In this document: piece by piece, positions 1 through 49,014 of the stretch | How the letters are laid out: each line of letters opens with the position of its first letter | Numbering within the stretch: position 1 is the first letter of the stretch | Assembly: GCA_028825445.1 (NCBI GenBank) | Contig: JAPKAD010000015.1 | Span: forward strand, 1 to 49,014 | Source of the DNA: Octadecabacter sp. | GTDB lineage: Bacteria; Pseudomonadota; Alphaproteobacteria; Rhodobacterales; Rhodobacteraceae | Reading direction: 5' to 3' | Length of the DNA: 49,014 nt | Position numbers and translations under genes: made by a program | Notes under the pieces: generated by a model | Told to the model about the DNA's origin: nothing | What the model saw: the letters and a program-made list of their open reading frames with translations, nothing else | Database searches by the model: none

Positions 1-137
1 AAATTAACTATAAATAAATGTGTCTGAATAAGACATAATTATTTAGTGAACATAAAATATAAAATAAATATAGAACCTAATACTAACTTAAATTTAAATT
101 ATATAAGTAAAATTATTTATGTGTTTTAAAGCCAAAT

Positions 138-1205
138 TTACCAAAGCCTAGAATGAGTTATTCTAGCAACTAGAGCGTTAATACTGCGCTCACCAGATTT
201 ATGTTGAGCGCTTCGTGCCTGTAAAGAAACAGTAACTTGTGCCTTATTAGTTTTCGCTGCAACTTCTTTAATAGTATAACCATACGCGAGAAGACAAATG
301 ACTTCAGATTCCTTAGTAGAAAAAATTGGGAACTGTATTTGAATACTTTTAGCAGTAATATCACCCCATAATTTTACTAATTTTCCTGTTAAAAAACTAG
401 GCCCACCAGTATAAAAATATTGTCTTTTCAAAATTAATTGTAACGGTTCACTATTCTCAAGCTCGACACTACAAGAGTATTGTCCAACTACGTCAAGATA
501 ATAAATAATATCTTTCATGTCTAACAATAAATCTTTAATATGATTTTTATTTTTTAACTCTGGAAAATTCTGAGATTCATCAATTATAATAATTTTTCCA
601 GAATTAGGGGCGCAGATTACAAGTGCACATGTCTTTTTTTCAGGTGAAATAGGTTCAAGAAATGTTGAAAATATATCAACTACTCCTGAAATAGCTAAAT
701 CACGCATGGCCATCAACCCACGAGCTTCAGCTGAAATTTCTAAACTAGACGCTGATTTTACAGTAACCGGTGTAAAATTAAAAACCTTAGTACCACTCTC
801 AAGGTCAGTATAATGAGTTACATCAATTATTTTGCCTAAAGACGAAATATGGAAATCTCTAAAGTATTGATTTATTTTGAATTTATTCATAAGAACTTCA
901 AGAGCATCTTGGCCGCTAAATGACTCAGACAATGCAAACCAGCCAGCTTCTTTTCGAGCGTTGACTATGCTTTTTAAGGAAACAGGAAGAGTTAAAGGTT
1001 TAACGCCATAAATGTTAAAATACGATTGAGAAATGCTTATAACATTTAATTCTCTATCAGTAATTATAGATGCAATAGAACCTTCGATTTCGTGTTTGTC
1101 TAAGGGCTTTCCAACAATACTTTCGTTAACAGATTTATCTAAATTGGAATGTTGAGTTTGATTATTTAAACTTTGTTTTTTATTCTTATTTATATTTTTA
1201 AGCAT
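138..1205 (-). CDS. LuxR-family transcriptional regulator with PAS-like N-terminus
   Basis: The protein is 355 aa. The last 64 residues (about 292-355) read as a LuxR/GerE helix-turn-helix: a start like FSTKESEVICLLAYGYT, then IKEVAAKTNKAQVTV, with the conserved E, G, KE-A and TV positions. Residues about 45-110 contain a stretch resembling a PAS fold (SIASIITDRELNVISIS). The middle has no domain I recognise and no phosphoacceptor receiver domain. It is therefore probably a one-component regulator that binds a small molecule or responds to an internal cue. No luxI-type synthase is nearby. The gene is much more AT-rich than the genes after 5 kb and sits alone in a gene-poor block, which suggests horizontal origin or relaxed selection. 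The ribosome binding site is weak (GGGA upstream of the ATG at 1205). The LuxR-type HTH call is firm; the ligand and targets are unknown. Confidence 0.8.
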   Translation of the reverse strand: MLKNINKNKKQSLNNQTQHSNLDKSVNESIVGKPLDKHEIEGSIASIITDRELNVISISQSYFNIYGVKPLTLPVSLKSIVNARKEAGWFALSESFSGQDALEVLMNKFKINQYFRDFHISSLGKIIDVTHYTDLESGTKVFNFTPVTVKSASSLEISAEARGLMAMRDLAISGVVDIFSTFLEPISPEKKTCALVICAPNSGKIIIIDESQNFPELKNKNHIKDLLLDMKDIIYYLDVVGQYSCSVELENSEPLQLILKRQYFYTGGPSFLTGKLVKLWGDITAKSIQIQFPIFSTKESEVICLLAYGYTIKEVAAKTNKAQVTVSLQARSAQHKSGERSINALVARITHSRLW

Positions 1206-1322
1206 TTTAAAATCCCAGCAAACATTTTCATGATTATTAGTTTCAATTTTGAGAGAAACAACAGCTAAAAGGAAAGTATAAGGGCATATGTAGTAAGCTA
1301 TTTGATTAAATAAGTTCTTAAA

Positions 1323-1365
1323 AACTTAATTTAACAAAAAGATTAAGCTTTTAACTTAATTTAAC
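1323..1365. repeat. Pair of 13-bp direct repeats upstream of the LuxR-type gene
   Basis: AACTTAATTTAAC occurs at 1323-1335 and again, identically, at 1353-1365, 30 bp start to start, about three helical turns. Both copies lie 120-160 bp upstream of the regulator's start codon at 1205 (minus strand). The spacing would suit cooperative binding of a protein on one face of the helix, but the surrounding DNA is so AT-rich that a chance repeat is possible. Confidence 0.35.
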
Positions 1366-1435
1366 TAAAGCAAACTGATTAACTAATAAAATTCATTAAG
1401 AGCCTATTAGTAATATTTAATATTAATTTAAAACT

Positions 1436-2032
1436 TTAACAGTTAAATTTTTTAAACTGATCAAAAGGCTTCATGCGCCGCCAATTCCCACACGACTTTC
1501 CGATAAAAAACCTTTGTAAAAAAATAATTTTATAATTTTTTTTACTAGTTAGCAACGTAAAGGTATCAATCAAAACTGTAGCAGTTTCACACTTGCCTAC
1601 ATTTGTAGTAAAGATGAACATAATTACTATTAAAAGGGTATACCCCAGAACTGACACGTAAAAAACATGATAAGCACCTATTAAATTAGTACCACCCACA
1701 ACAGTAGCTGTGTTAGCACATCTATTTATAGCAAATACATCAGCTGAAATAAAATATTTATAATCAATTAAAGTGTACCCTGAGATTAAAAAACCTGAAG
1801 CACCATTTGCAAAAAATATTTTTATCCTTAATAATTCCAACTCCTCAAAATTGGTAATATTAAAATTTTTATAAGTTACTATTTCAAACCTAACATTTAA
1901 TCTCAAAATGATTGAGGCAACAGAATAATATTTACGTTTTTCTTTTTTAACTGTAACGTAAGAAAAATTCAAAATTAAATTATATAAATATTTAAAATAT
2001 GTGATTGTAAGAACAGTCACTTTGATCTCCAA
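1436..2032 (-). CDS. Doubtful 198-codon ORF in AT-rich DNA
   Basis: This open frame of 198 codons starts with TTG and has no convincing ribosome binding site. One hydrophobic segment (around AYHVFYVSVLGYTLLIVIMFIF) could be membrane-spanning. The composition is dominated by Ile, Phe, Asn, Lys and Tyr, as expected from translating AT-rich DNA in any frame, and I recognise no family. It is listed because nothing else explains these 600 bases, but it is more likely a chance frame or a dead gene. Confidence 0.15.
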   Translation of the reverse strand: MEIKVTVLTITYFKYLYNLILNFSYVTVKKEKRKYYSVASIILRLNVRFEIVTYKNFNITNFEELELLRIKIFFANGASGFLISGYTLIDYKYFISADVFAINRCANTATVVGGTNLIGAYHVFYVSVLGYTLLIVIMFIFTTNVGKCETATVLIDTFTLLTSKKNYKIIFLQRFFIGKSCGNWRRMKPFDQFKKFNC

Positions 2033-2553
2033 TGTTATATAATTTAAAAAGGACTCTCACAAATCTTCAATATATCTTTTTTTGTATAGTGGATTTAGAT
2101 AATAAAATAAATGTGGTAAGCGGATATAATTTATAACCTATAGGGTATGTTTATTATCACTTATTAAATTAATCTATTTAATAAAAATTATGATTGATAT
2201 TTCAAGATAAACAGATCGTTCGTTATTATTTCCATTTAATTAAATATTATTATAATTTATTTTTAAGAAATTTTTATTATATAAAAAACTATCTGCTGAT
2301 CTCTGATTTACGCTAAGACTATAGTCTTAATAGTTCTATTTTACTTTTTCCTAGGTAATCTTTGTAATATTAATAGTTGGCTTTACACCACTTCAATTTA
2401 TTTGGTGTGATTTCAGTTTAACAAATTTTAAATTATAAAAATTTTTTTCCTGTGCTACTAAATTCAATTTTATTATTCAGACAGGCTTGTGTATATATGA
2501 CCTAATTTGCAATTCTTGGTCATGGAAACGATTATACCCTCGCTCTGCTTCTC

Positions 2554-2605
2554 CGAATGCGAATGCGAATGCGAATGCGAATGCGAATGCGAATGCGAAT
2601 GCGAA
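2554..2605. repeat. Hexanucleotide microsatellite, (CGAATG)8
   Basis: There are eight perfect tandem copies of CGAATG at 2554-2601, followed by a partial CGAA. Frames through it read (Asn-Ala)n or (Glu-Cys)n on the plus strand. A six-base unit changes length without shifting frame, so it would alter spacing or a peptide repeat rather than switch a gene off. The frames crossing it are not convincing genes, so it is probably a neutral slippage tract. Copy number likely varies between strains. Confidence 0.9.
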
Positions 2606-2944
2606 GAGAGTATTCTTCCATTTTATAGCTGCAAGAAAGATAGAGCATTTTTACCTTTCTCTATACTGTCATCAATCAATAGCATTTTTAAACTAGTACG
2701 ATATTTCAAAATCTATTTAAGCGCTTTGACAAAAGCGAAGGAAAGGCAGTTGAGCAACGTTTGTTATGAGCCAAACCTAGAAGGCGCTGACAAACGGTCT
2801 TACATTGCTTCCCATTGAACTTAAGGTAATAGGCCTTGGATAGCCTTTTCAATCCACAGAGAATATCGATCTATTCGAATTCTTCTTGAATGAAAGTTAA
2901 AGTTAAAAATTGTTTAATCTTATGTATCTTAGAACTCACATAAG

Positions 2945-3150
2945 CTTTTTAGAAAGCTTCCCGACAAAGCCATCTTTGCGTTTGGGCAGGCGGCAATAAT
3001 TAAATAGCCATCCACCTTAAGGGTACACAAGAAGACTTTCAAAATTTCACCAGCATGTTGGCTAGAACGACCGAGCGCCTGATTGAAGGCGGCGGCCAAC
3101 AGCAGTTCTCCAGATCAAAGTCTATCATCGCAGGCCACCACTTAAAAATA
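2945..3150 (-). pseudogene. Coding-like fragment, family not recognised
   Basis: Read on the minus strand from about 3150 to 2945, one frame gives a protein-like sequence with a single internal TGA. It includes SGELLLAAAFNQALGRSSQ followed by HAGEILKVFLCTLKVDGYLI and an Ala/Met-rich tail. The amino-acid composition is far more balanced than that of the flanking AT-rich DNA. It has no start codon or complete domain. I read it as the remains of a dead gene whose family I cannot name. Confidence 0.3.
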
Positions 3151-4295
3151 ATTTTTTTGAGTGTTTGCTAAAATCAATATCGGTCCACGGGCATTTTAAC
3201 AAAACTTAGTGGAGCGCTTCAAATCAGCGACCAGCAGATTAGAGACCAGACTGAGCTTAAAGACCACTTTACCGACCAATTCCACATAAGTGGAGTTATC
3301 TAGATCGGTTCCTTGTCGGCCCTATAACTGTACTTGCCAGTGTAGCTGCAAGTAAATCGACTTCCGCACAACTCCCATAGCAATTGGGGTAGCAAGACAG
3401 CGCACTCATATTGTGACTAATTACGATCGAATGTCTGTAAACTACGAATAAATCTTAATAACGCCGCTTTCTTAATTGATATTTAAATTATCAAACCACA
3501 TTACAAGAGATGTGAGTTGTACAAATAATTGTTATTTTTCAATTTATATATCTTATATTTTTTAGATATAAACTAATATTGTCTTATTTAAATATATTTT
3601 ACTTTAACTACCATGTCGATAGGCAGCACTCTTTTTAAATTGTAAACGTGAATTTTTAACCATTATTGGTCATTTAAACTCACGCTGTAAAAACTGGAAC
3701 ATCTCTAATTTCAATTTTCACGTTCTACTTTACAATAAGATTTTTGAAAATTGAGTTTAAAACATGGGGGAATATGAACTAAGCAGACCAAAATACAAAA
3801 AATTGACAAAGCGCTTGCGGTCTTTGAACGTAAATACTCTGAATTGCGGTAAATCTAAGATAAAGGTCTCAAATGACACTTTGCAATAGTCCCAAGGTCG
3901 TCGTCCATATCATTTTCTACACAGTTTCTTAGCACTTATGGAGGTGGAATAATGCCCTTATATTACGGTGAACATCGATGAACTGTCTGTGATATGGAAA
4001 AAATATTAATGGTCCATCTTCCACAGCTATTAAATTAAATACAAGCTATAAAATAAAAAGATGTAATATATATTATGCAATATATTTATCGTTAATTACT
4101 CATATATTGCCTAATTAAGTTCATAAATCAATATTTTTCTTAGTTTCAATAATTATAAATACTACAACGATAGAGGTAATATCTTGATGCTATCATCATA
4201 TTTGTAAACTCATCTCGGATAGCAAGCCACCAAACGTTGACACCCATGCTGCACAAAGTTGGAGCCACTCAAAAAGAACAGCTTAACGGCTTAGC

Positions 4296-4313
4296 TTGAC
4301 GTTGACGTTGACG
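4296..4313. repeat. Short hexamer tandem repeat, (TTGACG)3
   Basis: Three perfect copies of TTGACG lie in tandem in the gene-poor tract. The unit length is the same as in the 2554-2605 microsatellite but the sequence is unrelated. No gene crosses it. Confidence 0.7.
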
Positions 4314-4995
4314 TATCAAGGGCGTGGCAGTCTTTATTTGATATGATTAATCAACGACACTTGAATGAGGGCGAGTTTCTTCAGACTTCGAAATTATCCG
4401 AAGCTCAGCACTGATTAGTGCACGCCTCGAAACGTCTAGTGTGAATTCTCTTTCTAGTCGTCGAAACAGTTATTGGCTTCCTGTCAATCGGCGTTGCCAA
4501 TGATCTTCATTATAGCGCATAAAAAACGCAGCTTTTGAGTTTCGACCCCTAAACTTTACAGTAGAGTTTCACGATTTTCGTGAAAAACTTAATGCTGCTT
4601 TACGATTATTACGCTTTGTCATATGCCATCAGTTCACCCTGCTGTTAATATTTATACCCCCCCCGACGCGATGCCACCACTACTCCAAGTGTGCACTTTT
4701 CCGCAGATTTTAGATGCAATCATCTGGCCAAAACTATTTCACCTAAAGGACAATTTCGTGACTAATGTCGGTTCCACACTGTCGCAGCGGGTTCTCAATA
4801 TTTCAAATTAAAGCCGAAAACGTACGTACACCATCATGATCAGAAAACTGTTACCAAGAAACTTCTTGGGCTAGCGCACAGAAGTAAGTCTATCAATCCA
4901 CCAAAATTAGACCGACGCACTACCCACATCAAGTTAGTTTCTTCTAACAGTACCTTTTCGGTTGGTATTGCTCATTAAGCTATCCATATAGAGCT

Positions 4996-5880
4996 ATGCT
5001 TTTAAAATATTTAAAATCAGTTTTACATCACATCAGGTATTTTCCTCTATGGTCTGCGTTAACTGTTCTTCAATGGCGCGCCTTTGATTTGCGTTCGCGG
5101 GGACTTGGAACGACATTTGGAATAATTATGCGTTGGTTTCCACCAGCAAGACGTCGGTTTGACCGTGAAGCCAAAAAAGTTTTTCCCAATATGAAGCGTA
5201 GTGCACGCACTAAGCTTGGTCAAAATATGGGCAGACATATGGGCAGAACACTTTTTGAAATCTATCATGATGCAGAATTTCAAACCCAACACCACAAATT
5301 CAACGCTTCTGGATCCGGTCTAGTTGCCTTGAAAGAAGCCCATGCGGTCGGTAAGGGCGCAATTATAGTTTCTGGCCATTTTGGGCAATGGGAAGCTGTT
5401 CGCGCAGCCATCAAAATGCAGGGGCTTGAAAGTGGAGCAGTGTATCGCCCAAACAAAAACCACCATTATGAACGTCGCATTCTTGCCGGGATTGAAGCAG
5501 GGGGAAAACCAATTTTGGCAACTGGCCGCGTGGGAACCACAGCCCTTGTGCGCCATCTAAGGGGTGGCGGTATTATTTCGATATTATTAGATGAAAAGTA
5601 TTCAGAAGGAATGCGCATACCTTTCCTTGGTTATGATGCTCTAACGTCTCTCTCTGCGGCACAGCTTGCACTTAAATACGGCCTACCCATGATACCCGCT
5701 TATGGTATTCGCTCTGCAGACGGGAATACTTTCGACGTGAATTTTGAGGCCCCAATCCCACACACAGACAGCATTACAATGACACATGCTTTCAATGACA
5801 GCCTGTCTGCGCGGATCATGGCTGACCCTGAACAGTGGTACTGGATGCTGAAACGTTGGGACGGTGTAGCACCTTCCTAA
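4996..5880 (+). CDS. LpxL/HtrB-family lipid A acyltransferase (lysophospholipid acyltransferase fold)
   Basis: This 294-aa protein is of the usual length for the LpxL/LpxM (HtrB/MsbB) family, which transfers an acyl chain to lipid A precursors at the inner membrane. The family's catalytic H-x4-E/D signature is present as HFGQWE at residues 128-133. The following substrate-site segments are typical: VYRPNKNHHYE, then a glycine-rich GGGIISILLDEKY region, then PFLGYDAL. An Arg/Lys-rich N-terminal part (residues 45-75) is common in this family. It stands alone, with an eroded tract upstream and no Kdo transferase or lpxK next to it. The acyltransferase family is clear; whether the substrate is lipid A, rather than for example an ornithine lipid, is inferred. 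Confidence 0.85.
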   Translation: MLLKYLKSVLHHIRYFPLWSALTVLQWRAFDLRSRGLGTTFGIIMRWFPPARRRFDREAKKVFPNMKRSARTKLGQNMGRHMGRTLFEIYHDAEFQTQHHKFNASGSGLVALKEAHAVGKGAIIVSGHFGQWEAVRAAIKMQGLESGAVYRPNKNHHYERRILAGIEAGGKPILATGRVGTTALVRHLRGGGIISILLDEKYSEGMRIPFLGYDALTSLSAAQLALKYGLPMIPAYGIRSADGNTFDVNFEAPIPHTDSITMTHAFNDSLSARIMADPEQWYWMLKRWDGVAPS

Positions 5881-6439
5881 AGAGTGCGTAAAATCAGAAT
5901 TTAATGCTATAGTAGCTCGCGCTCCCACTAAAAACTGCATGACAAAGCTAAGTTAAATCGTGGTTATGAAAATTTCGGTCAAAAAAACAGCCTATGGGTT
6001 AGTCTTTGATACTTTAATTAATAACACCTCTACACACGCAGCACTGTATAATAACATGTTTGTGCAGAAGCCCGCTTACTGGCAAGATAGCTTAAAGTTT
6101 GAGGTGCTAAAAATGTAACATTATTAGCATACCCGAAATACTACCAATAAAGGTTACATTTAAATAAAATTTACTTTTATATTTTTAGCATAAGCTAATG
6201 AAAATACACGTTTAACTCTGCCGTAACATCTCCAATAGACAGCAACTTTTTTTCAAGACGCGCTTGAGTGCTCAGCTACGCATAAAACACACCAAACACC
6301 CTACTAATCAAAATTGAACGCTTTGAAGGTACTCGCGAAACAGGTGATGTTTAGCTTAGTTTCGAACGTAGCTGGGGCTAGAATTTTATAGTTCCAAAAT
6401 TAGTTTTGATATTGTTATACTATTGTTTTTTTGAATTGG
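5881..6439. other. Non-coding tract between acyltransferase and IS1380 fossil
   Basis: All six frames are interrupted by stops and no known motif, RNA or promoter stands out. It may include the outer part of the degraded IS1380 element that follows, but I cannot locate its terminal inverted repeat. Confidence 0.5.
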
Positions 6440-7480
6440 TTAAAGTTTTAACCTTCACGACATTATGGATAAATTCTGCGAGATATTCGCACTCGCCATA
6501 ATCCACTTCATTCACTGATTAGCCTTTAGCGACGATCAGTGATTAGGGCGTTGGCAAGCTAGTTTTATGACGTAGTCCCTCATCGATAAGCCAGATGGAA
6601 ACCTTTGAGGCCAAGGTGCTAGCAGCAAGTGATGAAAGTACTTTACTGGTTGATATATCAGGACAATAGATCGACCGCTTCAAGAGCTTAAAGCACAAAA
6701 TAGACCATACCAGACCACGATAGTTTCGTAAGTCCAGCATAAAGTTCTCAAGAGGACCCCACTTGGAATGATCCTTTAGGCTGCATGAGTTATCATCCCC
6801 AATTTACCTTCAACCAATACGATCATTTGGGGTTTTGCGTTCAGGAAATCTACTTAGTGCGGATGATTAGCAAAAAAATCTGAAGCCAGTCATCACACGA
6901 TATACGGATCGTCACCTAATGTGGTTTTTTTCAGCCTGGTTCAGCCTTAGCGATCCTGTAGCTAAACAGAATTTCTAGAAGCGCGGAATTTCTCAACACC
7001 ATCTGGCTTATCCCTAATTGTGTTCTAAAAGTTAGGATCACACATTTTTTTCAACCACCAGAGCGCGTCATCAACCAAAATGCGTAAAATAATTCTCATG
7101 TAGTTTTGAATATCAAGAGTCGCCATTGGAAAACCTAACAACTAAATCACTTCGGATCATCTGATTTTACAATTAACGTAATGGGGCAAAACCGCTTATT
7201 AAAAAAAGCAAACACGAAACCAAACAGGCGCTATTATTAAACGGGTCAAACGCAAATTAAAGTTCAACTTCATCTTGATGAATTGGCCTATGATCTTAGT
7301 ATATTCTAGCAAGGTACTGATCTGCTTAAGGAGATGGCTAGCTGGTCGCTAAGAAGCTTGCAAACTCCCCTAATCAATATTGACGGTCAACTTGTTAGAC
7401 ACCCTCGCACCATTATTTTCCAACCTACTGAGTTTGCCACCATCGATGACCTATTCCGTTACATCCTGATTGACCCTTGG
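6440..7480 (+). pseudogene. Degenerate IS1380-family transposase (fossil insertion sequence)
   Basis: Frameshifted plus-strand fragments line up in order along an IS1380-family transposase. Near 6460-6500 there is an IFALAI segment (family form IFAIACGYED). At 6585-6660 there is SISQMETFEAKVLAASDEST, then LVDISGQ. Near 6790 there is YHPQFTFNQYDHL (family form CYHPLFVFNQFGDLE). Near 6836 there is LRSGNLLSADD (family form LRPGNVHSADGW), then LKPVITRYTDRH. At 7255-7305 there is IKVQLHLDELAYDLSIF (family form VRLQLHALAYNLATFL). At 7334-7474 the C-terminal block WSLRSLQTPLINIDGQLVRH matches the family's WSLTSLQ...K(I)GARVVRHAR region. At least four frameshifts and several stops make it non-functional. 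The family alignment is from memory but the collinearity of six blocks is strong. Confidence 0.85.
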
Positions 7481-7765
7481 GCCATATGCACCAGCAGTTT
7501 TAACATTAAAATATAATCAGTCGAACGCAACTTAACTTGTATGTCCAAGCAGGATCCAATGGGCACTAAACCACACTACCTGCGCGATAGAGAGCTGAAA
7601 TTTTATTCAGAAATAATCATAAATTACCAAAAAGAAAAAATTTACATTTAAAATACTTGATGAAACCCCAAATCATCGGCAAACTAAGTTTTTTAATTAT
7701 AAGTCAAGTTGGAACGTTAGGCACCTAATGCCAAGATTAAACGTAACTGCTTTTGGGAGAATATT

Positions 7766-8224
7766 ATGAAACATCTATTGATCGCAATTGCAGCAACTTT
7801 CAGTATGCTAGGTGCTGCGCAAGCATGTCCAGACTATACTCTTTGGGGCTCAAATAAATATAATTATTCCGGTGATCAATTGTACTCACCACAAAGCTTT
7901 AATATCCGCGCGGGCGGAGAAAATTATCTGCCGAAATGTGGGTTCAATATCAACGAGACTGGTTATTTCACAACAACGCCAGACTTCTCTTTTGAGCTTA
8001 GTAAAATGAATGGCTACAGGCTAGTCATTTCCGTTTTGAGCAATTGTGACGCCGCATTGTTGGTCAATACGGCGAACAGTCAGTGGCTTTATGATGACGA
8101 CAGTAATGGGCAGGCTGACCCGCGACTTGAGCTTTCAAGCTTTGGTAAGGGTGTTCTTGATGTCTGGGTAGGAACTTATAACGGTGAGTATTGCGATGCC
8201 ACTTTGACGCTTGAGACATTCTAG
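7766..8224 (+). CDS. Small exported protein with PPC-like beta-sandwich region
   Basis: This 152-aa protein has a clear Sec signal peptide (MKHLLIAIAATFSMLGAAQA, cleaved before Cys21). The mature part is rich in Tyr, Gly, Asn and Asp and has five cysteines, which suggests periplasmic disulfides. The second half (LSNCDAALLVNTANSQWLYD followed by DDSNGQADPRLELSSFGKG and LDVWVGTY) resembles bacterial pre-peptidase C-terminal (PPC) domains, which are secreted beta-sandwiches with no catalytic residues. The start is supported by GGGAGA just upstream. It converges on the NDUFS4-like gene with an 18-bp gap. Export is well supported; the domain name is a resemblance and the function is unknown. Confidence 0.75.
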   Translation: MKHLLIAIAATFSMLGAAQACPDYTLWGSNKYNYSGDQLYSPQSFNIRAGGENYLPKCGFNINETGYFTTTPDFSFELSKMNGYRLVISVLSNCDAALLVNTANSQWLYDDDSNGQADPRLELSSFGKGVLDVWVGTYNGEYCDATLTLETF

Positions 8225-8242
8225 AGTGCAAATTAGCAGTCT

Positions 8243-8554
8243 CTAATGAGTCCAAGCACCACGGCGATTTGTTGCAAAATTCTCAGCATAGCCACCAGCG
8301 CGAATATTGGCGCGACGCCTTGTTGGTTCTTGAACTGAGACTTCGATCCTGTTTGTGGCAGCATAGTCTAACGCTGCTTCTTTAGTCTCAAATGTCATCT
8401 TGACTTGAGTTTGAGTGTCAGATGAAGACGTCCAGCCCATTAAAGGATCTACTTCGCGAGCAGATGTCTGTGCAAATTCTAACATCCAACATTTCGTCTT
8501 CGCAGTGCCCGACGACATTGCAGTTCGAGCTGGCTGATAAATACGTGCGCGCAT
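8243..8554 (-). CDS. NADH dehydrogenase (complex I) accessory subunit, NDUFS4 homologue
   Basis: This 103-aa protein matches the ETC complex I subunit conserved region family. The diagnostic segments are RIYQPARTAMSSGTAKTKCW at the N-terminus, then DPLMGWTSSSDTQTQVKMTF, then FETKEAALDYAATNRIEVSV. In mitochondria NDUFS4 is an 18-kDa accessory subunit that stabilises the NADH-oxidising module. Alphaproteobacteria carry a shorter version encoded away from the nuo operon, as here. It has no signal peptide and acts at the cytoplasmic face of the inner membrane. It is divergent from uvrB, and the 164-bp gap between them holds the promoters of both. Confidence 0.9.
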   Translation of the reverse strand: MRARIYQPARTAMSSGTAKTKCWMLEFAQTSAREVDPLMGWTSSSDTQTQVKMTFETKEAALDYAATNRIEVSVQEPTRRRANIRAGGYAENFATNRRGAWTH

Positions 8555-8718
8555 GATTCACTCCAATTTGTTGACAGTTTATCGAGGATTTCAATGCGCC
8601 GCGCAAGGGTTGCATGCCCTAGGAAACTTCTAATTACACACACCTGTCAACAGCAGCTGCGTTAACCCCCTTGAACAACTCCTCATCAGTGTCACATTAA
8701 CAATCAACAGGAGTGCCA

Positions 8719-10926
8719 ATGCCATACGCCCAAACCGACAAATCAGACCCTGAACAGTTTCTCGCCAATCCAGCACCAAATGTGAAAACGCGTGAGAAAC
8801 TGGAGGGTGGACTTGCATTTGTACTCAAGACAGAGTTCGAACCAGCAGGTGACCAGCCAACAGCCATTAAAGAACTTTGCGAGGGGATCCGCAGCGGTGA
8901 ACGCGATCAAGTCCTGTTAGGTGCCACAGGCACAGGCAAGACTTTTACTATGGCAAAAATGATCGAAGAAACCCAACGCCCCGCAATTATTCTTGCTCCT
9001 AACAAAACTCTTGCTGCGCAGTTATACGGCGAATTTAAAAGTTTCTTTCCTGACGCCGCCGTCGAATATTTTGTTTCGTTCTATGACTACTATCAACCCG
9101 AAGCCTACGTTGCGCGCTCTGATACGTTCATTGAAAAAGAATCCCAAATCAACGAACAAATCGACCGGATGCGCCATTCAGCAACACGCTCATTGCTGGA
9201 ACGGGACGACGTGATTATCGTCGCGTCCGTATCGTGCATTTACGGCATCGGCAGCGTAGAAACCTACGGGGCAATGACGCAGGACTTGCAATCCGGAGAA
9301 GAGTACAACCAGCGCCAAATCATGGCCGACCTCATCGCACAGGCCTACAAACGCAACGACGCAGGTTTCCAACGTGGAACGTTCCGCGTGCGAGGTGACA
9401 GTCTTGAAGTCTGGCCCGCACATCTCGACGACCGTGCATGGAAATTATCTTTCTTTGGTGAGGAACTTGAAGCAATAACCGAATTTGATCCGCTGACGGG
9501 TGAAAAAACTGATACGTTTGAAAAAGTACGTATTTATGCAAACTCTCATTATGTAACACCGAAGCCAACCATGAAGCAGGCGGTTGTTGGCATTAAAAAA
9601 GAACTGCGTATGAGGCTCGATCAATTTGTAGCAGAGGGAAAGTTGCTTGAGGCACAACGCCTTGAGCAGCGCTGCAATTTTGACATTGAAATGCTCGAAG
9701 CGACGGGAGTGTGCAACGGCATCGAAAACTATTCCCGCTACCTGACAGGCCGTATGCCTGGTGAACCGCCACCCACATTGTTTGAATTCATCCCCGACAA
9801 CGCCATCGTGTTCGCAGATGAATCACACGTGTCAGTGCCCCAAATCGGAGGCATGTATAAAGGTGACTTTAGGCGCAAAATGACTCTGGCTGAACATGGC
9901 TTCCGACTTCCGTCCTGTATGGATAACCGCCCTCTGAAATTTGAAGAGTGGGACGCGATGCGGCCACAGTCTGTCTTTGTATCAGCCACCCCCTCGACAT
10001 GGGAAATGGAGCAGACCGGCGGCGTATTTACCGAACAGATTATCAGACCTACTGGTCTCATTGACCCCATGATCGAAATCCGTCCTGTTGACACGCAAGT
10101 CGATGATGTCATGGACGAAATCCGCCTTGTGTCGGTCAAGGGCTTCCGCACATTGGTTACCACTTTGACCAAACGCATGGCCGAAGATCTGACCGAATAC
10201 CTGCATGAGAACGGCATCAAAGTGCGTTACATGCACAGCGATATTGACACCATTGAACGCATCGAAATCCTGCGTGACCTGCGCCTTGGAGCGTTTGATG
10301 TGTTAATAGGCATAAACCTGCTGCGTGAAGGCTTGGACATACCTGAATGTGGGCTGGTCGCAATTTTAGATGCGGACAAAGAGGGTTTTTTGCGCTCTGA
10401 AACCTCCCTGATCCAGACAATTGGCCGCGCAGCACGTAACGCCGATGGCCGCGTTATCATGTATGCAGACCGCATCACTGGCAGCATGGAACGCGCAATA
10501 GGTGAAACAGACCGGCGACGTGACCGCCAAATCGCGTATAACAGAAAGCACGGAATTACCCCGACGACCGTAAAGAAAAATGTCGATGATATTTTGGCTG
10601 GTCTTTACAAGGGTGACGTCGACATGAACCGCGTCACTGCGAACATCGACACCCCTGCAGGTCCAAACCTCAAGACTGTTCTGGACGGTCTGCGTGTGGA
10701 CATGCGCAAAGCCGCGGAGAACTTGGAATTCGAAGAAGCAGCTCGCTTGCGAGATGAGGTTAAGCGCCTCGAGACCGTAGATCTTATGGTCAGCGAAGAC
10801 CCAATGGCGCGGCAATATCAGGTGGATAAAGCAGTGAAGGAAAGCAAGAAGCAGGCCGGACGGTCTTCTGCCGGTCAGCCAGGGCAACGCGGCGGAATTA
10901 AGCCCAGAAAAAAGCACGGTGGCTAG
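8719..10926 (+). CDS. uvrB: Excinuclease ABC subunit UvrB
   Basis: UvrB (735 aa) is the damage-verification helicase-like subunit of nucleotide excision repair; it is loaded by UvrA and then recruits UvrC. The Walker A motif is GATGTGKT (residues 68-75). The beta-hairpin region YDYYQPEAY, the DESH helicase motif II and the motif V/VI region ending QTIGRAARN are intact. The C-terminal UVR domain that contacts UvrC is present (around [17 protein letters not shown]). Start choice: a GTG at 8713 would give two more residues, but it lies inside the AGGAG at 8709-8713, which is correctly spaced for the ATG at 8719. No obvious LexA-type GTTC/GAAC box was seen upstream. The tail is basic and Gly/Lys-rich, as is common. 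Confidence 0.98.
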
Positions 10927-11527
10927 CATCCACATGCTAATGAAATCGTTTAGGCAAAGTTTAATTTTACACTAGATTAAATATTTTTCAGGCAGGTGCA
11001 GACTTTGTGTTAAAGTAAATACATTCTTTGCTAACTTTTTATTATTATAAACTAAAAGTAATTTGATCAGTTTTATTGAGCAAAATTGCAATTTTTCCTA
11101 TTTGGTAGATTGAAAATTAAACTAACTCAAATATTTGAGTCTATATTGTAAACTTAATTCGAAGCTACTGACCTGTCCCAAACAAAAAATAATGTTACGA
11201 TGCTATGGCTTGCAAAAAAAGTGAGCCACTTGATACCCATCTAGGGTAGGTTCATTTTATTAAATTTGCCTTTATTTTTGAGCCAAACTTATAATTAAAT
11301 TAACATTTTTGCATAAATATTACGTAAAGGTCAACGAATGGCGAATTCGAGCGGGTCGCTAAGGCAAGATGGATACAACAATACTAAAAAGCGCCAGTCC
11401 TTCAGTGATGGGTCAAAACGAGCAGGAATATTGAGATCAGAACTTTGAATGATTGGTAATTACGAAGTTACTAAAAATTTAAGATTTCGTATTAAGGACG
11501 CTCTCGTTTTAATTCAATGATATCATA
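10927..11527. other. Non-coding tract after uvrB
   Basis: About 600 bp of AT-rich sequence has stops in all frames. A small perfect hairpin (TAGCAT-CCAC-ATGCTA, 10924-10939) follows the uvrB stop directly but has no U-run. A short minus-strand stretch near 11340-11420 has a balanced amino-acid reading, but it is too short to name. Confidence 0.5.
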
Positions 11528-11869
11528 TCATTCCACCTCTCCACCACCATCGATCCAATCTTTGAACCCACCTGAATTTCGCACGTCCTTGAAACCCAGA
11601 GACTTCAAAGTTGCACCAGCCAGAGCGGCACGCCCGCCAACGGCGCAGTATACTATTACTGTTTTAGCCCCCTCCAACGCCTCAATCTGCCATTCTAGTA
11701 CACCGCGCGGGATCGCTACAGCACCTGCGATTTTGCCGCCCAAAAGCTCGGCCGGCTCACGCACGTCTAAAAACACTACTCCATCCTGCCCACGCAACGC
11801 TTTGGCATCTTCAATAGAAATGGACGGGATGCCTGCATTTACAACAAGGTCAGTTGGGGTCTGGGTCAT
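11528..11869 (-). CDS. Rhodanese-like domain protein
   Basis: This 113-aa single-domain rhodanese carries the active-site cysteine loop YCAVGGRAA (residues about 79-87) after a VIVY beta strand. The N-terminal block VVFLDVREPAEL and GAVAIPRGVLEW are CH2A-like and typical. The loop after Cys matches sulfurtransferase rather than Cdc25 geometry, so it could carry a persulfide in sulfur transfer. There is no signal peptide, so it is cytoplasmic. A well-placed AGGAG (11876-11880 on the other strand) supports the start. It is monocistronic, flanked by eroded DNA on both sides. The substrate is unknown. Confidence 0.9.
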   Translation of the reverse strand: MTQTPTDLVVNAGIPSISIEDAKALRGQDGVVFLDVREPAELLGGKIAGAVAIPRGVLEWQIEALEGAKTVIVYCAVGGRAALAGATLKSLGFKDVRNSGGFKDWIDGGGEVE

Positions 11870-12816
11870 TTTATTCTCCTAATGTTACACACATCACATA
11901 AGCAAAACTGCGCTGGGTTAAACCCCATCCCGCACTGTCGAATAATTAAGCTTTGACAATTGGCATCGTCCTCAGTGCAGCAGCTTGGCGGGGCGGACTT
12001 TTTCATATATCATAGCAACCTACTTCACATGCTCAGGCCCTTTATCTTTGTGGGCACAGCACAGGAAGCGGCTGCAACGCAGATCCACACTACCCAGCAT
12101 GTCACGCAGAATTAGTTTTGTGAGATCTCAAATCAGCAGATAAAGAATTTACAAAACACCGCTATTGGGCCAAAAAAGAATTTAACCGCTGTGTCCAAAA
12201 TTGGCATTCGCCCAGAAGATGTCCAGATTGATACGCTATCCAGTGCCCGTGATGGCAAAGACCTCAATCATCTTGCCGCAATCGTTGATTTATACGCTAG
12301 GCATAACATTCATCATTCCGTCTAAATGCCAAATACCCACCTTATCTGCTATGCTGGGATGTGCACATAAGACAGTGCAACTGCCACGCATTTGCGCCAG
12401 CGCCATCAGCCACAGGTAACAGTCCAGCATAAAAGTGAATTTCACATATATAACGCAGAATGGTCACAGTCTGGGTCTTCACAATCCCAAGGCAACTGGA
12501 AAATCCTGATCAGCTGGCACAAATTCTAGGTTGCGGGGTCCGTCCTAGTTGTCAGACTTCAACTTGCTATCTAGGTTTGACCTGACATCCTGAGCATCAG
12601 AAAAATGGTGATATTGGTTTTAACCAGTCAAAAATTAGCCTGTTAATATGAAGATCACTCATAGAGAGCAGAGAATCCTACTCTTTCAGAATTCATAGAT
12701 TCAACATAAACAAACGCTCGGATCATCAACTCAAATAGATAAATGTTTGAAGTAAACGGCGTCTGACAGCACTATAACTATTTAGCTGATCCAAACGCAG
12801 TGTTGACTTCATCGAG
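11870..12816. other. Gene-poor tract with one coding-like remnant
   Basis: About 950 bp has no intact gene. On the plus strand about 12165-12320 reads as LTAVSKIGIRPEDVQIDTLS, then SARDGKDLNHLAAIVDLYAR, with no upstream start and stops beyond. Its composition is protein-like and it is probably the middle of a dead gene. I do not recognise the family. The rest shows nothing. Confidence 0.4.
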
Positions 12817-13230
12817 TTAAGAAAAAACCTCAGGTGAGGGGATCACTTGGACAGAATTAATCTGCCAGCCGTTTGGCGTTTCGATCATTTGATAATCGAG
12901 AATATAGAACAAACCACTTGGCCCTTGGATCTGGACTTCCTGGCGGGTGCGGCTCAGCAGCACTGTGCGACCCAAGAACCGCACATCCGAATTATCCCAA
13001 ACCATCGGATAAGCATTACGAACCATCAGGCCAAAATTTTCCGGCGTACCAAACATACCTTGAATCGATGGGCTTGCATATTGCCACGCCTCAGTAACGT
13101 CTCGATCAACAAAAGCCTGCAACTGGCTGGTGATCACATCTTCAATCGTGACGTTTTGCGCCTGAGCGCCAGTTCCAAACACAACAAGAACTGCAATTAT
13201 TTTTAAATTCCGAAACATAGCAAAATCCAT
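12817..13230 (-). CDS. Exported DUF4864-family protein
   Basis: The protein is 137 aa. The N-terminus MFRNLKIIAVLVVFGTGAQA is a Sec signal peptide; translation may begin at the ATG at 13230 or four codons later at 13218, and neither has a strong ribosome binding site. The mature part (TIEDVITSQLQAFVDRDVTE, a WQYASPSIQGMFGTPENF segment, then LGRTVLLSRTRQEVQIQG) matches the DUF4864 family of small periplasmic proteins widespread in alphaproteobacteria, with an NTF2-like look. The function is unknown. It lies downstream of lysS on the same strand with a 44-bp gap, so it may be cotranscribed. Confidence 0.8.
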   Translation of the reverse strand: MDFAMFRNLKIIAVLVVFGTGAQAQNVTIEDVITSQLQAFVDRDVTEAWQYASPSIQGMFGTPENFGLMVRNAYPMVWDNSDVRFLGRTVLLSRTRQEVQIQGPSGLFYILDYQMIETPNGWQINSVQVIPSPEVFS

Positions 13231-13274
13231 TGTAGTTAAATTTTAATGGTAAGCCACAAGAGATCCAAGTCAAA

Positions 13275-14924
13275 TCACGTCTTTGGTTTCATCAATGCAC
13301 CAGCCAAGCCTGCCTCAATCAGTGCAATAGACTCTTTCACACCATAGAGTGCAATAAACCCACCAAAACGCGGGCCCTGTTTTGCACCAAGTAGCACTTC
13401 ATACAGGCACGAAAACCAAGCTCGAAGCGGGTCAAACCCATGCACTTTTCCCACCGCAAACACAATGGATTGTAAAAATTCATCATTCGACCAGTCCACC
13501 TCAGGCAGTGGCATATCTTTGCCTTCTTGCTTGTTCTTTTGTGCAATTACAGCCAGCGCTGCTTCGCTAGATTTGAGCGCCACAACAAGTGTTTCAAGCG
13601 CTCCACATTCTTGATCATTCGCCAAACGGAATACTTTCTGCGGCTCAACGAAATCTTTGTAATACCGAACAGCAAATCCTGCCGCTGCATCCAGATCGGG
13701 GTTCCTTTCAGGCGAAGCATTAGGTGCATAGCGCTGGATAAAGTTCCACAACATTGCTTTGTCACTCGCTTGCGACACGCTCGCAAGGTTCAGAAGCATC
13801 GCAAAAGGTACAACCATCGTTGACACGGGCACATCAGCGCCGTGGATATGGAACACTGGATTATTTAGCTTTGCCACATCATCCTGCACCGGATAGGCAC
13901 GCAACTGCTGGTGATATTCATCGACCGCCTTGGGGATCACATCAAAATGCATCCTCTTGGCAGTCTTCGGCTTAAGATACATAAAATACGACAGGCTTTC
14001 CGTACTCGCATAAGCCAGCCAATCGTCAATCGACACGCCATTGCCGGTTGTCTTGGAAATCTTGTGACCTTGATCATCTAGGAACAATTCATAACTAAAG
14101 TGCTCGGGTTTCTTGCCGCCCAAAATTTCACATATAGAATCATAGATCGGAGTGTTTGTGGAATGATCTTTGCCATACATCTCAAAGTCAACGCCAAGTG
14201 CTGCCCAGCGCGCACCAAAATCCGGCTTCCACTGTAGCTTCACGTTTCCGCCTATCACTGGAACAGTCCATTCTTTACCTGCTTCATCGTCAAACGTCAC
14301 GGTACCCGCTTGGGCATCTACATGCTTCATTGGCACGTACATGACACGACCTGTTTCAGGATGCATCGGCAGAAAAATCGAATAGGTCTCACGGCGCTCG
14401 ATCCGCAACGATTTCAGCATCACCGCCATTACATCATCGTAACATTCAAGTGCCCGCAATAAAATCTCATCAAACGCGCCTGATTCATAGAAATCTTTGC
14501 CTGAAATAAATTCATAATCAAACCCAAAAGTGTCTAAGAACCGACGCAACATGGCATTGTTATGGTGACCAAAGCTTTCAAAATCGCCAAATGGATCGGG
14601 TACCGATGTGAGGGGCAACTGCATATATTGCTGAAGACGTTCAGGATTGGGCACGTTACTTGGTACTTTTCGCATACCATCTAGATCATCCGAAAAGCAG
14701 ATTAAACGTGTCGGAATATCTGAAATTACCTCAAACGCACGACGCACCATTGTTGTACGGCTGACCTCACCAAATGTGCCAATATGAGGCAAGCCTGAAG
14801 GGCCGTAGCCAGTTTCAAACAACACATGATCCTTGCCTGAAGCTTCGACGCGTTTGAGCAGCCTACGCGCCTCCTCAAAAGGCCAAGCCTTGGACGTCAT
14901 CGCCGCCGCGCGCAAATTGCTCAT
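13275..14924 (-). CDS. lysS: Lysyl-tRNA synthetase, class I
   Basis: This 549-aa class I LysRS is the archaeal-type enzyme used by alphaproteobacteria instead of class II LysRS. It charges tRNA-Lys. The HIGH-like motif is PHIGT in GPSGLPHIGTFGEVSR, and the KMSKS-like motif is KISKTTGNG. An upstream in-frame ATG at 15005 would add 27 residues (MTLCAVWHTT...), but these do not look like the family. The start at 14924 gives the usual MSNLRAAAMTSKAWPFEEAR opening. The C-terminal alpha-helical anticodon-binding part is complete to ALMKPKT. The DUF4864 gene follows on the same strand. Confidence 0.96.
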   Translation of the reverse strand: MSNLRAAAMTSKAWPFEEARRLLKRVEASGKDHVLFETGYGPSGLPHIGTFGEVSRTTMVRRAFEVISDIPTRLICFSDDLDGMRKVPSNVPNPERLQQYMQLPLTSVPDPFGDFESFGHHNNAMLRRFLDTFGFDYEFISGKDFYESGAFDEILLRALECYDDVMAVMLKSLRIERRETYSIFLPMHPETGRVMYVPMKHVDAQAGTVTFDDEAGKEWTVPVIGGNVKLQWKPDFGARWAALGVDFEMYGKDHSTNTPIYDSICEILGGKKPEHFSYELFLDDQGHKISKTTGNGVSIDDWLAYASTESLSYFMYLKPKTAKRMHFDVIPKAVDEYHQQLRAYPVQDDVAKLNNPVFHIHGADVPVSTMVVPFAMLLNLASVSQASDKAMLWNFIQRYAPNASPERNPDLDAAAGFAVRYYKDFVEPQKVFRLANDQECGALETLVVALKSSEAALAVIAQKNKQEGKDMPLPEVDWSNDEFLQSIVFAVGKVHGFDPLRAWFSCLYEVLLGAKQGPRFGGFIALYGVKESIALIEAGLAGALMKPKT

Positions 14925-15112
14925 GGGTTTTATCCGTTCAAAATGGCTCGAACCCCAACGGTACAAGCGCTTGCGCGTAGTATGCCACACAGCACAAAGG
15001 GTCAATTAATCAAAGCGTCCACTATATCATTCAGTCACAAGACTACCCTTAAACTATTGATTTTTCTACGCTCGATCCATACAGTTTTATTTATAGAAAA
15101 GGAGTCATACGC

Positions 15113-15541
15113 ATGTCTGAAACCCCTTCCCTAACTGCCCAAGATGCACTTTGCGCTCTGATGATTGCGGTGTCAGCTAGTGACGAAAATATTCGCACTG
15201 CCGAACTGGTAAAAATCACCAATATCATCAATAATCTGCCAGTTTTTGCGGACTATGATGCAGATCATGTTCCGCGTGTGTCACAGACAGTCTTCGATTT
15301 GTTCGATCAAGAAGATGGGCTTGACGCCCTCTTCGGATTGATCCGCGAAACGCTCCCAGAACGACTGAACGAAACGGCTTATGCGCTTGCATGTGATGTG
15401 GCTGCGGCAGACGGGGAAATCGCACAATCCGAGCTGCGGATGCTCGAAGAGATGCGGTATGAGCTAACCATTGACCGCTTGCATGCTGCTGCAATCGAAC
15501 GCGGTGCACGTGCGCGTCACATGACCCTTAGTCCGTTATGA
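15113..15541 (+). CDS. TerB-like (tellurite-resistance family) protein
   Basis: This 142-aa all-helical acidic protein has two repeated patterns. ALCALMIAVSASDENIRTAE and AYALACDVAAADGEIAQSEL are the hydrophobic-then-DGxIxxxE helices of the TerB/DjlA-N fold, which often bind a metal through acidic residues. There is no signal peptide. AAGGAG ends 8 bp before the ATG. Its last 14 bases overlap the 3' end of dacB on the opposite strand. The family call is reasonable, but a tellurite role should not be assumed; many single TerB proteins have unknown jobs. Confidence 0.75.
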   Translation: MSETPSLTAQDALCALMIAVSASDENIRTAELVKITNIINNLPVFADYDADHVPRVSQTVFDLFDQEDGLDALFGLIRETLPERLNETAYALACDVAAADGEIAQSELRMLEEMRYELTIDRLHAAAIERGARARHMTLSPL

Positions 15542-17087
15542 CCACCTGATCAGTAGTGTCTGCTAGAACGTCATTGGGATACGATTGCCCCCACCGTTGC
15601 AACAATTTCTGTTGCAACAGCTTAGCCCGGCGATTCCACGTGATAGAGCCCTCTGGCACCTCATATCCTGATGCCTTACCCAACTCCCTACGTTCCAAGT
15701 TCACGGCAAAAATTGTGAATACTAATTCAGTCCCTTCGGACGTTTTGATATAGCCCGCTAAGGAACTTACAAAATTTAACGAACCCGTTTTAGCCCTGAC
15801 TTCAATGGAGTTGTATTCAAGTAGGTTGTTGCCGTGATCTCTGATCGCGATGCGACGCATGATTGGGCGCAATGATTCATTATAGCCTACGGCTTGCAAC
15901 AATTTCACCATATCGCAAGCACTGACAAGATTTTGGTCGCTCAGCCCCGAATGATCAACAAAATTAGCCTTGATACTATATTTCTGTCTAAGCCAACGGG
16001 TCATCTGCGCCGCTGATGCTTTGATATCCAATGAAGTATTGAAAATGGCCCGCGTGGCCGCAAGCCCACAGACCTCAGCGGTTAAGTTATTAGAATACTT
16101 TAGCATTTCCTGTAAAATTGTTCGCAAATGAGCGCTGGTATGCTGCACCAACTCCGCGGGACCTTCAGGCAGATTATCAATCACTTCTGGCGCTGGTAGA
16201 ATTACGCCAGCATCGCGAGCCAGTGTCTGGAATACCTCGCCCGCATACAGCGCAGGTTGGCGCACCGGCATCCTGCGCGATCCGCCATTGCCGAGAGCAC
16301 TGCGCGCAACAGTCCAACTGTCCAAAGCGTCTGTCGCAAAAACTGGTGCCCCCCGATCAACGATCCGGACCCGCGCCATACTGACAGCCGGTCCAGGGTT
16401 TTCCGTACGCGCATCCATAATAACCCGCCAATCGCCACCCAACCGTACCCATTCAAAATATACGCGATTATAGTTCAGGTTCAGTCCACTAATAGCTGGA
16501 TTATAACCCAAGTAATCCAACTGGGAAGGCTCAATTTCTTCAGCATATGGCAGCGCTCCGCGCCAACACAAAAAACGACCCGTCACCTCAGTCACGCCAT
16601 AAATTTTTAGCGCTTCAGCTAATTCCGTCAAATGATCAGTAGACAAAGTTGGGTCACCACCACCCGCCAAAATTAAATCACCACTTAAAACTCCACCCTC
16701 AACAGGACCAGTCGCATATATTCGCGTTACAAACCTATACGCCCCACCCAACGCATCTAACGCATACAACGCCGTAACTACTTTTGTGACACTCGCGGGC
16801 GGCAGCGCGACTTCGGCATCGATCTGCTCCAAAATTTCACCAGTGTCAGCATCAGCTAAAACGCAGCCAACCGTCCCATTTAAATCAGCAGCAGCAATAA
16901 TTTCACCGATAGTGGTCCATACTCGCGGCGCAATCTTTGGGATCAAGCTGGATTGGGGTGCAAAATCTACGAATCCAGTACGCCGTTTGGGGCGTAGCGA
17001 AACCAGCGGTGCTTCAGATGATGCGCCCCCCGCGGCGCTCGACAACAGACCAGCCAAAATGGCTCTGCGTGAAAACGTGACTGGCAT
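15528..17087 (-). CDS. dacB: D-alanyl-D-alanine carboxypeptidase/endopeptidase, PBP4 type (peptidase S13)
   Basis: This 519-aa periplasmic low-molecular-weight penicillin-binding protein cleaves D-Ala-D-Ala ends or cross-links in peptidoglycan. The three active-site motifs are all present: SVTK (in PPASVTKVVTAL), SNN (in KYSNNLTAEV) and KTG (in RAKTGSLNFVSS). The N-terminus carries a signal peptide with a twin-arginine look (FSRRAILAGLLSSAAGGAS). The large insert between SxxK and SxN that defines class C PBPs is present. Its ATG directly follows the nadD stop codon (TAG-ATG), so the two genes are read as one transcript and probably coupled. Confidence 0.95.
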   Translation of the reverse strand: MPVTFSRRAILAGLLSSAAGGASSEAPLVSLRPKRRTGFVDFAPQSSLIPKIAPRVWTTIGEIIAAADLNGTVGCVLADADTGEILEQIDAEVALPPASVTKVVTALYALDALGGAYRFVTRIYATGPVEGGVLSGDLILAGGGDPTLSTDHLTELAEALKIYGVTEVTGRFLCWRGALPYAEEIEPSQLDYLGYNPAISGLNLNYNRVYFEWVRLGGDWRVIMDARTENPGPAVSMARVRIVDRGAPVFATDALDSWTVARSALGNGGSRRMPVRQPALYAGEVFQTLARDAGVILPAPEVIDNLPEGPAELVQHTSAHLRTILQEMLKYSNNLTAEVCGLAATRAIFNTSLDIKASAAQMTRWLRQKYSIKANFVDHSGLSDQNLVSACDMVKLLQAVGYNESLRPIMRRIAIRDHGNNLLEYNSIEVRAKTGSLNFVSSLAGYIKTSEGTELVFTIFAVNLERRELGKASGYEVPEGSITWNRRAKLLQQKLLQRWGQSYPNDVLADTTDQVVITD

Positions 17088-17732
17088 CTAGAAACCCTTA
17101 CCACTCATGTGGCGATCAACACCCGCGCTAGAAATCCATTTGCCGGTTTCGCGAATTTCAGTCGATGACAATTGTGACATCGGTAGGTTGGCAAAAGCCC
17201 ATGCGGGCGCGTTGGCTTGCCCTAACAGCCCCGCAGCCCGCCCACTCAAACGATCTTTGCGGAAGATGCGCGCCGCGCGTGACATGCGCGCAGAAATACG
17301 GTCGTCTGGTCGCGCCAAAACCCCAACGGGAACCCGCGCCATAATTTCTCGCCAGTCCTGCCAGCGATGAAATTGCGCTAGATTGTCTGCCCCCATCAAC
17401 CAGACGAACCGCACGCCTTGATAATAATCCTGCAAAGCTTCGATCGTCTTTGCAGTGTAGCGCGTACCAAGATGAACTTCGATGTCTGTCACTGTTACCC
17501 GGGGATGCTGCATGACTACACGTGCCTGAGCAACACGAGCTGCTATCGGTGCAGGTCCGCGCGATTTCAGCGGGTTAGCAGGACTGACCAGCCACCATAC
17601 ACGGTCCAAACCGAACCGCATCAAGGCGGCTTTTGTTATATTCACATGTCCCTTGTGGGCAGGATCAAAAGATCCACCTAACAATCCCACCACCTGTCCG
17701 GCGCGGGCAAATGGCATTCCATCCCGTTGCAT
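17088..17732 (-). CDS. nadD: Nicotinate-nucleotide adenylyltransferase
   Basis: This 214-aa NadD transfers AMP from ATP to nicotinate mononucleotide in NAD synthesis. The nucleotidyltransferase signature [11 protein letters not shown] (H-x-G-H) is near residue 20 and the C-terminal SSTEIRE motif is present. The start may be the ATG at 17732 or that at 17717 (MPFARAG); neither has a clear ribosome binding site. The same frame remains open for about 28 codons upstream (reading ...[17 protein letters not shown]), with no usual start codon. This hints that the original N-terminus or a fused upstream gene has been damaged. The product NaAD is used by NadE, encoded at 28169-29827 in this window. 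Confidence 0.93.
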
Positions 17733-19002
17733 GTTGCGTGCATACGCAGCAGCCCTGCGAAAAGCAATTCCATGACGCCAATATGCAACATCACTAAAAG
17801 CACCGTAGCCAATTAATTCTCACAAAACTCCAGCGGCATACGCACACTATAAGACGTACCAAAAACAGAAATTGCAGCAAACTGGAAGTAAGCATCCGCA
17901 GGAAGCAACCCTTGATAACTTAACAAGCTATCCTGCTAACGCAGCGTACTTAAGGACTCAGGCACACATTACGTTTCGATAGAAGAATTCCAGTCACACT
18001 TTGATATATTGTTCATAATAGCTCTAACACTACGAACTGAATTAATAACCATTCCATTTTTGAAATATTTCCCAACCGTGCCGAAAGCGTCATTTGCAAA
18101 ACTCTAGCAAGGGAAATCTATTGGTCTAAGTGGGCGACTATAAATTTTTTATGTCCTACTAAAAAACGCAGTCTTTGACTTTTAGAGCTTAGTTGACAAT
18201 TATTTGTCCTCGATTCAAGGTTTTTCCATCGTCAAACTGAATTCTTCAAAACGAGATAAATATTTGCGTCGTAATTTTTTAGTTCCAAAAAACTGCTAAA
18301 AATCTGCTCTTTAAAGTTAATCTTGTACTCTTTGAGGGGCAAAATCGAGTTATAATCTATTACAAAGACATACTTGATGGCTACCCCTTAAAAAACCCCC
18401 TCAATCTCTAACGTACTAACGACATCAATACTGCGGTTTTGGGCTTTTAATTTAAATCAGGCCTATCGTTTAACATGAACCAATAGAGTTACAGTTTTTG
18501 GTAGAAACTTGACCTTTATTAGATGACTGCGGCTTTGACAGCAAAACAAAGCCACAAACGCTTAAAACTTTCATCACGACGTTTATCGCATCAAACAAAC
18601 TTATTAATTATTGAAATTACGTAAGATGCATCAAAAAACACTCACCATTAGCTTTGCGGCCTTATAGTACTTTTACTACTTTGCGAAACTCAATGTCACA
18701 GGGGTGAAAATCAAGTAAAGCCTAGTGGTGAGCCTGATTAAACCACGGAAACCACTGCAACATAGTTGAAATGCTTGGTATCATGGCCTACGAAAAATTA
18801 GGCCCCAGCTAGCGCATAAATGTGGGTAGTAGTATCGTCTAATGTTATTGGATTTCGAACGCACCCTGCGTTAAAATTACTCATAAGCTGAAAGGTCACC
18901 AGCAACAACAGCCTCAAATTTATGACCCAAAGCCCCCATTGCGCCGACTTGACCACAGGCGTATCCACTGCGTTAATATTCGCATTATTTGGGGAAAAAC
19001 AC
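17733..19002. other. Long gene-free tract between nadD and ettA
   Basis: About 1.27 kb has no supportable ORF on either strand, apart from the short open extension of nadD up to about 17820. In related bacteria nadD is usually preceded by proline-synthesis genes; none is visible here. The ettA promoter must lie at its right end. I see no RNA gene or intact repeat. Confidence 0.5.
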
Positions 19003-20658
19003 ATGGCCGCCTATCAATATGTTTACTTTATGGACGGCGTGTCCAAAACTTACCCTGGTGGTAAAAAAGTTTTTGAAAACATTCGCTTGAATTTTTTACC
19101 AGGCGTCAAGATCGGCGTCGTTGGCGTCAACGGAACAGGTAAATCGACCCTGATGCGTATTATGGCCGGTCAAGATAAAGAGTTTCAGGGCGAAGCATGG
19201 GCCGCCGAGGGCGCTACTGTTGGTTACCTACCACAGGAACCAGAACTTGACGCTACATTAACCGTGCGCGAGAATGTCATGCTTGGTGTAAAAGCTAAGA
19301 AGGATATATTAGATCGATATAACGACTTGGCGATGAACTATTCCGAAGAAACCGCAGACGAGATGGCGCAGCTTCAGGATGAAATTGACGCCCAAAACCT
19401 TTGGGATCTCGACGCACAAATAGATGTGTCTATGGAAGCATTGCGCTGCCCGCCTGACGACGCAGATGTCACGACTTTGTCGGGCGGTGAAAAACGCCGC
19501 GTCGCGCTCTGCCAACTCCTGCTCGACGCACCAGATATGTTGCTGCTCGACGAACCGACAAACCACCTAGACGCCGAAACAATCGCATGGCTGCAACAGC
19601 ATCTTGTTAATTATAAAGGTACAATACTGATAGTTACTCATGATCGCTACTTCCTTGATGCAATTACTAGCTGGATTCTTGAACTCGACCGTGGTTCAGG
19701 TGTTCCACACGAAGGAAATTATTCTAGCTGGTTAGAAGCCAAGGCAAAACGTCTGTCTAAAGAAGCCAAAGAAGACAAATCCAAGCAACGCACACTTGAA
19801 CGCGAGCTTGAATGGATGCGCCAAGGTGCGAAAGCTCGTCAGGCAAAATCCAAGGCACGTATTTCGGCTTACAACGACTTAGCCAATCAGTCAGAGCGAG
19901 AAAAGATGGGACGCGCCCAGATTATCATTCCAAATGGCCAGCGCCTTGGCGATAAGGTTATAGACGTTGAAAATATGACTAAGGCGATGGGAGACAAGCT
20001 GCTCATAGAAAACTTGTCTTTTGAGCTGCCACCTGGTGGTATCGTTGGTGTGATCGGGCCAAACGGCGCGGGTAAATCGACGCTGTTTTCTATGCTCACA
20101 GGTCAAGCCAACCCAGATTCCGGCACAGTTAGTTTTGGTGACACCGTGCAAATGTCCTACGTAGATCAATCCCGTGATGCGCTTGACGCAAATGTTACTG
20201 TCTGGGAAGAAATCACCGGCGGGGCAGAAGTTATCAAACTTGGCGATGCAGAGATGAACTCCCGCGCCTACTGCTCCGCGTTTAACTTCAAAGGCGGAGA
20301 CCAACAGAAAAAAGTTGGTATCCTGTCAGGTGGTGAACGCAACCGCGTCCATATGGCCAAGCTGTTAAAATCAGGTGGAAACGTATTACTTCTTGACGAA
20401 CCAACTAACGACCTTGACGTCGAAACCTTACGCGCACTCGAAGACGCTATCGTCGACTTTGCAGGCTGCGCAGTGGTAATCTCGCACGACCGCTTCTTCC
20501 TTGACCGCATTTGCACCCATATCCTTGCGTTCGAAGGCGACGCTCATGTCGAATTCTTCAACGGTAACTTTGAAGATTACGAAGAAGACAAGAGAAAACG
20601 TTTGGGGACTGATGCTATGGAGCCAAAAAGAATGAAGCATAAGAAGTTCGCACGTTGA
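19003..20658 (+). CDS. ettA: Energy-dependent translational throttle protein EttA (ABC-F)
   Basis: This 551-aa soluble ABC-F ATPase has two nucleotide-binding domains and no membrane segments. EttA binds the ribosomal E site and gates the first elongation step according to the ATP/ADP ratio. The first Walker A is GVNGTGKS (residues 41-48) and the second GPNGAGKS (around 350). Both LSGGE signatures and both LLDEPTN Walker B motifs are intact. The basic linker with arm (LEWMRQGAKARQAKSKARI) and the tail ending EPKRMKHKKFAR are the EttA type. The upstream in-frame ATG at 18922 adds 27 unrelated residues; the start at 19003 (MAAYQYVYFMDGVSK) fits the family and has GGGGAAA before it. Confidence 0.95.
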   Translation: MAAYQYVYFMDGVSKTYPGGKKVFENIRLNFLPGVKIGVVGVNGTGKSTLMRIMAGQDKEFQGEAWAAEGATVGYLPQEPELDATLTVRENVMLGVKAKKDILDRYNDLAMNYSEETADEMAQLQDEIDAQNLWDLDAQIDVSMEALRCPPDDADVTTLSGGEKRRVALCQLLLDAPDMLLLDEPTNHLDAETIAWLQQHLVNYKGTILIVTHDRYFLDAITSWILELDRGSGVPHEGNYSSWLEAKAKRLSKEAKEDKSKQRTLERELEWMRQGAKARQAKSKARISAYNDLANQSEREKMGRAQIIIPNGQRLGDKVIDVENMTKAMGDKLLIENLSFELPPGGIVGVIGPNGAGKSTLFSMLTGQANPDSGTVSFGDTVQMSYVDQSRDALDANVTVWEEITGGAEVIKLGDAEMNSRAYCSAFNFKGGDQQKKVGILSGGERNRVHMAKLLKSGGNVLLLDEPTNDLDVETLRALEDAIVDFAGCAVVISHDRFFLDRICTHILAFEGDAHVEFFNGNFEDYEEDKRKRLGTDAMEPKRMKHKKFAR

Positions 20659-20952
20659 ATAACCGGGCCCATGATGGGAGCTTAAAACCAAATGCTCCGA
20701 AAAAGAAAAAGGGGAAGAAAGCTGTTATTTTTTTGAATTTTGCAATATAAGATGGTTAAACCAACTTAGTTTTGTAAAAAAAATCGATAGCTTCCGGAAG
20801 GTAAACATCGCAAAAGAATGATGCGATACAATACTTAACCAAATTGGAGAGGCGAGTAAGTTACAGTAACTTTGTTGGAAATTCAGTTTTAGTTTCTATA
20901 ATTTTAAGTTTTTTTAACATTATGCGGTCTTCGGGCCGTCCTTTAACCAATC

Positions 20953-21495
20953 TTACTTGCGCTTCACAAATTCCGTCAAAATAACAATTCGCTGGCCATC
21001 AACCTTGCCCTCGATATGCGAAGCTTCCTCTGGCACAAGTGAAATATTTCGCACGGCAGTGCCGCGTTTTGCGGTAAAGCCCGCACCTTTTACAACCAAA
21101 TCTTTTACTAAAACAACTGTATCACCATGTTCTAGTCGCATACCGTTGCTGTCAAAATGCTCAACCACCAGCTCTGTCGCTTCAGCCCGCGCCAAAACCT
21201 CTGGCTCCATAATCATGCTTTCGCGCGCATCAGTCGCCCACATTTCATCAATTTCGCTAAGCTTACGCCATACGGCAATCTGCACGGACGGCTCAACAGA
21301 CCACATAGCACCTTCAAGACAACGCCAATGGGCGGCTGGCACAACGCCCTCACCGCGACATTCTGGACACAACAACACCTGATCCTCAGATGGAACGTCA
21401 ACACTCACCAATTCGTCCGCCACCCCGCAAAATTCACATGCGCTTCCGGCGCGGTCCATTAATTCATCCCAGCGCATCGAAATATCCTTCGGCAT
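20953..21495 (-). CDS. PhnA/YjdM-type zinc-ribbon protein
   Basis: The protein is 180 aa. The N-terminal half has two CxxC pairs (CEFCG and CPECR), a treble-clef/zinc-ribbon arrangement. The C-terminal domain (EHGDTVVLVKDLVVKGAGFT, then KRGTAVRNISLV) is the PhnA/YjdM SH3-like domain. Despite the old name this family is not phosphonoacetate hydrolase and has no proven role in phosphonate use; no phn genes are nearby. The start may be ATG 21495 or ATG 21477; an AAGGA is placed 8 bp before the second, which favours 174 aa. It is divergent from the cold-shock gene. Confidence 0.85.
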   Translation of the reverse strand: MPKDISMRWDELMDRAGSACEFCGVADELVSVDVPSEDQVLLCPECRGEGVVPAAHWRCLEGAMWSVEPSVQIAVWRKLSEIDEMWATDARESMIMEPEVLARAEATELVVEHFDSNGMRLEHGDTVVLVKDLVVKGAGFTAKRGTAVRNISLVPEEASHIEGKVDGQRIVILTEFVKRK

Positions 21496-21757
21496 TTTCT
21501 GGTGGTAATTTTTTTGTGGTTCAAATACATATTACATCTACCACCGCAGTCCACTTTAGCTTGGCATGAATTTGCCGACAACCTTAATCTGCAGCCTTAG
21601 CCCTTGCCAAACAGACAGTTATAGCTTATATCTGAGTTGCAAACGTTATTCTATCTCGACCTACTGTCTTCCTTTACCGGCGACCGTCATCGATCTAGCA
21701 CTGACTACGCCAAGCTGCCGCACAACGCGGGCAGTACTATCTTAAGGAAGACATGAC

Positions 21758-21964
21758 ATGGCCAACGGTACAGTCAAATGGTTTAACACAACAAAAGGCT
21801 TCGGCTTTATCGCTCCTGAAACTGGCGGCAAGGACGTTTTTGTTCACATCTCCGCAGTTGAGCGTTCCGGCCTCACAGGTCTGGCAGACGATCAAAAGGT
21901 TACTTTTGACGTTGAAGCTGGCCGTGACGGCCGTGAGTCTGCAGTTAATCTTGCACTCGCATAA
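21758..21964 (+). CDS. Cold-shock domain protein
   Basis: This 68-aa single cold-shock domain (OB fold) binds single-stranded RNA/DNA and melts mRNA structure. RNP1 is KGFGFI and RNP2 is VFVHI. The opening GTVKWFNTTKGFGFIAPE is characteristic. TTAAGGA sits 8-10 bases before the start, and an out-of-frame ATG at 21753 is not used. A strong terminator follows, so it is monocistronic. The paralogue number (cspA, cspE and so on) cannot be assigned. Confidence 0.96.
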   Translation: MANGTVKWFNTTKGFGFIAPETGGKDVFVHISAVERSGLTGLADDQKVTFDVEAGRDGRESAVNLALA

Positions 21965-21967
21965 ATT

Positions 21968-21985
21968 TTAAGTTCTCGAACTTAA
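21968..21985 (+). promoter_or_regulatory. Perfect inverted repeat directly after cold-shock gene
   Basis: TTAAGTTC-TC-GAACTTAA is an 8-bp arm, 2-nt loop palindrome lying 4 bases after the stop codon and just before the terminator. It may form a small hairpin protecting the 3' end of the mRNA, or serve as a binding site. Confidence 0.5.
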
Positions 21986-21988
21986 GTA

Positions 21989-22020
21989 AGGGCGGTTCCA
22001 ATATGGAGCTGCCCTTTTTT
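21989..22020 (+). terminator. Rho-independent terminator of the cold-shock gene
   Basis: The stem AGGGCGGTTCCA pairs with TGGAGCTGCCCT over 12 bp with two G-U pairs and an ATA loop (21989-22015). It runs into TTTTT(T) at 22015-22020. This is the clearest intrinsic terminator in the window. Confidence 0.9.
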
Positions 22021-22139
22021 GTGTTGTCAGTTCGTTTGCCTATCTGGTAAAAAAAGATGACTGTTAAAACGATGAGGCTTATCATAATTCTTATGTAGTT
22101 ATAGTTAACTTTCATGTCGGAAAATTACATCCACACAGA

Positions 22140-22787
22140 TCACTGCGCAATTAGATCAAGTACAGCCGGACCAATACCACTCACGATTTTTCCCACGCCG
22201 ACAGCGTTTGGATGAATGCCATCTTGCTGCATATACAAAGCACGCGCAGCCAAAAAATCAGTGCCAACCTCCAATGGCGCAAAGAAATTTGCATAAAGTT
22301 TTAGTCCATACGTTTGAGCCAACTCTGGATACATCGCATCAAACGCAGCTTTATACGCAGGACCAAAATTGCTTGGCGCATCCAATCCGACCAACAACAA
22401 ATCGACACCCACATCAAGCGCGGTGCGCAATATACCGTCTAGGTTCGTGCGGCTCATGGACGGATCAAGACCGCGCAGCAGGTCATTGCCACCCAAGTTT
22501 ACAATCATAGCATCTACGTCAGGCGTTAGCGTCCACACCACACGGCTTAGGCCACCCGCCGTTGTGTCGCCAGATACGCCTGCGTTAATCACCACGACAT
22601 CTAAGCCTTGCGCCCGCAACCAAACCTCCAACTGCGGCACAAACCCATCGCCCATTGGCAGTCCATAGCCTTGGGTCAAAGAATCGCCAAAAGCCACAAT
22701 AGTTACGGTTTCCCCATACGCAATGCCAGAAAGTCCACTGATACCTATAATCAAACTCAATCTAAGGTTGCGACCCGCACGTATCAT
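22140..22787 (-). CDS. tesA: Exported GDSL esterase / thioesterase I-lysophospholipase (TesA-type arylesterase)
   Basis: This 215-aa SGNH hydrolase of the TesA/arylesterase type is periplasmic by its signal peptide (MIRAGRNLRLSLIIGISGLSGIAYG). Block I is FGDSLTQGYG with the nucleophile Ser, block III is GGNDLLRG and block V is DGIHPNAVG with the catalytic Asp/His. It hydrolyses thioesters, lysophospholipids or aryl esters. The frame is open further upstream to 23045, but that part overlaps the divergent ABC gene and is a shadow. The start at 22787 leaves a 40-bp gap to ybbA. The same divergent tesA/ybbA pairing occurs in many proteobacteria including E. coli. Confidence 0.92.
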   Translation of the reverse strand: MIRAGRNLRLSLIIGISGLSGIAYGETVTIVAFGDSLTQGYGLPMGDGFVPQLEVWLRAQGLDVVVINAGVSGDTTAGGLSRVVWTLTPDVDAMIVNLGGNDLLRGLDPSMSRTNLDGILRTALDVGVDLLLVGLDAPSNFGPAYKAAFDAMYPELAQTYGLKLYANFFAPLEVGTDFLAARALYMQQDGIHPNAVGVGKIVSGIGPAVLDLIAQ

Positions 22788-22827
22788 TTTGTATAAAAAA
22801 GTTTCAACCAATCCAAAGGCGCTGATG

Positions 22828-23514
22828 ATGACGGATGCCCTCTCACTCTCCAATGTCTCCCTTTCTCTGTGTGGCAACGCTGGGACAGTAAATATCTTGC
22901 ACGACATTTCTTTGACAGTGGCCAAAGGCGAAACGCTTGGGCTCGTTGGGCCGAGTGGATCTGGCAAATCATCTCTCCTAATGTTGATGGGCGGACTAGA
23001 AACCGCATCTTCTGGATCTATCACAGCGTTCGGGACTAACATCACACACTTGAGTGAAGACCACCTTGCGCACTTTCGTCAGCAGAATATGGGGGTGGTG
23101 TTCCAATCCTTCCACCTTATTCCCACAATGACTGCACTGGAAAACGTTGCAACACCACTGGAATTGGCTGGAGTGCGCAATGCATTTGACCGTGCAGGGA
23201 CGGAACTCACTGCCGTAGGACTTGCCAATCGTGCAACTCATTACCCAGCGCAAATGTCGGGCGGCGAACAACAACGTGTCGCACTAGCTCGCGCATCCAT
23301 AACCCGCCCAAAACTTCTCTTGGCCGATGAACCTACTGGAAACCTTGATGAGGCTAACAGTGCCGCAGTCATCGATATCCTTTTTGGTCTGCGTGAACAG
23401 CACGGCGCTACGCTGATCATGGTCACCCACTCTAATGAGCTTGCCGCGCGCTGTGACCGTGTAATCCACCTTCGTAATGGACAAATTGATACACTACAGA
23501 CCACTACTGAATGA
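22828..23514 (+). CDS. ybbA: ABC transporter ATP-binding protein, LolD/YbbA type
   Basis: This 228-aa ATPase of the MacB/LolD-like mechanotransmission group works with an FtsX-fold permease. Walker A is GPSGSGKS, the signature MSGGEQQRVALARA, Walker B LLLADEPTG followed by NLD, and the H-loop VTHSNE. Adjacent ATGs at 22825 and 22828 both follow AAAGG; the longer frame from 22723 runs into tesA and is rejected. It overlaps the permease by ATGA. The pairing with tesA suggests a role in envelope lipid or esterase traffic, but the substrate of YbbAP is not proven. Confidence 0.92.
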   Translation: MTDALSLSNVSLSLCGNAGTVNILHDISLTVAKGETLGLVGPSGSGKSSLLMLMGGLETASSGSITAFGTNITHLSEDHLAHFRQQNMGVVFQSFHLIPTMTALENVATPLELAGVRNAFDRAGTELTAVGLANRATHYPAQMSGGEQQRVALARASITRPKLLLADEPTGNLDEANSAAVIDILFGLREQHGATLIMVTHSNELAARCDRVIHLRNGQIDTLQTTTE

Positions 23515-26042
23515 CGCCTTCAACACTTTTCATCGCATGGACCTTCGCCAAACGTGAACTCCGCAGCGGGCTGTATGGCTTTCGCATCTTCCTAGCTTGC
23601 CTCGCCCTTGGCGTCGCCACCATTGCTGCCATTGGCACCGTGCGCGCGTCCATCCAGGCAGGCCTTACCGCCAATGGTGCAGCACTTCTTGGTGGTAACG
23701 CAGTGGTTCGCTTTACCTACCGGTTTGCCCAACCGGATGAACGCGCGTGGATGGCATCCATCGCGACCCGCGTTTCAGAAACTACAGACTTCCGCTCAAT
23801 GATAGTCGTTAAACGAGACACCATCGAACGCGGCCTAACCCAAGTACAGGCCGTAGATGACCTCTACCCATTAATTGGTAAGGTAAATCTTGATCCACCC
23901 ATGCAGTTGGCTGATGCCTTCGCAGGCAACGGCACCTTCCCTGGTAGCGTAATGGAGCGTGCCCTTGCCAACCGCCTTGCGCTCATCGTTGGTGACACCT
24001 TCAAACTAGGTGAACAAACCTTCATCCTCACAGCAATTCTTGTATCTTATCCAGACAATTCAGGCGGCGGTTTCGGACTTGGTCCACGCACTCTTGTGCT
24101 ACTTGATAATCTCAAAAACTCCGGTCTGCTTGCACAAGGCACCCTAATGGAAAGCAACTATCGACTTGACCTTAAAGACGACGCGAATCTCGCAACGCTC
24201 GAAAATCAAGCTAAAAATCTGTTTGAAGAATCAGGCTTACGTTGGCACGACACACGTGCAGGTGTTCCCGGTGTGGCGCGTTTCGTTGATCGTATTGCAG
24301 CCTTCTTGATACTAATCGGGCTGTCGGGCCTTGCTGTTGGCGGCGTCGGTGTGTCCGCCGCCGTACGCTCCTTCCTTAGCGGCAAATCGAACGTCATCGC
24401 AATTCTAAAAACCCTTGGCGTGACACGGCACATAATCTTCCTGACTTACTTTTTACAAATCGGTGTTCTGACTATCATTGGCGTCGCAATCGGTGTCGCC
24501 TTAGGCGCCGTGATTCCACTTGCATTGGCCCCAATTATTGAAGCCCACTTGCCAGTTCCTTCTGATTTTACCCTGCACGCAGCGCCGTTATTTGAATCCG
24601 CAATTTATGGTGTGCTAACCGCACTTATTTTTACCCTCTGGCCACTGGCCCGCACCGAAGACATTAAACCTGCAACACTGTTTCGGGACGCATTTACTGC
24701 TGGAAACATCCTTCCTTCTCCAAAATACCTAATAATAACCGCACTACTTCTCACCACCCTCATTGGCACAGCAATTATATTTTCAGGCACCGCATTCCTC
24801 ACACTCTGGACGACAGGCGGCATCCTGTGCGCCCTCACACTGCTTATTATCGCCGCCTACCTTGCGCGGTTTGCGGCCCAAAAATTACGCCGTCTATCGC
24901 GTGGATTTCCCACACTGCGCTTCGCCCTTGCCTCTATTAGTGCTCGCGGTGGCGAAACAACCTCCGTCGTCCTTTCTCTCGGGCTCGGCCTAGCCGTCCT
25001 TGCCGCCGTCGGCCAGATCGACGGTAACCTGCGTGGCTCAATTACAAACGAGTTGCCTGACGTCGCACCGTCCTACTTTTTTGTTGACATCCAGCCGGAT
25101 CAAATTGACGGTTTTCGCGCCCGCCTTGACAATGATCCTCAAGTAAAACAATACGAAGCCGCCCCAATGCTGCGTGGTATTATCACTCAAATTAATGGCG
25201 TCTCTTCCCGAGATTTCGCTGACCATTGGGTCCTACAAGGCGACCGTGGACTGACTTATTCTGACCTTCCCGGCGAGGGCACTATCATAACTGAAGGGGT
25301 GTGGTGGCCCGAAGACTACACAGGCCCGCCCCTGATCAGTTTTGCCACAGAAGAAGGCTTAGAGATGGGCCTGGAAATAGGTGACACTATCACAATCAAT
25401 ATCTTGGGACGCGACATCACTGCCATTATCGCCAACTTTCGGGAAGTCTCATTTGAGGACGCAGGCATCGGCTTCATTATGTCAATGAACCCAGCCGCTT
25501 TACAGGGAGCGCCGCATTCATGGATCAGCACTGTCTATTCCGCTCCAGAAGCCGAAACCGCCATTTTGCGTGATCTCGCCACCGCCTACCCCAACATCAC
25601 AGCAATTCGCGTGCGTGACGCTATTGACCAAGTGGTACAGCTACTCGGCGGCATTTCAGCCGCCACTCGCTATGGCGCACTCACGACCTTGATAACGGGT
25701 TTCCTTGTACTGATTGGTGCTGCGGCCGCAGGTGTACCAGCCCGAACTTTCGAAGCTGCAGTTTTAAAAACTCTTGGTGCATCACGTACTACTATCCTTA
25801 TCAGCTTCGCACTGCGTTCCGCACTCCTCGGCCTTGCCGCAGGACTTGTCGCGCTCGCAGCAGGAATGATGGGCGGCTGGGCGGTTTCAACATTTATTAT
25901 GGAAATCGATTACAAGCCGATCTGGTCATCGGCAGGCGCAATCATCTTGGGCGGCATGTCGGCCACTTTACTTGCAGGGCTAGCATTTTCTTGGCGACCA
26001 CTTGCCGCTAAACCCGCCCATGTCCTTAAATCTCGCGAATGA
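23511..26042 (+). CDS. ybbP: FtsX-fold ABC transporter permease, YbbP type
   Basis: This 843-aa membrane protein has the layout of YbbP: one N-terminal membrane helix (about residues 20-45), a periplasmic MacB-like domain (about 50-250), and a three-helix FtsX block (about 258-380). A second internal pair of helices follows (about 405-455), then a second periplasmic domain (about 500-700) and a final FtsX block (about 720-840). The segment FVDRIAAFLILIGLSGLAVG begins the first FtsX domain. Its start overlaps the ATPase stop in ATGA, so translation is coupled and the two form one complex. It ends convergently with gltX, 174 bp away. Confidence 0.92.
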   Translation: MTPSTLFIAWTFAKRELRSGLYGFRIFLACLALGVATIAAIGTVRASIQAGLTANGAALLGGNAVVRFTYRFAQPDERAWMASIATRVSETTDFRSMIVVKRDTIERGLTQVQAVDDLYPLIGKVNLDPPMQLADAFAGNGTFPGSVMERALANRLALIVGDTFKLGEQTFILTAILVSYPDNSGGGFGLGPRTLVLLDNLKNSGLLAQGTLMESNYRLDLKDDANLATLENQAKNLFEESGLRWHDTRAGVPGVARFVDRIAAFLILIGLSGLAVGGVGVSAAVRSFLSGKSNVIAILKTLGVTRHIIFLTYFLQIGVLTIIGVAIGVALGAVIPLALAPIIEAHLPVPSDFTLHAAPLFESAIYGVLTALIFTLWPLARTEDIKPATLFRDAFTAGNILPSPKYLIITALLLTTLIGTAIIFSGTAFLTLWTTGGILCALTLLIIAAYLARFAAQKLRRLSRGFPTLRFALASISARGGETTSVVLSLGLGLAVLAAVGQIDGNLRGSITNELPDVAPSYFFVDIQPDQIDGFRARLDNDPQVKQYEAAPMLRGIITQINGVSSRDFADHWVLQGDRGLTYSDLPGEGTIITEGVWWPEDYTGPPLISFATEEGLEMGLEIGDTITINILGRDITAIIANFREVSFEDAGIGFIMSMNPAALQGAPHSWISTVYSAPEAETAILRDLATAYPNITAIRVRDAIDQVVQLLGGISAATRYGALTTLITGFLVLIGAAAAGVPARTFEAAVLKTLGASRTTILISFALRSALLGLAAGLVALAAGMMGGWAVSTFIMEIDYKPIWSSAGAIILGGMSATLLAGLAFSWRPLAAKPAHVLKSRE

Positions 26043-26216
26043 ATAACCAGTCGGTATTTGCTACCCTCAGTTTTTTGACTTCAGAAATCTCGTCAACCTG
26101 GCAACCCAAGATTATCCTTATCCAATCGCGCCGACGACGAAAATCCCATAACTGAGATAGTGTGCATCAATGGCTGTTCAGTAATTTCGCTTATGCGCGA
26201 TTAGGCTCTGTGGAGA

Positions 26217-27539
26217 TTACGCCTTAGGCTTTGTTTGCAGCAGCGGCATCACATCTGCCATTTCTGGCCCACGCGTCACACCAGTAACCGCATGACGCAG
26301 CGGCATAAACAGCCCCTTACCCTTACGGCCTGACACATCCTTTACGGCTGCAGTCCATGTGGCCCAGGTATCATCTGCGTAAGGCGGCTCACCCAAAAGG
26401 GCTAAGGCCTGCGACACAAAATTCACGTCCTCATCAGCAATTTTCGGGGTGGCACCATCGCGAAACACCTTCCACCAATCACCCATTTGATCCAACGATG
26501 CAATATTTTCGCATACAACATCCCAAAACTGCTCACCCAAATTTTCGGGAACGCCTAACGCTGCGACCTCATTGGCCACTGCATCGTATGGCCGCGCCGC
26601 TAACCAACGAGCAGTCAACGGGGCCAAATCATCAGCATCGAATTTGGTTGGTGCAGAACCAAATTTTGATATCTCAAAGCCCGCCACTACTTCTTCAATT
26701 GTTTCACGTAATTCAACTGGATCAGATGACCCCAAACGCGCCATCAGCGACAGAATCGCCATTGGCGCAATACTGTTTTCACGCAAATCACGCAGCGCTA
26801 GGGTTCCAAGACGTTTAGACAATGCTTCACCCTGCGAACCTGTCAATAACGAGTGATGCGCAAACGTCGGCACTGTGCTGCCGAGCGCTTGGATCATCTG
26901 GATTTGCGTTGCCGTATTTGTCACATGATCTGACCCACGCACAACATCCGTGATCTGCATTTCCGTATCATCTACAACAGATGCCAGTGTGTACAAATAC
27001 TGCCCATCACCTCGAATAAGCACAGGATCAGAAACAGACCCAGCATCAATCGAAATCTCGCCCAAGATACCATCAACCCATTCGATCCGCTTTTGATCAA
27101 GCTTGAAACGCCAATGTCCCGTGCGCCCCTCAGCGTGATACGCAGCGATCTGATCATCGGTCAAATTCAGTGCTGAACGATCATAAACCGGCGGCTTGCC
27201 CATATTTAGCTGCTTCTTGCGTTTCAGGTCTAATTCAACCGGTGTCTCAAAACACTCGTATAACCGACCAGCCGAGACTAACGCATCACGCGCCAAATTA
27301 TAGCGATCCATTCGTTTGGACTGATATTCGATCTGGTCCCATGAAATCCCCAACCACGTCAGGTCTTCCATGATCCCGTCAATATATTCCTGCTTTGAAC
27401 GTTCCGGATCAGTATCATCGATCCGCAAAATAAACTTGCCACCACCACGACGCGCAATCGCATGGTTAAAAAATGCTGCTCGCAGGTTACCAATATGCAA
27501 ATAGCCTGTGGGGGACGGAGCGAAACGAGTCGTAGTCAT
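26217..27539 (-). CDS. gltX: Glutamyl-tRNA synthetase
   Basis: This 440-aa class I GluRS begins MTTTRFAPSPTGYLHIGN, giving the HIGH-type motif HIGN at 15-18. The KMSKS-type motif reads LSKRLG in EALSKRLGTLALRDL. The signature LRIDDTDPERS is present. The N-terminal extension of 14 residues to 27581 is unlike the family and is rejected. The length and the LSKR form are those of the shorter GluRS type found beside a second GltX in many alphaproteobacteria. It charges tRNA-Glu, and possibly tRNA-Gln for later amidation. The window's tRNA-Gln(UUG) gene could be a substrate; whether this copy is the discriminating or non-discriminating one cannot be told. Confidence 0.95.
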   Translation of the reverse strand: MTTTRFAPSPTGYLHIGNLRAAFFNHAIARRGGGKFILRIDDTDPERSKQEYIDGIMEDLTWLGISWDQIEYQSKRMDRYNLARDALVSAGRLYECFETPVELDLKRKKQLNMGKPPVYDRSALNLTDDQIAAYHAEGRTGHWRFKLDQKRIEWVDGILGEISIDAGSVSDPVLIRGDGQYLYTLASVVDDTEMQITDVVRGSDHVTNTATQIQMIQALGSTVPTFAHHSLLTGSQGEALSKRLGTLALRDLRENSIAPMAILSLMARLGSSDPVELRETIEEVVAGFEISKFGSAPTKFDADDLAPLTARWLAARPYDAVANEVAALGVPENLGEQFWDVVCENIASLDQMGDWWKVFRDGATPKIADEDVNFVSQALALLGEPPYADDTWATWTAAVKDVSGRKGKGLFMPLRHAVTGVTRGPEMADVMPLLQTKPKA

Positions 27540-28168
27540 GGTGATAATGTCCGGTATGAGTGTTTGACACAGGCTTTTCACAACGCAGCTGCAATGTCCA
27601 TATTTCCTAGGGCGCTAGCTGGTCATTACAGGCTATGACAGATTCAATGGATTCAAGCCGGCCCGTTTTATTTTTCAAACTACAGCCATGTCCACTTCAG
27701 CCAGCCTGTTAATAAACCAACATACTTTTGTGTGTTTACTCAAACCATCCAAAGTCGACCTAAAAACTTGATCTATTATTATATTAAACCTTAGCCTTGT
27801 TCTTTAAGCACTTAAGCTGATTGCTGGACCGATCCCTGACGTCTATGGGCGCAAAATTAATGGTGTTGCCAATATCAAAGGATAACAGGGGCACCACAAA
27901 CGCAGTTACCATACTGTAAATCATCAAAAATCACGTCTAAAATCGGTAGATCGGTGCAGTACAAAGAATCTTTAATCTCAGCCCAAAAAGGTCAAACATC
28001 CGCGTTGGTTAGTTTTTTTGGTACCTACCATACGATGTAATAACATTTCCCTAAAAATTATTACAGTAGATATTTTAAATCAATTTGCAGCATCAAAAAA
28101 ATACGTTCTGAGGTTCCCTTAACGAGTTGCACAGAGTCAGAATGTCAAACTTAAGTCAGTGGGATGCG
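27540..28168. other. Gene-free tract between gltX and nadE
   Basis: About 630 bp has stops in all frames. A minus-strand stretch near 27890-27960 has a short protein-like reading (LPILDVIFDDLQYGNCVCGA) that ends in a stop and is too short to name. It could be debris of another gene. I see no terminator with a U-run after nadE. Confidence 0.45.
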
Positions 28169-29827
28169 TCAGCTATCATCACGCCAGCGGTTCACAATCG
28201 GGTACCTGCGATCCAGCCAGAATGCTTTCATCGACAAACGCGGCCCTGGTGCAGACTGGAACCTTTTATATTCACTTATATATATTAAATGCTCGATTTT
28301 CTTGACTATCGCACGATCATAGCCGGCAGCAACGCAATCCACTACGCTGGCATCATCATCGACCAACATTGTTAAAATACCATCTAAAATGTCATATTCG
28401 GGCAAGCTATCACTGTCTTTTTGGTCATTACGCAATTCAGCACTTGGTGGCTTTTCAATGATTGCAGTTGGAATAATTTCACCTGCGGACGCCTTCATCC
28501 AAGGGCGATGATTGGCGTTACGCCAGCGGCAAATGTCAAATAATCGCGTTTTATAGAGGTCTTTGATCGGATTATATCCACCTGCCATATCACCATAGAT
28601 CGTGGCATAACCAACAGCAACTTCAGACTTATTTCCAGTCGTCAAAAGCATTTCACCAAACTTGTTCGACTGCGCCATCAATAACAGCCCACGAATACGG
28701 CTCTGAATGTTTTCTTCAGTAAGTCCATCATCGAGCCCAGCAAACAACGGCTCCAAGGTCTCTGTGACCGCAGCGCGGGTCGCACCAATTGGAACAATGT
28801 CATAACGGACGCCCAGCGCTACAGCCGCAGCCTTGGCGTCATCCAAAGATGCATCTGACGTATATTCAGACGGTAGCATTACACAGCGCACATTGTCTGG
28901 CCCCAGCGCATCCGCAGCAATCGCGGCAACAATAGCAGAATCAACACCTCCAGACAGGCCCAGCAAGGTTTTCTTAAAACCGGTCTTTTCCATGTAATCA
29001 AACAGCCCCATGACCATCGCAGCGTAATCTGTTTCTAACGTGTCAGGTTCAAGCTGTTTATCACCAGCCTCAGCAACCCAGCCAGCATCTGTTCGCACAA
29101 AATCGACATGGGCTATCGCACTTTCAAACCATGGCATCTGCACTGCGAGCGCGCCATGACGATTCAACACAAATGACCCCCCATCAAACACCTGATCGTC
29201 CTGTCCACCAACCATGTTCAAATAGACCAGTGGTACGTCACATTCTGTCACACGCGCAACCATCTGGTTCATCCGCACATTGTGCTTGTCGCGAAAATAA
29301 GGGCTGCCGTTCGGCACCAATAACAGTTCTGCACCGCTTTCCACCATCGCCTCACAGACATCTCCGTACCACGCGTCTTCACAAACCGGCGTTCCAATCC
29401 GCAACGACCCTGCGTCCCACGGCCCCTGCATATCAGCTCGGTTAAACAGACGAACTTCGTCAAAAATATTAAAATTAGGTAAATAATGTTTGCGCGTCGT
29501 CGAAATCACCTTACCGCCCTTGAGCACAAAATATGCGTTGCGCAGCTTGTTTCCTTCGCGCAAAGGTCCGCCAATCCCAAGCATTGGACCAACTGCACAG
29601 TACGCTGCCAACTTTTCCAACTCTTTTACAACATCACGTTCAAAGCGCGGCTTCATAATTAAATCTTGCGTCTGGTATCCGACCAGAAACATCTCCGGTA
29701 ACATAACCATATCGGCTCCAGCCTCGCGCCCCTGCTCCCAAGCCACACGCGCCTTTTCAGCATTACCCGACATGTCGCCAACAGTGGGATTCAGTTGTGC
29801 CATTGTCAGACGGAAACGGTCGCTCAT
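28169..29827 (-). CDS. nadE: Glutamine-dependent NAD+ synthetase
   Basis: This two-domain enzyme is 552 aa. The N-terminal nitrilase-fold amidase frees ammonia from glutamine with the triad Glu45 (PEMFLVGYQ), Lys113 (RKHYLPN) and Cys149 (GTPVCEDAW). The C-terminal ATP-pyrophosphatase SGGVDS (292-297) adenylates NaAD and makes NAD. Start choice: ATG 29827 (MSDRFRLTMAQLNPTVGD) matches the family and has AAGGTG 5 bases upstream. ATG 29842 is also in frame, preceded by GAGGAG at 8 bases, and would add only five residues. NadD in this window makes the substrate. It is divergent from the MORN-repeat gene. Confidence 0.95.
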   Translation of the reverse strand: MSDRFRLTMAQLNPTVGDMSGNAEKARVAWEQGREAGADMVMLPEMFLVGYQTQDLIMKPRFERDVVKELEKLAAYCAVGPMLGIGGPLREGNKLRNAYFVLKGGKVISTTRKHYLPNFNIFDEVRLFNRADMQGPWDAGSLRIGTPVCEDAWYGDVCEAMVESGAELLLVPNGSPYFRDKHNVRMNQMVARVTECDVPLVYLNMVGGQDDQVFDGGSFVLNRHGALAVQMPWFESAIAHVDFVRTDAGWVAEAGDKQLEPDTLETDYAAMVMGLFDYMEKTGFKKTLLGLSGGVDSAIVAAIAADALGPDNVRCVMLPSEYTSDASLDDAKAAAVALGVRYDIVPIGATRAAVTETLEPLFAGLDDGLTEENIQSRIRGLLLMAQSNKFGEMLLTTGNKSEVAVGYATIYGDMAGGYNPIKDLYKTRLFDICRWRNANHRPWMKASAGEIIPTAIIEKPPSAELRNDQKDSDSLPEYDILDGILTMLVDDDASVVDCVAAGYDRAIVKKIEHLIYISEYKRFQSAPGPRLSMKAFWLDRRYPIVNRWRDDS

Positions 29828-29966
29828 AGGATCACCTTTCATCGCTATTACTCCTCTCATAATCACACAAACTGGCAAGGGGAAGCCGAAGACTTAACAG
29901 CCAAAGACAACCACAGTTGTCACCGAAGGCCCTTCCCCCTATTCTAATTCAAACTTCACATGAAAG

Positions 29967-31415
29967 ATGTTTGATATGATGCGCTTTACGTCTTACCTAA
30001 TCGCCGCTCTCTTGATGGCAACACCTGCGTTAGCGCAATCTGTTCAAACCAAACAATACGACGACGGCGGCATTTATGAAGGGCAATTTTTAGGTGGCTT
30101 ACAACACGGCCAAGGTACCTACACTCTACCCAATGGCTACCAATACGAAGGCGAATGGTTTGAAGGTGAAATTCGTGGGAATGGTGTAGCACAGTTTCCC
30201 AACGGATCACTATATAAAGGAGAGTTTGAAGCCGGGAAGCCCGAAGGTTCTGGCCTAATCAACTTCGCGGATGGCGGTTCTTACGAAGGCGACTGGCTCG
30301 ATGGGAAAATCACTGGACGCGGCATCGCGCGCTATGCCAATGGCGTCGTCTATGAAGGTGACTTTCGAAATGCGATGCATCATGGTCAAGGCACCATGAC
30401 CAGCCTAGGCGGTTATATCTACGCAGGCACGTGGCTAAACGGCGTCAAAGAAGGCGAAGGATCCATTACTTATCCGGACGGTGCACTTTATGTTGGCTCA
30501 CTTGTTAGTGGCAAACGCCAAGGCATGGGTAGTCTTACCATGCCAGACGGCTTGGTTTATGAAGGTACATGGGCTGCTGGCCAAATTGAGGGCACAGGCC
30601 GATTAATTCAACCTAACGGTGATATTTACGAAGGCAATCTTGTTGCAGGCCAACGCCAAGGTCTAGGCACAGTAACCTATGCAAACAGTGACGTTTACAC
30701 CGGAAACTTTAAGAACGACTTGCGAAACGGTAACGGCACATTCACCAGTGTAGGCGGCTACAACTACACTGGTGAATGGGTTGACGGCCAGAACGAAGGC
30801 AACGGCGAAGTCACCTATCCAGACGGTTCCACCTATGTGGGAAACTTTGTAAGCGACCTCGCCCAAGGTAAGGGCATCATTACTTACCCCGATGGCTCCA
30901 CTTATGAAGGTGGCTGGGAGGCTGGCGTCATCAACGGGTTCGGCATCGCAGCTTATGCTAATGGAATTGTCTATGAAGGTGAATTTCTAAACGCAAAGAA
31001 TCATGGCACCGGCACGATGCGGTACGTGGACGGTTACACCTATGTCGGCACTTGGGAAGAAGGGCAGCGCAGCGGTTTTGGAACCGCAACCTATGCAGAT
31101 AGCACTATTTACGAAGGGGAGTTCCTAAACGGCCAACGCAACGGGACTGGCAAAATAATAATGTCCGATGGTTTTATTTACCAAGGCCAATGGTCCGCGG
31201 GTGAAATTGCAGGTACCGGCACCGCTACCTATACCAACGGTGATACCTACAACGGTGAATTCCGCTCAGGTCGACGCCAAGGGAGTGGTACCATGACATA
31301 CGCTTCTTCCGGTCAAGTCGCCGACGGTGAATGGCGAGACGGCGCACTGGTCGCACAGCGCACTGGAAGTCCAGCATTGGATGGTGCTGAGTCGGCAGAG
31401 CCTGCGACTGATTAA
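29967..31415 (+). CDS. Exported MORN-repeat protein
   Basis: This 482-aa protein starts with a Sec signal peptide (MRFTSYLIAALLMATPALAQ). The ATG may be 29967, 29976 or 29979. Nearly all the rest is MORN repeats of about 23 residues with the core Y-x-G-x-[FW]...G-x-G. I count 18 Y-x-G units plus a last degenerate one. Many units alternate between a GSxYEGxW form and a GVVYEGxF form, which suggests the array grew by duplication of a longer block. MORN arrays form extended beta-hairpin solenoids that bind lipids or proteins. The tail is short and has no anchor, so it is probably periplasmic or outer-membrane associated. The partner is unknown. Confidence 0.9.
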   Translation: MFDMMRFTSYLIAALLMATPALAQSVQTKQYDDGGIYEGQFLGGLQHGQGTYTLPNGYQYEGEWFEGEIRGNGVAQFPNGSLYKGEFEAGKPEGSGLINFADGGSYEGDWLDGKITGRGIARYANGVVYEGDFRNAMHHGQGTMTSLGGYIYAGTWLNGVKEGEGSITYPDGALYVGSLVSGKRQGMGSLTMPDGLVYEGTWAAGQIEGTGRLIQPNGDIYEGNLVAGQRQGLGTVTYANSDVYTGNFKNDLRNGNGTFTSVGGYNYTGEWVDGQNEGNGEVTYPDGSTYVGNFVSDLAQGKGIITYPDGSTYEGGWEAGVINGFGIAAYANGIVYEGEFLNAKNHGTGTMRYVDGYTYVGTWEEGQRSGFGTATYADSTIYEGEFLNGQRNGTGKIIMSDGFIYQGQWSAGEIAGTGTATYTNGDTYNGEFRSGRRQGSGTMTYASSGQVADGEWRDGALVAQRTGSPALDGAESAEPATD

Positions 31416-32459
31416 TATTCACAGTTTACTAATCTGAACACTGAACTAAGCGGGCAAAAAATCGGATTCACCTGCTAATATAAACTATATAAATTCACGT
31501 ACGGCTGTAGTTTGTGGATTACTCAACGGCTGGTTAGGTCTAACCACTACAATGGGATCATACGCTTTTCATGCAAAGACTTTCCACTCCAATGGTAAAC
31601 AAACGCTAAAAGTTCTACCTCATAATAATGGTCGAAATTCGCATGATCCCAGCACTCACAGACCTATACAAAATACCACAAACATTTATCGCGTGGTTGC
31701 GTTTGTGCTTCTTCGTATCAAACGTGTCGAATTGATATTTAAAATACAGCACCTAAAAGTCATTATGCGATATAACACATCATTAACATTGCTTCCTTAC
31801 AAGTGGCTTGAAGATCATAGCTGCGTACTGCCATAATAATTGTGTAAAAAATTCTCAATATTATGCAAAGAAGCCTGAGGAAATCGCCGGTGCCTGCCCC
31901 ATCCCACCAATTAAGTGTGTCCCCCTGTAATTGGTGCCCAGAGCGCATGACTTAACAACCAGAAAACTCCTCATCTAGAGGTAAAAGCGCATCAAGCAGA
32001 AGATTAACCGTGCCTTTGGAAAATTTAGTCTCATAGGCGGTAAATAATTTATATTATTACCTTTTTTCATATTTCATCTGAGTAGATACAGCTTTTCAAA
32101 GTTGGCAATATTACTAAATATTTAGGTAAAAACTACGCAAATATCATAAGCTTAATTTGGAGAAAATTTACTGGCTCACTCAACGGCTTTGCGAAAAATT
32201 GTTGTTGGCCACAGCCCCAATCTTAGGTTTGGTCTCGTTCTACAGTATAAATTTTGACGTCCGATAAAATAGCTACTAAAAAAATCAACCTGCCCTTCCA
32301 CGATTACAAACGGTCTGTATCACTTCCATAACATCGCCAAAGGCAAAGTAGAGTTCTGTTAAATTTTAAAACTCACAGTAATTTTAATTCCCAAAAATTA
32401 TTTAAATAATATAGTAACTATTAGCTAATTTGGCCCTAATACACTTATTTAAACGCAAT
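31416..32459. other. Gene-poor tract with a possible IS5-like remnant
   Basis: About 1 kb follows the MORN gene. The plus strand at 31552-31836 keeps an open frame whose end resembles, weakly, the C-terminus of IS5-family transposases (see separate entry). From 31850 to 32459 the sequence is AT-rich with stops in all frames and nothing recognisable. Confidence 0.5.
31552..31836 (+). pseudogene. Possible IS5-family transposase C-terminal remnant
   Basis: The reading contains RIKRVELIFKIQHLKVIMRY, which resembles the RxRVExxFxRLKxxRxIATRY motif near the C-terminal glutamate of IS5-type DDE transposases, but it is two residues shorter and has no upstream DDE parts. It could be a chance resemblance. 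Confidence 0.3.
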
Positions 32460-33116
32460 TCACCATGCAACTTCTATTCCCGCAAAATCAAAGAACCCAC
32501 CAGATTGACTGGTTTTTAATCCAAATAAAACGTCACATAAATTTGTGGCGGCTTCGGGCGCAGGTACCATTGCGTGACTCTTATAGTTAGCGGTAAAATT
32601 TGTCTCTACAGTACCTGGATGCAACGCCACAATTACCGCATCACGATGCTTGCGTCCCAGCTCAATCGCAGCGCCACGCACAATTTGGTTTGCTGCGGCT
32701 TTCGAAGCGCGATATGAATGCCACCCGCCAATCTTATTGTCACCAATCGATCCGACCCGCGCCGTCAAAACCCCGACAAAACAAGGCTTATTTCGTGGTA
32801 TTAACCGTTCCAGCTGCGCCAGTATCAAAGCGGGACCAATTGCATTTACCGCATAGATTTCACCCATTCGCTGTGCATCAATTGCCGCTAAAGATTTCTC
32901 CGGCACACCGCCAGCAGCCAACGTCCCAGTGGCTACAAAAATCACGTCGAATGGCCCGGTAAGTGCGCCCAAAACTTGCGTCACAGAATTCGGATCAGTC
33001 AAATCCAACCCATCTGCACGTGATAAACCAAAAACAGCGTAGCCGCGCGTATTTAGTTCCTGTGTTAGGGCAGACCCAAGCCCGCCTGAAGCGCCAATTA
33101 CTAATGCATTTTTCAT
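32460..33116 (-). CDS. Short-chain dehydrogenase/reductase (C-factor-like SDR)
   Basis: This 218-aa SDR has the NAD(P)-binding GASGGLG at residues 8-14 and the catalytic Tyr-x3-Lys as YRASK. The segment before the active-site Tyr reads GVLTARVGSIGDNKIGGWHS, in which S and T supply the usual hydroxyl. The segment after it, ALHPGTVETNF, matches CsgA/C-factor-like SDRs of about 220-240 aa. No partner gene is near, so the substrate is unknown. It is followed by eroded DNA and preceded by the leuA control region, divergently. Confidence 0.88.
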   Translation of the reverse strand: MKNALVIGASGGLGSALTQELNTRGYAVFGLSRADGLDLTDPNSVTQVLGALTGPFDVIFVATGTLAAGGVPEKSLAAIDAQRMGEIYAVNAIGPALILAQLERLIPRNKPCFVGVLTARVGSIGDNKIGGWHSYRASKAAANQIVRGAAIELGRKHRDAVIVALHPGTVETNFTANYKSHAMVPAPEAATNLCDVLFGLKTSQSGGFFDFAGIEVAW

Positions 33117-33296
33117 GAAATATATTTAACCCAAACACAGCATTAGTCCAACGAACTTTTTCTCAAAGGTATTTTAAAAGCCAAAAATTATGCACAATTT
33201 TTTTAATACCGGATAGATATAGATGTAGTCACACAGGATATAACCTTGGTCAAAACACCCAACGCAACACAACTGCACATTTTACCAACTATTCTC

Positions 33297-33324
33297 TTTT
33301 CAAAATGTCGTATGTGCGTATAGT
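33297..33324 (+). promoter_or_regulatory. Predicted promoter of the leu leader-leuA transcript
   Basis: The -35 candidate is TTTTCA (33297-33302), then a 16-bp spacer, then a -10 of TATAGT (33319-33324, 5 of 6 to consensus). Transcription should start 6-7 bases later, at the A residues 33330-33331, which is the first base of the leader peptide ATG. The leader message would therefore have no 5' untranslated region. Confidence 0.5.
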
Positions 33325-33330
33325 GATTAA

Positions 33331-33384
33331 ATGTTACGAAATCCATCTCAGGCCCTTCTCGGCCTCCTCCTTAGTCGCCTCTGA
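33331..33384 (+). CDS. Leucine-rich leader peptide of leuA
   Basis: The ORF is 17 codons: MLRNPSQALLGLLLSRL, then TGA. Seven of 17 residues are leucine (codons TTA, CTT, CTC, CTC, CTC, CTT, CTC), including runs LL and LLL, just 75 bp before leuA. This is the pattern of an amino-acid attenuator leader whose ribosome stalls when charged tRNA-Leu is scarce. No Shine-Dalgarno precedes the ATG, and the predicted transcription start coincides with it. It is therefore likely translated as a leaderless message, as known for the trpL leader of Sinorhizobium. The stop codon lies inside a perfect 10-bp hairpin. Confidence 0.85.
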   Translation: MLRNPSQALLGLLLSRL

Positions 33385-33440
33385 GCGTGCCCTTCGGCGC
33401 GACCGCTCAGAGGGTAAGACGCGCCAAAAAAGTCTAAGGA
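33362..33440 (+). promoter_or_regulatory. Leucine attenuator RNA structure before leuA
   Basis: CCTCTGAGCG (33378-33387), which contains the leader stop codon, pairs perfectly with CGCTCAGAGG (33404-33413). Within the loop GCC-CTTC-GGC forms a further small stem. An alternative pairing is possible between the leucine-codon stretch TCCTTAG (33368-33374) and CTAAGGA (33434-33440), close to the leuA ribosome site AGGGA (33445-33449). No run of T follows the main hairpin. A classical intrinsic terminator is therefore not evident, and control could be by Rho-dependent termination or by access of ribosomes to leuA. Confidence 0.65.
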
Positions 33441-33458
33441 AAACAGGGAATTATAAAA

Positions 33459-35018
33459 ATGGCCGATCATGTACTGATATTTGATACGACTCTCCGCGAT
33501 GGTGAACAATCTCCCGGTGCAACCATGACACACAACGAAAAAGTTGAAATCGCTGAAATGCTCGATGAAATGGGCGTTGACATCATCGAAGCAGGTTTCC
33601 CAATAGCGTCTGAGGGCGACTTCAACGCAGTGTCTGAAATTGCAAAGCGCAGCAAAACTGCGCAAATATGTGGCTTATCACGCGCAAACTTCAAAGATAT
33701 TGACCGCTGCTGGGAGGCTGTAAAACACAGTCAGCGCCCACGTATCCACACGTTCATCGGCACCTCGCCACTGCATCGCGCCATTCCTAACCTCGACATG
33801 GACGAAATGGCTAAACGTATTCACGACTGCGTAACACATGCCCGCAATTTGTGTGATAACGTCCAGTGGTCCAGTATGGATGCAACGCGTACAGAATGGG
33901 ATTTTCTGAAACGCACGGTCGATATTGCAATCAAGGCGGGTGCCACAACAATCAATATTCCTGACACTGTCGGCTATACCGAACCCGTAGAATCTGCCGA
34001 TCTGATTGCGCGCCTGATCGCCGAAGTAGATCGTGCCGATACAGTGGTTTTTTCAACCCATTGCCACAACGACCTCGGCATGGCGACCGCGAATTCGCTG
34101 GCTGCAGTTCAAGGCGGTGCACGCCAAGTTGAATGTACAATTAATGGCTTGGGTGAACGCGCGGGCAATACTGCGCTTGAAGAAGTGGTGATGGCACTGA
34201 AGGTCCGCAAGGACATCATGCCTTTCGAGACTAAGATTGACACACATAAGATTATGAACATCTCGCGCCGCGTTGCCACAGTTTCCGGCTTTCCAGTGCA
34301 GTTCAACAAGGCAATAGTCGGCAAAAATGCTTTTGCGCATGAATCAGGCATCCACCAAGACGGCATGCTGAAAAACCGCGAAACATTCGAGGTTATGCGC
34401 CCCGAGGACGTCGGTCTAGCTGGCACTACCTTGCCGCTGGGCAAACATTCGGGCCGCGCAGCTTTGCGTGCAAAACTTTCCGAGCTGGGCTTTGAAATGG
34501 GTGATAACGAACTTAAAGATGTGTTCGTTCGTTTTAAGGATTTGGCCGATCGCAAAAAAGAAGTTTTCGATGATGACCTGATCGCAATGGTCCGTCAGAA
34601 CAACACCGAAGATGATCATTTGAAGCTGAAAGACCTGACAGTTATCTGCGGCATGAACGGCCCGCAAAAGGCTGACATGGTTTTGGAGATTGATGGTAAA
34701 AACCACAGCACTTCTGCCACAGGCGATGGCCCTGTAGATGCAACGTTTAATGCAGTTAAAGCGCTGTTTGCACACGACGCCCACTTGCAGTTGTATCAGG
34801 TCCACGCTGTGACCGAAGGCACTGATGCGCAAGCAACAGTATCGGTCCGAATGGAAGAAGACGGACGCATTGCGACAGGTCAGTCTGCAGATACCGATAC
34901 TGTTGTGGCCTCCGCCAAAGCCTACATCAACGCGCTGAACCGCCTGCTGGTACGGCGCGAAAAAACTGCGCCAGGGGTGGATACTCCAGAAATTCGTTAC
35001 ACAGATGCAGGCGAGTAA
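33459..35018 (+). CDS. leuA: 2-isopropylmalate synthase
   Basis: This 519-aa LeuA condenses 2-oxoisovalerate with acetyl-CoA, the committed step of leucine synthesis. The TIM-barrel start FDTTLRDGEQSPG carries the catalytic Arg-Asp. The metal site HCHND is at about residues 201-205, and NGLGERAGNTALEE is the second family signature. A complete C-terminal LeuA dimerisation domain (about 370-505) implies feedback inhibition by leucine. The ribosome site AGGGA lies 9 bases before ATG 33459. The leucine-rich leader just upstream gives a second level of control by leucyl-tRNA charging. Other leu genes are not in the window. Confidence 0.97.
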   Translation: MADHVLIFDTTLRDGEQSPGATMTHNEKVEIAEMLDEMGVDIIEAGFPIASEGDFNAVSEIAKRSKTAQICGLSRANFKDIDRCWEAVKHSQRPRIHTFIGTSPLHRAIPNLDMDEMAKRIHDCVTHARNLCDNVQWSSMDATRTEWDFLKRTVDIAIKAGATTINIPDTVGYTEPVESADLIARLIAEVDRADTVVFSTHCHNDLGMATANSLAAVQGGARQVECTINGLGERAGNTALEEVVMALKVRKDIMPFETKIDTHKIMNISRRVATVSGFPVQFNKAIVGKNAFAHESGIHQDGMLKNRETFEVMRPEDVGLAGTTLPLGKHSGRAALRAKLSELGFEMGDNELKDVFVRFKDLADRKKEVFDDDLIAMVRQNNTEDDHLKLKDLTVICGMNGPQKADMVLEIDGKNHSTSATGDGPVDATFNAVKALFAHDAHLQLYQVHAVTEGTDAQATVSVRMEEDGRIATGQSADTDTVVASAKAYINALNRLLVRREKTAPGVDTPEIRYTDAGE

Positions 35019-35034
35019 TTTTCTATGGTATGGT

Positions 35035-35059
35035 TGCAGCGGCGTTCATCGTCGCTGCA
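35035..35059 (+). terminator. Strong hairpin after leuA
   Basis: TGCAGCGGCG-TTCAT-CGTCGCTGCA forms a 10-bp stem with one G-U pair, starting 17 bases after the leuA stop. No U-run follows (CTTAAACAC). It may be a weak terminator, a Rho-dependent stop stabiliser, or simply a 3'-end protector. Confidence 0.5.
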
Positions 35060-35148
35060 CTTAAACACAGTGAATTCTTAAATTTGCATAAATAAACATA
35101 TTGCCATTTTGGCATCTCTGACAAGACCAGCTTATAAATGTCATGATT

Positions 35149-35177
35149 TTGACAAAATCTTGGTTAAATGGTATTTA
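35149..35177 (+). promoter_or_regulatory. Candidate promoter of the mre operon
   Basis: A perfect -35 TTGACA (35149-35154), a 17-bp spacer and a weaker -10 TATTTA (35172-35177) lie about 120 bp before mreB. Transcription would start near 35184. An AAGGGAA ribosome site at 35278-35284 then serves mreB. Confidence 0.45.
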
Positions 35178-35280
35178 AACAGTCCACAAATCCCCTTCCC
35201 CCCAATGCCTACGCACCCTATACATATCAAACGTTCGCAACCTCAATATTTTTTGGGGGAGTCGCGCGCGCAACATCTAA

Positions 35281-36333
<1,053 letters not shown>

Positions 36334-36348
36334 GCACTTTTAATTCTT

Positions 36349-36363
36349 AGGGGGGCCACCCCT
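36349..36363 (+). promoter_or_regulatory. Hairpin covering the mreC ribosome binding site
   Basis: AGGGG (36349-36353) pairs with CCCCT (36359-36363) around a GGCCA loop. The G-rich arm is also the Shine-Dalgarno of mreC and the C-rich arm ends one base before the GTG start at 36364. Folding would hide the ribosome site, so mreC translation may depend on the ribosome leaving mreB, whose stop is 15 bases upstream of the stem. Confidence 0.55.
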
Positions 36364-37293
36364 GTGGCACGAGACAGACAGCAAACAGAGGATTTCGTGG
36401 GCCCAGTCCGGCGTCTGCTGGTTGGCGTTTTAGTGTTGTTCATGTTTACTATGTTTCTAGTTTGGCGTGTAGATAATCCGCGTGTTGAACGGTTCCGTAT
36501 GATCGTCATTGATGCGGTTGTGCCCAATCTAAATTGGGCTACAGCTCCAGTCACAGGCGTAATGAACCTATTATCAGATTTCCAATCTTATCAACGACTT
36601 GCGCATCAAAATTCAGACCTGCGTCGTGAATTACAAGATATGAAAAGCTGGCGCGAAGCAGCCATTCAACTAGATCAAGAAAATGCGCGACTTCGTGATC
36701 TGATCAATGTGCAGTTGGACCCACAACTGACACGGATCACAGGTGTAGTACTGGCAGATTCAGGGTCGCCGTTTCGTCAGTCAGTGCTGCTAAATGTTGG
36801 GGCACGTGATGGTATTTTGGATGGCTGGCCCGCAATGGACGGAATCGGGTTGGTCGGCCGTATCTCCGGCATCGGCAATGAGACATCTCGTGTGATCCTT
36901 GTTACCGATACATCGAGCCAAATTCCCGTCACAATCCAGCCATCAGGTCAGCGAGCCATTCTATCAGGCGACAACACAATTAACCCGCTTCTGCAATTCA
37001 TTGAAGATCCTGACCAAGTAAGACCGGGCGATCGCATTGTGTCATCTGGTGATGGTGGCGTTTTTCCTGCCGATTTGTTGGTAGGACAACTTGCGCGGGG
37101 CACAGATGGACGGCCGCGGGCACGCCTGTCAGCCGATCTTGAACGCATCGAATTTTTGCGTGTCTTACGTAGCCAGCCAACCATGCGGATCGACGAGGCT
37201 GGGTCACTTTTGGCTCCACTAACCACACCGGTCTTACCGATTGAGGCTAATAACCAGGACACTGAATTGTCTGAGAGCGGCAGTGATGGCTGA
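36364..37293 (+). CDS. mreC: Rod-shape-determining protein MreC
   Basis: MreC is 309 aa and begins with GTG. It has one N-terminal membrane helix (about residues 17-35, LLVGVLVLFMFTMFLVW), a coiled coil (about 70-112, FQSYQRLAHQNSDLRRELQD onward) and a two-domain periplasmic beta-barrel region with GRISGIGNETSRVILVTDTS. It links the cytoplasmic MreB filament to PBP2 in the periplasm and activates it. The Pro/Asn/Glu-rich tail after residue 285 is variable in the family. The start is preceded by the G-rich hairpin described separately. Its stop overlaps the mreD start by 8 bases. Confidence 0.95.
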   Translation: MARDRQQTEDFVGPVRRLLVGVLVLFMFTMFLVWRVDNPRVERFRMIVIDAVVPNLNWATAPVTGVMNLLSDFQSYQRLAHQNSDLRRELQDMKSWREAAIQLDQENARLRDLINVQLDPQLTRITGVVLADSGSPFRQSVLLNVGARDGILDGWPAMDGIGLVGRISGIGNETSRVILVTDTSSQIPVTIQPSGQRAILSGDNTINPLLQFIEDPDQVRPGDRIVSSGDGGVFPADLLVGQLARGTDGRPRARLSADLERIEFLRVLRSQPTMRIDEAGSLLAPLTTPVLPIEANNQDTELSESGSDG

Positions 37294-37918
37294 TAACACA
37301 CTAAACCGCCGCAGGAGGATTGGACGGTTGACGTTCTTATTAATTGGCTTGTTCATCATCTTCTCTCACCTCATCCCACTCGAAACTGTTCCGCCAAGCT
37401 TGGGAGCGAGTTCACTAATTCCACTCGAACGAAACGATGCAACGTCAGCCGCTGATTTTAAAATTAACGAATTTCTTGATCCCATTCGCTGGATCGCGCC
37501 CAACTTTCTTATCTTGTTGACTGTGACATGGGTCACGCGGCGCCCATCGTTTGCACCTGTCTGGGTAATTGCAGTGTTATTTTTACTAGCTGACTTTCTG
37601 TTTCAACGTCCGCCTGGGCTTTGGACTGCACTTGTTTTGATCCTGACAGAAACTCTGCGCGGACAATCAAGGTCAATTCGATCTCTGCCTTTCTGGTTAG
37701 AATGGGTCACTGTAGCAATTGGCATAACTGTAATTTCCAGTATCTATCGGTTCATACTAATAATGGTTATAGTCCCACAGGCGCCACTGGGGCTGACAAT
37801 ACTACAGTTGGGCCTTACATTAGTTACTTATCCATTAGTTGTGTTTGTGTCCTATGCCTTGTTCGGTGTTAACCGGCCAGCACCGGGTGAAGTGGATGCC
37901 CTTGGGCATCGAATATGA
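37286..37918 (+). CDS. mreD: Rod-shape-determining membrane protein MreD
   Basis: MreD is 210 aa, a multi-span inner-membrane protein of the elongasome. Hydrophobic segments are visible at about 13-33, 67-86, 91-107, 110-125, 138-160 and 165-190. The family-typical RPPGLWTALVLILTETLRGQ segment is present. The start is ATG 37286, in the context ATGGCTGA, which overlaps the mreC stop. The longer frame from 37241 adds 15 residues that belong to the mreC overlap and is rejected. An Arg-rich N-terminus (NRRRRIGR) fits a cytoplasmic end. Confidence 0.93.
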   Translation: MADNTLNRRRRIGRLTFLLIGLFIIFSHLIPLETVPPSLGASSLIPLERNDATSAADFKINEFLDPIRWIAPNFLILLTVTWVTRRPSFAPVWVIAVLFLLADFLFQRPPGLWTALVLILTETLRGQSRSIRSLPFWLEWVTVAIGITVISSIYRFILIMVIVPQAPLGLTILQLGLTLVTYPLVVFVSYALFGVNRPAPGEVDALGHRI

Positions 37919-37934
37919 AAGTGCAGCATCAATT

Positions 37935-39905
37935 ATGAAACGCGGCCCCAAAGAAACTGAAGAAGGTGCCCGCCGATTGTCACGACGCGCGTTATTGCTT
38001 GGTGGTGTTCAGCTTGGCGTTATAGCGGCCTTGGGGGCTCGTATGGCATCAATGCAGGTTGACCAAGCCGCAGAATTTAGAATGCTGGCTGAGGAAAACC
38101 GCATTAACATTGGGCTTATTCCGCCAGCACGCGGATTGATATACGATATCAATGGTGTCGTTCTGGCTGATAACGAGCAGCATTACACAATCACAATGAC
38201 CCGTGAAGGAGCTGGCGATGTGGGTGTGGACGAAATTTTAGCTCGGCTTAACCGACTTGTCGCACTTGATCATGACCGACTTAAAAAGGCACGCGAAGAA
38301 TTGGGCGCGCGCAGTCCGTTTGTGCCTGTAACCGTTGCTCAACGCGTGTCATGGTGGGATGTCGCGCGGGTAAATGTGAACGCCCCTGCTCTGCCCGGCG
38401 TTGTCGCCGAACTGGGTCGCAGCCGCATCTATCCGCAGGGTTTGGACATGGCGCACGTCGTGGGCTATGTTGGCCCAGTAAGCGATTTTGATCTTAGCAA
38501 AATCGATGATCGTGACCCGTTGTTACAAATCCCTCGTTTTCAAATTGGAAAGACGATGGTTGAAAATAGGCTAGAACGTGACTTACGCGGTTCCGCTGGC
38601 ACCAAAAGGGTAGAAGTAAACGCCGCGGGCCGCGTTATGCGCGAGCTAGACCGCATAGAGGGTACACCAGGTGCAGATGTGCAATTGACCGTCGATGCAC
38701 GGTTGCAAAACTACATTCAAGCGAGGCTGAGTGGTGAATCAGCCGCAGCCATCGTGATTGATGTGACAAACGGTGACGTGGTTGGAATTGGGTCCGCACC
38801 AAGCTACGATCCGAATGTTTTCGTCCAAGGCATTTCAGTTGCCTTATGGGATGAATTAAACGAACGTGATGTGCACTCCAGTCTGCACCGTCGTCCACTG
38901 GCTGCTAAGACGGTCCAAGGCACCTACCCACCAGGGTCGACATTTAAAATGGTGACAGCACTTGCTGCCCTTGAAGATGGGGCCATTGGTCCAGACGAAA
39001 CTGTACGCTGTGTCGGGCATGCGGATGTGTCTGACGTGCGGTTCCATTGCTGGAAAAGGGCCGGTCACGGTAATATGAACCTAAACGAAAGCCTAAAACA
39101 GTCCTGCGATGTTTATTATTACGATATCAGCCAGCGCGTTGGTATAGATAAGATCGCCGCAATGGGTCGCAAATTGGGTCTGGGAGAGCGCCACGATTTA
39201 CCAATGTCCGCAATCCGGACAGGTATTATGCCAGACAAAGCATGGAAACGCGACGCGCGCGGCGAAGATTGGCGTATTGGTGACACTGTAAACGCAAGCA
39301 TTGGACAAGGCTACGTATTGACCTCCCCATTACAACTTGCTGTGATGACAGCGCGCATCGCAACAGGGCGTGCTGTCAAACCACGCCTTGTGCGTTCAAT
39401 TAACGGGGTAGATGAACCGTCAGGCGCGGGTGAAAGCCTCGGCCTAAACGAAAACAACCTGCGCCGCGTGCGCAGTGCGATGTATGACGTGTCCAATCAT
39501 CCGCGCGGCACCGGCTATCGCACCCGCATCGCCACCGAAGAATTTCGCATAGCAGGTAAAACTGGCACCAGCCAAGTGCGCAGCATTACGCAGGCAGAAA
39601 GAGAAGTCGGCGTCACCAACAACGAGGACCTGCCATGGAATAGACGTGATCATGCGCTTTTTGTGGCATACGCTCCAGCTGATAATCCTAAATATGCAGT
39701 CGCAGTTGTTGTTGAACATGGCGGAGGTGGATCTACAACCGCAGCACCCATTGCACGCGATGTCATGCTGCAGGCACTTTACGAAGGCAAACCGCCATTA
39801 TCCGCATATCCGTCAGCCACGCGCGGTCAGATTGCAGATCAACAACGCCGCCTGGATCTACTGATCCGCGACATCCAGCCTGGCCGCGATACGGACGAGG
39901 TCTGA
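37935..39905 (+). CDS. mrdA: Penicillin-binding protein 2 (elongation transpeptidase)
   Basis: PBP2 (656 aa) is a class B transpeptidase that cross-links sidewall peptidoglycan made by RodA. The active-site Ser is about residue 335 in PPGSTFKMV (SxxK). SxN is SCD in KQSCDVYYYDIS, as usual for PBP2. KTG is at about 542-544 in AGKTGTSQV. The N-terminal anchor LSRRALLLGGVQLGVIAALG has a twin-arginine-like pattern typical of PBP2 in this bacterial group. The start ATG 37935 is 16 bases after the mreD stop; the open frame from 37839 overlaps mreD and is a shadow. It overlaps rodA by one base (TGATG). Confidence 0.95.
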   Translation: MKRGPKETEEGARRLSRRALLLGGVQLGVIAALGARMASMQVDQAAEFRMLAEENRINIGLIPPARGLIYDINGVVLADNEQHYTITMTREGAGDVGVDEILARLNRLVALDHDRLKKAREELGARSPFVPVTVAQRVSWWDVARVNVNAPALPGVVAELGRSRIYPQGLDMAHVVGYVGPVSDFDLSKIDDRDPLLQIPRFQIGKTMVENRLERDLRGSAGTKRVEVNAAGRVMRELDRIEGTPGADVQLTVDARLQNYIQARLSGESAAAIVIDVTNGDVVGIGSAPSYDPNVFVQGISVALWDELNERDVHSSLHRRPLAAKTVQGTYPPGSTFKMVTALAALEDGAIGPDETVRCVGHADVSDVRFHCWKRAGHGNMNLNESLKQSCDVYYYDISQRVGIDKIAAMGRKLGLGERHDLPMSAIRTGIMPDKAWKRDARGEDWRIGDTVNASIGQGYVLTSPLQLAVMTARIATGRAVKPRLVRSINGVDEPSGAGESLGLNENNLRRVRSAMYDVSNHPRGTGYRTRIATEEFRIAGKTGTSQVRSITQAEREVGVTNNEDLPWNRRDHALFVAYAPADNPKYAVAVVVEHGGGGSTTAAPIARDVMLQALYEGKPPLSAYPSATRGQIADQQRRLDLLIRDIQPGRDTDEV

Positions 39906-41044
39906 TGAGTTATCTTGAATACCAGCTCAAGTTTGTTCCTGTCGGCTTTCGCAAGCTTTTGTATTTAAATTGGCCAATTGTCGCTTTAGTCACGGCAGTA
40001 TCAGGATTTGGTTTCTTGATGCTTTATTCTGTCGCTGGCGGGTCGATGACCCCCTGGGCAAGCCCACAAATTCAACGGTTTGGCCTTGGTATTGCTGTGA
40101 TGATGGGCATGGCGATGGTCCCCATTTGGTTTTGGCGTAATTTAGCAGTCGTTGGGTATTCATTGGCCTTAGCCTTACTGGTACTCGTCGAATTCATTGG
40201 TGCAGAACGTAATGGTTCGCAGCGTTGGCTCGACATGGGGTCTATTGATTTACAGCCCTCTGAACTGATGAAGATCACGCTAGTTGTGCTACTGGCCGCA
40301 TATTATGATTGGCTACCCCTAAACAAAGTCAGCAAACCACAATGGATCATTCTACCCCTTCTGTTTATCGCAGCACCCGCCTATCTAGTACTGAGTCAAC
40401 CCGATCTTGGCACGACCGTTCTATTGGTATCAGGGGGTGGCGCAATTATGTTCTTGGCGGGTGTTCACTGGGCCTATTTCGCAACTGTGATTGCTAGCGC
40501 TTTAGCCCTTGTAACTGCAGTGTTTCAGACGCGTAGCACTGGCTGGCAAATGCTCAAAGACTACCAATACCGCCGCATCGATACTTTTATAGACCCTACC
40601 CAAGATCCGTTGGGTGCTGGTTATCACATCACTCAAGCCAAGATTGCGTTGGGATCAGGTGGTTGGACGGGGCGTGGTTTCATGCAAGGCACACAAAGCC
40701 GTCTGAATTTTCTACCCGAAAAACACACTGATTTTATCTTTACTACCTTGGCAGAAGAGTTCGGCTTTATCGGTGCATTCGGCCTACTCATCTTGTACAC
40801 GCTGATCATAATCTTTTGTGTACAATCCGCTATGACCAACAAAGATCGCTTTGCGTCCCTTGTGACAATGGGTGTCGCAGTGACGTTCTTTTTGTTCTTT
40901 GCAGTTAATATGGCTATGGTAATGGGTCTCGCGCCTGTTGTTGGGGTGCCCTTGCCACTTGTCAGCTATGGCGGATCCGCAATGCTAGTCCTAATGGTTG
41001 CGTTCGGACTTGTTCAGTCCGCCCACGTGCACAAACCGCGATGA
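39905..41044 (+). CDS. rodA: Peptidoglycan glycosyltransferase RodA (SEDS family)
   Basis: RodA is a 379-aa, ten-helix SEDS protein that polymerises lipid II into glycan strands as the partner of PBP2. Family motifs are GSQRWLDMGSIDLQPSELMK, the catalytic-Asp region after QPDLGTTVLL, the GAGYHITQAKIALGSGGWTGRGF block, LPEKHTDFIFTTLAEEFGF and the final VPLPLVSYGGSAML. The start codon overlaps the mrdA stop (TGATG) and has GAGGT 3-8 bases upstream. Its stop overlaps the next gene by ATGA. Confidence 0.97.
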   Translation: MSYLEYQLKFVPVGFRKLLYLNWPIVALVTAVSGFGFLMLYSVAGGSMTPWASPQIQRFGLGIAVMMGMAMVPIWFWRNLAVVGYSLALALLVLVEFIGAERNGSQRWLDMGSIDLQPSELMKITLVVLLAAYYDWLPLNKVSKPQWIILPLLFIAAPAYLVLSQPDLGTTVLLVSGGGAIMFLAGVHWAYFATVIASALALVTAVFQTRSTGWQMLKDYQYRRIDTFIDPTQDPLGAGYHITQAKIALGSGGWTGRGFMQGTQSRLNFLPEKHTDFIFTTLAEEFGFIGAFGLLILYTLIIIFCVQSAMTNKDRFASLVTMGVAVTFFLFFAVNMAMVMGLAPVVGVPLPLVSYGGSAMLVLMVAFGLVQSAHVHKPR

Positions 41045-41982
41045 TCAGAAAAACTCCCATCCGGGTATTATTTTCCGCTGGCGATGCAGCTTGGCCTGAA
41101 TATATCGCTGCACTACCGCCTGCATTTACCGCACAAGGCTTACTAGTTGATCTGTCGCGCAAGCATGCGCCTAAAACGGTTGATTATATCATTGCCGCTC
41201 CGAATGGCCCCATACAAAATTTCAAACCGTTCACCCGCTGTAAGGCTGTGCTAAACCTTTGGGCGGGCGTCGAAGATATCGCGACCAATAAGACCCTAAC
41301 ACAACCGCTCGCACGTATGGTCGACCCAGGCCTGACGGAAGGCATGGTCGAATGGGTTATCGGGCACACTATGCGCCATCACCTAGGCATAGACGATCAC
41401 ATCAACGGGCAAGATGGCATTTGGCGCAACGCCTTTCCACCACTAGCACAGCATAGACCAGTGACAATCCTAGGCCTTGGAGCGCTTGGCGCCGCATGTG
41501 CCAGAATGCTCACTAACTTGGGTTTTCCTGTAACCGGATGGAGCCGTTCACAAAAAGATATCGCAAATGTGATCTGCTTATCTGGCAATGACAGGTTGCG
41601 TGACTCCTTGAAAGATGCCCAAATTGTTATCCTTTTGCTTCCTCTGACCGATGCGACAACTAATATCATGAATATCGAAAGACTGGCGCTTCTTGCAGAT
41701 GGCGCATTTATCATCAATCCTGGGCGAGGCCCCCTAATCAACGACGATGCGCTTCTTAACGCTCTTGATCAGAATATTGCCCACGCAACACTGGACGTTT
41801 TCCGGACTGAACCATTGCCAAAAAAGCACTTCTTCTGGGCACACCCTAAGGTAACAGTCACACCGCATATCGCATCCACAACGCGGGCTGGCACAGCCTC
41901 ACTTTGCATCGCCGAAAACATTCGGCGCGGCGAGGATGGCTTACCTTTCCTGCACCTCGTAGATCGAAGTGAAGGCTACTAA
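41041..41982 (+). CDS. D-2-hydroxyacid dehydrogenase, glyoxylate/hydroxypyruvate reductase A type
   Basis: This 313-aa NAD(P)-dependent dehydrogenase is of the GhrA kind. The Rossmann motif is LGLGALGAACARML. The catalytic Arg is in NPGRGPLINDDAL, the Glu in DVFRTEPLP and the His in PHIAS. It would reduce glyoxylate or hydroxypyruvate in the cytoplasm. It overlaps rodA by four bases (ATGA), so it is translationally coupled to the rod-shape operon, although no direct link with cell-wall synthesis is known. The start follows no separate ribosome site, in agreement with coupling. The exact substrate is not determined by sequence. Confidence 0.88.
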   Translation: MIRKTPIRVLFSAGDAAWPEYIAALPPAFTAQGLLVDLSRKHAPKTVDYIIAAPNGPIQNFKPFTRCKAVLNLWAGVEDIATNKTLTQPLARMVDPGLTEGMVEWVIGHTMRHHLGIDDHINGQDGIWRNAFPPLAQHRPVTILGLGALGAACARMLTNLGFPVTGWSRSQKDIANVICLSGNDRLRDSLKDAQIVILLLPLTDATTNIMNIERLALLADGAFIINPGRGPLINDDALLNALDQNIAHATLDVFRTEPLPKKHFFWAHPKVTVTPHIASTTRAGTASLCIAENIRRGEDGLPFLHLVDRSEGY

Positions 41983-42048
41983 ACCTTGTCTTTGCTTTTG
42001 AAAAATCTCACTGGCGGGGGCAGAGCATCACCCCTAAAGCACACGCAC

Positions 42049-42882
42049 TTAATGCAACTTGGGTGGCTTGTTCGGATTCATGCCTGGATTTGCACCCGGC
42101 TGGCCATTTGAAGTGCCTGGCATCTGTGGCGCTGGTAAATCGAACCGTAGTCCAACTTTTGCGACCCTTCCAGATAAGGTATCACCCCCTGCCAGATGCG
42201 CAACATCCAGCATGCCCACTTCGATACCAGAGAACACCAATGCCTCATTAACAGCTGCAGTCAACGCGCCCTCAGCACCTTCAATCGTGCCAACAAATGC
42301 CAGCATATGCCCGCGCCCACCACCCTCATAGGTGACACCACAAAGATAGGCCTCAATCGCCAACCCTGCTGCAATAGCCAGCTTTCGATCTAGCGCTTTC
42401 AGCAAAACGTCAGGTAAACCAGCAGGAGCAGTCAGTTCCATAATTTGGCCATTCACTTCCTCAGGATCAGCCCCCAATGTTTGCGCCAACCAATCCACAG
42501 CTTCAGCGGGAACCAGCATCGCGGACGGGGCCACGCCCATGTTCAGCGCCATCCCAATCCGCTGGCCTTCCAGCATCTGCGCCATGCCACGCCCAGACAG
42601 CGCTGCATATGGTGCAATCTCTTTTCCGTAAAATTCAGACATTCGTGCCTCACGATCAAAAATCAAAACAAACTTTTGGTCCTCTGCTTCAAACATAGCA
42701 GGGGAAATATTATCTCCTTCGACCTCTGCTTCAAGCAACATAAACAGTTCAGACTCTGCCAGCCGTTCATAAAATTGCAACCGCGCCAGATCATTGGCAT
42801 CATCAGCGGTCATTGCAGCGTGGGCTCGATCAATTTCAGTTGTTTCTATTTCAGTTAGCTTTGTTTCAATTAGTTCAGTCAT
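42049..42882 (-). CDS. SseB-like family protein
   Basis: This 277-aa cytoplasmic protein resembles the SseB family: an N-terminal domain reading LARLQFYERLAESELFMLLE, then FVLIFDREARMSEF, then a middle segment GMALNMGVAPSAMLVPAEAV. The last 30 residues are a Pro/Gly/Asn-rich disordered tail (PQMPGTSNGQPGANPGMNPN). The first 20 residues repeat Ile-Glu-Thr-like units. The function of SseB-like proteins outside Salmonella secretion is unknown, and no type III secretion gene is nearby. Its start overlaps the upstream UDG-like gene by 8 bases (ATGACTGA), so the two are coupled. Confidence 0.75.
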   Translation of the reverse strand: MTELIETKLTEIETTEIDRAHAAMTADDANDLARLQFYERLAESELFMLLEAEVEGDNISPAMFEAEDQKFVLIFDREARMSEFYGKEIAPYAALSGRGMAQMLEGQRIGMALNMGVAPSAMLVPAEAVDWLAQTLGADPEEVNGQIMELTAPAGLPDVLLKALDRKLAIAAGLAIEAYLCGVTYEGGGRGHMLAFVGTIEGAEGALTAAVNEALVFSGIEVGMLDVAHLAGGDTLSGRVAKVGLRFDLPAPQMPGTSNGQPGANPGMNPNKPPKLH

Positions 42883-43459
42883 TTAAAACCTCTTTCACAC
42901 GGGCGCGCAGTGAAGGCAGAATATCTTCTGCAGACCACGAATTTTTCTTTAGCCATCCGATATTGCGCCATGATGAATGAGGCAAGACAAAGGTGTCAGG
43001 CACATGGCCATCCGACTCCGCAACAGTTCCTATAACAATTATTTTCAGACCTAGATAATAGCTGTGCCCGGATGCACCAATTAAAATGCGCAAATGCACA
43101 TATAGAAAGTCCCCTATAACGCGATTATAACATGTTTGGCCACAAATCTTAGGTGGCAGTTGGTCAGACCATCTTCCATAATAACCAGAAAAATAATAGG
43201 CTGTCAGCTCTTTTGTGACACAATTTCGATCATAAAATATAGCATTATTAAGATCTAACCAGCCACGCAAAGGATCTTCTAACAAATCCGTAAATCGGCG
43301 ACCACTTTTGTGTACAATCATTCCAGGGGTCTGCCCTGCAACCAACAACCGCGCCGTTCGCTTAAACCAGATAAATGAACGTGACGCATATGAAGTGTGC
43401 GTGGGTGCGAAACAATCAGCACACGGAGTGCAGTCAGCAATTTGGGAGCCTCTTGTCAT
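42875..43459 (-). CDS. Uracil-DNA glycosylase-like protein
   Basis: This 194-aa protein belongs to the UDG-like superfamily found in alphaproteobacteria. VAGQTPGMIVHKSGRRFTDL holds the motif I water-activating loop. LPHSSWRNIGWLKKNSW corresponds to the DNA-intercalation/His motif near the C-terminus (family form LPHPSWRN). A cysteine-rich N-terminus (CTPCADC) could bind metal, but the four-Cys Fe-S pattern of family 4 UDGs is not complete. Codons upstream of ATG 43459 begin with TTG and are not needed. DNA-repair activity is inferred from the family, not shown. It forms a coupled pair with the SseB-like gene. Confidence 0.75.
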   Translation of the reverse strand: MTRGSQIADCTPCADCFAPTHTSYASRSFIWFKRTARLLVAGQTPGMIVHKSGRRFTDLLEDPLRGWLDLNNAIFYDRNCVTKELTAYYFSGYYGRWSDQLPPKICGQTCYNRVIGDFLYVHLRILIGASGHSYYLGLKIIVIGTVAESDGHVPDTFVLPHSSWRNIGWLKKNSWSAEDILPSLRARVKEVLND

Positions 43460-43490
43460 AAAATACAAGTATACCAAATGAACTGTTAGA

Positions 43491-43503
43491 CCAGCTAAGC
43501 TGG
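43491..43503. promoter_or_regulatory. Palindrome CCAGCT-A-AGCTGG in the UDG/kpsT divergent promoter region
   Basis: A perfect 6-bp-arm inverted repeat lies 32 bases upstream of the UDG-like start and 171 bases upstream of kpsT. It is a possible operator. Confidence 0.4.
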
Positions 43504-43604
43504 AGGTAAGTCTGTCAATTCAGATCAAATTTTTGATAATTACGTTGTAAAAATATTAGCTCCACCAACATATTATAGCCAGAATTTACACTTATTAGAG
43601 ACAA

Positions 43605-43622
43605 TGACAGGTTAATCTGTCA
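43605..43622. promoter_or_regulatory. Inverted repeat TGACAG-N6-CTGTCA upstream of kpsT
   Basis: Perfect 6-bp arms flank GTTAAT, ending 52 bases before the kpsT start. The shape is that of a dimeric repressor or activator site. It may control the capsule genes. Confidence 0.45.
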
Positions 43623-43633
43623 CCTAATGCAAA

Positions 43634-43648
43634 GGCTCAAAAAGAGCC
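43634..43648. promoter_or_regulatory. Hairpin GGCTC-AAAAA-GAGCC in the kpsT leader
   Basis: A perfect 5-bp stem lies 26 bases before the kpsT start. No T-run follows on either strand, so it is not a standard terminator. It could fold in the kpsT 5' leader. Confidence 0.4.
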
Positions 43649-43673
43649 CGATCCGAGGTAATATAGACATCCA

Positions 43674-44369
43674 ATGCTTGAGTTTGTGAACGTCAGCAAA
43701 TCGTTTTGGACGGGGACCCAGCGCAAGGTTATCCTTGATCGCGCTAATTTTCGTGTTGAATTGGGAAGATCTATGGGCATTCTGGCTCCAAACGGCACCG
43801 GTAAGACAACAATTATCAACATGATGGCGGGGCTTGAGAAACCCGATGAAGGCCAAGTTAATCGTGCCTGCCGAGTTTCTTTTCCATTGGGCTTTATGGG
43901 TGGAGTCGTAAACCGCCACACAGCGCGTGAAAACAGCCGCTTTATTGCCCGCTTGTATGGTCTAGACCCTGATTACGTTGAAGCGTTTTGCCGCTGGATG
44001 GCAGGAATAGAGGAATACTTCGACATGCCAGTGGGCACCTATTCCCAAGGTATGCGGGCACGTTTCACATTTTCATTGATGCTTAGCCTCGATTTTGACA
44101 TCTACTTGATTGACGAAGGCATGCCGCAAACCACAGATGTGGAGTTCAACCGCAAAGCAGGACAGGTTCTCAAGGAGCGATTGGTCGATACGACGGTCAT
44201 CATTGTCTCTCACCAAGCAGACACGCTTGAAAGATTCACCCGATCAGCCGCCGTTCTTAAAGACGGTCAGTTGATCATGTTTGACACCTTGGAAGAAGCG
44301 AAACAGGTTTATGACTACGAAGCCCAGGGCACAAAAATTCCGAATACGACGCAGTTCGAGCACGGCTAA
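43674..44369 (+). CDS. kpsT: Capsule polysaccharide export ABC ATPase, KpsT type
   Basis: This 231-aa ATPase of the capsule/O-antigen export group powers export of the polymer across the inner membrane with the permease KpsM. Walker A is APNGTGKT (38-45). The signature is YSQGMRARF rather than LSGGQ, as in KpsT. Walker B is IYLIDEGM, and the H-loop is VSHQAD. The insert GFMGGVVNRHTARENSRFIA is typical of the capsule type. No kpsM is present in the window; KpsE follows directly. The ribosome site is weak (GAGGT 14 bases upstream). Confidence 0.9.
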   Translation: MLEFVNVSKSFWTGTQRKVILDRANFRVELGRSMGILAPNGTGKTTIINMMAGLEKPDEGQVNRACRVSFPLGFMGGVVNRHTARENSRFIARLYGLDPDYVEAFCRWMAGIEEYFDMPVGTYSQGMRARFTFSLMLSLDFDIYLIDEGMPQTTDVEFNRKAGQVLKERLVDTTVIIVSHQADTLERFTRSAAVLKDGQLIMFDTLEEAKQVYDYEAQGTKIPNTTQFEHG

Positions 44370-45984
44370 CGCTGTTGCTGCGCCCAGTTCGACACCAAAG
44401 CAGGCTGGCCCAGTTACATCAACTCGGCAACCCAGTTCTCAGGATGAGTCCAAACTCCTGCCTGATCCTGTCTCAAGCGCTGTGGACAGCCCAGCCACCG
44501 TATCATCCCAGACAGACATTGATGCGATCAGACAAGAAAATCTGACAGGCCGCCAATTGCGCATGGCACGGCGTGTGGCGCAAAAGAATGGTCTAGAGAT
44601 GACGTCTGATTTCGATGCAGTGCGACAGTTACGCAAGCTGGGTGTGGATCCCTTCCAACGTGCCAATGGTTTTAATCTTGTCACGCCAAATGACGACCAA
44701 ACTAAAATAACCATCGGTCAGATGCAGGCTGCGTCGAATAAAATATCTGCGAGACAGGAAAAGGTCCAATTGCCTCAAACTGTGCAGCGCAGGCAAAGCT
44801 TGCCGTCTACCCAGATTGGCACAGATGTTAATCCAGCGGATTTTCGGGCTGGTGAAATTCGTCATATCCAGATGGATATCGCCAAAAGGCGCCGCAAAAA
44901 CATCATCTCGCTCGTAGTACGTCTGGCGATGTTTGTGTTCTTACCAACAATTGCAGCCAGCTATTATTTTTACGTTATTGCAACACCAATGTTTGGCACG
45001 CATTCCCAAATGGTTATCAAACAAGCCGAAAGTTCTCGCAGCGGTGGATTGGGTAGCCTGTTTCAGGGAACTGGCCTTGCCACCCAAACTGACAGCACAA
45101 CGGTGCAATCCTACATGACGTCACTTGAGGCCTTTATACGCCTCGATAAAGACCATGGGTTTACTGAACACTTCTCAGACCCCAACATCGATTCAGTCCA
45201 GAGGCTGGCAAATGATGCCACCCGCGACGATGCCTATGATGTATTTCTGGACCATGTCCAAATTGGCTATGATCCCACAGAAGGGTTCCTAAAGATGGAG
45301 GTAATCGCGGCTAATCCTTCCAAAAGTCAAGAATTTTCCGAAGCGTTAATTGGTTACGCGGAAGAACAGATCAACCAGCAAACACAAAGAGTCCGCGAAG
45401 ATCAGATGTCAGGCGCCCAAGAGGCCTATGCAGGCGCGGAAACTCGTCGAGTTAACGCTCTTAAAGAACTTGTACGTATCCAAGAAGAAGTACAACAAAG
45501 CGATCCCATTGCTCAATCTGCAGCACTGCAACAGCGGATCACAACCCTTGAAATCCGGCTTGACGATGGACGCTTGAACCTTGCAAGTCTTTTGGAAAAT
45601 AGCCGTCCAAATTCTGCCTCCCTGAACGCCACAGAGTCTGAAATTAGGCGTCTTGAAAATCAAATCGGACTGCTTCGCAATGAATTGTCAGGCGGCAACG
45701 GTGGCTCACTAGTATCCAATAACGCACGCCTCCGGCAAGCCGAAGAAAACTATGTTTTCCAGGTCGCCAACGTTCAGGCCACCCTTATACAAGTGGACAC
45801 AGCACGAATTGAAGCTACCCGGCAAAATCTTTATTTAACGATCTCAGTACCCCCCATAGCGCCAGATTCCCCAACCTACCCAAAAGCTTTTGAAAACACG
45901 GTCTTGGCGTTTCTGATTTTTTCAGGCATCTATATGATGGTTTCTCTCACAGTTTCTATCCTTCGTGAACAGGTAAGCTCTTAA
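44311..45984 (+). CDS. kpsE: Capsule polysaccharide export inner-membrane protein, KpsE type
   Basis: This 557-aa polysaccharide co-polymerase/adaptor spans the periplasm between the KpsMT exporter and the outer-membrane channel. It has a long cytoplasmic Pro/Ser/Thr-rich N-terminal part (about 1-195), then a membrane helix (about 198-225, [20 protein letters not shown]). A periplasmic domain with coiled coil follows (about 365-510), then a C-terminal membrane helix (about 529-552). [17 protein letters not shown] before the last helix is the proline-rich PCP motif. The start at 44311 ([14 protein letters not shown]) overlaps kpsT by 59 bases; ATG 44281 is also in frame but less likely. The N-terminal extension is longer than in E. 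coli KpsE. It overlaps kdsA by one base. Confidence 0.87.
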
Positions 45985-46817
45985 TGAAAAACGTACAGCT
46001 TGGGTCGGTTACAGCCTCCAACGACCACCCTTTGACGATTATTGCAGGTCCATGCCAGCTGGAATCTTTAATCCATGCTCGCATGATTGCCGAAAAGATG
46101 GCAAAAGTCTGTGATGCCCATGGTGCACAGTTTGTGTTCAAAGGTAGTTATGACAAAGCCAACCGGACGTCTCTTTCTGGAAAGCGAGGACTGGGCATAG
46201 ACGAAGGCCTTGCAATTCATGCCGCAATCAAATCTGAATTTGGTTGTCCAGTACTGACCGACATCCATACGGCCAATGAATGCGCCGCAGTGGCTAAAGT
46301 CGTGGATATTCTGCAAATACCTGCATTTCTTTGTCGCCAAACTGATCTTTTATTGGCAGCGGGTGAAACGGGTGCTGCGATAAACATCAAAAAGGGCCAG
46401 TTTCTGGCTCCGTGGGATATGGCCAATGTCGTTTCTAAAATTGAATCCACATGCAATACACGCATTCTATTAACAGAACGTGGTGTCTCGTTTGGCTACA
46501 ATGCCCTCGTGACTGACATGCGTTCTTTGCCTGAAATGATGAAAACTGGATACCCAGTGGTAATGGATGCAACGCACGCCGTCGCTCAGCCAGGTGGTCT
46601 TGGCGGTTCAAGCGGTGGACAACGTGAATTCGCCCCGGTTCTGGCCCGTGCTGCTGTTGCGATTGGCATCAGTGCCGTATTTTTAGAAACTCATGAAGAC
46701 CCCGACAGTGCACCATCAGACGGACCCAACATGATTGCATTGCATGATATGAACGGTATTCTTAAAACACTAATGGCTCTTGATAAAGTTGCTAAGGCAG
46801 ACCCCGTACGACTTTAA
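45984..46817 (+). CDS. kdsA: 2-dehydro-3-deoxyphosphooctonate aldolase (Kdo-8-P synthase)
   Basis: This 277-aa KdsA condenses phosphoenolpyruvate with D-arabinose 5-phosphate to give Kdo 8-phosphate. Motifs are [52 protein letters not shown] and [11 protein letters not shown]. The position before KANRTS carries Asp (SYDKANRTS), where other enzymes have Phe; the family allows variation here. It starts inside the kpsE stop (TAATG), so it is coupled to capsule export. Kdo is both a lipopolysaccharide core sugar and the linker that anchors group 2 capsules, so the location suggests a capsule-dedicated supply. The stop codon lies within a 14-bp palindrome (46809-46822). Confidence 0.95.
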
Positions 46818-48262
46818 AGTCGTTATTATTCGCGGCCAGCCAACTTTAGCTTCCCTTGCAGGTTAAAAGCAAAGTTGCTTCAGCAGTTTCAATAAGCGAA
46901 TAGCCATGCGTAAATTTTTTTGATCTTAAATACTGCTTATTTTCGTTTCAAACTCTGTCCACAACCGCAAAAAATTTTTGACGCGCACCACCATTACAAA
47001 AAAAATTAGAATAAAAAAATTAACCTCGATTTATGTATTCGCGAAATTCTCACAAAATTAATTTATTATGAAGACTTTACAGTGTCCATCTTAGATAGTG
47101 TTGTGACACCGCGTGATCATTTGTCAAAGCGCATGGTTTTAAAAGTCTGAACAGACATTATGGCGTCATTACCATAAAAAACGAAGTGTCCGAAACATTC
47201 GACATTGTGCGCAGCCTTGATCTCACCATTGATCCGTTCATGAACCCAATTGAAAAATTGCCGATCCAGCTGCCCTTTGCTTTGGCTACATTGGCAGTCT
47301 TTTTGAACATTACATGGGACGACAGATTTGTCTTTCTCACTTGCACAATCCATATGATACCACTTCAACTAACGCGTTCATCGTCAATCTTTTTCGAACG
47401 TTGGTAATGATCACTTTCATCATAGTTATTATTGTAAATTAGTGAGCAATTATGAATGTCGCTGCAATGCTGTCAAACATCCTTGGTAGGGTAGATCTGA
47501 GCGGTTTCGCTATTGGTTTTAGCGCTCACGATAAAGTCAGAAACTTCATCATATCAATGATGTTACTAATCTATCAGCCGTTCTGACACAAAGTCATCGT
47601 GATGAAGGTAAGATTGTTCTCCCTATAAGTTGTAAGACAATCCTGCTGAAATTCTGTAAAAATTACATAATCCTTCCCAATTCGAATGTCTTCAAGTCGC
47701 GCAACATCAATTTCATTCAGCTTCGCTAACGCCATTTTATGTTCACCTTAATCATCTACAGCAATGCTAATCTTCGCAGTTCGAATGAGTTCACCATTAA
47801 AGCTGTGCAAAACCTGCCAGCAGTGCTGAAAGGACTGTCAGCAAATGCATGGCTCGGCGACATTAATAATGCAGGGATGGAGATTGTGGTTATCCGCTAA
47901 TTCGAAAAGTCCAGAAACTAGATCACGTTGGCACGCTTTGAAGCCTTGCGCCTTGCCAAGCATGCAGTCGTTCCATCTGGCGTAACCTTGCCAACCATTA
48001 CCTATACGATTGTGGTTAACTGAATTTGTATTCAGCAAATGTCATTGAGCCAAAAAATCATTTTCCTCATAGTCACAAGACCACTTGAAATTCACCAAAG
48101 TCAGCGCCCAAATCGAAGGCGCACTGGACCGCATGATCGACACGGAAAGCGAAATCAGTGTTGGCAGAGAGCTACTGCGCAATGATGCAGCCAAGGAATA
48201 GCAAAATTTTCTTTTTTGAGGGTTGCTCACCTGTTAGGATTTGCGTATCCCGACGACGTTGG
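46818..48262. other. Eroded tract between kdsA and tRNA-Gln
   Basis: About 1.4 kb has no intact gene. Several protein-like fragments remain. The minus strand at about 47590-47745 reads MALAKLNEIDVARLEDIRIG, then KDYVIFTEFQQDCLTT. The plus strand at 47790-48030 reads FTIKAVQNLPAVLKGLSANA, later ITLARFEALRLAKHAVVPSG, with two internal stops. The plus strand at 48085-48201 ends LDRMIDTESEISVGRELLRN. These look like parts of one or two dead genes I cannot name. The first 300 bases are AT-rich with nothing visible. Confidence 0.5.
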
Positions 48263-48337
48263 TGGGGTGTAGCCAAGTGGTAAGGCAACGCTTTTTGGTA
48301 GCGTGTACCGTAGGTTCGAATCCTACCACCCCAGCCA
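48263..48337 (+). tRNA. tRNA-Gln (anticodon UUG)
   Basis: A full cloverleaf can be drawn. The acceptor arms TGGGGTG (48263-48269) and CACCCCA (48327-48333) pair fully. The D-stem is GCC/GGC. The anticodon stem ACGCT/AGCGT encloses the loop TTTTGGT with TTG at 48295-48297. The T-arm GTAGG-TTCGAAT-CCTAC is perfect. The discriminator is G48334 and CCA is encoded at 48335-48337. Confidence 0.97.
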
Positions 48338-48350
48338 GCTTTATTTATAA

Positions 48351-48368
48351 CCTGTTGTATCCAACAGG
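48351..48368 (+). terminator. Hairpin after tRNA-Gln
   Basis: CCTGTTG-TATC-CAACAGG forms a perfect 7-bp stem 13 bases after the tRNA 3' end, followed by ATATATTTTA. It is probably the transcription terminator of the tRNA gene, though the U-tract is broken by A residues. Confidence 0.6.
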
Positions 48369-48428
48369 ATATATTTTAGCTTATATATTTACCCGCCTAC
48401 CTGGTAGCCTACTCTTGTAGATGAGTAT

Positions 48429-49014
48429 TGACCTGCCCCCCGAGGCTCCCTCATTCATAACGAGAGTTTACGGGTTTGGATTTAATATTTTTTGTCGTCA
48501 GTTTGAGCAAGCGCGTCGTGCGCGGAGCCCTCAACTTGCTCAAGCGCTCGGCGCGCTTCAGCGGGTGTTTGGTTGCACAGAGGTTAGTGCGGTCTGACAT
48601 TGTTGTAATCGTATCGCCAAAGGGCCAGTTTGCGGCGGGCATCGTCTAACGTATCAAAGATTTCCTCGTTCAGCAGCTCGTCTCGAAGGCTGCCATTGAA
48701 AGATTCGATGAAACCATTCTGCTGTGGTTTGCCCGGATCAATGTAATGCCAATCCACGCCGTTATCGCCAGCCCACTTCAGGATCGCGCGACTGGTGAAC
48801 TCTGTGCCGTTATCACTGACGATACAGGCCGGCTTTCCATAGACGCGCACAAGCGCATCCAGCTCGCGTACCACCCTCCGCGCACCAGAGATGCTGGTGT
48901 CGGCCATCAGGCACAGGCTCTCACGACAGCAATCTTCATTCACGGCCAACATACGGAACTTGCGCGATGCGGAGTCAATTGAACAGAGGTTTCGGGAGTG
49001 GCTAGAGACGAACT
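48429..49014 (-). mobile_element. IS3-family (IS407-group-like) insertion sequence, cut by the window end
   Basis: The element's end begins TGACCTGCCCCC at 48429, matching the TG-starting inverted repeats of this IS3 subgroup. The transposase orfB runs inward on the minus strand and the element continues beyond 49014. The target duplication would be the four bases 48425-48428 (GTAT), to be compared with the far end outside the window. It inserted 91 bp downstream of tRNA-Gln. Confidence 0.8.
48482..49014 (-). pseudogene. IS3-family transposase OrfB, partial and with premature stop
   Basis: The readable part is the C-terminal integrase core: [20 protein letters not shown], then [20 protein letters not shown] with a DDE Asp (DNGTEF), then [20 protein letters not shown] with the catalytic Glu (family [16 protein letters not shown]). 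The frame stops at TAA (48584-48586), where the family has HSSLGNQTPAEARRA. Reading through gives PLCNQTPAEARRALEQVEGS up to the natural stop at 48482, so a single S-to-stop change removes about 34 residues. The N-terminal part lies outside the window. All visible catalytic residues are intact, so the truncated protein may or may not work. Confidence 0.85.

Follow-up and report, generated by a model that had tools for sequence, protein, structure and literature searches.

The leuA gene in the 49,014-nucleotide stretch of Octadecabacter sp. DNA analysed here (hereafter the window) is preceded by an element that is probably a ribosome-operated attenuator of leuA translation, leaderless and laid out like the LEU element of Actinobacteria; its parts, their conservation and their covariation were observed. 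Judging from the comparison with related genomes, the element is real, conserved and almost certainly functional. It is very likely that the leader of leuA senses leucine, and likely that control is exerted at the level of translation rather than through Rho. The LEU element was described in 2005 as a leucine uORF followed by a pseudoknot, a base stem joining the leucine codons to the leuA Shine-Dalgarno sequence, and an alternative hairpin (Seliverstov et al. 2005, PMC1262725), and its mechanism is contested. What is new is that an element of this poorly understood actinobacterial kind occurs in Alphaproteobacteria, where it has a leaderless-type promoter and the stop codon of its leader lies inside the hairpin that we call P2.

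The leader peptide ORF (positions 33331-33384, forward strand; MLRNPSQALLGLLLSRL followed by the stop) has 17 codons, seven of which specify leucine, and is probably leaderless. The gene located 3' of the element (33459-35018, forward strand) is leuA, coding for a 2-isopropylmalate synthase that scores above the TIGR00973 cut-off; its start lies 74 nt after the leader stop, and CAGGGA (33444-33449, forward strand) is, from its position, its probable Shine-Dalgarno sequence. The putative promoter (33297-33324, forward strand) consists of TTTTCA (33297-33302), which is only -35-like, a 16-nt spacer and a -10 box TATAGT (33319-33324) ending 6 nt before the leader ATG at 33331. It is indicated by a promoter scan, which returned two sites against a mean of 1.0 in shuffled sequences, and by the spacing of the -10 box in the relatives.

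These relatives were gathered by scanning GTDB genomes with LeuA; the best 80 of at least 595 confirmed ones were kept, and they belong mostly to the Rhodobacteraceae and their near kin, with a few Rhizobiales. One locus (L073), whose contig begins inside leuA, was dropped, and in 78 of the 79 usable loci from these best 80 of at least 595 a leucine-rich frame runs into a hairpin holding its stop codon upstream of leuA, the hairpin being recognised by a TGAG[CGT]G stop no more than 1450 nt upstream of the gene. Among the 78, a single mismatch had to be allowed in three loci (L066, L076 and L079), and it is doubtful whether the right arm was taken in L081. Directly before the stop, the leader peptides read, for example, LLLLSRL, LLLLTRL, LLILIRL or LLLLTLR. 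The sole locus of the 79 without a leucine-run ORF plus hairpin is L067, upstream of whose leuA a MORN-like reading frame was seen by eye. In the window, a MORN-repeat protein with nine matched stretches and, by eye, a signal-like N-terminus is encoded at 29967-31415, and mreB (PF06723) lies 3' of leuA at 35296-36333.

The position of the -10 box recurs in these leaders. When 75 sequences from the best 80 of at least 595 were scored strictly, a TAnnnT box was found 5-9 nt before an in-frame ATG in 49 of them; out-of-frame frames gave 5 of 150. A Shine-Dalgarno-like 4-mer is missing from all of these 49 leaders. By eye, many of the other 26 have TATAAA or TATAAC there, forms that the scoring penalises. 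The promoter spacing thus supports the idea that the mRNA starts at, or next to, the leader AUG and would therefore be leaderless. A CATATC-like string was also observed near codons 6-7 (13-18 nt beyond the A of the ATG) in 25 of these 49 leaders from the best 80, whose peptides often read ..HI.. there; it is absent from the leader of the window. It lies in one frame in 21 leaders and in other frames in four, so that any signal in it may reside in the DNA or RNA and not in the peptide.

P2 (33378-33413, forward strand) is a 10-bp hairpin pairing 33378-33387 with 33404-33413, supported by comparison and covariation, whose 5' arm contains the leader stop codon (33382-33384). The second pairing, P1, joins TCCTTAG (33368-33374, forward strand), which lies within the leucine codons, to CTAAGGA (33434-33440, forward strand). 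In the window the P1 duplex is 2.4 standard deviations better than those formed with dinucleotide-shuffled versions of its downstream stretch, and the fold of the whole leader as a single sequence is unremarkable (z -1.1); taken alone, the window thus offers modest evidence beyond chance, and it is the conservation among relatives that makes the element more than chance. Indeed, in 79 sequences (the 78 loci and the window, from the best 80 of at least 595), P1 strands pair with their own partners at -11.6 kcal/mol, compared with -8.7 kcal/mol when partners are permuted, and none of 10,000 permutations was as good. Against this, only 33 of these 79 have an own duplex that exceeds its shuffles by at least 2 standard deviations.

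Since kinship could aid such a test, an independent sample was drawn from 79 further alphaproteobacterial genomes; it consists of 80 LeuA loci above the TIGR00973 cut-off. In 45 of the 80 there is a perfect 7-bp stem that begins with CC[CT]CT and holds a stop after at least two leucines in nine residues. The reverse strand gave 6 of 80, a control count inflated by the hairpin, which differs little from its reverse complement; with three leucines and no CC[CT]CT condition, the counts were 31 forward and 1 reverse. P1 was then evaluated in 42 loci picked regardless of it, omitting one same-family locus and two with little downstream DNA. Own strands gave -11.2 kcal/mol against -9.2 kcal/mol for permuted ones (0 of 10,000 as good), although the own strand ranks first among the partners in only 9 of the 42.

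Covariation points in the same direction. In an alignment of 79 rows fitted to the model described below (one row, the minus-strand match of L063, being an artefact of the palindromic stem), changes on both sides occur in six of eight P1 pairs and in 11 of 18 pairs overall, a result reached by none of 500 shuffles. In a MAFFT alignment of 34 chosen sequences, both-sides changes occupy 45 cells, compared with 13.5 in shuffles (0 of 500); counted by pairs, they are not outstanding (7 pairs against 5.4, 39 of 500 shuffles), and three of seven P1 pairs show them. Thus, the pairing of the leucine-codon run with a stretch near the leuA start is supported as a conserved and covarying feature across the aligned sequences. 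As to its place, the distance from the end of the P1 3' strand to the start codon has a median of 18 nt (quartiles 9-21) in the 59 of 75 sequences from the best 80 of at least 595 where P1 reaches -7 kcal/mol or better, the start codons being assigned by a script; by the same measure P1 is weak in the remaining 16. It comes within 5-8 nt of the start codon in, for example, L021 and L059. In the window, 18 nt separate the end of CTAAGGA from the ATG; as a Shine-Dalgarno-like string CAGGGA is better placed, so that P1 would lie just upstream of the likely ribosome site.

Most of what an earlier note had read from the sequence of the window is borne out by these comparisons, namely the leucine-rich ORF before leuA, the leaderless start suggested by TATAGT, the stop codon inside a perfect stem and the pairing of TCCTTAG with CTAAGGA. 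The note had set this pairing next to the ribosome site of leuA: it does lie before the start of the gene, and it falls just upstream of the likely Shine-Dalgarno sequence, not on it. The note had missed the pseudoknot between the P2 loop and the 3' flank, and also the LEU-element layout.

In the window, the predicted pseudoknot joins GGCGCG in the P2 loop (33396-33401, forward strand) to CGCGCC 3' of P2 (33420-33425, forward strand). In all 75 sequences tested (74 loci from the best 80 of at least 595, plus the window, four more distant loci being omitted), a duplex can form between the stretch following P2 and the 3' side of its loop, the values ranging from -9.9 to -21.3 kcal/mol with at least five pairs (exactly five in L031, L034 and L080). 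Own partners are better than permuted ones in these 75 sequences (-15.4 against -13.5 kcal/mol, 0 of 5000), and the 5' side of the loop, used as a control, gave z 0.3. The pairing is preserved through changes, being GGCGCG/CGCGCC in the window, GGTGCG/CGCACC in L018 and CCGGGC/GCCCGG in Paracoccus (L058 and L059), and 79.6% of its cells are paired in the 34-sequence alignment. In 44 class-wide loci, a crude test gave the pseudoknot no support (z -0.95, 830 of 5000). The loop strand can alternatively pair inside the P2 loop, again better than permuted (z -5.1, 0 of 5000); for this apical pairing no both-sides change was found in the 34 sequences, and its covariation is not above that of shuffles.

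The earlier note had also proposed a covariance search of leuA leaders. A covariance model of P1 and P2 (R1), built from 34 of the 79 sequences picked for clear pairing and including the window, was run on 385 alphaproteobacterial genomes and gave 24 matches at E no higher than 0.01, the window's own among them; 23 of the 24 stand before leuA, in two cases (L085 and L089) with a cupin gene between. The remaining match (L104), which is not before leuA, is false. Under these strict filters, 361 of the 385 genomes have no match. On the loci of the best 80 of at least 595 relatives, R1 matches 77 of the 80 on the forward strand, besides the window. A sample of 299 genomes from the whole phylum, part of which had been drawn before, gave 16 matches: the 14 that were checked all lie before leuA, one (G591) belongs to the same family and falls outside those 14, and one (G530, L198) is false. 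Within this sample R1 matches 14 of the 15 genomes of the same family, and the negative one (G536, L200) has, by eye, a leucine leader with a shorter, imperfect stem before leuA. Rfam returned no family match for the window, for its positions 33100-33600 under loose thresholds or for seven comparison loci; the best score for 33100-33600 had E 0.27 and was under the gathering score of its family. Our literature searches turned up no report of the element in Alphaproteobacteria; older attenuation surveys, such as that of Vitreschak et al. (2004) and later work by the groups of Gelfand and Lyubetsky, could include some alphaproteobacterial leuA leaders.

How the element might act can be outlined as follows. 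Transcription would begin at or beside the leader AUG, as the promoter spacing suggests, giving a leaderless mRNA. With plentiful leucine, the ribosome would pass the leucine codons and depart; once it is gone, P2, the pseudoknot between loop and 3' flank, and the closing stem P1 would form, and P1, by joining the leucine codons to the stretch just before the leuA start, would keep leuA translation low. With scarce leucine, the ribosome would stall on the leucine codons and cover the 5' strand of P1, so that P1 would be held open and leuA translated.

The element is not a textbook transcription attenuator, because terminator-like sites are missing from positions 33120-33520 of the window and T-rich stretches are rare, one being found right after P2 in 1 of 79 sequences and anywhere up to leuA in 4 of 79 (from the best 80 of at least 595). 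The earlier note had left two outputs side by side, Rho-dependent termination and access to the ribosome site, and the covarying P1 near the start codon favours the latter. According to the Rho hypothesis, the same leucine-stalling leader would lead to Rho-dependent termination between the leader stop and leuA: with the ribosome gone, Rho would terminate, provided that its loading site is not masked by the fold or by a stalled ribosome. The absence of an intrinsic terminator in an element that must nevertheless switch speaks for it, and the idea was raised in PMC1262725 for terminator-less actinobacterial cys leaders. A ribosome-mask calculation, based on a nested fold that cannot hold the pseudoknot and on an assumed 30-nt footprint, bears on both outputs. 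In that pseudoknot-blind model, a ribosome stalled at the earlier leucine codons of the window, its A site 27, 24 or 18 nt ahead of the stop codon, increases the unpaired fraction of the ribosome site from 0.60 to 0.72 and leaves P2 formed (0.89), which speaks for access to that site. At later leucine codons or at the stop codon P2 is lost and the site is just as open, at 0.72 to 0.78 (0.74 at the stop codon), which speaks against it. Over 45 leaders, the same pseudoknot-blind model gives an openness of 0.56 to 0.58 in all states, including that with no ribosome, with no clear difference; openness exceeded that of the free leader in 22 to 27 of the 45 at three earlier stalls and in 21 and 23 at two later ones. 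The nested-fold model therefore yields no clear family-wide opening of the ribosome site, which is in keeping with the Rho hypothesis. Against Rho, the gap from stop to leuA is short (those 74 nt in the window) and structured, and a model based on Rho does not need a covarying P1 near the start codon across the class. Moreover, where a cupin gene is inserted, P1 follows the nearest start codon. Overall, we consider termination by Rho unlikely, though it is the strongest of the competing explanations.

The inserted gene just mentioned codes for 117-118 residues and lies between the element and leuA in L011 (1072-1428), L021 (1123-1476) and L036 (1130-1486), and also in L085 and L089 (reverse strand); it is a Pfam Cupin_2 in both cases scanned (L011 and L036). 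In L011, L021 and L036, P1 pairs just before the start of the cupin gene, which could thus perhaps be controlled by leucine together with leuA.

A different possibility is that a protein, not the ribosome, reads the pseudoknot, the leucine run being a by-product of the pairing with a Shine-Dalgarno-like strand. The strong structural conservation, pseudoknot included, fits this idea, and a protein-bound element is what the authors of the LEU element favoured for Actinobacteria in 2005 (PMC1262725); in the experiments on Streptomyces coelicolor related there, changes of the leucine codons did not act as classical attenuation requires (PMC1262725). Yet several features speak against a protein reader: the in-frame start with its leaderless promoter is kept (the 49 of 75 against 5 of 150 given above for the best 80 of at least 595), the leucine codons reach beyond the P1 strand, and the leader varies in length while the leucine run stays beside P2. 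We therefore regard it as rather improbable, more so than termination by Rho. It is more improbable still, to the point of being very doubtful, that the leader, once released, acts in trans as a small RNA or peptide, like rnTrpL/peTrpL of Sinorhizobium. The leaderless start resembles that of trpL, and the N-terminal codons are partly conserved in relatives; on the other hand, the conserved N-terminal motif is missing from the window, no terminator that would release an RNA was seen, and no target was indicated by any test made here. The suggestion of the earlier note that the leader RNA acts elsewhere thus found nothing in its favour. An attenuator worked by the ribosome at the level of leuA translation remains the preferred reading.

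Classical transcription attenuators of leu, ilv and trp operons are represented in Rfam by Leu_leader and the like; from these the present element differs in having no terminator hairpin with a U-tract and no Rfam match. By its promoter spacing, its leader ORF is leaderless as in the rnTrpL type. With the LEU element as described in PMC1262725 it shares leuA, the uORF with a leucine run, the pseudoknot, the base stem, perhaps the alternative hairpin, and the absence of a terminator. It differs in the position of the stop codon, which lies in the 5' arm of P2 here and in the P2 loop in five actinobacterial leaders, in the place of P1, often just upstream of the Shine-Dalgarno sequence, and in belonging to another phylum and to another LeuA family (TIGR00973 here). 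The leuA leader LeuL1 of Streptomyces lividans (MRFGLLLLSCRGEGL) is reported in PMC8079986 to be leaderless, with a leucine run and no Rho-independent terminator; it was found by transcript mapping. The leuA leader of Corynebacterium glutamicum is reported to have four leucine codons (PMC4046766). The leaderless polycysteine uORF attenuators of mycobacterial cys operons (Canestrari et al. 2020, as described in PMC9031893 and PMC13236596) also have a leaderless uORF in which the sensed codon is repeated, and their control of the downstream gene is translational; they differ in sensing cysteine, in the genes controlled and in that no pseudoknot is named in the passages describing them in these two sources.

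Seven actinobacterial leuA-type loci were read, and five of them (Nonomuraea, Microbacterium, two Tsukamurella and Nocardia; L206-L209 and L214) have a leucine leader, for example MLRGLLLSCRGGGL or MQFGLLLLSCRDESSD followed by the stop. An 11-12 bp stem comes right after the leucine run in these five, and its loop can pair with the 3' flank; taken singly, the loop/flank duplex passes the 5% shuffle level in two of the five and the base stem in none. No leucine-run leader was found in two Streptomyces plasmid copies (L210 and L213), L213 having only a 40-codon ORF far upstream. The string CTTCTTAGCTGCC, 13 nt long, is identical in Nonomuraea, Microbacterium, Afipia (L079) and Bradyrhizobium (L081); this string and the shared order of parts are suggestive of a common descent of the alphaproteobacterial and actinobacterial elements, the stretch being too short for a tree. 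In the plasmid-borne leuA of Sinorhizobium meliloti and Rhizobium leguminosarum, a leucine leader occurs together with a loop/flank pairing GAGGAGC/GCTCCTC, matched by 26 of 200 and 5 of 200 shuffles, respectively; the base stem of the S. meliloti locus is unsupported (196 of 200 shuffles as good). These Rhizobiaceae plasmid loci (L211, 375-500, and L212, 346-471) have a LeuA of another type and a 41-residue leader with a leucine run besides the loop/flank pairing, and TATAGG or TATAAG stands 7 nt before their ATG.

On this basis we tentatively speculate, holding it possible but short of probable, that one ancient, pseudoknotted and leaderless leucine attenuator, spread by descent or by transfer and operated by the stalled or terminating ribosome like a mechanical latch upon the pseudoknot, guards leuA in both Alphaproteobacteria and Actinobacteria, even where their LeuA families differ. 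If this idea were correct, a leucine attenuator shared by two phyla would represent a widespread class of translation-level attenuators that is absent from Rfam. Since a LEU-like layout is present in the tractable Rhodobacteraceae, the choice between reading by the ribosome, by Rho or by a protein becomes directly testable. The analysis also provides a covariance model for an RNA element unmatched in Rfam, and a means of flagging the hidden leader gene that precedes leuA in many marine and soil bacteria.
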